The translations under genes were made by a program, and so were the position numbers. From a virus: DNA of 43,582 nt. The number at the start of each line of letters is the position of its first letter. Positions within the stretch are counted from its first letter, which is position 1. The stretch lies in IMG/VR virus record IMGVR_UViG_3300032053_000157, positions 1 through 43,582 of that record. One strand, given 5' to 3'. Of this stretch, positions 1 through 43,582 are shown piece by piece. The notes under the pieces were generated by a model, which made no database searches, had not been told where the DNA came from, and was given only the letters and a program-made list of their open reading frames with translations.

Positions 1-1758
1 GGGATGGAGGGAATGAATGCCACATTACAAAAACAAGCTGAATTTTTTGGAAATGTTTCAGATGCAACTGGGTTTGGTGTTGGACAGGTTGCAAAATATT
101 GGCATGAATTTGCTCAAATACCAAAAGTTATGATTGATGGTAAAAATAGTCTTGATCAGCTAGTAGGCGGGCAGCATTTATTAACCGCCGCACTCCAAGT
201 TGCAAGTGGCACTGGCAGAGATCAATCAGAAGTTATTCAAGAAATGAAACATTCAATGGTAGAATATAATATGTCTGGCGAAAAGGCATTAACATTTTCT
301 GCTAGAATGACAGAGCTATCTGGTGCCCTTGCAGTGCCACTTGATAAGATGCAGGGTGCATTAAAGGGCGTGGCTGATAGATTTAAACTAGTAGGTGATA
401 ATACTGAAGGTGCGTCTAAAATGTTTCTTACTTATGTAGAGGCGTTAAAATCAACAGGTATTAGTGGTGCAGCTGCATTAGATATAGTTAAAAATATGAC
501 AGAGGCTCTTGGAGGAATGAATATTGCTCAAAAAGCATTTTTATCAGCACAATCTGGTGGTGCTGGCGGATTAATGGGAGGATTTCAAATTGAAAAAATG
601 ATGCGTGAAGGTAAAATGGATCAAGTTATGGATATGGTCAAGAAACAAATGAAACAACAATTTGGAAGAATTGTTACCCTTGATGAAGCCTCAAAAAGTC
701 AAGAGGCTGCATCACAAATGCAAAGACAAGTTATGATGTTAAAACAAGGACCGCTAGGTCAATTTGCTGAAAAACCAGAACAGGCATATAGATTATTAGA
801 AGGAATGAAAGGTTTAGAAACTGGAAAAGTAACACCAAAACAATTACAAGAAAATGTTTTAAAAGGTACAATGGACCAGGGCGTTAAACTTCAGCAGCTA
901 CAATTAACTGAATTACAAAAAATAAGTCGCGCGTTTGAAAGCGCAGCAATGTTTAGAGATATTGTTAATCGTGGTATGATACAAAAAGGATTTGGCGCGC
1001 GCGCCGGGCAAATGATGGGTGAGGGAGAGGGAGAAAATATAGAAAGACAAGCCAAATTACGAGGATATCAAGAGCAAGGAGGGAAAAAAGCAGGTGCTGT
1101 TGGAAGAGGAATATTAGAAGCTCAAACAAATAGATCTGATATTATTCTTAATAATATTGTTAAAAATTTTGGAGACGTTTTTACTGATATGGGCAATATT
1201 ATTAAAACAAAAGTAATGACAATGCGCAAATCATTTATAGGTGGGGCAAAACCAGAAGAACAAACTAAAACATTAGAAGCATTTCATGCAGAATTAGACG
1301 TCCAGAGAAAAAAAGCAAATCTAATAAAAGATGTCGATAAAAGAAAAGCTGCACAGGCAGCACTTGATGAGGAGCGGCGCAATATTGATCAAGAATTTAA
1401 TTTACATAAACAGACAGCGTATCAAGCGAAGACAACAAAGCCTACAACCGCTTTAGCACCCACTACAACTAAAAAAGGTAATGCGGCGGATTTTTTGAAA
1501 AAAGATATGACAGACCGATACGGGGAGGCAACAACTGCTGGTGCTGAAGTGGGCGCAGCGGTAGAACCATCTACTATTGCTACCCGTGCTGCATCTACCG
1601 CTGCCGAAATTGCTGCTGATGAAAAAGCAACTGCTGGTAAAGGTGTCGAAGCTCCATCGCAAGTAGATGTAAGAATAACTGGATATTGTATAGATTGTGG
1701 CAAGCCAATGGAACCAACATCACAAACTACTGGACTTAATCCATCAACTAGAAAATAA
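1..1758 (+). CDS. Tape-measure-like tail protein, 3' part (5' end outside the window)
   Basis: The frame is open to the first base, so the gene probably starts upstream. The Met at position 4 is an internal residue or an unproven start. The visible 584 residues are alpha-helical, glycine- and methionine-rich, with long amphipathic stretches and a charged coiled-coil-like segment at about residues 425-475. This is the composition of a tape measure protein, which sets tail length and lies inside the tail tube. The region after about residue 480 is low in complexity (Thr/Ala-rich). The C-terminus ends with one CxxC knuckle (CIDCGKPMEP), too little alone for a zinc site. It sits directly upstream of the baseplate hub and spike genes, where tape measure genes usually lie. 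No catalytic motif is visible. A different internal virion protein remains possible. Confidence 0.5.
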   Translation, partial: GMEGMNATLQKQAEFFGNVSDATGFGVGQVAKYWHEFAQIPKVMIDGKNSLDQLVGGQHLLTAALQVASGTGRDQSEVIQEMKHSMVEYNMSGEKALTFSARMTELSGALAVPLDKMQGALKGVADRFKLVGDNTEGASKMFLTYVEALKSTGISGAAALDIVKNMTEALGGMNIAQKAFLSAQSGGAGGLMGGFQIEKMMREGKMDQVMDMVKKQMKQQFGRIVTLDEASKSQEAASQMQRQVMMLKQGPLGQFAEKPEQAYRLLEGMKGLETGKVTPKQLQENVLKGTMDQGVKLQQLQLTELQKISRAFESAAMFRDIVNRGMIQKGFGARAGQMMGEGEGENIERQAKLRGYQEQGGKKAGAVGRGILEAQTNRSDIILNNIVKNFGDVFTDMGNIIKTKVMTMRKSFIGGAKPEEQTKTLEAFHAELDVQRKKANLIKDVDKRKAAQAALDEERRNIDQEFNLHKQTAYQAKTTKPTTALAPTTTKKGNAADFLKKDMTDRYGEATTAGAEVGAAVEPSTIATRAASTAAEIAADEKATAGKGVEAPSQVDVRITGYCIDCGKPMEPTSQTTGLNPSTRK

Positions 1759-1791
1759 ATTTTAACTGATATAATTTAATAGGATATAATA

Positions 1792-2622
1792 ATGGTTTCA
1801 TTCAAAGATGCAGTAAATTCAGTTGGTAATTTTCTTGATAAATCAGATCCATTAGGACAAAATCAAGCTCCTCCAGATGGATTTACTTTGCCTGATGGAT
1901 TCTCAGCAGATGGAAATAATTTACCAACTACAAGAGTTCCAACTCACCGCAATGCTAATTATAAACGTAATATTATTCATTGGTTTATTCCAGAATTTGG
2001 CGTAGTAAGAATGTATGTTAATCCAAATAGCATTCAATATTCTCATAAAAAATTAATAACAAAAGAACGTACCAAAGGCGGATTTACTTTACAATATTGG
2101 GGAGAAGATTTATCTACATTAGCAATATCTGGTACGACAGGAAGTTCTGGGGTAGAAGGAATTAATCTTTTAACTGAAATGTATCGAGCAGAACAACTTG
2201 CATTTGATGGGTTTGGACTAACTATTGCCGCGAGTAATTCTAATAATAATCCAGTTGCCAATGCTGTAGGTAGTGGTTTAAGTAATTTATTAGGTGGAGT
2301 TGGGGGGACTATTGCAAATGGTTTATTAGGAATAGATACTAATAATGGTAATATGATCCCAAAAAATATAATTTCATTAGCACAATCTGCTTTTACAGTT
2401 GAAATGTTTTATAATGGATGGGTATTCAGAGGCTTTTTTGAAAATATGAATGTGACTGAAAGGGCGGATAATTTCTTATGGGACTATACTATTAACTTTA
2501 CAGTAACTCAAAGAAGAGGATATAGAGGAAATTACTTTGGATGGCATCGTAGTGCAACTCAAGGTCCAAGCCGTTATGATACTATTCATAGTTTTAGCGG
2601 AGTGGTCTCAGGCGTAAAATAA
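1792..2622 (+). CDS. Tail/baseplate protein (276 aa), XkdP/gp53-like in style
   Basis: The start is supported by AGGA at 1781-1784 ahead of ATG 1792. After a Gly/Pro/Asp-rich N-terminal leader of about 60 residues comes a beta-rich core: a segment with NPNSIQYSHKK, then a KGGFTLQYWGEDL stretch and an ISGTTGSSG turn. The order Asn-Pro, lysine-rich strand, Gly-Trp/Gly-Glu strand, then I-x-G-x-T-G recalls the small baseplate-attachment proteins that precede the hub gene in contractile-tail phages (XkdP and related proteins). I see no LysM domain. A Gly/Asn-rich loop at about residues 145-185 interrupts the fold, and the C-terminal half returns to beta strands rich in Phe and Arg. Position between the tape-measure-like gene and the hub gene supports a tail tip or baseplate role. 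The family assignment is inference. Confidence 0.55.
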   Translation: MVSFKDAVNSVGNFLDKSDPLGQNQAPPDGFTLPDGFSADGNNLPTTRVPTHRNANYKRNIIHWFIPEFGVVRMYVNPNSIQYSHKKLITKERTKGGFTLQYWGEDLSTLAISGTTGSSGVEGINLLTEMYRAEQLAFDGFGLTIAASNSNNNPVANAVGSGLSNLLGGVGGTIANGLLGIDTNNGNMIPKNIISLAQSAFTVEMFYNGWVFRGFFENMNVTERADNFLWDYTINFTVTQRRGYRGNYFGWHRSATQGPSRYDTIHSFSGVVSGVK

Positions 2623-2632
2623 AGGAAGAATA

Positions 2633-5600
2633 ATGTCATTTCTTGGAAACCTTGCAAATCAATTAAGCAGTCAGTTCTCAGCAGGAGAAAATGATACTCA
2701 TAATTTAGATGCCGTTATTGATGGTCAAAATATGAAGTATGGAAAATTGGGAGATTTTGCCGGTAAATTTGATCAGTCTGCTGAAAGAAATTATGTAGAA
2801 GAGGGCTATCTTAGACAAGATCCGTTTAATGTTGATACAAAGCAACGTGAAATTCTCATGCAAGAGCCCAATGCAACGCTTCTTATTAAGAAACGCATGT
2901 TCTCTTCATTAGTAGATAATTATCGTGCTGACCATATGGACGCAGATGAAAAATTATTTTTAAAAACATGTAAGATTTTGTTTGCAAATAAATGCAAACA
3001 AATTGCAGCATTAGAAAAACTATCTAAAATTGCTAAAGTTGTTGAAGGTGCGGATAGTTTTGAAGATCAAACTGTTAGCTTAATCATTTCTTTAGCCGAT
3101 GAAGCTGGCGTGGGTTTTAATAATCTTACAGATGGATTAACTGGGTCAACGCAGCCATCAGATGAGGTTACTCAATTTTATAAGACAGTAGATAGTATTA
3201 GAAAAGTTTATGCATTTTCAAAAACTGCAGGCTATACAACATGGGTAACTGATAAAACTAATATTTTCAAAAGTACTTATGCAGATGGTACTGGAGTTAT
3301 TGAATTAACAAATATAACTAATTTAAGAACAAACACCACGGTGCATTCAATGCAAAGTCCTGGTAAGGCTAGTTTTACTATTACTGACCCATATGAGTCA
3401 ATGACAATTACTGAATATGATATAGAGCAAGCAATTAGTGATGCTACTAATGCTTTTTATAATCATAAAATTTTACAATTAGGACAATCTAGTATTGATG
3501 ATGTTATTTCTGGAGCGATTTCAAGGCTTAATCAATTAAGAACAGATAGAAAAGCTAGCCCCATTACTTTTAAAATAAATCCAGATACATTATTAGGTAG
3601 AAGGGTCACAACAATCATTGATAGAATAGGTGAAGAGATTCCATTTACATTTGATTTTGCATTAGGATTAAGTGTATTAAAAGCAAATGGTGGTGTTGAT
3701 GTTGACGCCAACTATTTATATGGTGGAGCTATTGCAGGTTTAGATGGATTAAGTGATAATAAACAAAAAACATTGCCAGCCGATCAATTTGGTGAATCAA
3801 ATATAAAAAAGGCATTTCCAGATTCTGAATTAAGCAATTTTCAAAAAGCAGTTAGTTCTATTTTTACTAAAATGAGTTTAGAAAAAAATTCTAAACAAGA
3901 TTTTAAAACTAATAATGAGAAAACGAATTATGTTAGAAGAAAAATGAGATTTGATTTTCTTGGCAAGCAAATCATTCAACCGATGGATCAGGTTCATATT
4001 TATATTGGATCAAAATCTTTATTTGATAATAAAGTATTATCAGGATTAAAAACAAATTTTTCTGGATTATCAATTATGCAAAAAATTGCTAATGCCGCAG
4101 TAGATTTAAAAGATCAATTCAATGCAATATTTAGTCCAGGATCTAATTTAGATTTACAGGCAGAAAAATCTATTTATGTGGGGGCGGATTTTCCATCTCC
4201 TCTTTGGACAACAATCAGGTCACAATTTATAACTGAAAAAGAAGGTGTCCATGTTTTTGCTGGAGTGGTTGATTCTGCAACTAGAAGTTATGGTAATGGT
4301 GCTTTTCATGTAAGTGTTGAAGTTAGTGATAATACAAAATATTTTGAAATGGGCAAGGTAAATTTTAAGCCTGGAGTTGATTCATTCAATGGAGCAATGT
4401 TTGATCCATTAACGCCATTTAAAAATAAATTTGATTTAATAAGTGCGAATTATAAAAGTGATACTCCAGAGTTATTAGATGAAAATAAATTTCTTTTATC
4501 TGAAAAAGATGAGGCTGGTGGCTTAGTAAAATTTAAAGCCGGTGGTACTGTTGGTAAATTTACAACTCAAACGAATTTAATTCAAGACGTACTTGTTAAT
4601 AATAAAACTGGAAGGGTAAGAAAAGCTTTTTATGCTCCAGATGGATTAGTATACAGGTGGAAAGAAGGCATTGGAGTATTTACAGAGTTTGGAGAATCTC
4701 TTAATTTATATGATCCAACTCGAACTGGAAATCCAAATATATATCAAAATCCATTTGCTGGTCATGATATTATGAATGTTATATCATTGCTTATAACAGG
4801 TCAACCTTATAATTTTGTTAATTATTGGAGAGTTGTTACAAGTTTGGGAGGAACTACAAGAGACAATCAAAACAATATTGATGCCTCAAGAACATATTTT
4901 GAATCATTAAGAAATGATTTAGTTAAAAATAATTCTTTATGGGGAAATTTTATTCCGTTTAAAAATTTAACATTAGATGAAGAATCAAAAAAATTCATTC
5001 AAACACAAGGTAACATTTCACAAAAAAGCGATCAATTAGATGTGATCCTTGCTAGTGTAGTAGAGCTTGATGCTCGTGTAAAAGCTCTTGGAGTTTCGAC
5101 GGGCGTGCAAAATGATATTACAATTTTACAAGCGCAAAGACAACAATTATTGCAAGATGCAGACTCATTAAAATCTCAAATTAGAGCAGATAATTTTTCT
5201 TATGACGGATTAACGATCATCGGAAATGATGCTTTATTTGATAGTGATAATTTTTTGAATAATGATATTAAAAATCAGAATTTAACAGACCCAACGGTAC
5301 GTAGACAATTAAGAAGAAAAGTTAACGAGTTAACAAGAAGAATGTCTTGGGCTGTTAGAGGAAATGATGATAAAAATTTATTTATAGTTGATGACACGTA
5401 TGACCAAGATTATGATATAATTGCTTACAATCAAATTTTAGATGCTCATGGTTTGCAACAATATTCAGCAGCTTCAGAATTTCTTAGTACAAAAGATAAA
5501 ATTAAAACAACTGCTGGATTGCTTGAACTTGAAGCCTTCTGCGACACTCAAGGACATGTAAGGGTAAGACCGCCACAATATAATAAAATGCCAAGCTCTA

Positions 5601-7642
5601 TATTTCACAGAATGGTTCAGCTTAAAAGTAAACTTGGCATTCAAGTATTTCCAGATTATCTAAATAATATATTAACTCAACAAATAGATGGTTTAACAGC
5701 TAAATTAGAAATAATTGAAGATTATATAAGATTATTATTAATTTTATTGGGGACTGATTATACGAATCCTTTTACTGGTGATGATTCTGCAAATAAATTT
5801 ATTACTTCTAGCATAGAAGGCTCCAGCGCATTTGCTTTTGTTTCAGATCCTAGCGGAACAATAAATGATGTGAAATATATTATTAATACTGCAAATGTTG
5901 ATGATATTGAAAATTCACAAAGTAATTCCCTAGCAACTGTTAGAGATCAATCTAAATCTAATAGGGCTTTACTTACTGCAGCAACACGATTTGAAAAAGT
6001 TTTAGAACTATTAAGTCCAGATAATAAAGCAAAATTTAATATTCCAACCAATTTAACTAATACTCAGCTTGGAATTATATTAACTAGACTAGAGGCTAAA
6101 ACCGGACATAAAGTTAATCTTGACGATTACATTGTAAAATTAAATACTGGAGAATTTCAAATAGAACCGCCAAATCCAAATGGATCTGTTGATGTATTAA
6201 GAGTAACAAAAGAATTACAATCTAAATTGGGAGAAAGACAACGAGCGCTAAAAGCATTTTATAATGCAATGAAAAATGCAATTGAAGCTAATTCTTTGGA
6301 TAAACCAGGATCAGATGCATCAAATAATTTGTTAACACCAGCAGTTACATCTACTGCTGTTCCAGAAATATTTGAAAGTATGATTGAAGATGAAAGCTAC
6401 GATGATTTAGGACCTGGATCAGGTAAAAGATATATAATTAAAAGTGCTCAAATTAGATCATATACTGTTAGAGAGGCGCCACCTGATCTTACAATGCAAC
6501 AGGTTAATGGCTCATTAGATCCTAATTTGCAACTCAATACTGGAACTCCTGATTTAAATTTTTATCCAAGCCAAGGAAATGGACTAACAAGCGCTGTTGC
6601 TGTTGATTATGATTTATGGAGAACTTACGGATTTAGGAATGCTCAACCTATTACGGTTCCATTTTTAAGAGATCCAGAAAAACAATGTGGACCATATGCT
6701 AGTATGATATTAAGTCGAAATAGAAAAAATATTCTTCGCGCGCAAGTTACAATGTCTGGTAATGAATATATGCAGCCTGGAGAAGTTGTATTTTTAGAAC
6801 CAACAAATTTATTATTTTATGTGGAATCTGTTTCACATGATTTTAGTTTTGGAAGGGAATTTACAACATCATTAGAATTAAGCTATGGACATTCTCCGGG
6901 GGAATATATTCCAAATCCATTAGATATTATTGGAAAAATAATTTATAATAATAGAGATGTGGGAAATTTTACAAATTATAGACAGACAAATTCTAAAAAT
7001 GTATCAAATGCTGGAATTGTATTAATGTCTAAAGATAATCTTACTGTGTTTCAAGAAAAGAAAGATCAAGCAATTAATCCTTATTCTACACAAAACTCTA
7101 GTACAATTAAAAATATTATTTATACCGCTTATTATTTGTTAATTAAAAATAATTTTAAAGGAAATTCAGTTAAAGGTACACTAGAGGTAAGAATTTATCA
7201 TGATAGTACTATTGCCCCTATAAATGATGATTTAGATTTATTTAGAGATAATGTTATTGGAATTTTAACTGGAATAAATGATGTTTATAAACAAAATGAT
7301 TCTGCTACACAACCAAATTTAGTATTAAAAAAAGATTGGGTAACTGCTGTTAATATAGATCTTTCAGATAAAACAGATGAAAGATCTCCATCTCAAAAAG
7401 CAATTGATGCTGCTAGAATACAAGCTAAAACTTCATCATTTGGTGATGGTGGAGCCCAACCGCCAAACAATACAAATCCAGATGGTACTTCAGGAATTTC
7501 TGGAGAAGATGATACCAAAAGCACTCCAACTAAAAATAAGAAAGAAAGAGATAAAATTAGAGCAGCATTATTTGGTTATATAATTGATTGCTGGTTAGTA
7601 TTTGAATCAGTAGATACTAAAACAAATAACAATAATGGTTAA
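2633..7642 (+). CDS. Very large baseplate hub-like protein (1669 aa)
   Basis: The start follows a clear AAGGAAG site 11 bases after the previous stop. Two segments have hub character (gp27 / late-control D / XkdQ type). One, near residues 530-590, reads HVFAGVVDSATRSYGNG followed by a valine-rich strand and NTKYFEMG, which resembles the hub beta-barrel. The second, near residues 1340-1430, runs from PFLRDPEKQCGPYA through MQPGEVVFLEP to SHDFSFGREFTTSLELSYGH, the typical last strand set of these hubs. Between them are long helical and Asn-rich insertions, and a disordered Pro/Asn/Lys-rich region lies near 1600-1650. Classical hubs have about 350-450 residues, so this is a greatly expanded version. 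The next gene encodes the spike that such a hub would hold, which supports the call. No lysozyme or peptidase motif was seen. Confidence 0.65.
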   Translation: MSFLGNLANQLSSQFSAGENDTHNLDAVIDGQNMKYGKLGDFAGKFDQSAERNYVEEGYLRQDPFNVDTKQREILMQEPNATLLIKKRMFSSLVDNYRADHMDADEKLFLKTCKILFANKCKQIAALEKLSKIAKVVEGADSFEDQTVSLIISLADEAGVGFNNLTDGLTGSTQPSDEVTQFYKTVDSIRKVYAFSKTAGYTTWVTDKTNIFKSTYADGTGVIELTNITNLRTNTTVHSMQSPGKASFTITDPYESMTITEYDIEQAISDATNAFYNHKILQLGQSSIDDVISGAISRLNQLRTDRKASPITFKINPDTLLGRRVTTIIDRIGEEIPFTFDFALGLSVLKANGGVDVDANYLYGGAIAGLDGLSDNKQKTLPADQFGESNIKKAFPDSELSNFQKAVSSIFTKMSLEKNSKQDFKTNNEKTNYVRRKMRFDFLGKQIIQPMDQVHIYIGSKSLFDNKVLSGLKTNFSGLSIMQKIANAAVDLKDQFNAIFSPGSNLDLQAEKSIYVGADFPSPLWTTIRSQFITEKEGVHVFAGVVDSATRSYGNGAFHVSVEVSDNTKYFEMGKVNFKPGVDSFNGAMFDPLTPFKNKFDLISANYKSDTPELLDENKFLLSEKDEAGGLVKFKAGGTVGKFTTQTNLIQDVLVNNKTGRVRKAFYAPDGLVYRWKEGIGVFTEFGESLNLYDPTRTGNPNIYQNPFAGHDIMNVISLLITGQPYNFVNYWRVVTSLGGTTRDNQNNIDASRTYFESLRNDLVKNNSLWGNFIPFKNLTLDEESKKFIQTQGNISQKSDQLDVILASVVELDARVKALGVSTGVQNDITILQAQRQQLLQDADSLKSQIRADNFSYDGLTIIGNDALFDSDNFLNNDIKNQNLTDPTVRRQLRRKVNELTRRMSWAVRGNDDKNLFIVDDTYDQDYDIIAYNQILDAHGLQQYSAASEFLSTKDKIKTTAGLLELEAFCDTQGHVRVRPPQYNKMPSSIFHRMVQLKSKLGIQVFPDYLNNILTQQIDGLTAKLEIIEDYIRLLLILLGTDYTNPFTGDDSANKFITSSIEGSSAFAFVSDPSGTINDVKYIINTANVDDIENSQSNSLATVRDQSKSNRALLTAATRFEKVLELLSPDNKAKFNIPTNLTNTQLGIILTRLEAKTGHKVNLDDYIVKLNTGEFQIEPPNPNGSVDVLRVTKELQSKLGERQRALKAFYNAMKNAIEANSLDKPGSDASNNLLTPAVTSTAVPEIFESMIEDESYDDLGPGSGKRYIIKSAQIRSYTVREAPPDLTMQQVNGSLDPNLQLNTGTPDLNFYPSQGNGLTSAVAVDYDLWRTYGFRNAQPITVPFLRDPEKQCGPYASMILSRNRKNILRAQVTMSGNEYMQPGEVVFLEPTNLLFYVESVSHDFSFGREFTTSLELSYGHSPGEYIPNPLDIIGKIIYNNRDVGNFTNYRQTNSKNVSNAGIVLMSKDNLTVFQEKKDQAINPYSTQNSSTIKNIIYTAYYLLIKNNFKGNSVKGTLEVRIYHDSTIAPINDDLDLFRDNVIGILTGINDVYKQNDSATQPNLVLKKDWVTAVNIDLSDKTDERSPSQKAIDAARIQAKTSSFGDGGAQPPNNTNPDGTSGISGEDDTKSTPTKNKKERDKIRAALFGYIIDCWLVFESVDTKTNNNNG

Positions 7643-7675
7643 TATAAAGTAATAGATAGTAAATAGGATTAATTA

Positions 7676-9715
7676 ATGCCACGATACGGAATAAATATTC
7701 ATGATGAAGAGGTAGGTCTATTAAAGATCGGAACTATCGTTGGATTTGATTCGTCCGTTCAACCTCCAGCAATGCAAGTTGTTATCAAAGAATCCGTATT
7801 AAATAATAATCCAGCACCAATTAATGTTCCGGCTCCATATTCATTATTTTATAATAATGGATTATTTATTGGTACCGTTCCAACTGCAGGAACTCCAGTA
7901 GTAATTGGTCAAGGACGAGGCGGAAGACATTTCTTTGTTTCTTTTCTTGCTGAAAATGTACCAGTTATACCACAGGTTGAAGAAGATACTCTTTTAATAA
8001 GTGCTAATTATCAAACGCAAATTAAATTAGCGGTTGATAATTCAATCTCTATAGGGTCAGATGCTGCTCGCATTCATATTGATACTGATCTTAGTCTTAT
8101 TAGTCAAACATTTAATAGTAATTTTTCTTTTACTCAAGCATCAAGAAAAATTAATAGTAAAGTAAAAAGAGATTTAAGAATATTAAATGATAATAAATTT
8201 GATCAAGACTCTAAATTAGAAGATGATTCTTATGATTCTTACTATTATGAAATTGGATTGGATCCACAACTTACTACAAGTTCAGTTGCAAATAATTCAA
8301 ATAGAAACCCTTCTTTTATGGAAGATAGAAGTTTAGTTTATGAATTTGAATATGATGCAAATGTAAGTGATGAAATATCTGAATCCAATATTTATGGAAA
8401 ATCTCAACAGGAACCAAAAGATTTTAATTTTCCAAATCGTCGTAAAAGTAGAGCAGACGTTTTAAGTTTAACTTTGTTAGAGCCAAATTATTTAATGGAG
8501 ACTATCAAGGGAACTGTTGTTGATATCTTTGGAAACCTATTAGATATTAATAGAATGCCATTACCATTAGGTACAGATAAAAGCGTAACATTAAATGTTG
8601 ATAAAGCAGAAGATAAAGAAAAGGCTTATAAAAATATAAGAGAAATTCAAAGAAGAGGCGTCGCATATCATTTTGAATTAAATGCCAGAAAAGATTTATC
8701 TGGAAAAAATGGTAAAACTACATTGCCTGATATTAATTCTAGTGATGATTATGCAAGAAATAGAAGTCGATTTTTTGTTGATATTGATAAAGAAGGTCAA
8801 TTTAAAATAAATGTCCCAGCATCATCTGAAAAGGGAAATGTTCCATTATTGGTTAGATATGAAAACTATTCTTCATTTGGAGATGATGATAATAATAATC
8901 CAAATAAACTTGTTTATATAGATGATAATAAAGATATATTTTTAGATTCATTTGCTGCCACAGTTTTTACTAAGGATGCAAGTTTTGATGGAACTAGAGG
9001 AGTAATTACTATTAAAGATGATGTTGGTGAGGCGGGACCAATTGATCGTATTGTTAATACTCATATGAAACATGGTTCAGCATATCACGATATTTTGTCC
9101 ACATGTTTTAGTTTACAATCACAAGATTTTTTACAATATCAAGCAAATACAACAATTATTGTTGAAAGTACGGAACAAGACGTAATAGATTTAACAACAA
9201 TACCAGATTTAAAAAATGTTGTAAGTGATACAATTATAGTTAGTGGAGATAATGCTAATGCTGGTGGTAGAAGCGGACAAATTAATTTAGACGGGTCTAT
9301 TGAACTTAATATTGGTGCCAATACAGTTGATCGTCAATCTGTTTGGCTAGATACTGCTGGTGGTATTGTGGGCAATATTGGTAGAGATAGAAATGATAGA
9401 AGTTTAGTAATGTCACTAAATGGTCAAGTATTAATTGATATTGGTGGTTATGGTGTTCCTGGTGATAGTAGATTTTCAACTTTAAATAATGCTTCTGTGC
9501 CAGGTGTTTTGGATATTAGAGTTATGACTGCCGGATTTCAAACACATATGATTAGAATTGATGATAGTGGAATGAGAATTATGACGCCATCAAGATTAGA
9601 AATTCATTCAGCTAAACAAATGGTATTAAAAAGTGATTCTACTATCATAATTGAAGGTGAAGAAGTTAGAATAAATAATAGAGGCGTTCTCAAGGAGAGT
9701 GGTGGCTCAGTATGA
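7676..9715 (+). CDS. Baseplate spike protein, OB-fold plus beta-helix (gp5/gpV-like)
   Basis: ATG 7676 follows AGGAT at about 7663. The N-terminal 110 residues look like the OB-fold of spike proteins: LKIGTIVGFDSSVQPPAMQ, then VPAPYSLFYNNGLFIGTVP and a TPVVIGQGRGGRHFFVSF strand. The middle, residues 150-500, is Asp/Asn/Ser-rich and lacks obvious enzyme motifs, so no embedded lysozyme is claimed. From about residue 520 the sequence becomes short regular strands with turns (GQINLDGSIELNIGAN, then GQVLIDIGG, RIMTPSRLEIHSAKQM, DSTIIIEGEEVRINN), typical of a triple-stranded beta-helix needle. The protein would form the trimeric membrane-piercing tip on the hub encoded just upstream. No PAAR gene was recognised nearby. 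The stop overlaps the next start by four bases (ATGA). Confidence 0.75.
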   Translation: MPRYGINIHDEEVGLLKIGTIVGFDSSVQPPAMQVVIKESVLNNNPAPINVPAPYSLFYNNGLFIGTVPTAGTPVVIGQGRGGRHFFVSFLAENVPVIPQVEEDTLLISANYQTQIKLAVDNSISIGSDAARIHIDTDLSLISQTFNSNFSFTQASRKINSKVKRDLRILNDNKFDQDSKLEDDSYDSYYYEIGLDPQLTTSSVANNSNRNPSFMEDRSLVYEFEYDANVSDEISESNIYGKSQQEPKDFNFPNRRKSRADVLSLTLLEPNYLMETIKGTVVDIFGNLLDINRMPLPLGTDKSVTLNVDKAEDKEKAYKNIREIQRRGVAYHFELNARKDLSGKNGKTTLPDINSSDDYARNRSRFFVDIDKEGQFKINVPASSEKGNVPLLVRYENYSSFGDDDNNNPNKLVYIDDNKDIFLDSFAATVFTKDASFDGTRGVITIKDDVGEAGPIDRIVNTHMKHGSAYHDILSTCFSLQSQDFLQYQANTTIIVESTEQDVIDLTTIPDLKNVVSDTIIVSGDNANAGGRSGQINLDGSIELNIGANTVDRQSVWLDTAGGIVGNIGRDRNDRSLVMSLNGQVLIDIGGYGVPGDSRFSTLNNASVPGVLDIRVMTAGFQTHMIRIDDSGMRIMTPSRLEIHSAKQMVLKSDSTIIIEGEEVRINNRGVLKESGGSV

Positions 9716-10065
9716 AAAAATTAAATGAAACGATTTATAATAAATTATTATTACAGGCAGAAGAAGCTAACGATCAAGGTTTAACAAAATTAGCTAATGC
9801 TTTATTTGAATCATTAGCTGAGGATGCTGTTAAAGAAAATGGAGATTCGAGTTTAAAAGAATTAAAAGAAGAAATTTATGGTGATTTATGGAAAATAGCT
9901 ACAAAAATTGCGGCTTATTATGGAACAGAAAGCCTTGATACAATGAAATTAGATACAGAAATAAATTATACATCTGATAAACTATTTAGTTTAATTAAAA
10001 ACGTTTTAGATATTGAATCAACTTTTGGACCTAATGAGCCAGAAGTTATTGGTGAAAACAAATAA
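9712..10065 (+). CDS. Small helical protein of the baseplate operon, function unknown (117 aa)
   Basis: The start overlaps the spike stop as ATGA, which implies translational coupling. An AAGGAG stretch lies about 15 bases upstream, rather far for an optimal site. The product is acidic and almost wholly helical, with Leu, Glu and Lys repeated in heptad-like spacing (NKLLLQAEEANDQGLTKLAN, SLKELKEEIYGDLWKI). There is no signal peptide, membrane segment or cysteine. Its size, solubility and position next to the spike would suit a minor virion component or an assembly chaperone for the spike or hub, but nothing in the sequence decides between them. Confidence 0.7.
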   Translation: MKKLNETIYNKLLLQAEEANDQGLTKLANALFESLAEDAVKENGDSSLKELKEEIYGDLWKIATKIAAYYGTESLDTMKLDTEINYTSDKLFSLIKNVLDIESTFGPNEPEVIGENK

Positions 10066-10085
10066 AGTGATATATAGTTAATAGA

Positions 10086-12323
10086 ATGTGTCCTTGCGAG
10101 CCAATAGAATTTAATCCACCAGATGGTCCAAGTGGTCCTGCAATACCAGGATTTGGCGTTCCATTTTCTATTAAGCTTTCAGCATTTCCTTTTCCTGAAG
10201 GGTTTCCAGAAAATTTACTTGAATTATTAAATAAATTACAGATGTTAATACCATCTGGAGTATTTAAGCCAGCACTGAATCCTAATTTTGGTAAAGATAT
10301 ATTCGATGCAATAATGAAATTGCTAGATCAATTTTTTCCATTTTTAATGTTATATAAATTTTTCCTTCCAATTTTAAATTTAATCATTTGTATTATTGAA
10401 GTTTTATGCGCTCTTAAAAATCCAGTTAAAGTTATTAGGGCTTTAAGAAGATTGTTCTTAAAATGCTTACCACCATTTTTAAATCTGTTTCCGATATTTG
10501 CTTTAATTATGATGATTATAGCATTGCTATTATTATTATTAGCTTTAATTAAATATATTATTAATAAAATCATTGCATTGATTAAGGCAATTTTAAGAAA
10601 CCTTAAAGCATTATTTAACGCCGTTATACATGCAAATGAAGATGCAATCTTGGCAATTGTTAGAAAGCTATCTGCATTTTTATGTGTATTTCAAAATTTA
10701 TTTGTTTTGTTGGAAATATTTGTTTTAATTATTCAAGTATTTAAAGATATGCTTAGCCATGCTTTTGCAATTCCTCCATGTGATGATGGCGATGAAAGTG
10801 GATTAGGAATTCCTGATGATGATAAATGCTGTACAACTGATGTTTGCCCATTCATTGTTCAAAACAATTATACAAGAATAACTGGAACATTACAATACTT
10901 AAATAAAGTTGGACTTCAAACAACAATTGTTTTACCTCCACCATTTAATAATTTTAATGTTGATATCCGTCAAGAAAGCTATCAAATATATGATGATGGA
11001 CAGCCTGCCCCACAAGCATTTATAAATATTGTTGATGCATATGATGTAGTGGCTACATCAACTAAACCTAAGCCAGTATTCTTTCCAACAGATTCAACTT
11101 ATAACGCAACTACGCCAGCACAACAGGCAGCATATAGTGTTGATCTAAGATTACTTTATGACCCAGCAGTTTATGGTAGAAATAATTTTCCTATAGATGG
11201 TATAAAAAGAAATATTAGATTTAAAGACTGTGTTGTTACTTTCGCGCCATCACATAGTTTATCAAAATTTGATAATAGCACTGAGGCGCATCCAACTGGA
11301 GTTATGAAAATTGCTGGCGGTAGAGGATATGAAGATGATGGTACCACAACACTTAAAGGATATTCATCTACAGATCCCACAGTATTAGCAACTCCTCCCG
11401 CATTTGCGGCATTAGAAAATTTTATATTCTTATTGCCAATAAATTCAAATGCTCCAGATCCAAATGCAATACTTGCCTCTGCCCCAGGTATTATTTATAC
11501 TGATGTTGAATATACATTCAAACCAAATATTCCAATTTTATTTAGTAAAGATCTTGTTACTGCTGGTTGTTCTCCAGATTTAAGTTTTGATAAAGCATTT
11601 ATCAATAACGTTTTTGGAGCTAATACTGGATTAAAATTGGCAGAATTGCAAGCGCTTATTAATGGTCCAAATTTCCCAGACCCAAAGAAAGCGGAAGAAT
11701 GTATGTCTGTAGCATTGTCTGGGCTAGCTGCAAACATGACGCCTGAAGGCGCAGCCATATTTCAAGTAGTATCATTGGCTTGTTTACAAAAATTAGAAGA
11801 TGATACTAATGATGCTCTTAAAAAATTATTAGCCCTTGCATTTGACCAAAATCAAAGTTTGTTTACAATTGATCCGGCAATTCAATTTACAACGCAAGCA
11901 ATTAAAGTTACAGTTGATCTTAGAGAGTCTAATGGCAATTCATATTCAATTAATTTGCCAGCCGATTTAGCTGCTGATATGGCAATAAAAATTGTCCCAA
12001 CTGCAACATTAGGAGATGTAAGTCCATTTATATATGACGGATATCAATTCTTCTTTGCAGATTTAACTAGCACTGTCGCTGGCACTGGAAAATTAACAAT
12101 GCAATTTGATAATAAACAATTTAATATTGTTACTATTCCACAAGATTTAAACCAACCACCTACAGTTGAACCAAGAACATTAGATTATCAATTCGTTCTT
12201 TCTCCAGCTGGCGTTACCGTTCCAGTTTCCCCAACCTCTATCGGAGATGCTTCTGAAGGCAAGCCAAGAAGAGATGAAGGCGATTTGTCTAGAGATACAA
12301 ATTCAAATAATGATAGGAGTTAA
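10086..12323 (+). CDS. Baseplate-locus protein with three long hydrophobic segments (745 aa)
   Basis: Not recognised as a known family. ATG 10086 lacks a good ribosome site. The N-terminus is Cys/Pro-rich (MCPCEPIEFNPPDG). Three strongly hydrophobic regions follow at about residues 87-113, 128-171 and 197-222; the second includes MMIIALLLLLLALI and is long enough to cross a membrane. A Cys-rich acidic linker (DDDKCCTTDVC, near 247-257) separates this part from about 490 residues of soluble, beta-rich, Pro/Asp-rich sequence. A polytopic segment is unusual inside a run of baseplate genes. It could be a virion protein that inserts into the host membrane during ejection, or one buried by partners in the baseplate. 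A plain membrane protein with an unrelated job is also possible. Confidence 0.6.
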   Translation: MCPCEPIEFNPPDGPSGPAIPGFGVPFSIKLSAFPFPEGFPENLLELLNKLQMLIPSGVFKPALNPNFGKDIFDAIMKLLDQFFPFLMLYKFFLPILNLIICIIEVLCALKNPVKVIRALRRLFLKCLPPFLNLFPIFALIMMIIALLLLLLALIKYIINKIIALIKAILRNLKALFNAVIHANEDAILAIVRKLSAFLCVFQNLFVLLEIFVLIIQVFKDMLSHAFAIPPCDDGDESGLGIPDDDKCCTTDVCPFIVQNNYTRITGTLQYLNKVGLQTTIVLPPPFNNFNVDIRQESYQIYDDGQPAPQAFINIVDAYDVVATSTKPKPVFFPTDSTYNATTPAQQAAYSVDLRLLYDPAVYGRNNFPIDGIKRNIRFKDCVVTFAPSHSLSKFDNSTEAHPTGVMKIAGGRGYEDDGTTTLKGYSSTDPTVLATPPAFAALENFIFLLPINSNAPDPNAILASAPGIIYTDVEYTFKPNIPILFSKDLVTAGCSPDLSFDKAFINNVFGANTGLKLAELQALINGPNFPDPKKAEECMSVALSGLAANMTPEGAAIFQVVSLACLQKLEDDTNDALKKLLALAFDQNQSLFTIDPAIQFTTQAIKVTVDLRESNGNSYSINLPADLAADMAIKIVPTATLGDVSPFIYDGYQFFFADLTSTVAGTGKLTMQFDNKQFNIVTIPQDLNQPPTVEPRTLDYQFVLSPAGVTVPVSPTSIGDASEGKPRRDEGDLSRDTNSNNDRS

Positions 12324-12326
12324 TAA

Positions 12327-13994
12327 ATGGCTAAACCAACTCCAAATCAATCTAATTTTCAAGACTCGCAAAATTATAAAATTGATATTGATCAAATTTT
12401 TACAGATTTCATCAGTAATATTGATTCAATTAGAAGTTTTGTAAATATAAGCGCCCCCGAAAACGCATCAAGACTTAATATGATTACAAGTCAAAGTTTT
12501 ACTGCATTGGGTGGGCAATTAAAATCAGAGTTAACATTTCAAGAAAGTAGGGCTCACGCCTTTTTTAGATGGATAGGTTTTCCTGTAGTTAATAAATCTA
12601 TGGATACATTTTATAATCCAGGATTTGATGCTATTAGCGGTGAGCGTGATGTAGATACAGATTTTAAAGTTGAAGCTGCTAATAATCCTATTGATGGCTT
12701 TAAAACATTATCTTTAAAAAGAGAAATATATTATAGCCAGAATATTTCTGGAACATTTTTAAATAATATTAGTATAGAATCATCTATATTAGCCTTATCA
12801 AGCACAACTTTAAGAAAATTTAATGCTCCAATTGAAAAACATGACGGTCCATTTGATATGGATATAAAACACCAATCATATATAATTGAATTGAGTGATT
12901 ATAATAGTATATCATATCAACTATATACGGATAAAAATGGAGACGTTGCTAAATTAAAACCTCTTTTTGGCTCCGACGTAAAAACAAGATTACATATTAT
13001 TACACCATTTATTGTTGATGCCAGAATTGATTTAAGCGTTAATTCGTCAGACAGAAAAGTTTGTATCCCATTTCCTAATGATAGATCGGAAACCTGTGTC
13101 GCTGAACAGCAATATGTTAAAACATGTATTTTAGAAAAAGTTATTAGAGAAAGATTTGATGTAAAAAATCAACAAGCTGATATGGGTGCAGCCGATCAAA
13201 ATTTAATTAATTATATTAAAAGTTTACAAAGTGTAGATGTTATTAAAGATGATGAGTTAATAAAAAAGGTTGCAGCAAATAATGTCTTTAAAAATACTCA
13301 AGTAGAACAGTTTGTGAAGTATTTGAATATTTTTAGAGCAATGTTTAAAAAATTAGTTGCGGCTCAAGAAGTAATTAGACAAGTACAATCTAATTATTAT
13401 TGGGTTCCTATGCCATCTAGAACTGGTCCAGAAGGGGGCTGTACAGTTCAAAAAGTATTTTTAGAAGACCCTAACAAGCTACAAACTTCTAAAGATATAA
13501 AAATAAAAAGTACACAATCAGATTTTTTTATTTCACAAATAAATGCGCAATCAACTAAACCAACTTCAGCAGACCCTGGTAATTTTACAATACCACCATC
13601 ATTACAGCTAAGTGTTGATAATTCAAAAGGAACTGGCGATTTAATTAAAACGAATTTAGATAAATTAGCCAATATGAGAAATAATGAATTAACTCGCGCT
13701 AATAAAGCCTTACAAGATATCGAAGTTATAATGGGAGAATTTAGTGGTCTTGGGTTATGTGACATTTTAGTGATCCTTGCCTCTTTATATACTGTTGATA
13801 AGAAGTATTTATTAGGATTTTTAGATGATGATGCTTATGATAGAGCTAAAATTCAAGTCGGATTTGGTGATTTTTTTAGCCCTAGACCATCAATTACTGA
13901 GTCAATGCAAAATTTTACAGATACAGTTACTGATTTTTACAATCTTTTGGATAAATTATATAAAGATGCGTCTAGTAAAAAAGGAATAACTTAA
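12327..13994 (+). CDS. Structural protein of the baseplate locus, function unknown (555 aa)
   Basis: The start follows AGGAG at 12314-12318, three bases after the previous stop. The protein is soluble. Residues 1-90 are polar and helical. Residues 90-270 are beta-rich and include a segment with DARIDLSVNSSDRKVCIPFP. A helical stretch near 300-360 (QFVKYLNIFRAMFKKLV) could be a coiled coil, and a second helical part near 435-500 includes a short hydrophobic patch (GLCDILVILASLYTV). Four cysteines are visible but not in a metal-site pattern. The gene lies immediately before the gp25-like wedge gene, so a wedge or hub accessory role is likely by context only. No enzyme motif was found. Confidence 0.6.
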   Translation: MAKPTPNQSNFQDSQNYKIDIDQIFTDFISNIDSIRSFVNISAPENASRLNMITSQSFTALGGQLKSELTFQESRAHAFFRWIGFPVVNKSMDTFYNPGFDAISGERDVDTDFKVEAANNPIDGFKTLSLKREIYYSQNISGTFLNNISIESSILALSSTTLRKFNAPIEKHDGPFDMDIKHQSYIIELSDYNSISYQLYTDKNGDVAKLKPLFGSDVKTRLHIITPFIVDARIDLSVNSSDRKVCIPFPNDRSETCVAEQQYVKTCILEKVIRERFDVKNQQADMGAADQNLINYIKSLQSVDVIKDDELIKKVAANNVFKNTQVEQFVKYLNIFRAMFKKLVAAQEVIRQVQSNYYWVPMPSRTGPEGGCTVQKVFLEDPNKLQTSKDIKIKSTQSDFFISQINAQSTKPTSADPGNFTIPPSLQLSVDNSKGTGDLIKTNLDKLANMRNNELTRANKALQDIEVIMGEFSGLGLCDILVILASLYTVDKKYLLGFLDDDAYDRAKIQVGFGDFFSPRPSITESMQNFTDTVTDFYNLLDKLYKDASSKKGIT

Positions 13995-14012
13995 TTTAAT
14001 TTTATAAATTGT

Positions 14013-14042
14013 CGATATATATATTTTAGTATTATATCGGAG
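14013..14042 (+). promoter_or_regulatory. AT-rich hairpin touching the ribosome-binding site of the gp25-like gene
   Basis: The arms CGATATA (14013-14019) and TATATCG (14033-14039) are perfect reverse complements with a 13-base loop. The last stem base overlaps GGAG (14039-14042), the ribosome site for ATG 14048. The stem is mostly A-T and would be weak. The same stretch contains TTGTCG and TTATAT 17 bases apart, so it could instead be a promoter. Confidence 0.3.
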
Positions 14043-14047
14043 CGTCT

Positions 14048-14479
14048 ATGTCATTTGATTTAAAGTTAACTTCTGGTGATTTAACCATTAAAAATGGTAC
14101 TTTACAAACAGTTACAGATACTGATAAGTTAATTCAAGATATTTTAAAAATATGCTTAACTGATGTTGGCGGTAATCCGATTCAACCTTGGTATGGTTCT
14201 TTTTTATCTAGATCAATTGTTGGATCTGCATTAGATCCATCAGTAACAGTTAGTTTAGCACAGTCTCAAATTCAAAATGCTATTGGAAATTTAAAATCTT
14301 TGCAATCAGCACAAGTAAGTTCTTTGCAAAGCGTTACTCCAAGTGAAATGATTAGCGCCATTCTAGACATATCTGTTCTACAAAGTAATGCAGACCCAAG
14401 ATTATATGACGTATTAGTTAGTATCGTCACTAAGGCTTTTAAAAAAGTTTCCCCTTCCTTTACAATATCTACTATATAA
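14048..14479 (+). CDS. gp25-like baseplate wedge protein (143 aa)
   Basis: This matches the gene-25-like family in length (T4 gp25 has 132 residues) and layout. The N-terminal DLKLTSGDLTIKNG strand pair is followed by DTDKLIQDILKICLTDVGG, then the Pro-Trp-Tyr-Gly motif (PWYGSFLSRSIVG), where gp25 homologues have a conserved P-x-x-G-x-x-L. A C-terminal helix and strand follow. In contractile tails gp25 joins wedge units and starts sheath polymerisation. The family is sometimes labelled lysozyme-like, but no lytic activity should be inferred. GGAG five bases upstream supports ATG 14048. The gpJ-like gene follows after 12 bases, the usual gp25-gpJ pairing. Confidence 0.8.
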   Translation: MSFDLKLTSGDLTIKNGTLQTVTDTDKLIQDILKICLTDVGGNPIQPWYGSFLSRSIVGSALDPSVTVSLAQSQIQNAIGNLKSLQSAQVSSLQSVTPSEMISAILDISVLQSNADPRLYDVLVSIVTKAFKKVSPSFTISTI

Positions 14480-14491
14480 ATCGGACTTTAA

Positions 14492-17400
14492 ATGGTTAAT
14501 ATACGCAACGCAAATGATATAATTTTAAGTCTAATAGATTTTTTTAAATTAGCACAACCTGACTTAGACACTAAACCAGGAACTGTCGCTAGAGATTTAT
14601 TTATTGATGCTCCTTCAACTCAATTATCTTTACTATATGACCAATTATCAAATATTTCTAATAAACAATCTTTAAGATTAGTTGCAGGCATAGACCTTGA
14701 TAAACTTGGTAAAAACTTTGGAGTTCAAAGAAAACAAGCATCACCATCTAGTGGTATTGGATTATTTACATTTGCATCTTTAGATGCACCAGTAAGTATT
14801 CCAAAAGGTGGCATTGCATTTTCTATAAATGGATTTTCATTTTCTGTTAATGCTGGAATTTCTGTTAATTCAAACTCTTCTAATTTTTATCGTTCTGTGG
14901 CAAGTAAATTTCGTAATGAACTTGATACTGTAGGCATTACAGATCAATATGCTGTTGAAGTTACATTAGTTGCAACAACTGCCGGTAATGCTGGTAACAT
15001 TGGTAAATTTTCACTAAATAGAACAAATATATCTGGTGTAAGTAATGTTACAAATATTTTATCATTCTCCGGTGGAACAAATTCAGAAAATGATGCGGCA
15101 TATAGAGATAGAATATTATCTGTATTTAGTGGATCAAGCGTTGGGACTGCTTTAGGATATTTAAACGTAGCACTTTCTAATACTGGAGTTTCCGATGCAT
15201 ATGTAGTACAGCCTGGAGACCCATTAATGACAAGAGATGGTTCTATTGTACAAAGCAATACTGATGGCACGCGAACCATTTTATCAGAAGGTTCTGGTGG
15301 TAAAGTAGATATTGTTATTTTAGGAACATCACTGTCTGACAACTCAGATACATTTATTTATTTAGATAAAAGCAATAACAATGACCCTACAGATAGCAGA
15401 AATGATTTTGTTTTAGGACAAATTACCGCTGATGCAGGTAAAACTATTACAAGAAAAAGAGTTGATGATATTAAGAATGGCGTGTTGCCAGCACAACCAG
15501 CAAATACTATTACAGAAGTAACTGGATCTGTTAGTGGTTCTAATTTTATCGCTAAAACTACAGATATCTATGGAAGAGTTACCGGCAATTATGAAATAAT
15601 TTCTGACACCGGAACTTATGCCGGTAGCCCTTGGGGGCTTGACAGGTTCCACTGGATAAATAATAAAATATCAGGATTTCAAGAAGATAGAATTAAAGGG
15701 CAATATAATGGACAAGACGCAACATCATTTACAGATGTTGTACAAATACCAAATGTACAGCAAAGCATTTCTGTAACAAATGAAAATAGCATTGTTTCAA
15801 CTGATCGTTCTATAATTCAATTATTACATTTTCCTTGCACTAGTGTTACAAGAGTATTTAATGTTAACACTGGCGAAAGATATTTAATAACAAGTCAAAA
15901 TTTCGATGGAACTGGAACAGTAAATAATACTGGAAGAATTCAAATAAGTGGTAATACATTACCTTCACCTAGTGACATATTGCAAGTAGATTATAATTGG
16001 ATTATCTCTTATGATCAATATACTGATTATGATGGTAGATTAAATACATCAAATCCTCGTAGTGTTACTGATAGTGTTGATTGGGGATTTTCTTCTGTAA
16101 TAAAAAATGAAAGAATTTTATTTTTAAGAAACGTTTCTAATACATTTTTTGTCGGAGCATCTTCACATCCTGCAAACACTGTACTAACAGCTAAAACATT
16201 TAAAGAAGTTGATTCTGCTGTATATAGAATTACTTCTGGTGTTTTTGTTAATAGGCTTGCTGCCAATGTTATAAATTTAGTAAATAAAACTGTAAGTATT
16301 GATTCGGCAATAGTTAGAAATACTACTAGAGAAGTTTATGCGACAGCACAAGATGATGGAACATTTATAAGCAATGCAACAGTTGTTGGTATTGATATTT
16401 TTTACAATACAACAATTATATTGCCAACTGACACTTCAGCATTAGAAAATGATAGGCTTGATATTATTCTAGATGGTTATGATGTATTTACAGTAAGTAA
16501 TAATTCTGGCAGCACAAATAACACTCAAATAACTATTCCAGTTAATAATTTTTCTACACTTTCTAATAATTTTTATTTATTAACAACATACATAGCAAAT
16601 ACTCCAGATTTATTTTCTTCAAATATTACTTCAGTTCCAACTAGTAGGCTTGCTAATGGCTATCTGCTTAATAATAATATTGGATTTAATAATTTTAGTC
16701 CAGTAAATATTTCTAAATATGAAAATTTGATTATTCAAAAGAATTTAAGCAATCAATTCTATGTTGAGCTTTCAATATCAGCAGCTGAATATTTACTTAA
16801 CCCATCCAATGTGTTGTCCGTTGTTAAATTATTAAATGGTTTAGAAGTTTGGAACCCACAAAATTTAGGAACTGTAGCTACAGGCACCTCTGGCAATTTA
16901 CAGCTGATTTTATCAGGGTATAATGTTCCCGCGGTTGGTGATAAAGTTTTAGCATATTATTATCCAACTGATATTAAAAGATTTCAACCATTTAGTTTTA
17001 CTAATTCAGTAATCAAATATAGAAATGATACCTTGGGAGTAGATAACGCAACAGGCGGATTTTCATTAGCATTAAATCTATTTTATAATGAAACGGCTAT
17101 GACTTTTGATTTAATAGATGTTAATACAAATCTAATATTACAATCTATTAATGATGGATATTTAACAGTAAATCCATCTAATCCTGCCCAAGCATTTATT
17201 GCAAGTTATTCTTTTAATTTTGCGACATTGCCGACATTATTGCAATATAGGGTAAAAATCAATACTGGAACCTATATTAGCAACTTAGGCATTTATGATA
17301 TTTTTAATTATGATATCGTAAGCAATACGTTATTAATTTCTGATTATTTTGATAAAATTAATAATAATCAAGTGTCTGTAATCAGGTTGACTGATGGAAA

Positions 17401-18595
17401 AGAATTATGGAACAGTTCCTGTACTATTAGTCCTGCAACTAATGTTAATACAGTAGTTATTCCTTTAAGCTCAGCGGCAACTTTTGGTGATAGGGTTTTA
17501 GTTGTTTTCTTTAATTATAATAATTTGCGCAGAACACCAACAAGGATAGCAATTAATTCTACTGATCAAGTAGTTAATCCTGGCGCGTTAACAGTGTCTG
17601 GAACAACTCTTGTTAAAGCTACTGATATTATTTTTAATATTACAAATGATGGCTTAAAACAAAATTTGCTTGAGGCAACAAGAAAAGCTTTGAATTTAAA
17701 TTCAACAACAGCTATTCCAAGCAATATTAAATTGGCAAGAATAACTAAGCTTGAAAAAGTTAATACTGTAAGTGCATCTGGAAATATTGTACTCTCAGTA
17801 TCTGCAACATATGATCTAAAAGAAACAAGCATTCAAGATAATAAATTTTACTTAGATAATTTATTGTCAGACAATACACTTAATAATTTAGAATTTATAT
17901 TGCCAAATACTGCTAATAATAGTAGTACCGCAAATGGTCCTAAAATTGGTGATAAATTTAGAATAACATTTTATTATACTGTTGATAATGATTTAGAAAC
18001 ATTATCATATACTAGAAATGGTGTTTTATATACAAATAAATTATTTGCCTTAATTAATAAAGTATATGTTTCTAGTGGATTTACCACATCTAAGTCTACA
18101 AAAATTACATTGTCATCATTTAATCAGCCAGGCTTGGGGGCACGTTATAAAGCAATTTATGATTATATTGCTCCAAAACAAAATGAAAGAATTGTAATTA
18201 AATATAATTATAATAAAATTATATCTGACGTAACTTTTAATGTAGAACAAACTAGACCAATAAATGCTGATGTTATAGTAAGGCAAGATAAAGAAGTAAA
18301 ATTAGACTTATCAATAAGTGTAGTAATTGATAGTACAAAAAAGAATCAAACAACTACAATTATACAAAATGTAAGAGACAAATTAATATCTACTTTAACT
18401 ACAACAAAATTAGGACAATCAGTAGCGACATCAACAATTATTAATCAGACACAATCAGTTAGTGGAATTACCAGGGCGCAAGTTATATATTTTAATAAGA
18501 ATGGTTATTTGGGACAAGTCACAAGTGTGCAATCCCAAAATGATGAACATTTTACCTCTAACAATATAGTAATCAATTATACATATAATACATAA
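14492..18595 (+). CDS. gpJ/gp6-like baseplate wedge protein, extended (1367 aa)
   Basis: The N-terminal 250 residues fit the baseplate-J family: DTKPGTVARDLFIDAPSTQL, QSLRLVAGIDLDKLGKNFGV, a VSIPKGG segment, AGNAGNIGKFSLN, and SFSGGTNSENDAAYRDRIL, which corresponds to the conserved GG-D-E-s-d-e-x-l-R-x-R region. The C-terminal 120 residues (RPINADVIVRQDKEVKLDL through IINQTQSVSGI) match the usual end of the family. About 900 residues of beta-rich sequence are inserted between, including two copies of a module with the signature L-x-(D/N)-G-x-x-(L/V)-W-N and later G-D-(R/K)-V-L (residues about 774-833 and 961-1016). Classical gpJ proteins have about 300-660 residues. The protein would form the wedge ring around the hub. 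Its ribosome site (CGGA) is modest. Confidence 0.78.
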   Translation: MVNIRNANDIILSLIDFFKLAQPDLDTKPGTVARDLFIDAPSTQLSLLYDQLSNISNKQSLRLVAGIDLDKLGKNFGVQRKQASPSSGIGLFTFASLDAPVSIPKGGIAFSINGFSFSVNAGISVNSNSSNFYRSVASKFRNELDTVGITDQYAVEVTLVATTAGNAGNIGKFSLNRTNISGVSNVTNILSFSGGTNSENDAAYRDRILSVFSGSSVGTALGYLNVALSNTGVSDAYVVQPGDPLMTRDGSIVQSNTDGTRTILSEGSGGKVDIVILGTSLSDNSDTFIYLDKSNNNDPTDSRNDFVLGQITADAGKTITRKRVDDIKNGVLPAQPANTITEVTGSVSGSNFIAKTTDIYGRVTGNYEIISDTGTYAGSPWGLDRFHWINNKISGFQEDRIKGQYNGQDATSFTDVVQIPNVQQSISVTNENSIVSTDRSIIQLLHFPCTSVTRVFNVNTGERYLITSQNFDGTGTVNNTGRIQISGNTLPSPSDILQVDYNWIISYDQYTDYDGRLNTSNPRSVTDSVDWGFSSVIKNERILFLRNVSNTFFVGASSHPANTVLTAKTFKEVDSAVYRITSGVFVNRLAANVINLVNKTVSIDSAIVRNTTREVYATAQDDGTFISNATVVGIDIFYNTTIILPTDTSALENDRLDIILDGYDVFTVSNNSGSTNNTQITIPVNNFSTLSNNFYLLTTYIANTPDLFSSNITSVPTSRLANGYLLNNNIGFNNFSPVNISKYENLIIQKNLSNQFYVELSISAAEYLLNPSNVLSVVKLLNGLEVWNPQNLGTVATGTSGNLQLILSGYNVPAVGDKVLAYYYPTDIKRFQPFSFTNSVIKYRNDTLGVDNATGGFSLALNLFYNETAMTFDLIDVNTNLILQSINDGYLTVNPSNPAQAFIASYSFNFATLPTLLQYRVKINTGTYISNLGIYDIFNYDIVSNTLLISDYFDKINNNQVSVIRLTDGKELWNSSCTISPATNVNTVVIPLSSAATFGDRVLVVFFNYNNLRRTPTRIAINSTDQVVNPGALTVSGTTLVKATDIIFNITNDGLKQNLLEATRKALNLNSTTAIPSNIKLARITKLEKVNTVSASGNIVLSVSATYDLKETSIQDNKFYLDNLLSDNTLNNLEFILPNTANNSSTANGPKIGDKFRITFYYTVDNDLETLSYTRNGVLYTNKLFALINKVYVSSGFTTSKSTKITLSSFNQPGLGARYKAIYDYIAPKQNERIVIKYNYNKIISDVTFNVEQTRPINADVIVRQDKEVKLDLSISVVIDSTKKNQTTTIIQNVRDKLISTLTTTKLGQSVATSTIINQTQSVSGITRAQVIYFNKNGYLGQVTSVQSQNDEHFTSNNIVINYTYNT

Positions 18596-18607
18596 AATAC
18601 ATAAAAT
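18581..18607 (+). repeat. Three tandem 9-base repeats across a stop/start junction
   Basis: ACATATAAT, ACATAAAAT and ACATAAAAT lie head to tail and cover the gpJ-like stop codon (18593-18595) and the first two bases of the next ATG (18606). No Shine-Dalgarno sequence is visible before that ATG. Confidence 0.75.
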
Positions 18608-21600
18608 GCAAAATCTTAGAATTATTTCTGTAACGGTAGTTGATAGCTCAAGTATAAATGTTAAATTTTCTAGCAAATTAACATCTAATTTGATTACGTC
18701 TAACGTTTCAATTGTTTCTGAAACAATAAATGTTCCAGATTCTTCTGTATTAAAAATTGCAGTGAATGGAGACACATTACAAATTACATGTCAACCATTA
18801 ACTCAATTTGCATCCTATGTAATGCAATTTCAATCAACCACAAATCACCCTTTCATATCAGTAAATGGTGATGCTAAAATTTTAGAAGATGGTATCTCTA
18901 ATTATTTTGCAATTGTTGGACCTATAGATCCAGAAAGCACTTCTAGAGATTTTTTTAAAAGTTATTTTATAAATAACATCTATAATCTAGATGATGATAA
19001 CACAATAATTAGTAAATATATTCAATCTTTATCTACAATTTTAGATAAGAGTTTACATGATATTGGTCAAGTTAAAAATGAAAACTATTTATCATTTGAT
19101 GTAATAGATGAAGAAAAAATAAGGTCAGCAGGACCTTTTGATAGATTAAATGAAGAAGGTGCATATGAAATTATTCGTGTGGGCAGAACCCCAATATCTA
19201 GTAATGCTCAAAGTACTTTTCTTTATGATAGTTTCCCGTCTTATCCAATATCTTTAAGTAGACAAATAGTATCTGAAAGTTTGCTTCCAGACTCTGTTGA
19301 TGCAAATGGCATTTTTAATGTTAATAGTTTAGTTTTTAACTTATCAAATTCGCCAGTTATTAAAGTTACAAGTATAGTATTTACATTTACAACTACTCAT
19401 CCAATTTATACGTATGATATTTCAAAATTTGGATATCAAATTAAAAATTCTAGATATGATCAAGATTTTGCATTTTCATATGATTTATTAAATAATAATC
19501 AAATAAAAATAAGTGATAAAGTTTTAGAAGACCCTAATTTTTCATTAGCAAATATATTTAAAATTGATATTCAATATGAATATAAAAATTTAGGAATAAT
19601 TGTTAACCAAAATACTGTAAATGTGTTTTCTAATATTAAATCAATAAGAGAAGTGTTGCCACCAATTATTAATATATTTGATTTATCATATGCCCCATTG
19701 TTAGATACAAGTAATCAAACTCCAATTTCTGGTGGAGTTATATTTACTGATCCTAATGCAATTAATCCTGGGGACGTGCATCCAGCATTTAAAATTGAAA
19801 TACCATTTAGATTAAGCACATTACCATTTTCTCCGGGGCAATATTCTATTGACTATTCTACTGGTAGAGTTTATGTATATGGTTCTGATAACAAAAATGA
19901 TGGTACAGGTCCTTATCCTCCATTAGCAACATATAATTATAAATTGATATATAAATTTGATGTTGATTATTCTTACGATATTGATTCTCAAGATTTGGTA
20001 GCTCTTCCTTTTGGAAGTCTTTTATCTAATTCTGCATATATTAATTTTAGCTATGAACAAGTATTAATCCCAGATGTAGATTATGTCGCCAGCGTACATA
20101 AAGAATCTCTTAATGAAAGAGTAAACAATCGTATTGCTGCACTTAATGCTGTTAAGCCAACATATACTCCAATTACAAATGTATTTAGAGTTTATAATGA
20201 AACTTCTGGCGAACTATATACTATATCAAGATGGAGTAATGATAAAATTTATTATACTTATAATACTCCACCAAATATAACTTCTACAGTTCATGAAAGA
20301 GTCGCATTTCAAAATATTATAAATGAATTATTGTTTGTTGATTCTTATGTAACAAACACTTCTTCATTAAAAGTTATTAAAATTTTATTAAAAAATAACA
20401 GAATAGGAAGCCTATCTGAAGATAGTGTCGCATCTTCAGTTAATTCAAGTTTAAATTTTTCTAAATCCAATATATTTATAAATGAAAGATGGTTTGATAG
20501 GGGACAATCTGCCACAGCAAATTTAAATAAATTAATTAATGTTGGAGAATATTGTGTTGATTATGTTGATGGAATTATTTATTGTTCAGTATCTAATACT
20601 CAAGGACAAGACATTGGAACTATATCATATAAGACAACAAATATTATTCCAACAAGCCCACATTTAATTAGTGTTGATGATATCTATTATCAAATAAGCG
20701 TTTTATCTATAAAAGATAAACAATTTAAATATACATCTTTTGATGATGGAATCATAGTTCCCGAAATAGTTGATTACTCTGATGAGACATCATTAAATAA
20801 TAATGTTGGAGCACCATATCAAGTTAGTAATAATCAAGTCGGTATTTTTAATGTAACAACATTTTTGCCAGGCTTAACATATAATATAAAATCTGTAAGA
20901 GGTCTTTTTGTTTATGATGATATTATTAATAATATCAATCCATTAAATTTCGGATCATTTGCATTATCAAGTAACAACCAATTAATGGTTAAGCCAATTA
21001 TAAAACAAGTTTTTGATACAGTAGTTTCTGACATGTCAGGATTACATGTAACAATAAATGAAAATATCCCATATTTTTCTTCAAATATAACTTATAATTT
21101 TAGTGTGGTTAGACTGTCAGACTCTGCACAATTATGGAATTTATCTGGAACTATTATTCCGGGGAATCCCGTCAAATTAATTTTACCAGGAATAAATTCT
21201 CCAGTAGTTGGCGATTCGGTTATTATTACTTATACATTTACAATAAATAATTTATCTAGAGTAGTAGCTGATTATAATAAAGGTGACTATTATATTGATT
21301 ATTCATATCTTGCTGATGAAATTTTAATTAGCTATGAATATGGTGATAATAATTTAGATTTTAGACAGGGCAAGGTATTATCTTCTGGCGATACTTATTT
21401 CGTTACCTATAGAGCGGGAGCTTTACGTGATGCATTAGTTCAAAATTTCGGAACACTTATAAATGTTCCAGAATTAGAAACAATAGATGTTGATTTTAAT
21501 AGAGAAAGATATCGCGAAGCATTATATGCGGGACTTTCTTCATTCGTACAAGGTCCAACCGTATCTGCTATGAAAAATATTGGTAAAATTATCTCTCATA

Positions 21601-24600
21601 TTGAACCAGAAATCATAGAGTCAATATTTCAAAATTGGTCACTTGGAACAAGCTTGTTAAACCCTGAATCAATTAAAACAACTGGACAGTTCGCGTTAAT
21701 TCCTGCAAAATATGGCAACGCAGCATTAGTAAGTGATTCAAATCAAACAATAAAGCTACCTCTTAATTCTAATTTAAGATTAGAGAATGGAACATTTGAA
21801 GAATGGGTTATTCCTAATTGGAATGGACTTGATAATGATGCCATATTAACTTTCAATATTTTAAAAAATGGAACCCCAATCCCATCTAATCAAGTATTTA
21901 TTGGGGCAGCGGAAAATCATCCACAAATATATAAAGGTGAATTTACGGCTAGTAAATCGTCAAGTGTAATGGGTACCCCAAATAAAAATAAAGACGGTAT
22001 ATTCATTTATTATGATAAGGATGTATCTGGTAATTTTTATAGGTGGTATTTAGATTTTATTGATGGATATTCTGATGGCTATGTTGATGGATATGCTGAC
22101 GGATATACTCATAATTATAAACTTAAGATATCATCAACTGGTAAATTTTATGATTTAAAATCATTAACTGTCCCTAAGCCAAATTATTTAAACATTTTTA
22201 CAGGCGTTAATTTTGTTACCATAAATGTTCAACCAACTCATAAACTTAATGAAACATTAACGTTTGTTTCAGATGTAGACCATTATCTATTAGATTTTGG
22301 AGAAGAAGAAAATAGAAATAGATTATCAATTTTTAAAGATCCAAGTGGATATTTTAATTTTAGAATATTTGATCGTCGTGGAGAAAATTTTACTGTTAGT
22401 GCAGATGTTTCTAAATGGCGCGCAGGAGAACAACATTATGTTTCTGCTTCTTGGAAATTAAATTCTAAAGAAAGAAGAGACGAAATGCACCTCTTTATTG
22501 ATGGATTTGAAGTTCCAAATATTATAAAATATGGAGAAAAACTTAGACCATATTTGCATGAAAATTTTAGAACAGTTAATCCAGAAGAAGTGGTTGGTCT
22601 TGCTGCAAGAGATATTGTTGGTTCTAATGATTTGGTTACTATATTTGGAAATAACACAGTTAGCTCATCAATTAATTTTAGTGTTTTTAATATTTTTCCA
22701 GGTGATACTATTTTTATTGATGAGATTGGATTTAATCCTAGCGGGTATACTATTTTAAGTATTAGTGGACAAACACTTACACTTAGCACAACAATGCCGC
22801 TTTCATTAACTAATGTAAGATTTTCTGTTAACAGAACAAATTATTCATTAACATCTGAAATTGATATTTATCCAAATATTGCAGTATCAATATTAACTCC
22901 TACCATAACTGCAAGCGATCTTATACTTACTTTAGGATCTAATATAGTCACATCTTCATCGATTAATTTTACTTCTAGTAATGTTTTACCTGGATATGTT
23001 ATTAAAATTGATAATATGGGATTAGAAGTTTCTTATACTATACTTAGTGTTAATAATTATTCATTAACTATTAGTGCAAATATTCCAATATCTTCTGCTG
23101 GATCGGTTTTTTATATTTATCCAAATGTTGAACAAGAATTACATGGTAAGAGAGCAATAAGAAAAGACTATTCAATTTCTAAAGATATTAATTTTCAAAA
23201 TATATTAACTATATCTAATGGTGTTAATGCTAATGATTTAATTTTAATAAGAACTCTTGGACTTAATCATCAAAGAACTAGAGGCAGATATTATGTTTGG
23301 AGTAATCAAGTTCAAAATATATTAATGACAAAATTACCACCACCAATATCTTTAGATGAAGCTAAAATATTTAGAGTTATTTTGCCAAAAACACTTATTG
23401 GACCAACAAATAGTACATTAAGTGCTGGCGTTTTTGTATCCAATAATTTATCTTGTGCTCAACCATCAAATGCTCAGCAAGGTAGAACTTTAAGCGTAAT
23501 TATAAGCGGAACAAATGTTGATTTTTCTGTACCAGTTAAAGTAACTATCAATGGTGTTGTTGGAATTAATACAATATCTGAAGATATATATTTTAATGAT
23601 TATGGAACATTGAATTTTACAAATTATTATGTTTCAATTAATTATATTAAAGTGACTTGTAAGCCGCTTAATCCTGCAAAATCATTTTTAAATATAGATG
23701 TAAAAGAAAAATATGAAATCACTAAGAGTGAATTAAGTGGATTAGTTCCAGTAATTAAGTTTAGTTATCAAATTAAAGCTGGTTATAATTTAATGACTGA
23801 TGGATACGCTACTGTTAGAGATAATACTACAACTTTTAGTGCATTAAGCGTTGGTAATTATTTAGTTATCAATCAACCTCCAGCAGTTGCTGGTTATTAT
23901 AAAATAACAGGAATATCAGCAGACAGGCATTCATTAACTATCGCTTCTACTTATACATCATTTCCATTACCTTTGGCTTCATTCACTAATGGTGTATATC
24001 AAATATTGGATGTTATTGATGCGCGTTCTGGATTACAAAACGGATTCTTTACTCTTGAACAGGCGCTTATGCCAGGTCAACCATATTTTATGGATGCAGG
24101 GTTTTATGAATTAGATTATTTTACATATACAAGTATAGAGTTAAATCCTCAAAATTCATATATTTATTTTGGAAGTGATTTTAAAGGACATAATCAAATA
24201 CATGCTTTAATGGACCAAATAAAAATTTATTCTGAAAAATTAACAGATACTAGAATTGGTGAAACAGTCGCTGTTAATCAAAGATCTATTACAAAAGACT
24301 TTAACTCATTGAAAGCTTTGAAAAAAGATCAACATACATTAGCATTAATAAATTTTGATGTTTATCCATTTACAAATGATTCAGATTATTATCTAAATTA
24401 TAATAATAAAAAATTCATTCAATCTAGCTCTACTATTAATGATAATTTTGGTTATAGTTTAGTTATCACAAATGATCCAGTTATCGTGGATAATGCTGGA
24501 ATTTTAGATACTAAAAAAGAAGGGTCCATAGAGTTTTGGATAAATCCATTTTTTGATACTGGAAATGATCCTGTTGATAGATTTTATTTTGATGCTTTTG

Positions 24601-25778
24601 GTGCAGTTATAGAAGAAACTATTAGCTTAAATGAAGTTAGTATTAAACTTTCTAAACCTGCTGAACAAATAGTCTCAGTTAAATTAAAAAATGGTGACCC
24701 TCATATTGATTACTTCGCCGGGGGCTCATTAGATATTGATTTGCAAAATGCAATCTCCCAGCAAACATTAAGTTTTAATGATAGCACTATTATTATTTCT
24801 CAAAAAGCATTACAAATAATTTCAGTTAAAATTGTAAATGATTTTAGTGGTGTAGATTATTTTGATGGCGGTGTAATTGGTCCAGATGGAACTACACTTT
24901 ATCTTGGTAAGCCATTACCACAAAATAACTTATTGGTCATTGTAATTTATAAACCTTTAAATTCTGGAAATAATACATTAAATTCTCAAATAATCAGATT
25001 GAATAAAAAATTACCAGAACAAATATCTCAAGTAATTGTAACTTATATCCCAAGAGGATTACAAGGTGATCGCATATCAATCTTTAAAGACACATTTGGT
25101 TATTTAAATTTTGCAATTAGAGCCTCACATATTGATTATGTGCTTAGAGCGCCTACTTTCTGGACAAATGGAACTTGGCATAGAGTTAAAGCCAGCTATA
25201 AAATCAATTCTAATAAAGATGAAATGAGGCTTTTTGCAGATGGCTATGAATGGGGCAATGTTTTATTTGGAACAAGCGCAACATTTGGCGATTTCCCATT
25301 TGTAATGGGGTCTTCATTTGCTGGTGATGGATACGATGGATACGATGGCTATGGGATTTTAGGAAATATTAGTTTTAAAGATCCAATTAATAATTTTTTC
25401 ATTGGGTCTCAATATACTCATGAGAGCCCAGCTTATGTTTTAATTGATAATTTAAGAATTAGCAATATTTCTAGACCTATCTATGCTCCATATGGTGAGC
25501 CGAGAGATGTTAATTATACTAAAAATTTAGATGTTGCTTTCCCTGTGACCACAGATTTATATACTACTTATTTAAGTGATTTTGATGCTAAATCTTTTAA
25601 AAATACTGACTTTGTAACATTAAAAAATAAAAAGAATGGATTATTTGATTTTTCCATGAATATTTTTGATTCTTTTGGTATAATAAATAGTAGTCCCAAA
25701 GTTAAGCTAATATTAGAAGAACTTATTAAAATTTTAAAGCCAGCAAGCTCTAGGGTGTTTTTAAAGTATATTATATGA
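18606..25778 (+). CDS. Giant baseplate/fibre protein with two LamG-like domains (2390 aa)
   Basis: The N-terminal part, near residues 100-200, has a gpI-like region (SRDFFKSYFINNIYNLDDD, then SKYIQSLSTILDKSLHDIGQ), fitting the gpJ-to-gpI gene order. Most of the rest is beta-rich. Two segments look like concanavalin/LamG sandwiches: residues about 1038-1320 (with RRDEMHLFIDGFEVPN) and about 1914-2295 (with KDEMRLFADGYEWGN), clearly copies of one fold. Each has a nearby DGY tandem, at 22062-22106 and 25326-25352. Other repeats are a W-N module near residue 834 shared with the gpJ-like protein, and a roughly 60-residue unit near 1341, 1436 and 1737. LamG-type folds often bind sugars, so attachment or fibre-anchoring roles are plausible. 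No ribosome site is apparent. Confidence 0.65.
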   Translation: MQNLRIISVTVVDSSSINVKFSSKLTSNLITSNVSIVSETINVPDSSVLKIAVNGDTLQITCQPLTQFASYVMQFQSTTNHPFISVNGDAKILEDGISNYFAIVGPIDPESTSRDFFKSYFINNIYNLDDDNTIISKYIQSLSTILDKSLHDIGQVKNENYLSFDVIDEEKIRSAGPFDRLNEEGAYEIIRVGRTPISSNAQSTFLYDSFPSYPISLSRQIVSESLLPDSVDANGIFNVNSLVFNLSNSPVIKVTSIVFTFTTTHPIYTYDISKFGYQIKNSRYDQDFAFSYDLLNNNQIKISDKVLEDPNFSLANIFKIDIQYEYKNLGIIVNQNTVNVFSNIKSIREVLPPIINIFDLSYAPLLDTSNQTPISGGVIFTDPNAINPGDVHPAFKIEIPFRLSTLPFSPGQYSIDYSTGRVYVYGSDNKNDGTGPYPPLATYNYKLIYKFDVDYSYDIDSQDLVALPFGSLLSNSAYINFSYEQVLIPDVDYVASVHKESLNERVNNRIAALNAVKPTYTPITNVFRVYNETSGELYTISRWSNDKIYYTYNTPPNITSTVHERVAFQNIINELLFVDSYVTNTSSLKVIKILLKNNRIGSLSEDSVASSVNSSLNFSKSNIFINERWFDRGQSATANLNKLINVGEYCVDYVDGIIYCSVSNTQGQDIGTISYKTTNIIPTSPHLISVDDIYYQISVLSIKDKQFKYTSFDDGIIVPEIVDYSDETSLNNNVGAPYQVSNNQVGIFNVTTFLPGLTYNIKSVRGLFVYDDIINNINPLNFGSFALSSNNQLMVKPIIKQVFDTVVSDMSGLHVTINENIPYFSSNITYNFSVVRLSDSAQLWNLSGTIIPGNPVKLILPGINSPVVGDSVIITYTFTINNLSRVVADYNKGDYYIDYSYLADEILISYEYGDNNLDFRQGKVLSSGDTYFVTYRAGALRDALVQNFGTLINVPELETIDVDFNRERYREALYAGLSSFVQGPTVSAMKNIGKIISHIEPEIIESIFQNWSLGTSLLNPESIKTTGQFALIPAKYGNAALVSDSNQTIKLPLNSNLRLENGTFEEWVIPNWNGLDNDAILTFNILKNGTPIPSNQVFIGAAENHPQIYKGEFTASKSSSVMGTPNKNKDGIFIYYDKDVSGNFYRWYLDFIDGYSDGYVDGYADGYTHNYKLKISSTGKFYDLKSLTVPKPNYLNIFTGVNFVTINVQPTHKLNETLTFVSDVDHYLLDFGEEENRNRLSIFKDPSGYFNFRIFDRRGENFTVSADVSKWRAGEQHYVSASWKLNSKERRDEMHLFIDGFEVPNIIKYGEKLRPYLHENFRTVNPEEVVGLAARDIVGSNDLVTIFGNNTVSSSINFSVFNIFPGDTIFIDEIGFNPSGYTILSISGQTLTLSTTMPLSLTNVRFSVNRTNYSLTSEIDIYPNIAVSILTPTITASDLILTLGSNIVTSSSINFTSSNVLPGYVIKIDNMGLEVSYTILSVNNYSLTISANIPISSAGSVFYIYPNVEQELHGKRAIRKDYSISKDINFQNILTISNGVNANDLILIRTLGLNHQRTRGRYYVWSNQVQNILMTKLPPPISLDEAKIFRVILPKTLIGPTNSTLSAGVFVSNNLSCAQPSNAQQGRTLSVIISGTNVDFSVPVKVTINGVVGINTISEDIYFNDYGTLNFTNYYVSINYIKVTCKPLNPAKSFLNIDVKEKYEITKSELSGLVPVIKFSYQIKAGYNLMTDGYATVRDNTTTFSALSVGNYLVINQPPAVAGYYKITGISADRHSLTIASTYTSFPLPLASFTNGVYQILDVIDARSGLQNGFFTLEQALMPGQPYFMDAGFYELDYFTYTSIELNPQNSYIYFGSDFKGHNQIHALMDQIKIYSEKLTDTRIGETVAVNQRSITKDFNSLKALKKDQHTLALINFDVYPFTNDSDYYLNYNNKKFIQSSSTINDNFGYSLVITNDPVIVDNAGILDTKKEGSIEFWINPFFDTGNDPVDRFYFDAFGAVIEETISLNEVSIKLSKPAEQIVSVKLKNGDPHIDYFAGGSLDIDLQNAISQQTLSFNDSTIIISQKALQIISVKIVNDFSGVDYFDGGVIGPDGTTLYLGKPLPQNNLLVIVIYKPLNSGNNTLNSQIIRLNKKLPEQISQVIVTYIPRGLQGDRISIFKDTFGYLNFAIRASHIDYVLRAPTFWTNGTWHRVKASYKINSNKDEMRLFADGYEWGNVLFGTSATFGDFPFVMGSSFAGDGYDGYDGYGILGNISFKDPINNFFIGSQYTHESPAYVLIDNLRISNISRPIYAPYGEPRDVNYTKNLDVAFPVTTDLYTTYLSDFDAKSFKNTDFVTLKNKKNGLFDFSMNIFDSFGIINSSPKVKLILEELIKILKPASSRVFLKYII
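22062..22106 (+). repeat. In-frame DGY tandem, five copies of a four-codon unit (last one partial)
   Basis: The codons spell DGYSDGYVDGYADGY, with third-position changes between copies. It lies inside the first LamG-like domain of the 2390-residue protein, at residues 1153-1167. Such Asp/Gly turns could bind calcium or form a flexible loop, but this is inference. Confidence 0.85.
25326..25352 (+). repeat. In-frame DGY tandem, three copies
   Basis: Three consecutive DGY codon triplets (residues 2241-2249) occur in the second LamG-like domain, at a place comparable to the first DGY tandem at 22062-22106. Confidence 0.85.
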
Positions 25779-25785
25779 GAAAATA

Positions 25786-28700
25786 ATGGTTAAAAGAAAT
25801 CCGGTTTCTACTTTGCAAAACACTTGGTTCGATTCCGAACAAGTGGATGATACTGATCTGGCTACAGAACAAAATTATAATAATAGTACAGAAGCGTCTA
25901 TTATTTCCAATCATATTGGTGAAGGTGTATTAAAAGACGCTTTAAATCAAAATATTTTATTTGATTCTTCACTTATATCCACTCTTCTAGATGGAACTAA
26001 TGTTAGCCCGCAGGCACAGCCTTCAGATAATAATTTTGGAAATCAATTAGAAATAGAATTAAGTCAATCAAAAGCTGCCGGAAAACGTGCAGTTAAGGTT
26101 GCTATTATTGGATTGGATTTTCAAAGCAATTTACAATATGAAACATTTATTTTTCATGTTAATGAAAAGAAACTTGGCTCAAAACATTTTACTAAAATTT
26201 TAACTATTTTTATTAATGATTTTATTGGTGAAAAGGGTAAATCTTTTAATCTTGGTGGGGAATTAGTTATTAAAGAAGCTCTGCCGTTAACATTGTCTCG
26301 TGACGCTATCATGGTGTCACAAGATGTAGAACCTAATTTATTCTTTAGAGACTTTATTCCAGCAGAAAGTGCAACATTACAAACCTTATTACAATCATCA
26401 TTGCCAACTTATAATCCAGATGATTTAAATATTACAGCTAATGCAAAAGATATTCGTTCTTTATTAAGAGATGATGTTAGTACTCAAATTGGTCAAAAGT
26501 TTTTAGCAACAACAAATAATATTCAAAAAATTACACTTCTTCTTTCTGTTAAAAATAGAGAAGAAGGTATGGAGACTGATTTAATTTGGAATGGAGATAT
26601 TGTTGTTAGTATTTATCCATTACAATCAACTGTTAATTGCCCAACAGATATCGCACCAAATCTATCAATTGATTTTGATCCTGCAAATATCCCATTAGCA
26701 CAAGTTAGTTTTAATTATAATTCATTACAACAGGTTGGAACTGTTTTAGATTCTGTTTCACAACCAGTTGATTTTATTTTTAGCAATAGTGCCGTAGCTA
26801 GTGGCAGCACGATTTTATCAAATAATTATTATGCCGTTACAATTAAAAGATCTGGTTCGGCAAATAAATGTGATATTTTAATTGCTGTTGGAAATGATAG
26901 AGTTTCTAATTCTAGAGAAACTATTTTTAATGGTAATATTTGGACTGATGTTACTGATGAAGATATCTGGTTTCAAATTTGGACTGATGCGGCTAAAGTT
27001 AGTGATGGTCAAGGATATGAGTCCGGCTTTGGCATTATAGTTCCTAAAACTAATTTAGATACAAATAGCTCAACAACTACAGATTATGTTCTTAATCATT
27101 TAAGTTTCTTTGGTACAGATATCTTTAGAGCGGTGTTAGCTGCTAATTTAGAAAAAAGCACTCCAGTACAAGATCAAAGAACTGGAAATTCAGTTTTTTC
27201 TAGACAACAACATGTTCCAAGCATTAGCCTTCTTAATACTTTAGAAGTTGCTAGTTTAGAAAATACTTCAGATCCATTATTGCTTGGTGCTATTGTAGAT
27301 AAAAATAGAAAGTTTTTTGATATTGCTACTGCAAATATTTTAACAAAATTACATAGCGCAACAATTGTCGATAATGAAATGATTTTTAGAATCGTTGACG
27401 ATCCAACAGATATAGTAAGATATGATACTTCAGTATTGAGTTTAGTTTCTAATTTATTAAATGGCGATTTAACAAATGCAAAAATTGTTCCAGATAATGG
27501 GGCAGCAAATACTTATTATAGAATTGCCAAAGCTGAACTAGTATCAATGATTACTGGAGATGTTGATGGTGATGGGCTTATTACGTCGAATGATTTAGAT
27601 TTATTAAATAGTTATGTTGGATTCAATATGAATTCATCTCCACCATTAAATACTATTATTACTACTGCTGGTAGTACAACTACATTTATTAATGGATACT
27701 ATTCTCATCTAGGACCTTTCTCTAATTTATTTACTATTACATTTCAAGTTGTTGATCCTATAACAAATTTAATTGTTGCAAATGGAAGTGATGGGGTTTT
27801 AGTTGCACATCCAACTGATGATAGGCTTGCAGAATTTACTAGCGCAAGTGTTAGCTTTAATACAATTGTAGGTTTGGGAAATTATAAATTAGTTATTAAT
27901 ACTCCAAGTAATCAAGAAAATTGCGGAGGGTTTGATATTATATCATTAGACTCACTAACAGACGTCGTAACAATTCGTAAAATTATATTAAATGGTAATT
28001 CATTATTAGAAATGATGCGTGCAGATATTAATGGCGATTTTTATATTGATAATATTGATGGATATTTACTTGATAATTATCTTCAAAGAGTTCCATTGGT
28101 CGTTTCTCCAATCGCAACCTATCCTGCACCAGCAACAAATCCTTATAATAAAATTGGCACAAGATTTAATGCAATTAGATTTGTATTAGAAGAATTTATT
28201 GATCGTGCAGACGATTATGCTTCTTTAATTTCAAATAGAAATGATATTGTCCATCCAATTCCTGATATTTTCTTGAATGATGGATATTTAAATAATCATG
28301 ATTATTATACATCTCCAATATTTATTACAATATCTAAAGAGCTTAGTTGGGATGAAACATTAATAGTTGGAAATAGTGCAATCAAATCTGTTCCAAGTAC
28401 ATTTATTAAAGATGTTGGCTTCATAGACCCAAGATGTGATAGCCGACAAGGAATACATTTAACTACTTACCCAATATCTCCAAATTATGATCCTGGTTTA
28501 GTAGATTTTTATGTTCCTAATAATTTAATTTTAGGTAATGGTGGGCAAATACTTCGTCCTTCTGGAAATTTCTATAAAGTAGATTTTGAAATGGGAACAA
28601 TTGTTCTTGAAATTCCAGATGGACTTTATGGCACTGAAAAAACAATAAATATATTTAATGATTTTGTTGCGGATTATACTGGCGAAGCTGTCACTCGACT

Positions 28701-29751
28701 TGGCTTCCCAGCAATGAGATTTGCTGATTGCTCTCCAGTAGACCAAGATGCATTAATTAGAGATCAAGTTAGATTCTCTGTAGCCGTACAATCATTCTCT
28801 CCAAATACAAATGGGTTAGATGATGGAAATGGTGGGGTTATTGTTGATGGTAAAATTGGTGTATCCATGGATTATACCACAGGACTATTAACTCTTAATT
28901 TTACTAATCTATATGAAGATGCCATTCTTCCAACTTTAAATACTAAAATTCAAATTAGCGTATTCTTGAAAAAAGGCGGATTCAATAATCAAACATTGTT
29001 TATTGATTCTACTAAGGTTCAAAATATGCTTAAGTTAATAAGTGTATTCAGCGGCTCTAATGTTGGCGGACCTTCTGCATTAATAGATTTAGGAAATGAT
29101 GTAACTGGAATATTGCCAATTCTTCATGGTGGAACTGGACTTAATGCTACTGGTCCAATAGGAACTGTTCTTTCAAGTACTGGAAGTTCTCTAAGTTATC
29201 AATACATTGCAGACTTGTTTGGTGTAATTAGTTTTTCAACTGGAATACCTGATGCTAATAAAGTTGTAAAAACAGATGGCTATGGATTATTAGATCCAAG
29301 TTTCTATTATAAAAATCCAGTTTATATTTATGGTGTTGCTGGATTATTTTCAAATAATACAGGAACTCCAACCACAATTGGGGCACTTACATTTAGATTT
29401 GATAAATATATTTTACAAGGAGTAAGTCATATATATTTTGAATCAATTCTTTATAATAATGACAATTCAACTAGAGTTACTCTTCAATTATTTGATATAA
29501 CTAATACTGCCGTTATTATTACTATTGCAAATAGTACTAGCACCCCAACTTTAGTTAGATCTGTTGATATTAAAACACAAATGTTAATTGGGGCAACTGA
29601 TTTCGTATATGACGCTCAATTATTTGTAATACCTGGCGGAAATCCAGGATTCTGTTCAATGGCTAGATTAGTCCTTGAATATGCAAATCCAGCCGCACAA
29701 CCTCCTACCAGCAATTCTTATAACTTCGTTCCATTTTTACCTCCACCATAA
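25786..29751 (+). CDS. Tail-fibre-like protein with split dockerin-like motif (1321 aa)
   Basis: Residues 1-290 form a conserved-looking head beginning NTWFDSEQVDDTDLATEQNY, probably for attachment to the baseplate. Near residue 591 is GDVDGDGLITSNDLDLLNSY and near 746 ADINGDFYIDNIDGYLLDNY. These are the two halves of a type-I dockerin (D-x-D-x-D-G calcium loop followed by D-x-x-x-L-x-x-Y helix), separated by about 130 beta-rich residues. After residue 1100 comes GILPILHGGTGLNATGPIGT, a sequence typical of fibre shafts before the C-terminal tip. The end is beta-rich and Pro-terminated. The gene closes the tail block, the usual place for fibres. Receptor binding is inferred. The start has only a weak GAGAAAA site. 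Confidence 0.68.
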   Translation: MVKRNPVSTLQNTWFDSEQVDDTDLATEQNYNNSTEASIISNHIGEGVLKDALNQNILFDSSLISTLLDGTNVSPQAQPSDNNFGNQLEIELSQSKAAGKRAVKVAIIGLDFQSNLQYETFIFHVNEKKLGSKHFTKILTIFINDFIGEKGKSFNLGGELVIKEALPLTLSRDAIMVSQDVEPNLFFRDFIPAESATLQTLLQSSLPTYNPDDLNITANAKDIRSLLRDDVSTQIGQKFLATTNNIQKITLLLSVKNREEGMETDLIWNGDIVVSIYPLQSTVNCPTDIAPNLSIDFDPANIPLAQVSFNYNSLQQVGTVLDSVSQPVDFIFSNSAVASGSTILSNNYYAVTIKRSGSANKCDILIAVGNDRVSNSRETIFNGNIWTDVTDEDIWFQIWTDAAKVSDGQGYESGFGIIVPKTNLDTNSSTTTDYVLNHLSFFGTDIFRAVLAANLEKSTPVQDQRTGNSVFSRQQHVPSISLLNTLEVASLENTSDPLLLGAIVDKNRKFFDIATANILTKLHSATIVDNEMIFRIVDDPTDIVRYDTSVLSLVSNLLNGDLTNAKIVPDNGAANTYYRIAKAELVSMITGDVDGDGLITSNDLDLLNSYVGFNMNSSPPLNTIITTAGSTTTFINGYYSHLGPFSNLFTITFQVVDPITNLIVANGSDGVLVAHPTDDRLAEFTSASVSFNTIVGLGNYKLVINTPSNQENCGGFDIISLDSLTDVVTIRKIILNGNSLLEMMRADINGDFYIDNIDGYLLDNYLQRVPLVVSPIATYPAPATNPYNKIGTRFNAIRFVLEEFIDRADDYASLISNRNDIVHPIPDIFLNDGYLNNHDYYTSPIFITISKELSWDETLIVGNSAIKSVPSTFIKDVGFIDPRCDSRQGIHLTTYPISPNYDPGLVDFYVPNNLILGNGGQILRPSGNFYKVDFEMGTIVLEIPDGLYGTEKTINIFNDFVADYTGEAVTRLGFPAMRFADCSPVDQDALIRDQVRFSVAVQSFSPNTNGLDDGNGGVIVDGKIGVSMDYTTGLLTLNFTNLYEDAILPTLNTKIQISVFLKKGGFNNQTLFIDSTKVQNMLKLISVFSGSNVGGPSALIDLGNDVTGILPILHGGTGLNATGPIGTVLSSTGSSLSYQYIADLFGVISFSTGIPDANKVVKTDGYGLLDPSFYYKNPVYIYGVAGLFSNNTGTPTTIGALTFRFDKYILQGVSHIYFESILYNNDNSTRVTLQLFDITNTAVIITIANSTSTPTLVRSVDIKTQMLIGATDFVYDAQLFVIPGGNPGFCSMARLVLEYANPAAQPPTSNSYNFVPFLPPP

Positions 29752-29771
29752 TTAATTTTATTAACTGACGA

Positions 29772-29799
29772 TTGACAGATAATTAATAATGATTATATT
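29772..29799 (+). promoter_or_regulatory. Sigma70-like promoter before the glycan block
   Basis: TTGACA (29772-29777), a 16-base spacer and TATATT (29794-29799) lie in the 65-base gap after the fibre-like gene. The same arrangement occurs at 39870-39897. The expected start of transcription is only about 10 bases before the coding region, so the leader would be very short. Confidence 0.55.
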
Positions 29800-29816
29800 A
29801 TTAATTGAGGACTGCT

Positions 29817-30539
29817 ATGTATTTTTTTAGAAAATTATTTAAATTACCGGGACCAAAAGAACTTGGTGTTAGTGATCATGATGCTTTAGAGTCTCGTGAT
29901 TTCAGCCCAGATACAGAAGGCTATTGTTGGGAAGACTATCATGCTGATGTTAAAAAGAAATATCCAGTAAGATATTTTTTTGCAGAAACATTTGCAGATT
30001 TTATTCGTTATAAAATATGGCTTAGAATAGCCCGACCAATTTCTGATTTAAAATACTGGCTCGTTTCTCATTTATTTCCAAGTAGAAAATATCATATGCT
30101 CGATTTGCGCCAGCCTTGTCGTAAAGACGATATAAATAATTATGATTGTTATCGTTATGGCTGGATAGATGTTCCAGAAAAAATGCTTTTTGCTATGTTT
30201 AATTTATTAGATCAATTTATTAAACATGAAATAAAAAATTTATATTGTCCTTCAGAAGAAGATATTATAAAAGAGCCCGGATTACAATCTCAAAGGGATT
30301 TATATTTTGAAATACTTGCCATTCATAAATGGTGGTTTGAAGAACGTTTAGATTTAATTAAAAATAAAGATAAACGTCTTCATGAATGGTGTGAGGCGCG
30401 CAAAGATAAAGAAAAAAGACAAAATGGTGAGTGCGATACACTATTTAAAAATATGCAAAAACATGAAGAGGATTTAGAAACGAAATTAGATGAAGTAATT
30501 TCTAGATTGATGAAGATACGTAGATCGCTTTGGACGTGA
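29817..30539 (+). CDS. Uncharacterised Trp/Tyr-rich soluble protein (240 aa)
   Basis: I take ATG 29817 because GAGG (29807-29810) is six bases upstream. An in-frame TTG at 29805 would place the start before that site. The product is not recognised. It begins with a basic MYFFRKLFKLPGPKELG segment, followed by an aromatic region (GYCWEDYHADVKKKYPVRYF, then DFIRYKIWLRIARP), a segment with DLRQPCRKDDINNYDCYRYG, and a charged helical C-terminus that may form a coiled coil (residues 195-235). Two cysteines flank the NNYD segment. Surface-like aromatics suggest a compact cytosolic protein rather than a membrane protein. It is the first gene after the promoter at 29772 and sits between the fibre gene and a glycosyltransferase. 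Confidence 0.75.
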   Translation: MYFFRKLFKLPGPKELGVSDHDALESRDFSPDTEGYCWEDYHADVKKKYPVRYFFAETFADFIRYKIWLRIARPISDLKYWLVSHLFPSRKYHMLDLRQPCRKDDINNYDCYRYGWIDVPEKMLFAMFNLLDQFIKHEIKNLYCPSEEDIIKEPGLQSQRDLYFEILAIHKWWFEERLDLIKNKDKRLHEWCEARKDKEKRQNGECDTLFKNMQKHEEDLETKLDEVISRLMKIRRSLWT

Positions 30540-30552
30540 TATAAATAAAGCT

Positions 30553-31695
30553 ATGAAAATATGTTGGTTCGGATTTTTATCATTAAATCACAGTTGGAGC
30601 TTGGTTGGACAAAATATTTGTCGTGAATTTATCCAAAAAGGTCATCAGGTGGATATGTTTTCCACCAATGGCACTAAACTCTTTCCAGATGACCTTAAAC
30701 CCTATTTAAAAGGTTCTTTCGAGCAGGGGCAGCAAGTAACCGCCCAAGACTTCGCTAACGTCACCAATGCGGTCCTAGAACCCAAATACGATATGCAACT
30801 CAGTTATACTGCATTTCGTAATTTTAAAGATTATTTTAGTAAGGGTAATTCAAATAGATTCGGAATCTGGAACTATGAAACAACTATTCTTCCACAATCA
30901 TTTGCTAAAGCTTTTGTTCATGTAGATAAAATCCTTCCTTCTTCTAATTTTTCTAAAAAAATATTTGTTGACAATGGAATTCCTGAAGAAAAACAAGTAG
31001 TTATACCACATGGCATTCATTTAGACAGGTTTGATTCTATAGAGCCATATCAATTAAAAACAAAAAAGAAATATAAAATACTAGCGAATATTGCGCAGCC
31101 ACATCTTAGAAAGAACATTCCTGGTTTATTGGCATCTTTTGGGAAAGCATTTACAAATAAAGATGATGTATGTCTTGTGCTAAAAATATCTAAAAAAAGT
31201 CCCCAACCAGTATTTGATGTAAATTTTGCAGAAATATATAAAGATTTTTGCCATAAATATAAAAATCATGCTGAAATAGAAATAATTGATACATTTATAA
31301 TTGATATTGAAAGCATTTATAAATCTGTAGATATTGTATTTACAATGACACATGCAGAATGTTTTTGGATGCCTGGACTTGAGGGGTTTGCTGCCAATAA
31401 GATTGTAATATCTCCAAATTATGGTGGACAATTAGATTTCATGAATAAAGATAATTCATTTTTAATTGAAGGTAAAGAAATGAGAGCGCCTAATAGTATG
31501 CAGTACTGGGAACCATCACCATATGCTAAAGTATTTAATCCTAATATAGATCATGCAGCAGAAGTATTAAGAGAAGCAGTTAATAAATACGATTATTATC
31601 ATTCTAAATTTTCGCCTTTAATGAAAGAGACTGTTGGAAATTATACTTGGAGTAAAGTTGTAGATAAAATTGTGAATCTTTGTGAAAATAAATGA
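30553..31695 (+). CDS. GT4-type glycosyltransferase (GT-B fold, 380 aa)
   Basis: This looks like a retaining GT-B enzyme that transfers a sugar from a nucleotide sugar. The N-terminal Rossmann part starts MKICWFGFLSLNHSWSLVGQ and includes EFIQKGHQVDMFS. The linker VVIPHGIHLDRFDSI is typical of GT4. In the C-terminal domain, ANIAQPHLRKNIPGLLASF contains the phosphate-contacting Arg-Lys, and AECFWMPGLEGFA provides the E-x7-E motif (Glu269 and Glu277). The length is normal for the family. A stretch near 30,661-30,800 is much richer in G+C than its surroundings. The donor and acceptor cannot be read from the sequence. The two GT2 genes and the RmlB-like gene downstream suggest a shared glycan product. 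The stop overlaps the next small gene as ATGA. Confidence 0.85.
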   Translation: MKICWFGFLSLNHSWSLVGQNICREFIQKGHQVDMFSTNGTKLFPDDLKPYLKGSFEQGQQVTAQDFANVTNAVLEPKYDMQLSYTAFRNFKDYFSKGNSNRFGIWNYETTILPQSFAKAFVHVDKILPSSNFSKKIFVDNGIPEEKQVVIPHGIHLDRFDSIEPYQLKTKKKYKILANIAQPHLRKNIPGLLASFGKAFTNKDDVCLVLKISKKSPQPVFDVNFAEIYKDFCHKYKNHAEIEIIDTFIIDIESIYKSVDIVFTMTHAECFWMPGLEGFAANKIVISPNYGGQLDFMNKDNSFLIEGKEMRAPNSMQYWEPSPYAKVFNPNIDHAAEVLREAVNKYDYYHSKFSPLMKETVGNYTWSKVVDKIVNLCENK

Positions 31696-31865
31696 AATTT
31701 CCAATCAGACAAGACATAGAGATTTTATCAGCCGATGATGTAAAACAACTTAAGTTAGGCTGGACTGTTAAAGAAGTAATTGGCATGGCAGTAATTAATA
31801 CTAGAGGTTTACATAAACCAAATACCATTTTCTCAAATGGTAGAGATATAATAATTGTATGTTAA
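31692..31865 (+). CDS. Microprotein A of the seven-gene tandem (57 aa)
   Basis: Begins inside the glycosyltransferase stop as ATGA and ends seven bases into the next start. Not recognised. The first part contains LSADDVKQLKLGWTVKEVIG, a helix-like piece. The end, NTIFSNGRDIIIV, shows the hydrophobic, Ser-Asn-turn, hydrophobic pattern also found in its neighbours. There is no signal peptide or membrane segment. Tight overlaps on both sides and normal codon use support translation. Confidence is limited because the frame is short. Confidence 0.5.
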   Translation: MKFPIRQDIEILSADDVKQLKLGWTVKEVIGMAVINTRGLHKPNTIFSNGRDIIIVC

Positions 31866-32044
31866 AAACATTAAATAATATATTTTACAAAGAGTATAAA
31901 GAATGTCCAATTGTTATTACTAATGATAATTATATAATGGATTGGCATTCTGCAATATTACATGGATGGAGCACTTCTAAAACAGTTAGAGCCCACGCTT
32001 GCGGTATACAATTTAAATTACAATCGCTTGGTAAAAATGAATGA
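31859..32044 (+). CDS. Microprotein B of the seven-gene tandem (61 aa)
   Basis: Starts seven bases before the end of microprotein A. It contains ECPIVITNDNYIMDWHSA, in which hydrophobic-T-N-D-N-hydrophobic resembles the hairpin of its neighbours, then a Trp/His-containing middle and one cysteine in AHACGIQFK. The last residues, GKNE, resemble the end of microprotein C (KNE), and the DNA at the two stops is identical over 15 bases. Function unknown. Confidence 0.5.
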   Translation: MLKTLNNIFYKEYKECPIVITNDNYIMDWHSAILHGWSTSKTVRAHACGIQFKLQSLGKNE

Positions 32045-32240
32045 TAAATTTTTATTTATAAATGATTGTAATGAAATCATTACGACCGCTTATTCTCAAA
32101 ATTATTTGCTATATAATTTAAGAAAAATAAACCATGTTCCAGCATACTCAAAATTAAGTAATAAAATTAAACTTATGGATAGTCATTCTGCAAGAAGAGC
32201 GGTAATAAATTTTACTATGAAACTATTAAAAAATGAATGA
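32037..32240 (+). CDS. Microprotein C of the seven-gene tandem (67 aa)
   Basis: The frame is open back to ATG 31962, but I choose ATG 32037. It overlaps the stop of B by eight bases in the form ATGAATGA, exactly as microprotein D overlaps C, and its first residues (MNDKFLFINDCNEIITTAYS) then align with the start of D. The C-terminal half is basic and Ser-rich (SHSARRAVINF). It is soluble, with one cysteine. Function unknown. Confidence 0.5.
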   Translation: MNDKFLFINDCNEIITTAYSQNYLLYNLRKINHVPAYSKLSNKIKLMDSHSARRAVINFTMKLLKNE

Positions 32241-32409
32241 TAATTATATTATAATTAGTAATAATATGATTTTCTACATTGCTATTGATAGTAGAAGTTA
32301 TCTGGAATATTTGCTCATGGAAATAAAATATAATATGGATAATAAACAGCCGGATCAATCTATAGTACCCTGTACAGAAGCTTCAATATGCCATCAGATA
32401 ATTTTATAA
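32233..32409 (+). CDS. Microprotein D of the seven-gene tandem (58 aa)
   Basis: Starts with MNDNYIIISNNMIFYIAI, the clearest example of the shared hairpin motif, after the same ATGAATGA overlap seen at the start of C. The middle contains SYLEYLLMEIKYNMDNK, probably helical, and the end has two cysteines (PCTEASICHQ). It overlaps microprotein E by 22 bases in another frame. Function unknown. Confidence 0.45.
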   Translation: MNDNYIIISNNMIFYIAIDSRSYLEYLLMEIKYNMDNKQPDQSIVPCTEASICHQIIL

Positions 32410-32531
32410 TTATACGATCTAATAATAACATTATTTGTTTTAAACTAGTATTAAAAAAACTAATGGAATTAGAAGGGTTCTCAAAAATTTTAGAAAATGC
32501 ACAAACAAAAATCAAAACAATTATTAGATAA
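32388..32531 (+). CDS. Microprotein E of the seven-gene tandem (47 aa)
   Basis: The first 18 residues (MPSDNFIIIRSNNNIICF) repeat the S-D-N-aromatic-hydrophobic-S-N-N pattern of D. The remainder is a basic amphipathic helix (KLVLKKLMELEGFSKILEN). It overlaps D by 22 bases and F by 35 bases, large for phage genes, so either the overlaps are real compact coding or one frame is decaying. Function unknown. Confidence 0.42.
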   Translation: MPSDNFIIIRSNNNIICFKLVLKKLMELEGFSKILENAQTKIKTIIR

Positions 32532-32667
32532 TGATGATTTTGTATATATTTATAGCGATAACAAAATTCATGCAGTTATATTTGTATTTAAACCTGATCT
32601 TAAAAAGGTTATGAATTATGCTTATCAAAAAGAATTAACAAAAACAATTTGTAAATTAAAATTATGA
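32497..32667 (+). CDS. Microprotein F of the seven-gene tandem (56 aa)
   Basis: A basic leader of about 10 residues is followed by NDDFVYIYSDNKIHAVIFVF, the shared hairpin in an inner position, then a Lys/Tyr-rich helix. The later Met at residue 39 is less likely as a start because it would remove the motif. The stop overlaps microprotein G as ATGA. Function unknown. Confidence 0.45.
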   Translation: MHKQKSKQLLDNDDFVYIYSDNKIHAVIFVFKPDLKKVMNYAYQKELTKTICKLKL

Positions 32668-32819
32668 ATACTATAATTATATTATCAAATAATAAAATTA
32701 TTTTATATCCATTAGGCATGAAAACATTTAATTTTGATAAAGCCATACACAATTTGCACAATGAATTTCGATGTAAAATACATAAATCATTTAATGATTT
32801 AAATAATATTAAAGGGTAA
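32664..32819 (+). CDS. Microprotein G of the seven-gene tandem (51 aa)
   Basis: Starts MNTIIILSNNKIILYPLGMK, close to the start of D in pattern (hydrophobic strand, S-N-N turn, hydrophobic strand). The rest contains a helix-like FDKAIHNLHNEF and a short basic tail with one cysteine. It overlaps F by four bases and ends two bases before the GT2 relic. Function unknown. Confidence 0.45.
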   Translation: MNTIIILSNNKIILYPLGMKTFNFDKAIHNLHNEFRCKIHKSFNDLNNIKG

Positions 32820-32821
32820 AT

Positions 32822-32908
32822 ATGAATAAGGTATTAAGTATTGTAATTCCAGTATATAATAGAAAAACTATCAATATTATGTGGAAGAAAAAGAAAGAAG
32901 AAAGATGA
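32822..32908 (+). pseudogene. Relic of a GT2 glycosyltransferase N-terminus (28 codons)
   Basis: The frame reads MNKVLSIVIPVYNRKTI and then a lysine-rich end. S-I-V-I-P-V-Y-N is the classical first beta strand of GT2 enzymes. The next gene starts MNKVLSICIPIFNN, so the two are copies of one N-terminus. The relic stops before the nucleotide-binding Asp, so it cannot be an active enzyme. It overlaps the intact GT2 start as ATGA and has AAGGG about six bases upstream. It may be debris of a partial duplication or deletion, or a translated leader peptide. Confidence 0.6.
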
Positions 32909-33624
32909 ATAAAGTATTATCTATATGTATACCTATTTTTAATAATTGGAATTTTACTAAATCATGTCTTGATGATTTGTCTAAATTACCAAATGATCAT
33001 GAAATTATTATTGTAGATAATGCTAGCATTGATGATACCGAAAATCAATTAAAAGATTCTAAAGAAATAATATATATTAGAAATAATGAAAATAAAGGTT
33101 TTGGATTTGCTTCTAATCAAGGATTTAATTCATCAGCAGGAAACAATGTTTTATTTTTAAATAATGATATTAGAGTAAAATCTAATCATAATAATTGGAC
33201 ATCTGAATTACTTAAATGGTGTGATAAAGGTTTAGTTGGACCTACTATGGGACAATTAGATAAGGATTTAAATTTTGTACAAGAATCAAATAGATTACTT
33301 ACTGGAAATTCATATATGTCTGGCTGGTGCCTTGCCTCATCCAAAAACAATTGGAATAAATTAGAAATTGTAAGACCGCCGCCATTTCTTTCCACAGTAA
33401 CATATGATGATCAAAAAGAAATATTTAATGAAGACTTTTTTTGTTATTTTGAAGATACAGATCTTTCATTTAGGGCGAAGCAATTAAAAATGGATATGAT
33501 TGTTGTTGACATTCCTGTTGTTCATTTTGGCAAGGTTAGTAGTAAACAATTAAATACACATCAATTATATTCAAATGCAAGAAAAATATTTGTAAATAAA
33601 TGGGGCAAGAATATAAACAAATAA
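32905..33624 (+). CDS. GT2 family glycosyltransferase, rhamnosyltransferase-like (239 aa)
   Basis: I place the start at ATG 32905 because it begins the conserved first strand (MNKVLSICIPIFNN) and overlaps the relic stop as ATGA. A GTG at 32881 in the same frame would add only eight charged residues. Visible GT-A features are IIIVDNASIDDTENQL (nucleotide-binding Asp), GFGFASNQGFNSS, FLNNDIRV in place of the D-x-D metal motif, and CYFEDTDLSFRAKQ near residue 180, the acidic region of rhamnosyltransferase-like members. The length suits a minimal single-domain enzyme with no membrane segment. It probably adds one sugar in a cytosolic glycan pathway with the other transferases here. The donor is not readable. 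Confidence 0.82.
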   Translation: MNKVLSICIPIFNNWNFTKSCLDDLSKLPNDHEIIIVDNASIDDTENQLKDSKEIIYIRNNENKGFGFASNQGFNSSAGNNVLFLNNDIRVKSNHNNWTSELLKWCDKGLVGPTMGQLDKDLNFVQESNRLLTGNSYMSGWCLASSKNNWNKLEIVRPPPFLSTVTYDDQKEIFNEDFFCYFEDTDLSFRAKQLKMDMIVVDIPVVHFGKVSSKQLNTHQLYSNARKIFVNKWGKNINK

Positions 33625-33653
33625 TTATATTTAATTCAATATTTTATTAGTTA

Positions 33654-33662
33654 TGCTATATA
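33654..33662 (+). promoter_or_regulatory. Possible extended -10 promoter
   Basis: TGC followed by TATATA (33657-33662) sits in the 56-base gap before the membrane-anchored protein gene and fits an extended -10 element. I see no good -35. GGAAG at about 33671-33675 is the likely ribosome site for ATG 33681. Confidence 0.35.
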
Positions 33663-33680
33663 GGTGGAAAAGGAAGTTCC

Positions 33681-34691
33681 ATGTCTCCACTTAATAAAAT
33701 TTTAATATCTTTATCTGTAATTTTTGCTCTTTCTCTTGGCGGATTTATAATCTATAAAGAAATGCAAGCATCTAAAAGACAAGATGCGATAGAGCAAAGT
33801 ATTATTAAACAAAAAGAATTGGCTGATAATATTACGCGTTCAATGGCGGAATTTGCAACACGTAAAGATATGGAAGATTTTGCAAAACAATCTGGCGTTA
33901 ATTTAGATGTAATTAAAAATGATCTTGGTAAGTTGCATGCAGAAGTAGTTGCTATTAATAAGGTTGATGTTGTTAGTACTGGATTTACAGGAAACAATAT
34001 TGTAAGCACAACAACTACGCCAAATACTTCTACTCCAGATCCTACACCAACTGTTATGTGTGATGGTAAAGCAATCAGTTGTCCAAATGAAGACCCTAAT
34101 GGTTATATGAAAAATAGACAAGTTTTATCTTTAGAAGAAAGATTTGGTCCCAATAAAGTTCCATTTGGATCTGTAGGATTTTCTGCTTGGCAAAAAGCCC
34201 CTTGGGACCTAACAATCTCTCCAAGAGATTATAAAGTAGTTACAGTGCTTGGTCAAGATGAAAATCGAAGACATTATGCATACAATAAGGTTAGCATTAA
34301 AGTTGATGGACAAGAACATGAATTAAAAATTACTACTGCCGAAATGAAAGAAGAATATCCAACATCAAGAATGTATTGGTTCAATCCTAGACTTATAGGA
34401 GGAATCGACCTCGGCGTGGACGTTACAAAACTTGGAGGCGAAGTTACTCCTAATATTGGATTAGCAATTTCTTCTTATGGAAAATTTAAGGCGCAGCCTG
34501 ATATTTCTATATTAGAAGTTGGCGTTGGTTATGGTATGGTTAGAAAAATTCCAGAGGTTGTGGTTACACCTGTTGCTTTTAATTTAAGAAACTTAATTCC
34601 ATTAACAGAAAATACATATTTAGGACCATCGCTCCATGTTGGAACTGATGGGCATGTTATAGTAATGGCGGGACTAAGAATTGGATTTTAA
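33681..34691 (+). CDS. Membrane-anchored protein with coiled coil and beta-rich C-terminus (336 aa)
   Basis: Residues 6-25 (KILISLSVIFALSLGGFIIY) form one membrane segment after a short basic N-terminus, a signal anchor or uncleaved signal. There is no lipobox. Residues 28-95 are helical with coiled-coil character and end near a Thr/Pro-rich linker (residues 112-125). A CDGKAISCP pair may form a disulfide, which fits a periplasmic location. The C-terminal 200 residues alternate strands and turns and end VIVMAGLRIGF, with a terminal Phe as in outer-membrane barrels. A spanin-like or envelope-remodelling role is conceivable but unproven. It lies between two GT2 genes, so involvement in surface glycan change is another option. 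The next gene overlaps its stop by one base. Confidence 0.65.
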   Translation: MSPLNKILISLSVIFALSLGGFIIYKEMQASKRQDAIEQSIIKQKELADNITRSMAEFATRKDMEDFAKQSGVNLDVIKNDLGKLHAEVVAINKVDVVSTGFTGNNIVSTTTTPNTSTPDPTPTVMCDGKAISCPNEDPNGYMKNRQVLSLEERFGPNKVPFGSVGFSAWQKAPWDLTISPRDYKVVTVLGQDENRRHYAYNKVSIKVDGQEHELKITTAEMKEEYPTSRMYWFNPRLIGGIDLGVDVTKLGGEVTPNIGLAISSYGKFKAQPDISILEVGVGYGMVRKIPEVVVTPVAFNLRNLIPLTENTYLGPSLHVGTDGHVIVMAGLRIGF

Positions 34692-35527
34692 TGAATAAAT
34701 TATTTATTTTTACTTTGAATTGGGAAGGCGCCGAAAAATTAAAAAAGCTTTATCCTTCTTTAATAAAGTCTTTAAAAGATATTAATTATGAGTGGTTTAT
34801 AAAAGATAATAATTCAAAAGATGATTCGGTTGATTATTTAAACTCGTTTAATAATAAAAATATAAAAATAATCAAATATAAAAATAATTTGCAAAATTTT
34901 GCACAAGGAATGAATTTTTTATTTACAGAGGCTAAGCCTGATGATGAAGATTATGTTTTATTATTAAATAATGATATCATATTTAATGATTCAAATTCAA
35001 TTAAAAATATGATATCAATAATGGATAAAGATAATGATGTTGGCGTAGTTGGCGCTAGACTATTATATACTGGAACAGATAAATTGCAGCATGCTGGGGT
35101 TGTATTTCATCCTGGTAATCATGGACCTAATCATTTTAGATCTGGTCAAAAATCTGATACGAATTCTGAAAAAAACAGACTTTTTCAAGTTGTAACTGGC
35201 GCTGTCCTATTAACAAAATCTAAATATTATAAAACAATTTACACAGATAATAAATCTGGAATCAATGGAATGGATGAAAAGTTCCATTGGGCATTTGATG
35301 ATGTTGATTTATGTTTATCAATTCATTTAAAATTAAATAAAAAAATTGTTTATTGCGGTAAAACCAATATTTTTCATGAAGAAAGTGCATCATTAAAAAA
35401 GAATCCAGCAAATCATATGTTTATGCAACATAATTTTAGTCGCTTAATTGCCAAATGGTTAGGCAAATGTTTATTAAATCAAGAACAATATGTTTGTGAC
35501 CCTAATTTTAATTTGTATGAGAAATAA
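34691..35527 (+). CDS. GT2 family glycosyltransferase (278 aa)
   Basis: The start shares one base with the previous stop. The first strand is MNKLFIFTLNWEGAEKLKKL. It carries WFIKDNNSKDDSVDYL for nucleotide binding, VLLLNNDIIFND in place of the D-x-D motif, GVVGARLLYTGTDKLQHAGV, and FDDVDLCLSIHLKL, which corresponds to FEDTDLSFRAK in the upstream GT2. The same H-A-G and D-D-V-D-L-C-L features are common in rhamnosyltransferase-like proteins. The C-terminal 40 residues are basic and aromatic. It is not a close copy of the GT2 at 32905, so the two probably make different linkages. A rhamnose or deoxysugar donor is suggested by the RmlB-like gene that follows immediately, but this is context only. 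Confidence 0.8.
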   Translation: MNKLFIFTLNWEGAEKLKKLYPSLIKSLKDINYEWFIKDNNSKDDSVDYLNSFNNKNIKIIKYKNNLQNFAQGMNFLFTEAKPDDEDYVLLLNNDIIFNDSNSIKNMISIMDKDNDVGVVGARLLYTGTDKLQHAGVVFHPGNHGPNHFRSGQKSDTNSEKNRLFQVVTGAVLLTKSKYYKTIYTDNKSGINGMDEKFHWAFDDVDLCLSIHLKLNKKIVYCGKTNIFHEESASLKKNPANHMFMQHNFSRLIAKWLGKCLLNQEQYVCDPNFNLYEK

Positions 35528-36490
35528 ATGACTCAGAAAAAGAAATTATTAATAACAGGGAGTTGCGGTTTTATTTTTTCGAATTTTATTCGTAAAATTA
35601 TTTATGATAAACAGCCATATACTGTAGTTAGTGTTGATAAAGTTTCTAAGAATTTATTAAACAATATTTATTGGAATAAAAATCATACATTTCATATTGC
35701 AGATATTACAAATTCACATATTATGAATACAATATTTGAATTTGAAAAGCCAGATATAGTTATTCATGGCGCTGCTGAATCATTTGTTGACGCTTCTCTT
35801 AATAATCCTACTAGCTTTATAAATGCGAATGTATTAGGAACACAAATTGTAATTGATTGTTGTGTTAAGTGGGGAACCGAAAAACTTATTTATGTTTCTA
35901 CTGATGAAGTATATGGTCACTTAACTTCTGAATCAGATCCTCTTTGGAAAGAAGATTCCGCATTAAATCCTAGAAACCCTTATAGCGCTTCAAAAGCGGC
36001 AGGCGAATTATTAGTTAAAGCTGCTTATGAATCGTTTGGATTAAATTATAATATTACTAGGTCTTCAAATAACTATGGTCCTCGCCAAACATCAGAGAAG
36101 TTCATACCAAAAATAATTAAATGTATTTTAAATGATGAAAAGATTCCTGTTTATGGGCAAGGGTTGCAAATTAGAGATTGGATGCATGTATATGATAATT
36201 GTAATGGAATATTATCTGTATTAAATGATGGTAAGACAAATGAAACATATAATATTTCAGCCAATCAAGAATTTACTAATATTGAAGTAGTTCAAGAGAT
36301 TTGCAATGCTATAAAAAAGGGGCATGACCTTATCGGGTTCTGCAAAGATAGATTGGGGCATGATTTTAGATATGGAACTGATTCTTCCAAAATAAGAGAA
36401 TTAGGATGGAAACAACAGTTCAAATTTAAAGACGGAATTAAAGAAACGATTGAATGGTATTTATCAAATAAATGGTATTTAAATCATTAA
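35528..36490 (+). CDS. rmlB: NDP-glucose 4,6-dehydratase, RmlB-like (320 aa)
   Basis: This is an extended short-chain dehydrogenase that would convert dTDP-glucose (or a similar NDP-sugar) to the 4-keto-6-deoxy intermediate, the second step toward rhamnose and other deoxysugars. The NAD site is LLITGSCGFIFSNFIRK (Gly-x-x-Gly-x-x with Phe-Ser in place of the usual third Gly). VIHGAAESFVDASLNNP follows. STDEVYG (near residues 123-130) supplies the Thr-Asp-Glu set that distinguishes 4,6-dehydratases, and YSASK (Tyr152, Lys156) the catalytic pair. RSSNNYGPRQTSEKFIPK and GLQIRDWMHVYDNC match RmlB sugar-binding parts. The length is slightly below the usual 330-360. No rmlA, rmlC or rmlD is visible, so the host or genes outside the window must supply them. 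Confidence 0.85.
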   Translation: MTQKKKLLITGSCGFIFSNFIRKIIYDKQPYTVVSVDKVSKNLLNNIYWNKNHTFHIADITNSHIMNTIFEFEKPDIVIHGAAESFVDASLNNPTSFINANVLGTQIVIDCCVKWGTEKLIYVSTDEVYGHLTSESDPLWKEDSALNPRNPYSASKAAGELLVKAAYESFGLNYNITRSSNNYGPRQTSEKFIPKIIKCILNDEKIPVYGQGLQIRDWMHVYDNCNGILSVLNDGKTNETYNISANQEFTNIEVVQEICNAIKKGHDLIGFCKDRLGHDFRYGTDSSKIRELGWKQQFKFKDGIKETIEWYLSNKWYLNH

Positions 36491-36507
36491 TTTTTATTAT
36501 AATTTGA

Positions 36508-36515
36508 TATATAAT
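36508..36515 (+). promoter_or_regulatory. Possible -10 element before the FtsZ-like gene pair
   Basis: TATATAAT lies in the 37-base gap and is followed by GTGAGG, the ribosome site for ATG 36528. No clear -35 is present. The layout resembles the starts at 29817 and 39916, where a TATATT element is also close to the ribosome site. Confidence 0.35.
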
Positions 36516-36527
36516 AAGTGAGGAAAA

Positions 36528-36803
36528 ATGGAATTGTCTGAAGACCAAAAAATTCAATTAATTAAACAAGCAATCTCTTCTGTTGAAGGCTGGAAAAATC
36601 TTGCTTTATCTTTAAATGGAGACCCGTCCAATAAAGAAAAGTGCATTGAGCTATTAAGAAAAATTGGTGGTGATAAGATGGTTGCTCTTCCAGTAATTAT
36701 TGAAAGTACTGGTGAGCCAGATGAAGTATCAATTACTTTTAGTGATGCATTAATAATGGAATTAGAAAAAAATATAGATTTGTTAAATAAAAGGAAAGAA
36801 TAA
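36528..36803 (+). CDS. Small acidic protein upstream of the FtsZ-like gene (91 aa)
   Basis: ATG 36528 follows GAGGA with good spacing. The product has an N-terminal helix (SEDQKIQLIKQAISSVEGWK), a GDPSNKEKCIELLRKIGG segment, then two predicted strands (MVALPVIIESTG, DEVSITFSD) and a C-terminal charged helix. No helix-turn-helix or membrane segment is evident. Its stop directly abuts the start of the FtsZ-like gene, so the two are probably co-translated. A regulator or adaptor of the filament is a reasonable guess, but there is no sequence signature for one. Confidence 0.7.
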   Translation: MELSEDQKIQLIKQAISSVEGWKNLALSLNGDPSNKEKCIELLRKIGGDKMVALPVIIESTGEPDEVSITFSDALIMELEKNIDLLNKRKE

Positions 36804-38192
36804 ATGACGTCCAAATCTGTTACAGAAGAAGTGCTTTTAGAAGTAATTGCAGATGATGTATCAAATGCAGAAATAAAAACAATAGTAGAGTCACAGCCTC
36901 AACAAAATGCAGATGTTGATTTAAGCAAGCTAGCCGCATTAAAAGCTAAAAATCAAGCAAAACAATCTCAGGAGCAACCTATGTCAGCAAAAATTGTAGC
37001 AAAAAAAGAAAGAAGTTTAGTTTTAGGTATCATCGGTTCAGGGCAAGCTGGATCTAGACTAGCAGAGTCCTTCTATAACCTTGGCTATGACGCTATAGCC
37101 ATCAATACAGCCTTACAAGACCTTAAGCACATCAATATGCCAGATTCTTCTAAATTGCTTCTAGAAGGCGGATTAGGTGGTGCAGCAAAGACTTTATCAA
37201 TTGGTCATGATGCCGCCGAAAATCATAGAGGAGAAATCTTACAATTAGTCAATGATAAATTAAGCCAAACACAAGTTCATGTTTTATGCACAAGCCTTGG
37301 TGGTGGATCTGGAGCCGGCTCAGCTGAAGTATTAGTTGATCTATTATCTGCTTTAGAAAAACCATTAGTTGTTATAGCCGCCCTCCCAATGGAAAATGAA
37401 GACGCCCAAACTAAATCAAATGCCTTGGAAACATTAGCTAAATTAAGCAGATTAACTCAAAGCAAAAAAGTTCATAATTTAATCGTAGTAGATAATGCTA
37501 AGATTGAGGCTATTTATAGTAATGTAAATCAATTAGATTTCTTTAATGTTGCCAATAAAGCGATTGTAGAGCCTCTTGATGTATTCAATACATTATCTGC
37601 CGCGCCATCTCCAGTTAAACCACTAGATAGCGCAGAATTTGCTAAACTATTAATTGATGGTGAAGGTTTAACTATTTATGGCAGCGTTAGCGTCCCAAAT
37701 TTTATGGAAGACACCGCAATTGCAGAAGCTATCATTAATAATTTGGATGGTAATTTGCTTGCAAATGGATTTGATTTAAAACAATGTCGTTATGTTGGAG
37801 TAATGGTTGTAGCTAATAAAGATACTTGGGCAAAAATTCCAAGTTCATCTGTTAACTATGGTATGGAAATGATTCAAGATAGATGTGGTCAACCTCGTGG
37901 TATATTCAAAGGAATATATTCTGTTGACTCTGAACCAAATGACTCATTAAAAGTTTATACAATGATGAGTGGGTTAGGATTACCACAATCAAGAGTTGCA
38001 GAGTTAAAAAAATCTGCTCAAGAATTGATGAGTAATGTTAAAGCTAAAGATGATGGAAGAAACTTAACATTAACATTAGATGTAGGAACTACTGATACAG
38101 TCTCTGCCACTCAAAAGATTAAAGATAAAATTTCTGGTAAGTCTTCAGCATTTGGAAAATTAATGACACCAGTTGTTGATAGAAGAAAATAA
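36804..38192 (+). CDS. FtsZ/tubulin-like GTPase with N-terminal extension (462 aa)
   Basis: This is a filament-forming GTPase of the tubulin/FtsZ superfamily. After a polar tail of about 68 residues come the loops in order: T1 GIIGSGQAGSRLAESF, the base/sugar-contact strand AIAINTALQDL, T3 LGGAAKTLSIGHDAAENHRG, the signature T4 loop SLGGGSGAGSAE, LIVVDNAKI (T6), and a T7 loop PLDSAEFAKLL with two acids spaced as in FtsZ (D-x-x-D/E). These acids complete the GTPase site of the next subunit, so activity is likely kept. The C-terminal domain continues to about residue 400, then a basic tail. The pattern is nearer FtsZ than the PhuZ or TubZ groups, as far as reading shows. Phage tubulins move or centre DNA or capsids; the use here is unknown. 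AGGAAAG precedes ATG 36804. Confidence 0.85.
   Translation: MTSKSVTEEVLLEVIADDVSNAEIKTIVESQPQQNADVDLSKLAALKAKNQAKQSQEQPMSAKIVAKKERSLVLGIIGSGQAGSRLAESFYNLGYDAIAINTALQDLKHINMPDSSKLLLEGGLGGAAKTLSIGHDAAENHRGEILQLVNDKLSQTQVHVLCTSLGGGSGAGSAEVLVDLLSALEKPLVVIAALPMENEDAQTKSNALETLAKLSRLTQSKKVHNLIVVDNAKIEAIYSNVNQLDFFNVANKAIVEPLDVFNTLSAAPSPVKPLDSAEFAKLLIDGEGLTIYGSVSVPNFMEDTAIAEAIINNLDGNLLANGFDLKQCRYVGVMVVANKDTWAKIPSSSVNYGMEMIQDRCGQPRGIFKGIYSVDSEPNDSLKVYTMMSGLGLPQSRVAELKKSAQELMSNVKAKDDGRNLTLTLDVGTTDTVSATQKIKDKISGKSSAFGKLMTPVVDRRK
36971..36983 (+). promoter_or_regulatory. Internal ribosome-binding site and in-frame ATG in the FtsZ-like gene
   Basis: GGAG (36971-36974), six bases and ATG (36981) form a near-ideal start at codon 60, just before the conserved GTPase core. 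It could yield a 403-residue form without the tail. Confidence 0.5.
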
Positions 38193-38410
38193 TGATAAAT
38201 TCAGATTATTTGTGTGGATTTATAAATAAAAAAATATCTGCAATAATGTCTAGTGGTAAAAATTGGCGAGGAAAATTAACTAAAGTTGGCACAAATACGT
38301 TTGTATTAACCATATCTAGTTCATATGCTGGTTATGATCCAGATCAAATACATTTATCATTAGAACATCTTGAAAGTTTTTTGGAAATTGAAGTAGCTAA
38401 AATTAATTAA
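38192..38410 (+). CDS. Small beta-rich protein (72 aa), SH3/Sm-like in appearance
   Basis: The start shares one base with the stop of the FtsZ-like gene, and its own stop shares one base with the helicase start, so it is embedded in a coupled run. The sequence has a strand-turn-strand core (GKNWRGKLTKVGTNTFVLTI) followed by DQIHLSLEHLESFLEIEV. Length and strand order suit a small barrel such as SH3 or LSm, but no diagnostic motif is present. It could assist the helicase or the FtsZ-like protein. Confidence 0.65.
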   Translation: MINSDYLCGFINKKISAIMSSGKNWRGKLTKVGTNTFVLTISSSYAGYDPDQIHLSLEHLESFLEIEVAKIN

Positions 38411-39873
38411 TGAAAATAGTAATTAAAGATAATAAATTCGCACAAATATTGTCAGATGATACAGATTTTTTAAAAAAACTTCATAAAGAATTATCATTCA
38501 AACAAGATGGTGTAGAATATACTCCTGCCTATAGAAATGGCTGGAATGGATACACTTATCTTCTTACTAAAACAAATAAATTCCCCATAGGATTATTAGA
38601 TCGTGTTAAAGAATTTGCAACTAATTACTCTATAGAATTTATAATAGAAGACTTAAGACCAAAAATTGAAATATTAGATTCAATCGATATTAGTAAAAAA
38701 CTTCATAAATTAAAATTAGATCCTAGAGACTATCAATTAGAAGCTGTCAAAGCTGCGAATGAAAATCAAAGAGGTATAATTAGAGCCGCTACAGGTGCTG
38801 GCAAATCTTTAATATCTGCACTTATTACTGCTTATCTAAATAAACCAACAACTGTTTATGTTATTGGTTTGGATTTATTAAAACAATTTCATGATTTATT
38901 TTCTGAAATCTTCAATGAAGAAATTGGATTTATTGGAGATGGTATTTGCGAAGTAAGACGAATAAATATTGCAACTGTCTGGACAATAGGCAGAACATTA
39001 TCCTTAAAAAAATCTGAAATATTTCAAGATGAAGAAGATGAAGATGAAAATTTTAATCCATCTAATACTCAAAAGATTTTAAAAATGCTTAGCGATACCA
39101 GAGTGCATTTATTAGATGAGTGCCATATTTGCACTACTGATACAATCAATGCTCTTTATAAAAATATTAATCCAGAGCATCTTTATGGATTAAGTGGAAC
39201 TCCTTATAGAGATGATAATACAGATCTTTTAGTGGAGGGAATCCTTGGTAAAAAAATTATAGACATATCTGCTTCTTTATTAATTGATAGAGGAGTATTA
39301 GCACAGCCAATAATAAAATTTGTGCCCGTTCCAAACATAAGTATGCCAATGGAACAATATCAAACAGTTTATAAAAATTATATTGTTGAAAACGTTGCCA
39401 GAAACAATTTAATTGTAAATCAAACTAAAGACTTATTAAGTAAAAAATATACCCCGCTTGTTTTATTTAAAACCATAAAACATGGTGAAATTTTATTTGA
39501 GATGATGAAAGATACTGGAATAAAATGTGAAATGCTTTATGGCAATGATTCAATAGAAAGAAGGTTTGAAGTAAAACAAATGTTGATAGATAAAGAAATT
39601 GATGTTATATTGGCTTCTACTATTTTTGATTTGGGAATAGACCTTCCAATATTAAGCGCATTAGTGTTAGCTGGTGGAGGCAAATCTTCTATTAGGGCAG
39701 TACAAAGAATTGGCAGAGTAATTCGTAAATTCAAGGGTAAAACACGCGCGGCAATTGTAGATTTTTATGATCAAACAAAATTTTTAAAAAAACACTCTGT
39801 AAAAAGATATAAAATATATTCTTCAGAAAAAGGATTTAAAGTAATTAAATGTAAAGAAATGTCAAAGGCTTGA
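38410..39873 (+). CDS. uvsW: UvsW-like superfamily 2 helicase (487 aa)
   Basis: UvsW of T4 unwinds branched DNA such as R-loops and stalled forks and helps move from origin-dependent to recombination-dependent replication. The length is close to T4 UvsW (about 500). The N-terminal 90 residues look like its small DNA-binding domain (RNGWNGYTYLLTKTNKFPIG). Then follow LDPRDYQLEAV (Q-like region), motif I RAATGAGKSLISA near residue 126, motif II LLDECH near 234, motif III LYGLSGTPYRDD near 261, LASTIFDLGIDLP (motif V) near 400, and motif VI QRIGRVIRKFKGK near 432. An acidic insert (DEEDEDENF) lies near 212. All catalytic residues appear intact. It overlaps the upstream gene by one base. Confidence 0.88.
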   Translation: MKIVIKDNKFAQILSDDTDFLKKLHKELSFKQDGVEYTPAYRNGWNGYTYLLTKTNKFPIGLLDRVKEFATNYSIEFIIEDLRPKIEILDSIDISKKLHKLKLDPRDYQLEAVKAANENQRGIIRAATGAGKSLISALITAYLNKPTTVYVIGLDLLKQFHDLFSEIFNEEIGFIGDGICEVRRINIATVWTIGRTLSLKKSEIFQDEEDEDENFNPSNTQKILKMLSDTRVHLLDECHICTTDTINALYKNINPEHLYGLSGTPYRDDNTDLLVEGILGKKIIDISASLLIDRGVLAQPIIKFVPVPNISMPMEQYQTVYKNYIVENVARNNLIVNQTKDLLSKKYTPLVLFKTIKHGEILFEMMKDTGIKCEMLYGNDSIERRFEVKQMLIDKEIDVILASTIFDLGIDLPILSALVLAGGGKSSIRAVQRIGRVIRKFKGKTRAAIVDFYDQTKFLKKHSVKRYKIYSSEKGFKVIKCKEMSKA

Positions 39874-39897
39874 CTTTATTTAATTAAAATCTATATT
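39870..39897 (+). promoter_or_regulatory. Sigma70-like promoter for the helicase-loader operon
   Basis: TTGACT (39870-39875) overlaps the UvsW-like stop and is followed after 16 bases by TATATT (39892-39897), the same hexamer and spacer as at 29772-29799. GTGGAG just downstream is the ribosome site for ATG 39916. Confidence 0.5.
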
Positions 39898-39915
39898 ATT
39901 TGTGGAGAATAATTA

Positions 39916-40509
39916 ATGGAAGAAAAAGAAATTATAGGTGGCGAATTAACTGATGCCCCTAATGTTAATTATCAAAAGCTTTTTAATAAGTTTTCTGAAA
40001 TAGATACATTGCCAATCCCTGATTGGAAGCCAGGGCATTTGTTAGGTTTCTTTTGCAAAAGATATTATATACAATACAATACAAAATATAAATTCAAATT
40101 TAATAGTCCAAGCCCTTCAAAATGTTTTGAAGTTTTTCAGATTAAAAAACTTGCATCAATGTTGTCAGCAAATCCTAAAATATTAAAAGAATATATTGAT
40201 TGGGTTTATGACACAAAAATTATAGCAGCACGTAAAAAACTTACTTCAATTTCTTTCCTTACAGTTGAAGGATTAGTTAATGAATATAAATTTAAAGTAT
40301 TGTTAGCCCCAGCAAAAGAGATAGATAGAACTACGCCATTATCTGATGAATATAAGAAAATATTCTTTGATGCTGGGGTTGCACTTAATACATATGGTGA
40401 CTTGTCTTTTTTAAATCATATGATAGATATGCCTGCTGAAATTGTTGAAGCTTTTAATAAACTTGAAGCACTTGGATTCAATAAGTCCTTATTAAAGAGC
40501 ATAATATGA
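39916..40509 (+). CDS. Protein of the replication operon, function unknown (197 aa)
   Basis: Not recognised. The acidic N-terminus is followed by DWKPGHLLGFFCKRYYIQYN, a basic aromatic segment (KYKFKFNSPSPSKCFEVF), and helices (KKLASMLSANPKILKEYIDW). The C-terminus is helical and acidic. There is no nucleotide-binding motif. It is the first gene after the promoter at 39870 and overlaps the LSm-like gene by four bases, in a run ending with helicase loader and helicase. That position would suit a replication-initiation or DNA-binding accessory protein, but the sequence alone does not show it. Confidence 0.7.
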   Translation: MEEKEIIGGELTDAPNVNYQKLFNKFSEIDTLPIPDWKPGHLLGFFCKRYYIQYNTKYKFKFNSPSPSKCFEVFQIKKLASMLSANPKILKEYIDWVYDTKIIAARKKLTSISFLTVEGLVNEYKFKVLLAPAKEIDRTTPLSDEYKKIFFDAGVALNTYGDLSFLNHMIDMPAEIVEAFNKLEALGFNKSLLKSII

Positions 40510-40904
40510 AACCAATAAAAGGACAACATGTTCATATTCTATTTAAAAATGGAACCAATATAAATGGTATCGTTGAATTATGGTCAGATAAAGAATCTCA
40601 TTTAAAATCTATTAGTGGTAATAATGATATTATAATTTTTAATACAATTGAAAATGTTATGATGGTTATCTTAAATAAAGAAAAACAAGCCGAAGAAAAG
40701 AAAGAATTATCAAAAAAATTTGAAGCGACATATAACGCTCCATCAGATGATGACCTTAGAAATAAAAATTTAGCTGATTTAAAAAATCTATTAAATCAAC
40801 AAGAAAAAGAAATTATAATAGAAAAACTAAGCTCGCATCATATAACTGATGTGGCGGGAGTAAAATATGGAGTTCCAGGATTTTTCAAGAAGCAAGGCTC
40901 TTAA
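40506..40904 (+). CDS. LSm-like small protein with helical tail (132 aa)
   Basis: Residues 3-58 resemble an Sm/LSm fold: KGQHVHILFKNGTNINGIVE matches the Sm1 pattern (V-x-I-x-L-K-N-G-x-x-I-x-G-x-V), and DIIIFNTIENVMMVIL gives the later strands. After this comes a highly charged helix (residues 60-75) and a C-terminal region with LADLKNLLNQQEKEIIIEKL. Hfq-type Sm proteins bind RNA and LSm rings act in RNA handling, but RNA binding is only inferred here. It overlaps the upstream gene by four bases and the loader gene by 38 bases, which places it firmly in the replication operon. Confidence 0.6.
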   Translation: MKPIKGQHVHILFKNGTNINGIVELWSDKESHLKSISGNNDIIIFNTIENVMMVILNKEKQAEEKKELSKKFEATYNAPSDDDLRNKNLADLKNLLNQQEKEIIIEKLSSHHITDVAGVKYGVPGFFKKQGS

Positions 40905-41571
40905 CCATGTGCCACAAAGAAAATTGGACGAAAAATTATCTGAAATTAAAGATAGTAATTTGGAAGATTCAATTAAAAGATTAAAATTAACAGCTTTCAA
41001 TAGATATTTTGAAAGCAATATTCCTGCAGAGTATTGGGGTCTTAAAATGGAAAAAGATTTTCATGGCGACCCAAGACTTTTAAAACTATATAATGAATAT
41101 GTTAATTCAATTAAAAATAATTATATTAATGGAAAATCTATTTGTTTGGCTGGTAACCATGGTTTAGGAAAAACATTTGTAGTAACTTCTATTCTAAAAA
41201 AAGTAGTACAAAAAGGATATAGTGGACTGTATACTACGCTTAGTGATATTGTTAATGTGTTATTGCAATCTTCTAATGAAGAAAAATTCACCTCTCGTCG
41301 TGAATTAAATATGGTTGATTTTTTAGTTATTGATGAATTTGACTCTAGATTTATTCAATCTGATAACGCAGCTGATTTATATGCACGAACATTAGAGGGC
41401 ATATTTAGAACTCGAAGTCAAAATAAAATTCCAACATTAATGTGTACAAATAGTCCAAATATAATTGAAACATTTAATGGTTCATTAAAAAATAGTGTTG
41501 ATAGTTTATTTAATGGATATTTAAATATATTTCCAGTGTTTGGCGAAGATTATAGAAAAAAGGGAGATTAA
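40867..41571 (+). CDS. DnaC/IstB-like AAA+ helicase loader (234 aa)
   Basis: A P-loop ATPase of the type that opens and loads the ring helicase encoded next. Walker A is LAGNHGLGKTFV (near residues 96-103) and Walker B is VDFLVIDEFDSRF (near 152-159). PTLMCTNSPN gives sensor 1, and ARTLEGIFRTRSQNK is placed like the arginine-finger region of DnaC-like loaders. The N-terminal 60 residues are helical and basic, as expected for a helicase-binding part. GGGAG at 40856-40860 is six bases before ATG 40867 and supports this start despite the 38-base overlap with the LSm-like gene. The following helicase gene starts immediately after its stop. Confidence 0.83.
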   Translation: MEFQDFSRSKALNHVPQRKLDEKLSEIKDSNLEDSIKRLKLTAFNRYFESNIPAEYWGLKMEKDFHGDPRLLKLYNEYVNSIKNNYINGKSICLAGNHGLGKTFVVTSILKKVVQKGYSGLYTTLSDIVNVLLQSSNEEKFTSRRELNMVDFLVIDEFDSRFIQSDNAADLYARTLEGIFRTRSQNKIPTLMCTNSPNIIETFNGSLKNSVDSLFNGYLNIFPVFGEDYRKKGD

Positions 41572-42987
41572 TTGAACACTATAGATTTAGACCTATCTAT
41601 TCTTAAAGTACTTGTCTCAAATAAAAGACAAGCGCTTGATTTCGTTAATGATTGCGATACCAAATTATTTGGATCTTCTTATTGGAATTTTGCTAATTTA
41701 TTGGTTGGATATATTAAAACTTATAAAGACATTCCAACATTAAGAGTTATAGAAGATAGATTATCTAAAGGTAAAAATGAAAAGATAATTGAAAATGTTA
41801 AAACAATTTGGAAACAATTAGATTCCATATCATATGATGATAAAGAGTATAAATATGATTTAGAAAAATTGAAGAATAGATATTCTGAATTAGAAATATC
41901 TAATGCTGCTGATGAACTTTCAAAAATGCGTGAAGGTGCAATAGATATAAAAAAAGCTACATCTAAATTACAAACAGCATTACAAAATATCAAAAGCGTT
42001 ACACAAACAAAAACATATGAAAGTAAAGATATTAAAGAATATTTGCCCTTATTCGTAGATAAATTTAATTATAAAAAGAACAATCCAAACATAGATTCTG
42101 GAATTAAAACTGGATATTCTTTTTTTGATTTTTCAACTAATGGTGTTAAAGAGGCTGATTTTATTATTATTGCTGGAGAGTCTGGGTTTGGCAAAAGCTT
42201 ATTTCTTAGTAATATTGGTATACAAACTTGGTTGCAAGAAAATACAGTTGATAAAATAGATAATTTTTCTACTGGAAAAAATATTATTTATTTTTCTTTA
42301 GAAATGCCATTTGAAGATTGTTTTATTAGAGTATTAAGTAGGCTATCTGGAATACCAGCTAGAAAAATAGAAAACGCTACCATTAATAAAGAGGAAAAAA
42401 ATAAACTTAAAAAAGTTTTAGATTTTATAAACGCCTATCCTTATCAATTTAAAATTGTTGACATTCCAGATGCTTGCTCAAATGATTTAGAAAAAATTAT
42501 GGTTGATATGGGCGTTAATTTTGATATTTTATTTGTTGATTATATTGGTATTATGCGAACTAATGAAGATAAAGAAGAGCAAGATTGGCTTAAACAAGGA
42601 ATTATAGCTTATGAATTAAGAGCAATTGGTAGAAAATATAAATTGCCAATATTTTCGGCGGCACAATTAAACAGAAAATCTTCAACCAAAGATGCTTCAG
42701 ATAATATAGGGTTAAATAGGCTGGCTAGATCGGGAACAATTGCCACTCATGCAACTACTGTAATTCAAATAGAAAATCGTATGAATGAAGAAAATTATCC
42801 AGATTTTATATACCATATAATTAAACAAAGAAAAGGAATTAAAGGAAAAGGGAAATTAATTAAAAATCTTTCTTGTGCTACTTTATTAGACATTTCTCCA
42901 AGTGAAAATGGAGAAATAGATGTTAAATTTACAAATTATAATGATGATATTTCTCAAGAAATGGATAATATTGAGCTGTCGTTATGA
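41572..42987 (+). CDS. dnaB: DnaB-like replicative DNA helicase (471 aa), TTG start
   Basis: Superfamily 4 ring helicase that would unwind the fork ahead of the phage polymerase. The start codon is TTG at 41572, chosen because GGGAG (41562-41566) lies five bases upstream and it directly follows the loader stop. The N-terminal 150 residues are helical, like the DnaB N-domain. The RecA core contains Walker A AGESGFGKSLFLS (residues 202-209), FSLEMPFEDC, Walker B ILFVDYIGIM (near 319-326), FSAAQLNRKSS (motif H3) and VIQIENRMNE, then KQRKGIKGKGKL with the arginine-finger region. Length is like DnaB (about 470). It forms an operon with the loader and LSm-like genes. All core motifs are intact. Confidence 0.9.
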   Translation: MNTIDLDLSILKVLVSNKRQALDFVNDCDTKLFGSSYWNFANLLVGYIKTYKDIPTLRVIEDRLSKGKNEKIIENVKTIWKQLDSISYDDKEYKYDLEKLKNRYSELEISNAADELSKMREGAIDIKKATSKLQTALQNIKSVTQTKTYESKDIKEYLPLFVDKFNYKKNNPNIDSGIKTGYSFFDFSTNGVKEADFIIIAGESGFGKSLFLSNIGIQTWLQENTVDKIDNFSTGKNIIYFSLEMPFEDCFIRVLSRLSGIPARKIENATINKEEKNKLKKVLDFINAYPYQFKIVDIPDACSNDLEKIMVDMGVNFDILFVDYIGIMRTNEDKEEQDWLKQGIIAYELRAIGRKYKLPIFSAAQLNRKSSTKDASDNIGLNRLARSGTIATHATTVIQIENRMNEENYPDFIYHIIKQRKGIKGKGKLIKNLSCATLLDISPSENGEIDVKFTNYNDDISQEMDNIELSL

Positions 42988-43074
42988 AAAACACTATCCA
43001 CCTACTAATAATGCGGATTTTCTGGCATAGCTTATGCATCTTATGAGCATTATATTGCTGGAGATTGGTAAATT
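42971..43074 (+). pseudogene. Possible broken small gene between the helicase and the 59-aa gene
   Basis: From TTG 42971 one frame reads SCRYEKHYPPTNNADF and then stops. One frame back, from the TTTTC run at 43018-43022, a second reads SGIAYASYEHYIAGDW and ends at TAA 43072-43074. Joined by one base change, the two give a smooth peptide of about 33 residues. Alternatively ATG 42984 encodes a 20-codon frame overlapping the helicase stop as ATGA. Start and function are uncertain. Confidence 0.3.
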
Positions 43075-43254
43075 ATGAAGCCTGGTTATGAAATTGTTGG
43101 TATCGCTACTAGAGTAGAAATAGATGAAAAATCTGGCAAACTATTTTTAGTATTTGAAATAACCAATGAAAAACATAAACAGTTAATTAAAAAAGATTGG
43201 ACCCAGGATTTTGAATTTAAAATAATAGATAAAACATTGGTTGAAGAGGAATAA
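43075..43254 (+). CDS. Small beta-rich protein, function unknown (59 aa)
   Basis: ATG 43075 begins MKPGYEIVGIATRVEIDE, followed by KSGKLFLVFEITNEKHK and a second strand pair ending in acidic residues. The strand pattern suggests a small SH3- or OB-like barrel. The ribosome site is poor (GGAGATTGG about ten bases upstream). It ends five bases before the zinc-ribbon gene start, so the two are likely co-transcribed with the helicase operon. No family was recognised. Confidence 0.65.
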   Translation: MKPGYEIVGIATRVEIDEKSGKLFLVFEITNEKHKQLIKKDWTQDFEFKIIDKTLVEEE

Positions 43255-43258
43255 TTTA

Positions 43259-43567
43259 ATGCCTGACTACGAACATATTTGTACAGATAACTCTTGTAAA
43301 TTTGAATGGGAATCAACATACTCAATTAAAGTAGACCCTCCAAAAATTTGTCCTAAATGTGGTAAAGAAACCGCTAAAAGATTAATTTCACTTAATGGAA
43401 AAGGTGTGGTAGAATTAGTTGGTCATGAATTGGCTGCTAAAGTAAAAGAAGATACTATTAAACTTAAACAAGATATGTATTCTAATGCTAATATTTACGC
43501 ATCGATGATAGGAGAAGATAAATATCATGCTTTACAAACAAAGCTTGATAGACAAAAAAAGAAATGA
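43259..43567 (+). CDS. FmdB-like zinc-ribbon protein (102 aa)
   Basis: I choose ATG 43259 because GAGGA (43244-43250 region) lies just upstream. An in-frame TTG at 43241 is less likely. MPDYEHICTDNSCKFEWEST and PPKICPKCGKETAKRLIS form a zinc ribbon: Cys-x4-Cys, about 18 residues, then Cys-x2-Cys, close to the FmdB-type regulatory protein pattern (M-P-x-Y-x-x-x-C ... P-x-x-C-P-x-C-G). The C-terminal half is a charged helix. Such proteins are common in phage replication regions, and a transcription or nucleic-acid-binding role is usually assumed. The stop overlaps the next ATG as ATGA. Confidence 0.75.
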   Translation: MPDYEHICTDNSCKFEWESTYSIKVDPPKICPKCGKETAKRLISLNGKGVVELVGHELAAKVKEDTIKLKQDMYSNANIYASMIGEDKYHALQTKLDRQKKK

Positions 43568-43582
43568 AAAAACAAACTAAAG
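43564..43582 (+). CDS. Start of a further gene, cut by the window end
   Basis: ATG 43564 overlaps the zinc-ribbon stop as ATGA and is followed by Lys-Lys-Gln-Thr-Lys codons up to the last base. Only six codons are visible, so it may be a chance start. Confidence 0.3.

Follow-up and report, generated by a model that had tools for sequence, protein, structure and literature searches.

Tandem phage microproteins probably built on a recurrent β-hairpin module, often joined to fragments of head proteins

The window, a virus record of 43.6 kb (43 582 nucleotides), carries a baseplate protein, glycosyltransferases, a nucleotide-sugar epimerase and helicases among its genes. A weak match to PhuZ tubulin (phrog_4733, E 6e-6) was also seen at 36804-38192. 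Seven short open reading frames, designated A to G and all on the + strand, occupy the slot between a GT4-type glycosyltransferase gene (30553..31695, +; assigned from phrog_2170, E 6e-22, and from the loci of relatives) and a GT2-type glycosyltransferase gene (32905..33624, +, start codon at 32905; phrog_841, E 2e-6). The tandem order, the lengths of 47-67 codons and the overlaps of 4-35 nt given for these frames in the original prediction were all found to be correct, the overlaps between successive frames being 7, 8, 8, 22, 35 and 4 nt. Just 5' of the GT2 gene, a 28-codon frame (32822..32908, +) that begins MNKVLSIVIPVYNRK resembles a truncated second GT2 start, and is a probable recombination scar at the 3' edge of the slot. 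A Pfam search with A to G returned no significant match, and B to G had no confident PHROG, in agreement with the view that they belong to no described family. A search with the protein encoded at 33681-34688 gave no match, and no Rfam family reached the gathering score in the window.

Microprotein A (57 aa; 31692..31865, +) matches the C-terminus of the major head protein (MCP) family phrog_2522 in PHROGs (E 4e-7), and by tblastn has 46% identity with the C-terminal end of gp27 of Bacillus phage G. Against the MCPs of relatives, which served for all comparisons as the MCP of the window phage itself lies outside the record, identity was 67% over 37 residues (E 2e-13), and the profile score against the MCP was 49.9, compared with a maximum of 11.7 among 840 shuffled controls. 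The MCPs of related jumbo phages have C-terminal ends like GVMPIRQDIEVLPADEPKQLKLGWVVSEIIGIAIVNPRGVAAGRKSVVIGA. Judged by this homology, residues 3-41 of A (31698-31814; PIRQDIEVLPADEPKQLKLGWVVSEIIGIAIVNPRGV) are a copy of the MCP C-terminus of phage-G-like jumbo phages. The copy spans only residues 289-327 of the 337 of the MCP, and lacks a complete N-arm, E-loop, P domain and A domain. Between A and the MCP, dN was 0.25-0.29 and dS, where computable, 1.2-3.2, giving a dN/dS of ~0.08-0.23; the fragment is therefore under purifying selection. A direct search of IMG/VR with A, seeded by exact short patterns only, found no match. The C-terminal stretch FSNGRDIII (31830-31856) had been taken as the first of seven copies of a shared hairpin, a claim borne out for B to G as a group; A reached p 0.09 with a motif model built from relatives. 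The main content of A is a capsid-protein tail rather than a hairpin, an origin that the original prediction had missed.

The remaining six frames share a short segment. Hairpins were placed by block alignment in microprotein B (61 aa; 31859..32044, +; PIVITNDNYIM, 31907-31939), C (67 aa; 32037..32240, +; FLFINDCNEII, 32049-32081), D (58 aa; 32233..32409, +; NYIIISNNMIF, 32242-32274), E (47 aa; 32388..32531, +; FIIIRSNNNII, 32403-32435), F (56 aa; 32497..32667, +; FVYIYSDNKIH, 32539-32571) and G (51 aa; 32664..32819, +; TIIILSNNKII, 32670-32702). An ungapped block search for 11 residues over B to G picked exactly the segments that had been named by eye, with a score of 259 against a mean of 125, a standard deviation of 18 and a maximum of 199 in 60 composition-preserving shuffles (z 7.4). 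When a motif model was built from relatives only and compared with AT-rich shuffles, G (p 0.0017) and F (p 0.007) stood out singly, but B to E were individually non-significant, so that the expected excess over shuffled peptides was confirmed for only two of the six as single proteins. At a threshold of at least 10 bits, the motif gave 24 matches in a first set of proteins against one in reversed and none in shuffled sequences; the contrast was weaker in a larger set, at 30 matches against five reversed.

Duplication left traces in the DNA. Direct repeats in phase were found between E and G (58 nt, 72%), the starts of C and D (34 nt, 74%) and B and C (35 nt, 74%), and their offsets of 267, 196 and 238 keep the reading frames in register. 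The E/G repeat, with a score of 22, exceeded all 60 Markov simulations (maximum 17). Because the in-phase repeats keep register and the E/G repeat surpasses every simulation, the array has grown by internal duplication. Microprotein C holds a second hairpin-like stretch (32159-32193) that is the repeat of B, as well as a junction, AAAAATGAATGATAA, common to the C/D junction, and E has a helix-like stretch after its hairpin when inspected by eye. B to G are shown by these data to be duplicates of one hairpin module whose bodies have diverged past assignment, and the block score and the repeats together bear out the earlier idea of a tiny-protein family expanding around a single β-hairpin. Codon usage, expressed as log-odds per codon, was 0.21 for A, 0.06 for B, 0.01 for F, -0.09 for C, -0.14 for G, -0.16 for E and -0.22 for D, where known genes have a mean of 0.34 and a 5th percentile of 0.06 and wrong frames a 95th percentile of -0.18. 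A and B thus look like genes, C, E, F and G are moderate, and D is doubtful.

Related loci were collected from IMG/VR by searching with the GT4 protein, which gave 26 and then 56 loci in partly overlapping lists, on contigs of up to 480 kb. The GT4 and GT2 genes are directly adjacent in most relatives, absence being weak evidence since IMG/VR records are fragments. In some relatives the slot is filled by a methyltransferase gene or by one resembling zinc-ribbon endonucleases. About a dozen distinct lineages have one to four microproteins there, and the prediction of conserved counterparts at the same locus in related phages was thus upheld. Nearly all of these combine a hairpin, of consensus HDPIIIDSNGKIRKKK, with a body that varies. 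An MCP-tail core is present in one member of almost every array, and in these A-type members the hairpin is placed in a loop between C-terminal segments. Empty slots and lineage-specific arrays are typical of accessory genes. Two further features of this region were recorded, namely a GT2 N-terminal extension resembling the MCP tail in L007/L008 and L016, and three tandem proteins with WYLNGKLHRTDGPAIE-type repeats in the slot 3' of GT4 in L229. An AlphaFold2 model of the L238 microprotein, built from 14 sequences, placed strands at residues 27-31 and 37-41 on either side of FSNGK, with a pLDDT of 60-77 in the block, although the model was weak overall (mean pLDDT 62, pTM 0.22). The S/D-N-G-K turn is like that of well-known designed hairpins. 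The model of L067, an MCP N-terminal shard, was too uncertain for use. The MCP E-loop was considered as a source of the hairpin. In seven of nine MCPs no other part of the protein fitted the motif better, but the E-loop scored no better than shuffles, and it is only a possible source.

The bodies of the microproteins were compared by a profile scan of 42 microproteins against 161 conserved protein families of these phages, with 840 shuffled controls. Eighteen of the 42 beat all shuffles (scores of at least 12.5, the highest shuffle being 11.7), and these matched only head families: the MCP in 15 cases, and TerL, portal and an ORF adjoining the MCP in one each. About seven of the MCP matches had been found beforehand through MCP similarity and are non-independent, and about 11 of the 18 microproteins, which had been chosen by slot position only, count as independent evidence. 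Many of the matches are only 20-40 residues long, and those to TerL (the Walker A region, in L003d), portal (L204a) and the neighbouring ORF (L011b) each come from a single microprotein and cover 20-35 residues. The parent families were checked with PHROGs (portal, phrog_16240, E 7e-53; TerL, phrog_675, E 1e-57; MCP, phrog_2522, E 1e-77). In pairwise comparisons, 13 of 35 microproteins had a match at E <1e-3, and none did in five shuffled sets. The bodies of B to G and about half of the slot microproteins had no parent match among the 161 families; the impression by eye that D, E and F are like the N-terminal helix of the MCP gained no support from the profile test. A-type cores differ at 0.39, 0.30 and 0.63 of first, second and third codon positions, and their median dN/dS is 0.30, calculated from the 42 of 66 pairs that gave a finite dS. 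Purifying selection thus acts on the A-type core. The L202 shard and the MCP encoded in the same genome have a DNA identity of 65%, so the shards are old. Many counterparts are a hairpin plus a head-protein fragment, which the original prediction had not seen. Taken together, the slot very probably holds coding microproteins of a recurrent β-hairpin module, often joined to a fragment of a head protein (MCP, portal, TerL or the MCP-adjacent ORF), B to G being duplicates of the hairpin module.

Similar pieces are found elsewhere in the genomes of relatives. G003 and G010 (~412-416 kb) have MCP N-terminal fragments with hairpins at the N-terminus and at the E-loop position, adjoined by further hairpin peptides, and hairpin-bearing and MCP-derived shards also lie hundreds of kb from the GT4-GT2 slot. 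Short tandem ORFs in G021 (L113:5684-6329:-) and G030 (L255:1297-1626:-) correspond to successive parts of the MCP and each end in -CA; this ending overlaps the next start codon, and may therefore be a junction sequence rather than a peptide tag. Phage G has a single MCP locus, in which genome no shards were found, and a match in LR745208 was rejected as an ordinary full MCP.

Other short recurrent endings were seen on small proteins of these phages. In G003, G010, G011 and G012, small proteins with nothing else in common share the exact ending ...LKAFW (for example L060:14685-15104:-, L073:2111-2557:+ and L079:11543-11824:-), with 17 distinct ORFs of at least 60 aa ending in KAFW against 0.016 expected; since the codons vary, this tag is one of the peptide level. 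Several of the tagged bodies weakly resemble the MCP middle domain. In G021 (L106-L125), a lineage-specific C-terminal tag, [DN]II[EQ] and mostly KDIIE, ends ~70 proteins in 39 clusters (53 KDIIE ends against 0.001 expected), and a 622-aa protein (L117:1669-3537:-) has two stretches reminiscent of the middle domain of the MCP or of the L060 shard. L153 (G005) holds a tandem array of which the 13 listed proteins all end in [LVT]FS, many with an N-terminal CxxC zinc-ribbon look. Head genes are themselves interrupted in some relatives. The MCP gene of G006 (L042, L045, L098-L099) is split after ~94 codons by an insert of ~1 kb with a 276-aa ORF that looks by eye like a LAGLIDADG endonuclease, and an Rfam search of the split gene found no intron at gathering score. 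Large in-frame inserts occur in the TerL genes of G012 (L131:3903-6836:-), G006 and G022, and that of G012 is probably an intein because LAGLIDADG domains lie in it.

The parents of the shards suggest one possible role. The portal is a trigger of immune sensors, as in the pairing of SpbK with YonE. CapRel is activated directly by the MCP and Lit by the Gol peptide of the T4 MCP, and the terminase is given among the triggers of antiviral STAND proteins (PMC9712102); capsids are sensed by another defence system (PMC11312562). The MCP, portal and TerL shards resemble these known trigger proteins, whereas B to G have no such resemblance. The anti-defence option of the original prediction gains in appeal, the parent proteins being known triggers of immunity, and we give a probability of roughly one in three to the reading that the microproteins are baits, which would engage the bacterial sensors of head proteins but not set them off. 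During infection, they would present the surfaces by which immune sensors recognise newly made head proteins, and a sensor bound by a microprotein that lacks the activating contact would be kept off. The hairpin would fold by itself and hold or multimerise the shard, and arrays would grow by tandem duplication and become diverse owing to the differences in sensors from host to host. A dispensable slot with separate shards that bear hairpins and differ by lineage is in keeping with sensor baits. Against this, poisoning of assembly or docking to virions would suit the shards equally well, a sensor may be activated rather than blocked by a shard, and the conserved shard residues are structural and would be kept under any model. 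As a tentative generalisation, large phages may maintain modular sets of bait genes that expand in tandem and in which pieces of their own head proteins are combined with a common hairpin, or with another short peptide tag elsewhere, to neutralise sensors.

The shards might instead be dominant-negative peptides of the MCP, portal and TerL, directed against head assembly of co-infecting phages or of capsid-hijacking satellites, the phage's own proteins having diverged away. The parents are exactly head-assembly proteins, and the shards have diverged from the family MCP, as seen in the 67% identity of A and the 65% DNA identity of the L202 shard. The MCP C-terminal core nevertheless stays close enough to the family MCP to carry a risk of self-inhibition, and the entry of a strand pair of 35 residues into the lattice is hypothetical; we consider this explanation unlikely. 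We also regard as improbable that the array is debris, head-gene pieces having been copied into hot spots by recombination and homing endonucleases and then left to decay, with the hairpins as by-products. The methyltransferase and zinc-ribbon endonuclease-like genes that also enter the slot, the LAGLIDADG-like insert in one MCP (by eye), the LAGLIDADG insert in one TerL and the truncated GT2 start at 32822 would all agree with such a process, but not the purifying selection on A-type cores, nor the same hairpin consensus in many lineages with residues and codons varied. A third possibility is that a shard uses its native interface to dock on a head under assembly, with the hairpin displayed there or taken along, either as a minor component of the head or as cargo for injection. 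This would account for the two fragments of the MCP N-terminus in which the hairpin lies precisely where the E-loop would be, for its place in the loop of A-type members and for the other short recurrent peptide tags. We think it quite improbable, as most relatives have an empty slot and can thus dispense with these parts, and the TerL Walker A piece is no obvious docking element. That the microproteins act on the adjacent glycosyltransferases as adaptors, inhibitors or modifiers, one option of the original prediction, is highly improbable, since despite their constant place between GT4 and GT2, and the MCP-tail-like GT2 N-termini of L007/L008 and L016, most GT4-GT2 pairs have no microprotein and further hairpin and MCP shards lie far from these genes. 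Capsid glycosylation as a reason for the neighbourhood was dropped because the slot is mostly empty.

The bait reading can be set beside known systems. The HK97-fold MCP of Bacillus phage G (gp27; PDB 6wkk; phrog_2522) is homologous to A and the A-type microproteins in its C-terminal 40-50 residues, and further shards correspond to its N-terminus and its middle; the microproteins, unlike this MCP, are fragments of 20-130 residues with an added hairpin, and are unable to form the complete fold. In the Gol peptide and the CapRel-MCP pair (PMC9712102), a short head-protein segment or the whole MCP is likewise recognised by defence proteins, but Gol is part of a working MCP, whereas the pieces described here are separate, hairpin-joined genes in tandem. 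In DSAD1-type sensor inhibitors (PMC11087589) and other anti-defence microproteins, a small phage protein counters a defence that senses a virion protein, an activity that is putative here; that source does not present DSAD1 as a piece of its trigger. The internal head proteins of T4 with their capsid targeting sequence are alike in having a short shared peptide tag on otherwise unrelated small proteins, but the hairpin of the microproteins is internal or N-terminal, and a link to the prohead would be hypothetical.

If the anatomy holds, pieces of essential head genes have been turned into separate, selected, hairpin-bearing microproteins, and within a narrow literature search we know of no described gene family or system of this kind. 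If the bait reading is true, the shards would name the surfaces of the MCP, TerL and portal that are read by bacterial immunity, and would offer a genome-based route to counter-defence genes and to unknown sensors; bait arrays would then be a previously undescribed kind of phage counter-defence. Even if the microproteins are assembly inhibitors or virion adaptors, they would represent a new use of capsid-protein fragments.

Follow-up and report, generated by a model that had tools for sequence, protein, structure and literature searches.

The tubulin gene and its product

The window, by which is meant the whole stretch of DNA analysed, is a virus record of 43,582 bases. Its phage origin is apparent from that record, from tail and baseplate genes upstream of the gene considered here, and from genes for a UvsW-type helicase, a helicase loader and a DnaB-like helicase downstream. 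At 36804..38192 on the plus strand lies an intact ORF, ATG to stop, located precisely where an earlier sequence-only reading had placed it, and the ORF, Pfam, an AlphaFold2 model and fold comparison identify its 462-aa product as a TubZ-like phage tubulin. The GTPase domain (aa 76–238, 37029..37517, +) matches Pfam Tubulin/FtsZ with 56 bits against a cut-off of 33 (E 6.5e-15), and the C-terminal activation domain (aa 264–395, 37593..37988, +) matches TubZ-like_C, PF22453, with 35 bits against a cut-off of 26 (E 1.5e-8). That the product is a tubulin/FtsZ superfamily GTPase encoded by a phage, as first proposed, is far beyond chance, with Pfam over cut-off and the gene context that of a phage.

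Alignment locates the T1 loop, GSGQAG, at aa 78–83 (37035..37052, +), the T4 tubulin signature, GGGSGAGS, at aa 166–173 (37299..37322, +) and the T7 catalytic loop, D275-x-x-E278 of the TubZ-type D-x-x-E-F/W, at 37626..37637 (+); T6 is VDNAK (aa 229–233). The T4 signature and the T7 acids D275/E278 are invariant in 32 aligned members of the family of huge-phage tubulins to which this one belongs. The presence of nucleotide-binding motifs (T1, T4, T6) and catalytic acids, noted from the start, is thus confirmed. In the AlphaFold2 model a long H11-like helix follows the last strand (aa 395–422, 37986..38069, +). Polymer formation by the window tubulin is plausible, judging from its motifs and its predicted structure.

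TubZ-like wording and fold

The sequence-only reading had the protein follow FtsZ in the order and wording of its T elements. The order of the T-loops stands; their wording is of the TubZ type. T1 of the family is G-x-G-Q-x-G-S-R, near that of several TubZ, the FtsZ counterpart being GxGGGGxN; T5 is LP where FtsZ has PF; T6 is VDN.K where FtsZ has mostly I.NDK; H7 carries (A/S)N-K, as in one TubZ, most FtsZ having (A)(N/D)D; and T7 is D-x-x-E-F/W as in TubZ, against N/D-x-D-x-x-D in FtsZ and D-x-x-D in PhuZ. Since this T7 wording is that of TubZ, the PLDSAEF of the window tubulin is a TubZ-type T7. Residue by residue, its T1, T5, T6, H7 and T7 agree with TubZ more than with FtsZ. The C-terminal D-x-P-x-F-L-R peptide of FtsZ, which serves partners of the FtsA/ZipA type, is absent, the window tail being SSAFGKL..VDRRK, whereas most bacterial FtsZ references terminate in a V/I-P-x-F-L/I peptide.

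On the window tubulin the FtsZ equivalog model TIGR00065 fails, with 69.4 bits against a cut-off of 295.2. A PDB search with the single sequence returns TubZ/RepX best (5e-13) and FtsZ next, and the family profile scores 77 bits with TubZ/RepX, 47 with CetZ2, 44 with FtsZ and 25 with phiKZ PhuZ. The phage tubulin C-domain PF22334 has no match in the window tubulin at E<=1, though it matched phiKZ PhuZ, and the narrower TubZ_C PF21493, found in a plasmid TubZ, has no match there.

The AlphaFold2 model, for which 32 family members were used, has a confident core (block pLDDT mostly 80–96), with low confidence at residues 1–38, 49–66, 415–435 and 443–462. The first 21 rows of a Foldseek search against the PDB are all TubZ. 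With VIA-align the best fold is TubZ (Z 36.3, 351 residues, rmsd 2.9), followed by CetZ2 (Z 34.2, 316 residues, rmsd 2.5) and FtsZ (Z 31.4, 299 residues, rmsd 2.8); PhuZ is not among the 50 VIA-align matches listed, which is no argument for a different fold. With profile, fold and T-loops all favouring TubZ, and the structure prediction ranking TubZ ahead of CetZ and FtsZ, neither the original FtsZ-type label nor the supposed nearness to FtsZ can be kept. Compared with TubZ/RepX of Bacillus plasmids (4ei7, 2xka), the protein is alike in having a GTPase and a C-domain, in T5/T6/H7/T7 wording, in the long helix after the last strand and in a flexible C-tail, while identity is ~20%.

Trees were built twice with IQ-TREE, from 50 rows x 440 columns and from 47 rows x 400 columns, and both place the window tubulin inside a huge-phage family clade, with support of 100/99 in the first and 82/99 in the second; CetZ was compared by fold and profile, the trees being without CetZ sequences. 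Bacterial and archaeal FtsZ form a clade (97/97 and 100/100) and PhuZ another (100/100), both without the window tubulin, and the TubZ rows form no single clade. Four hypotheses on the sister of the huge-phage family (HP) all survive AU tests, with p-AU values of 0.332 for HP+FtsZ, 0.413 for HP+PhuZ, 0.443 for HP+MID and 0.434 for HP+TubZ+G. Because the FtsZ and PhuZ clades exclude the family and the AU tests favour no sister, the huge-phage tubulins are a deep clade of their own, TubZ-like by wording and fold, for which the AU tests leave several sisters possible.

An FtsZ orthologue is ruled out by the equivalog cut-off and the trees. What is shared with FtsZ is the GTPase fold and the T-loop order (Z about 31); the failed cut-off, a T7 without N-x-D-x-x-D, the absent C-terminal peptide and a place outside the clade separate the two. 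A PhuZ is ruled out by the absence of PF22334 and by exclusion from its clade. The trees, which the earlier reading had itself suggested, therefore uphold its view that the protein is not a PhuZ and go against a placement inside the FtsZ clade. The PhuZ proteins (phiKZ gp39 family) resemble the window family in being phage-encoded, single copy and from large genomes, and differ in forming a separate clade (100/100), in having PF22334 and in their mostly acidic tail.

Conserved terminal segments

Alignment also reveals an N-terminal acidic motif (aa 13–19, 36840..36860, +; family consensus EExVDDV), a basic N-terminal segment mostly of low pLDDT (aa 38–71, 36915..37016, +; consensus VDxxKLAALKAKSQAK..KIVAKKERS) and a basic C-terminal tail (aa 433–462, 38100..38189, +; consensus SAAQKIKEKIAxKSSAFGKLVGGVVDRRK), which terminates in basic V-D-R-R-K. 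Mean pairwise identity is 77% for aa 38–71 and 78% for aa 433–462, compared with 79% for the GTPase domain and 37% for aa 20–37, so that the terminal segments are conserved like the GTPase core, though largely of low confidence in the model. TubZ uses its flexible C-tail to bind TubY and the TubRC complex (PMC5322520). The conserved N- and C-terminal segments of the huge-phage family may bind phage partners.

Gene neighbourhood

Synteny was counted over 118 family loci, among which some contigs are represented more than once. The upstream neighbour, a nucleoside-diphosphate-sugar epimerase-like protein named from sequence reading (35528..36490, +), was matched in 113 of these, and the downstream neighbour, the UvsW-type DNA helicase (38410..39873, +), in 100. 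The DnaC-like helicase loader that serves as lineage marker (40867..41571, +) and the DnaB-like replicative helicase (41572..42987, +) were matched in 84 and 76 of the 118, counts that are limited by contig ends. The tubulin thus lies consistently upstream of the UvsW, loader and DnaB genes, which constitute a replication module; adjacency to replication genes is no proof of a replication role.

Some phages block FtsZ, and a tubulin of the same superfamily as its host counterpart might co-assemble or compete with host FtsZ and so block division, the protein having been proposed as a dominant partner of host FtsZ. That proposal finds no support, and host takeover is very unlikely: identity to FtsZ is ~20% over the aligned fold, the FtsZ C-terminal peptide is absent, T7 and H7 are unlike those of FtsZ, a basic N segment and C tail that are both fixed point to partners of its own, and its position is fixed beside replication genes.

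Tight against the tubulin gene on its 5′ side is a 91-aa gene (window:36528-36803), matched in one other locus only (L033), and on its 3′ side a small gene (window:38192-38410) matched in no other locus; neither the 91-aa nor the 72-aa neighbour has a Pfam match over cut-off. In relatives, small proteins of similar look occur where the 3′ flanking small gene of the window sits. No conserved partner gene was found beside the tubulin in ~40 loci, and no iteron array near the gene or elsewhere in the window. The interval between tubulin and UvsW is variable; a GH25 hydrolase is found there most often, along with small unrelated proteins. [The GH25 lysozyme-like gene is seen in this interval at L004:9920-10756 and in 14 other loci; it is not there in the window.]

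These flanks bear on whether the phage is instead a plasmid-like pseudolysogen, whose tubulin, TubR adaptor and tubC iterons make up a classical type III partition system that segregates the genome, as proposed for Clostridium phage c-st. The c-st precedent (PMC7950403) is joined by a basic C-tail and by plasmid TubZ/RepX being nearest in both sequence and fold. That neither a conserved neighbour nor iterons were found makes a TubR/tubC system of the classical kind less likely, a search limited to tubulin neighbours being one that a distant or diverged TubR could escape. Further, the 91-aa gene 5′ of the tubulin is matched in just one other locus, the interval to UvsW is variable, and the tubulin sits in a replication module and not in a stand-alone operon. 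Partition is accordingly judged improbable. The family also differs from TubZ/RepX, in addition to being without a tubR neighbour or iterons, in its conserved basic N segment, its huge-phage genomes and its replication-gene linkage.

Inteins occur at some of these loci. In two family members (L038:6366-9137 and L040:6330-9134) the tubulin is split exactly in T1 (GQAG/C...THN/SRLAE) by an intein that contains a LAGLIDADG homing endonuclease domain; Pfam Intein_splicing and LAGLIDADG_3 support this. The DnaC-like loader of L133:10200-11969 appears to bear one in Walker A (GKHGIGK is interrupted, with TMVSCCILKR after), and the UvsW ORFs of L040, L135 and L140, enlarged to 842–923 aa, perhaps contain inteins too.

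Distribution and selection

Scans of IMG/VR gave 46 loci and then the best 80 of 83, with contigs largely common to both lists; two of the 46, at 32% identity, belong to a second clade described below. Family members are 49–73% identical to the window tubulin. In the second list 24 contigs are of 200 kb or more, the largest being 480,838 bases, and a single tubulin was found in each of the 31 contigs searched. When loci were anchored on the helicase-loader gene, with at least 4 kb available upstream, 52 of 53 also encode the tubulin; the sole exception is on an 88-kb contig from which tubulin is absent altogether. The median NG86 dN/dS over 96 overlapping pairs is 0.039, a rough value as synonymous sites are near saturation, and the family tubulin is under strong purifying selection.

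Cellular relatives were not found in 84,980 species genomes with a two-pattern, and hence pattern-limited, scan. Among isolates the only match is phage G at 23% identity, and the family is without a cultured member. A deposited member does exist: UniProt A0A6J5RW92, from an uncultured Caudovirales phage, is 64% identical over its full length and goes under 'FtsZ Cell division GTPase', which is no more than its database name. No study of it, and no description of a huge-phage TubZ-like family, was found in the literature searched.

Bacillus phage G gp138 is similarly the tubulin of a huge phage unlike phiKZ, and differs from the family in its neighbourhood and in grouping with a Pontibacillus plasmid protein. 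The latter tubulin, on an 898-kb 'plasmid' (L063:2998-4077), is near an SSB gene. Tubulins of further uncultured phages form a second clade (L046 and L156-L219, 64 loci, e.g. L204:2902-4032), ~32% identical to the window protein and with 100/100 support in the tree, on contigs of up to 211 kb; no isolate relative of it was found.

Phage-nucleus genes

A chimallin profile matched none of 23 large family contigs and all five PhuZ-carrying control phages, with the proviso that a strongly diverged chimallin would escape a profile search. The profile for the phiKZ RNA polymerase beta subunit, sensitive enough to match 14 of 14 cellular controls also, matched 0/21 family contigs and 5/5 controls, and that for the phiKZ DNA polymerase gave the same result (0/21 and 5/5). 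Family contigs are possibly incomplete, an unlikely cause of absence from every one. While the PhuZ controls have chimallin and a phiKZ-type RNA polymerase, neither was detected in the window-family phages, which do not belong to the known kind of phage-nucleus virus.

Could the family tubulin still be a functional equivalent of PhuZ, in phages whose nucleus has a shell protein that is no relative of chimallin or has diverged past detection? The genomes are huge, every large contig tested encodes the tubulin, and PhuZ does act on such a compartment (PMC13282480). Set against this are profiles that found all three genes in every PhuZ-carrying control and none in the family, together with a tubulin that falls outside the PhuZ clade, and such an equivalent is unlikely.

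A model for the family tubulin

The protein is probably a TubZ-like cytomotive tubulin, a core gene product of huge tailed phages outside Chimalliviridae, whose filaments would position DNA or particles without a chimallin shell. We infer its polymerisation, cargo, timing and role along the following lines. GTP would be held between loops T1–T6 of one subunit, and D275/E278 of T7 would complete the active site of the next, giving dynamic protofilaments, as the conserved motifs and predicted fold suggest. The basic N and C segments may project from the filament and dock a phage partner, be it DNA, a replication protein or a capsid. Filaments of this kind could position or move replicating genomes, particles or both in lytic infection, in a PhuZ-like manner and without the known chimallin shell; PhuZ is known to position phage DNA (PMC7950403).

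A more far-reaching version is put at somewhat short of even chances. It is that these proteins are a third class of phage tubulin, neither PhuZ nor the TubZ of c-st, obligate in a widespread huge-phage lineage that has neither chimallin nor a phiKZ-type RNA polymerase, and that they drive a different and undescribed intracellular organisation of replication in which filaments are tied to cargo by the conserved N and C segments.

Phage tubulins have been described as falling into two subgroups, TubZ and PhuZ (PMC7950403), and as distinguishing Chimalliviridae and a handful of other large phages (PMC11835377); huge-phage genomes have been reported to have tubulin homologues, which were called PhuZ (PMC7162821). 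PhuZ is missing from a third of Chimalliviridae (PMC10299810), and here tubulin is near-universal in another huge-phage lineage, where it is more constant than PhuZ. Tubulin has also been reported to correlate with multisubunit RNA polymerase (PMC7824862), a correlation to which the huge-phage TubZ-like family is an exception. Why giant phages need a cytoskeleton is now testable separately from the phage nucleus. With a tubulin gene that is fixed and strongly conserved in a large group of uncultured giant phages without known phage-nucleus genes, the family points to giant phages having a second and so far undescribed means of organising the interior of the infected cell.
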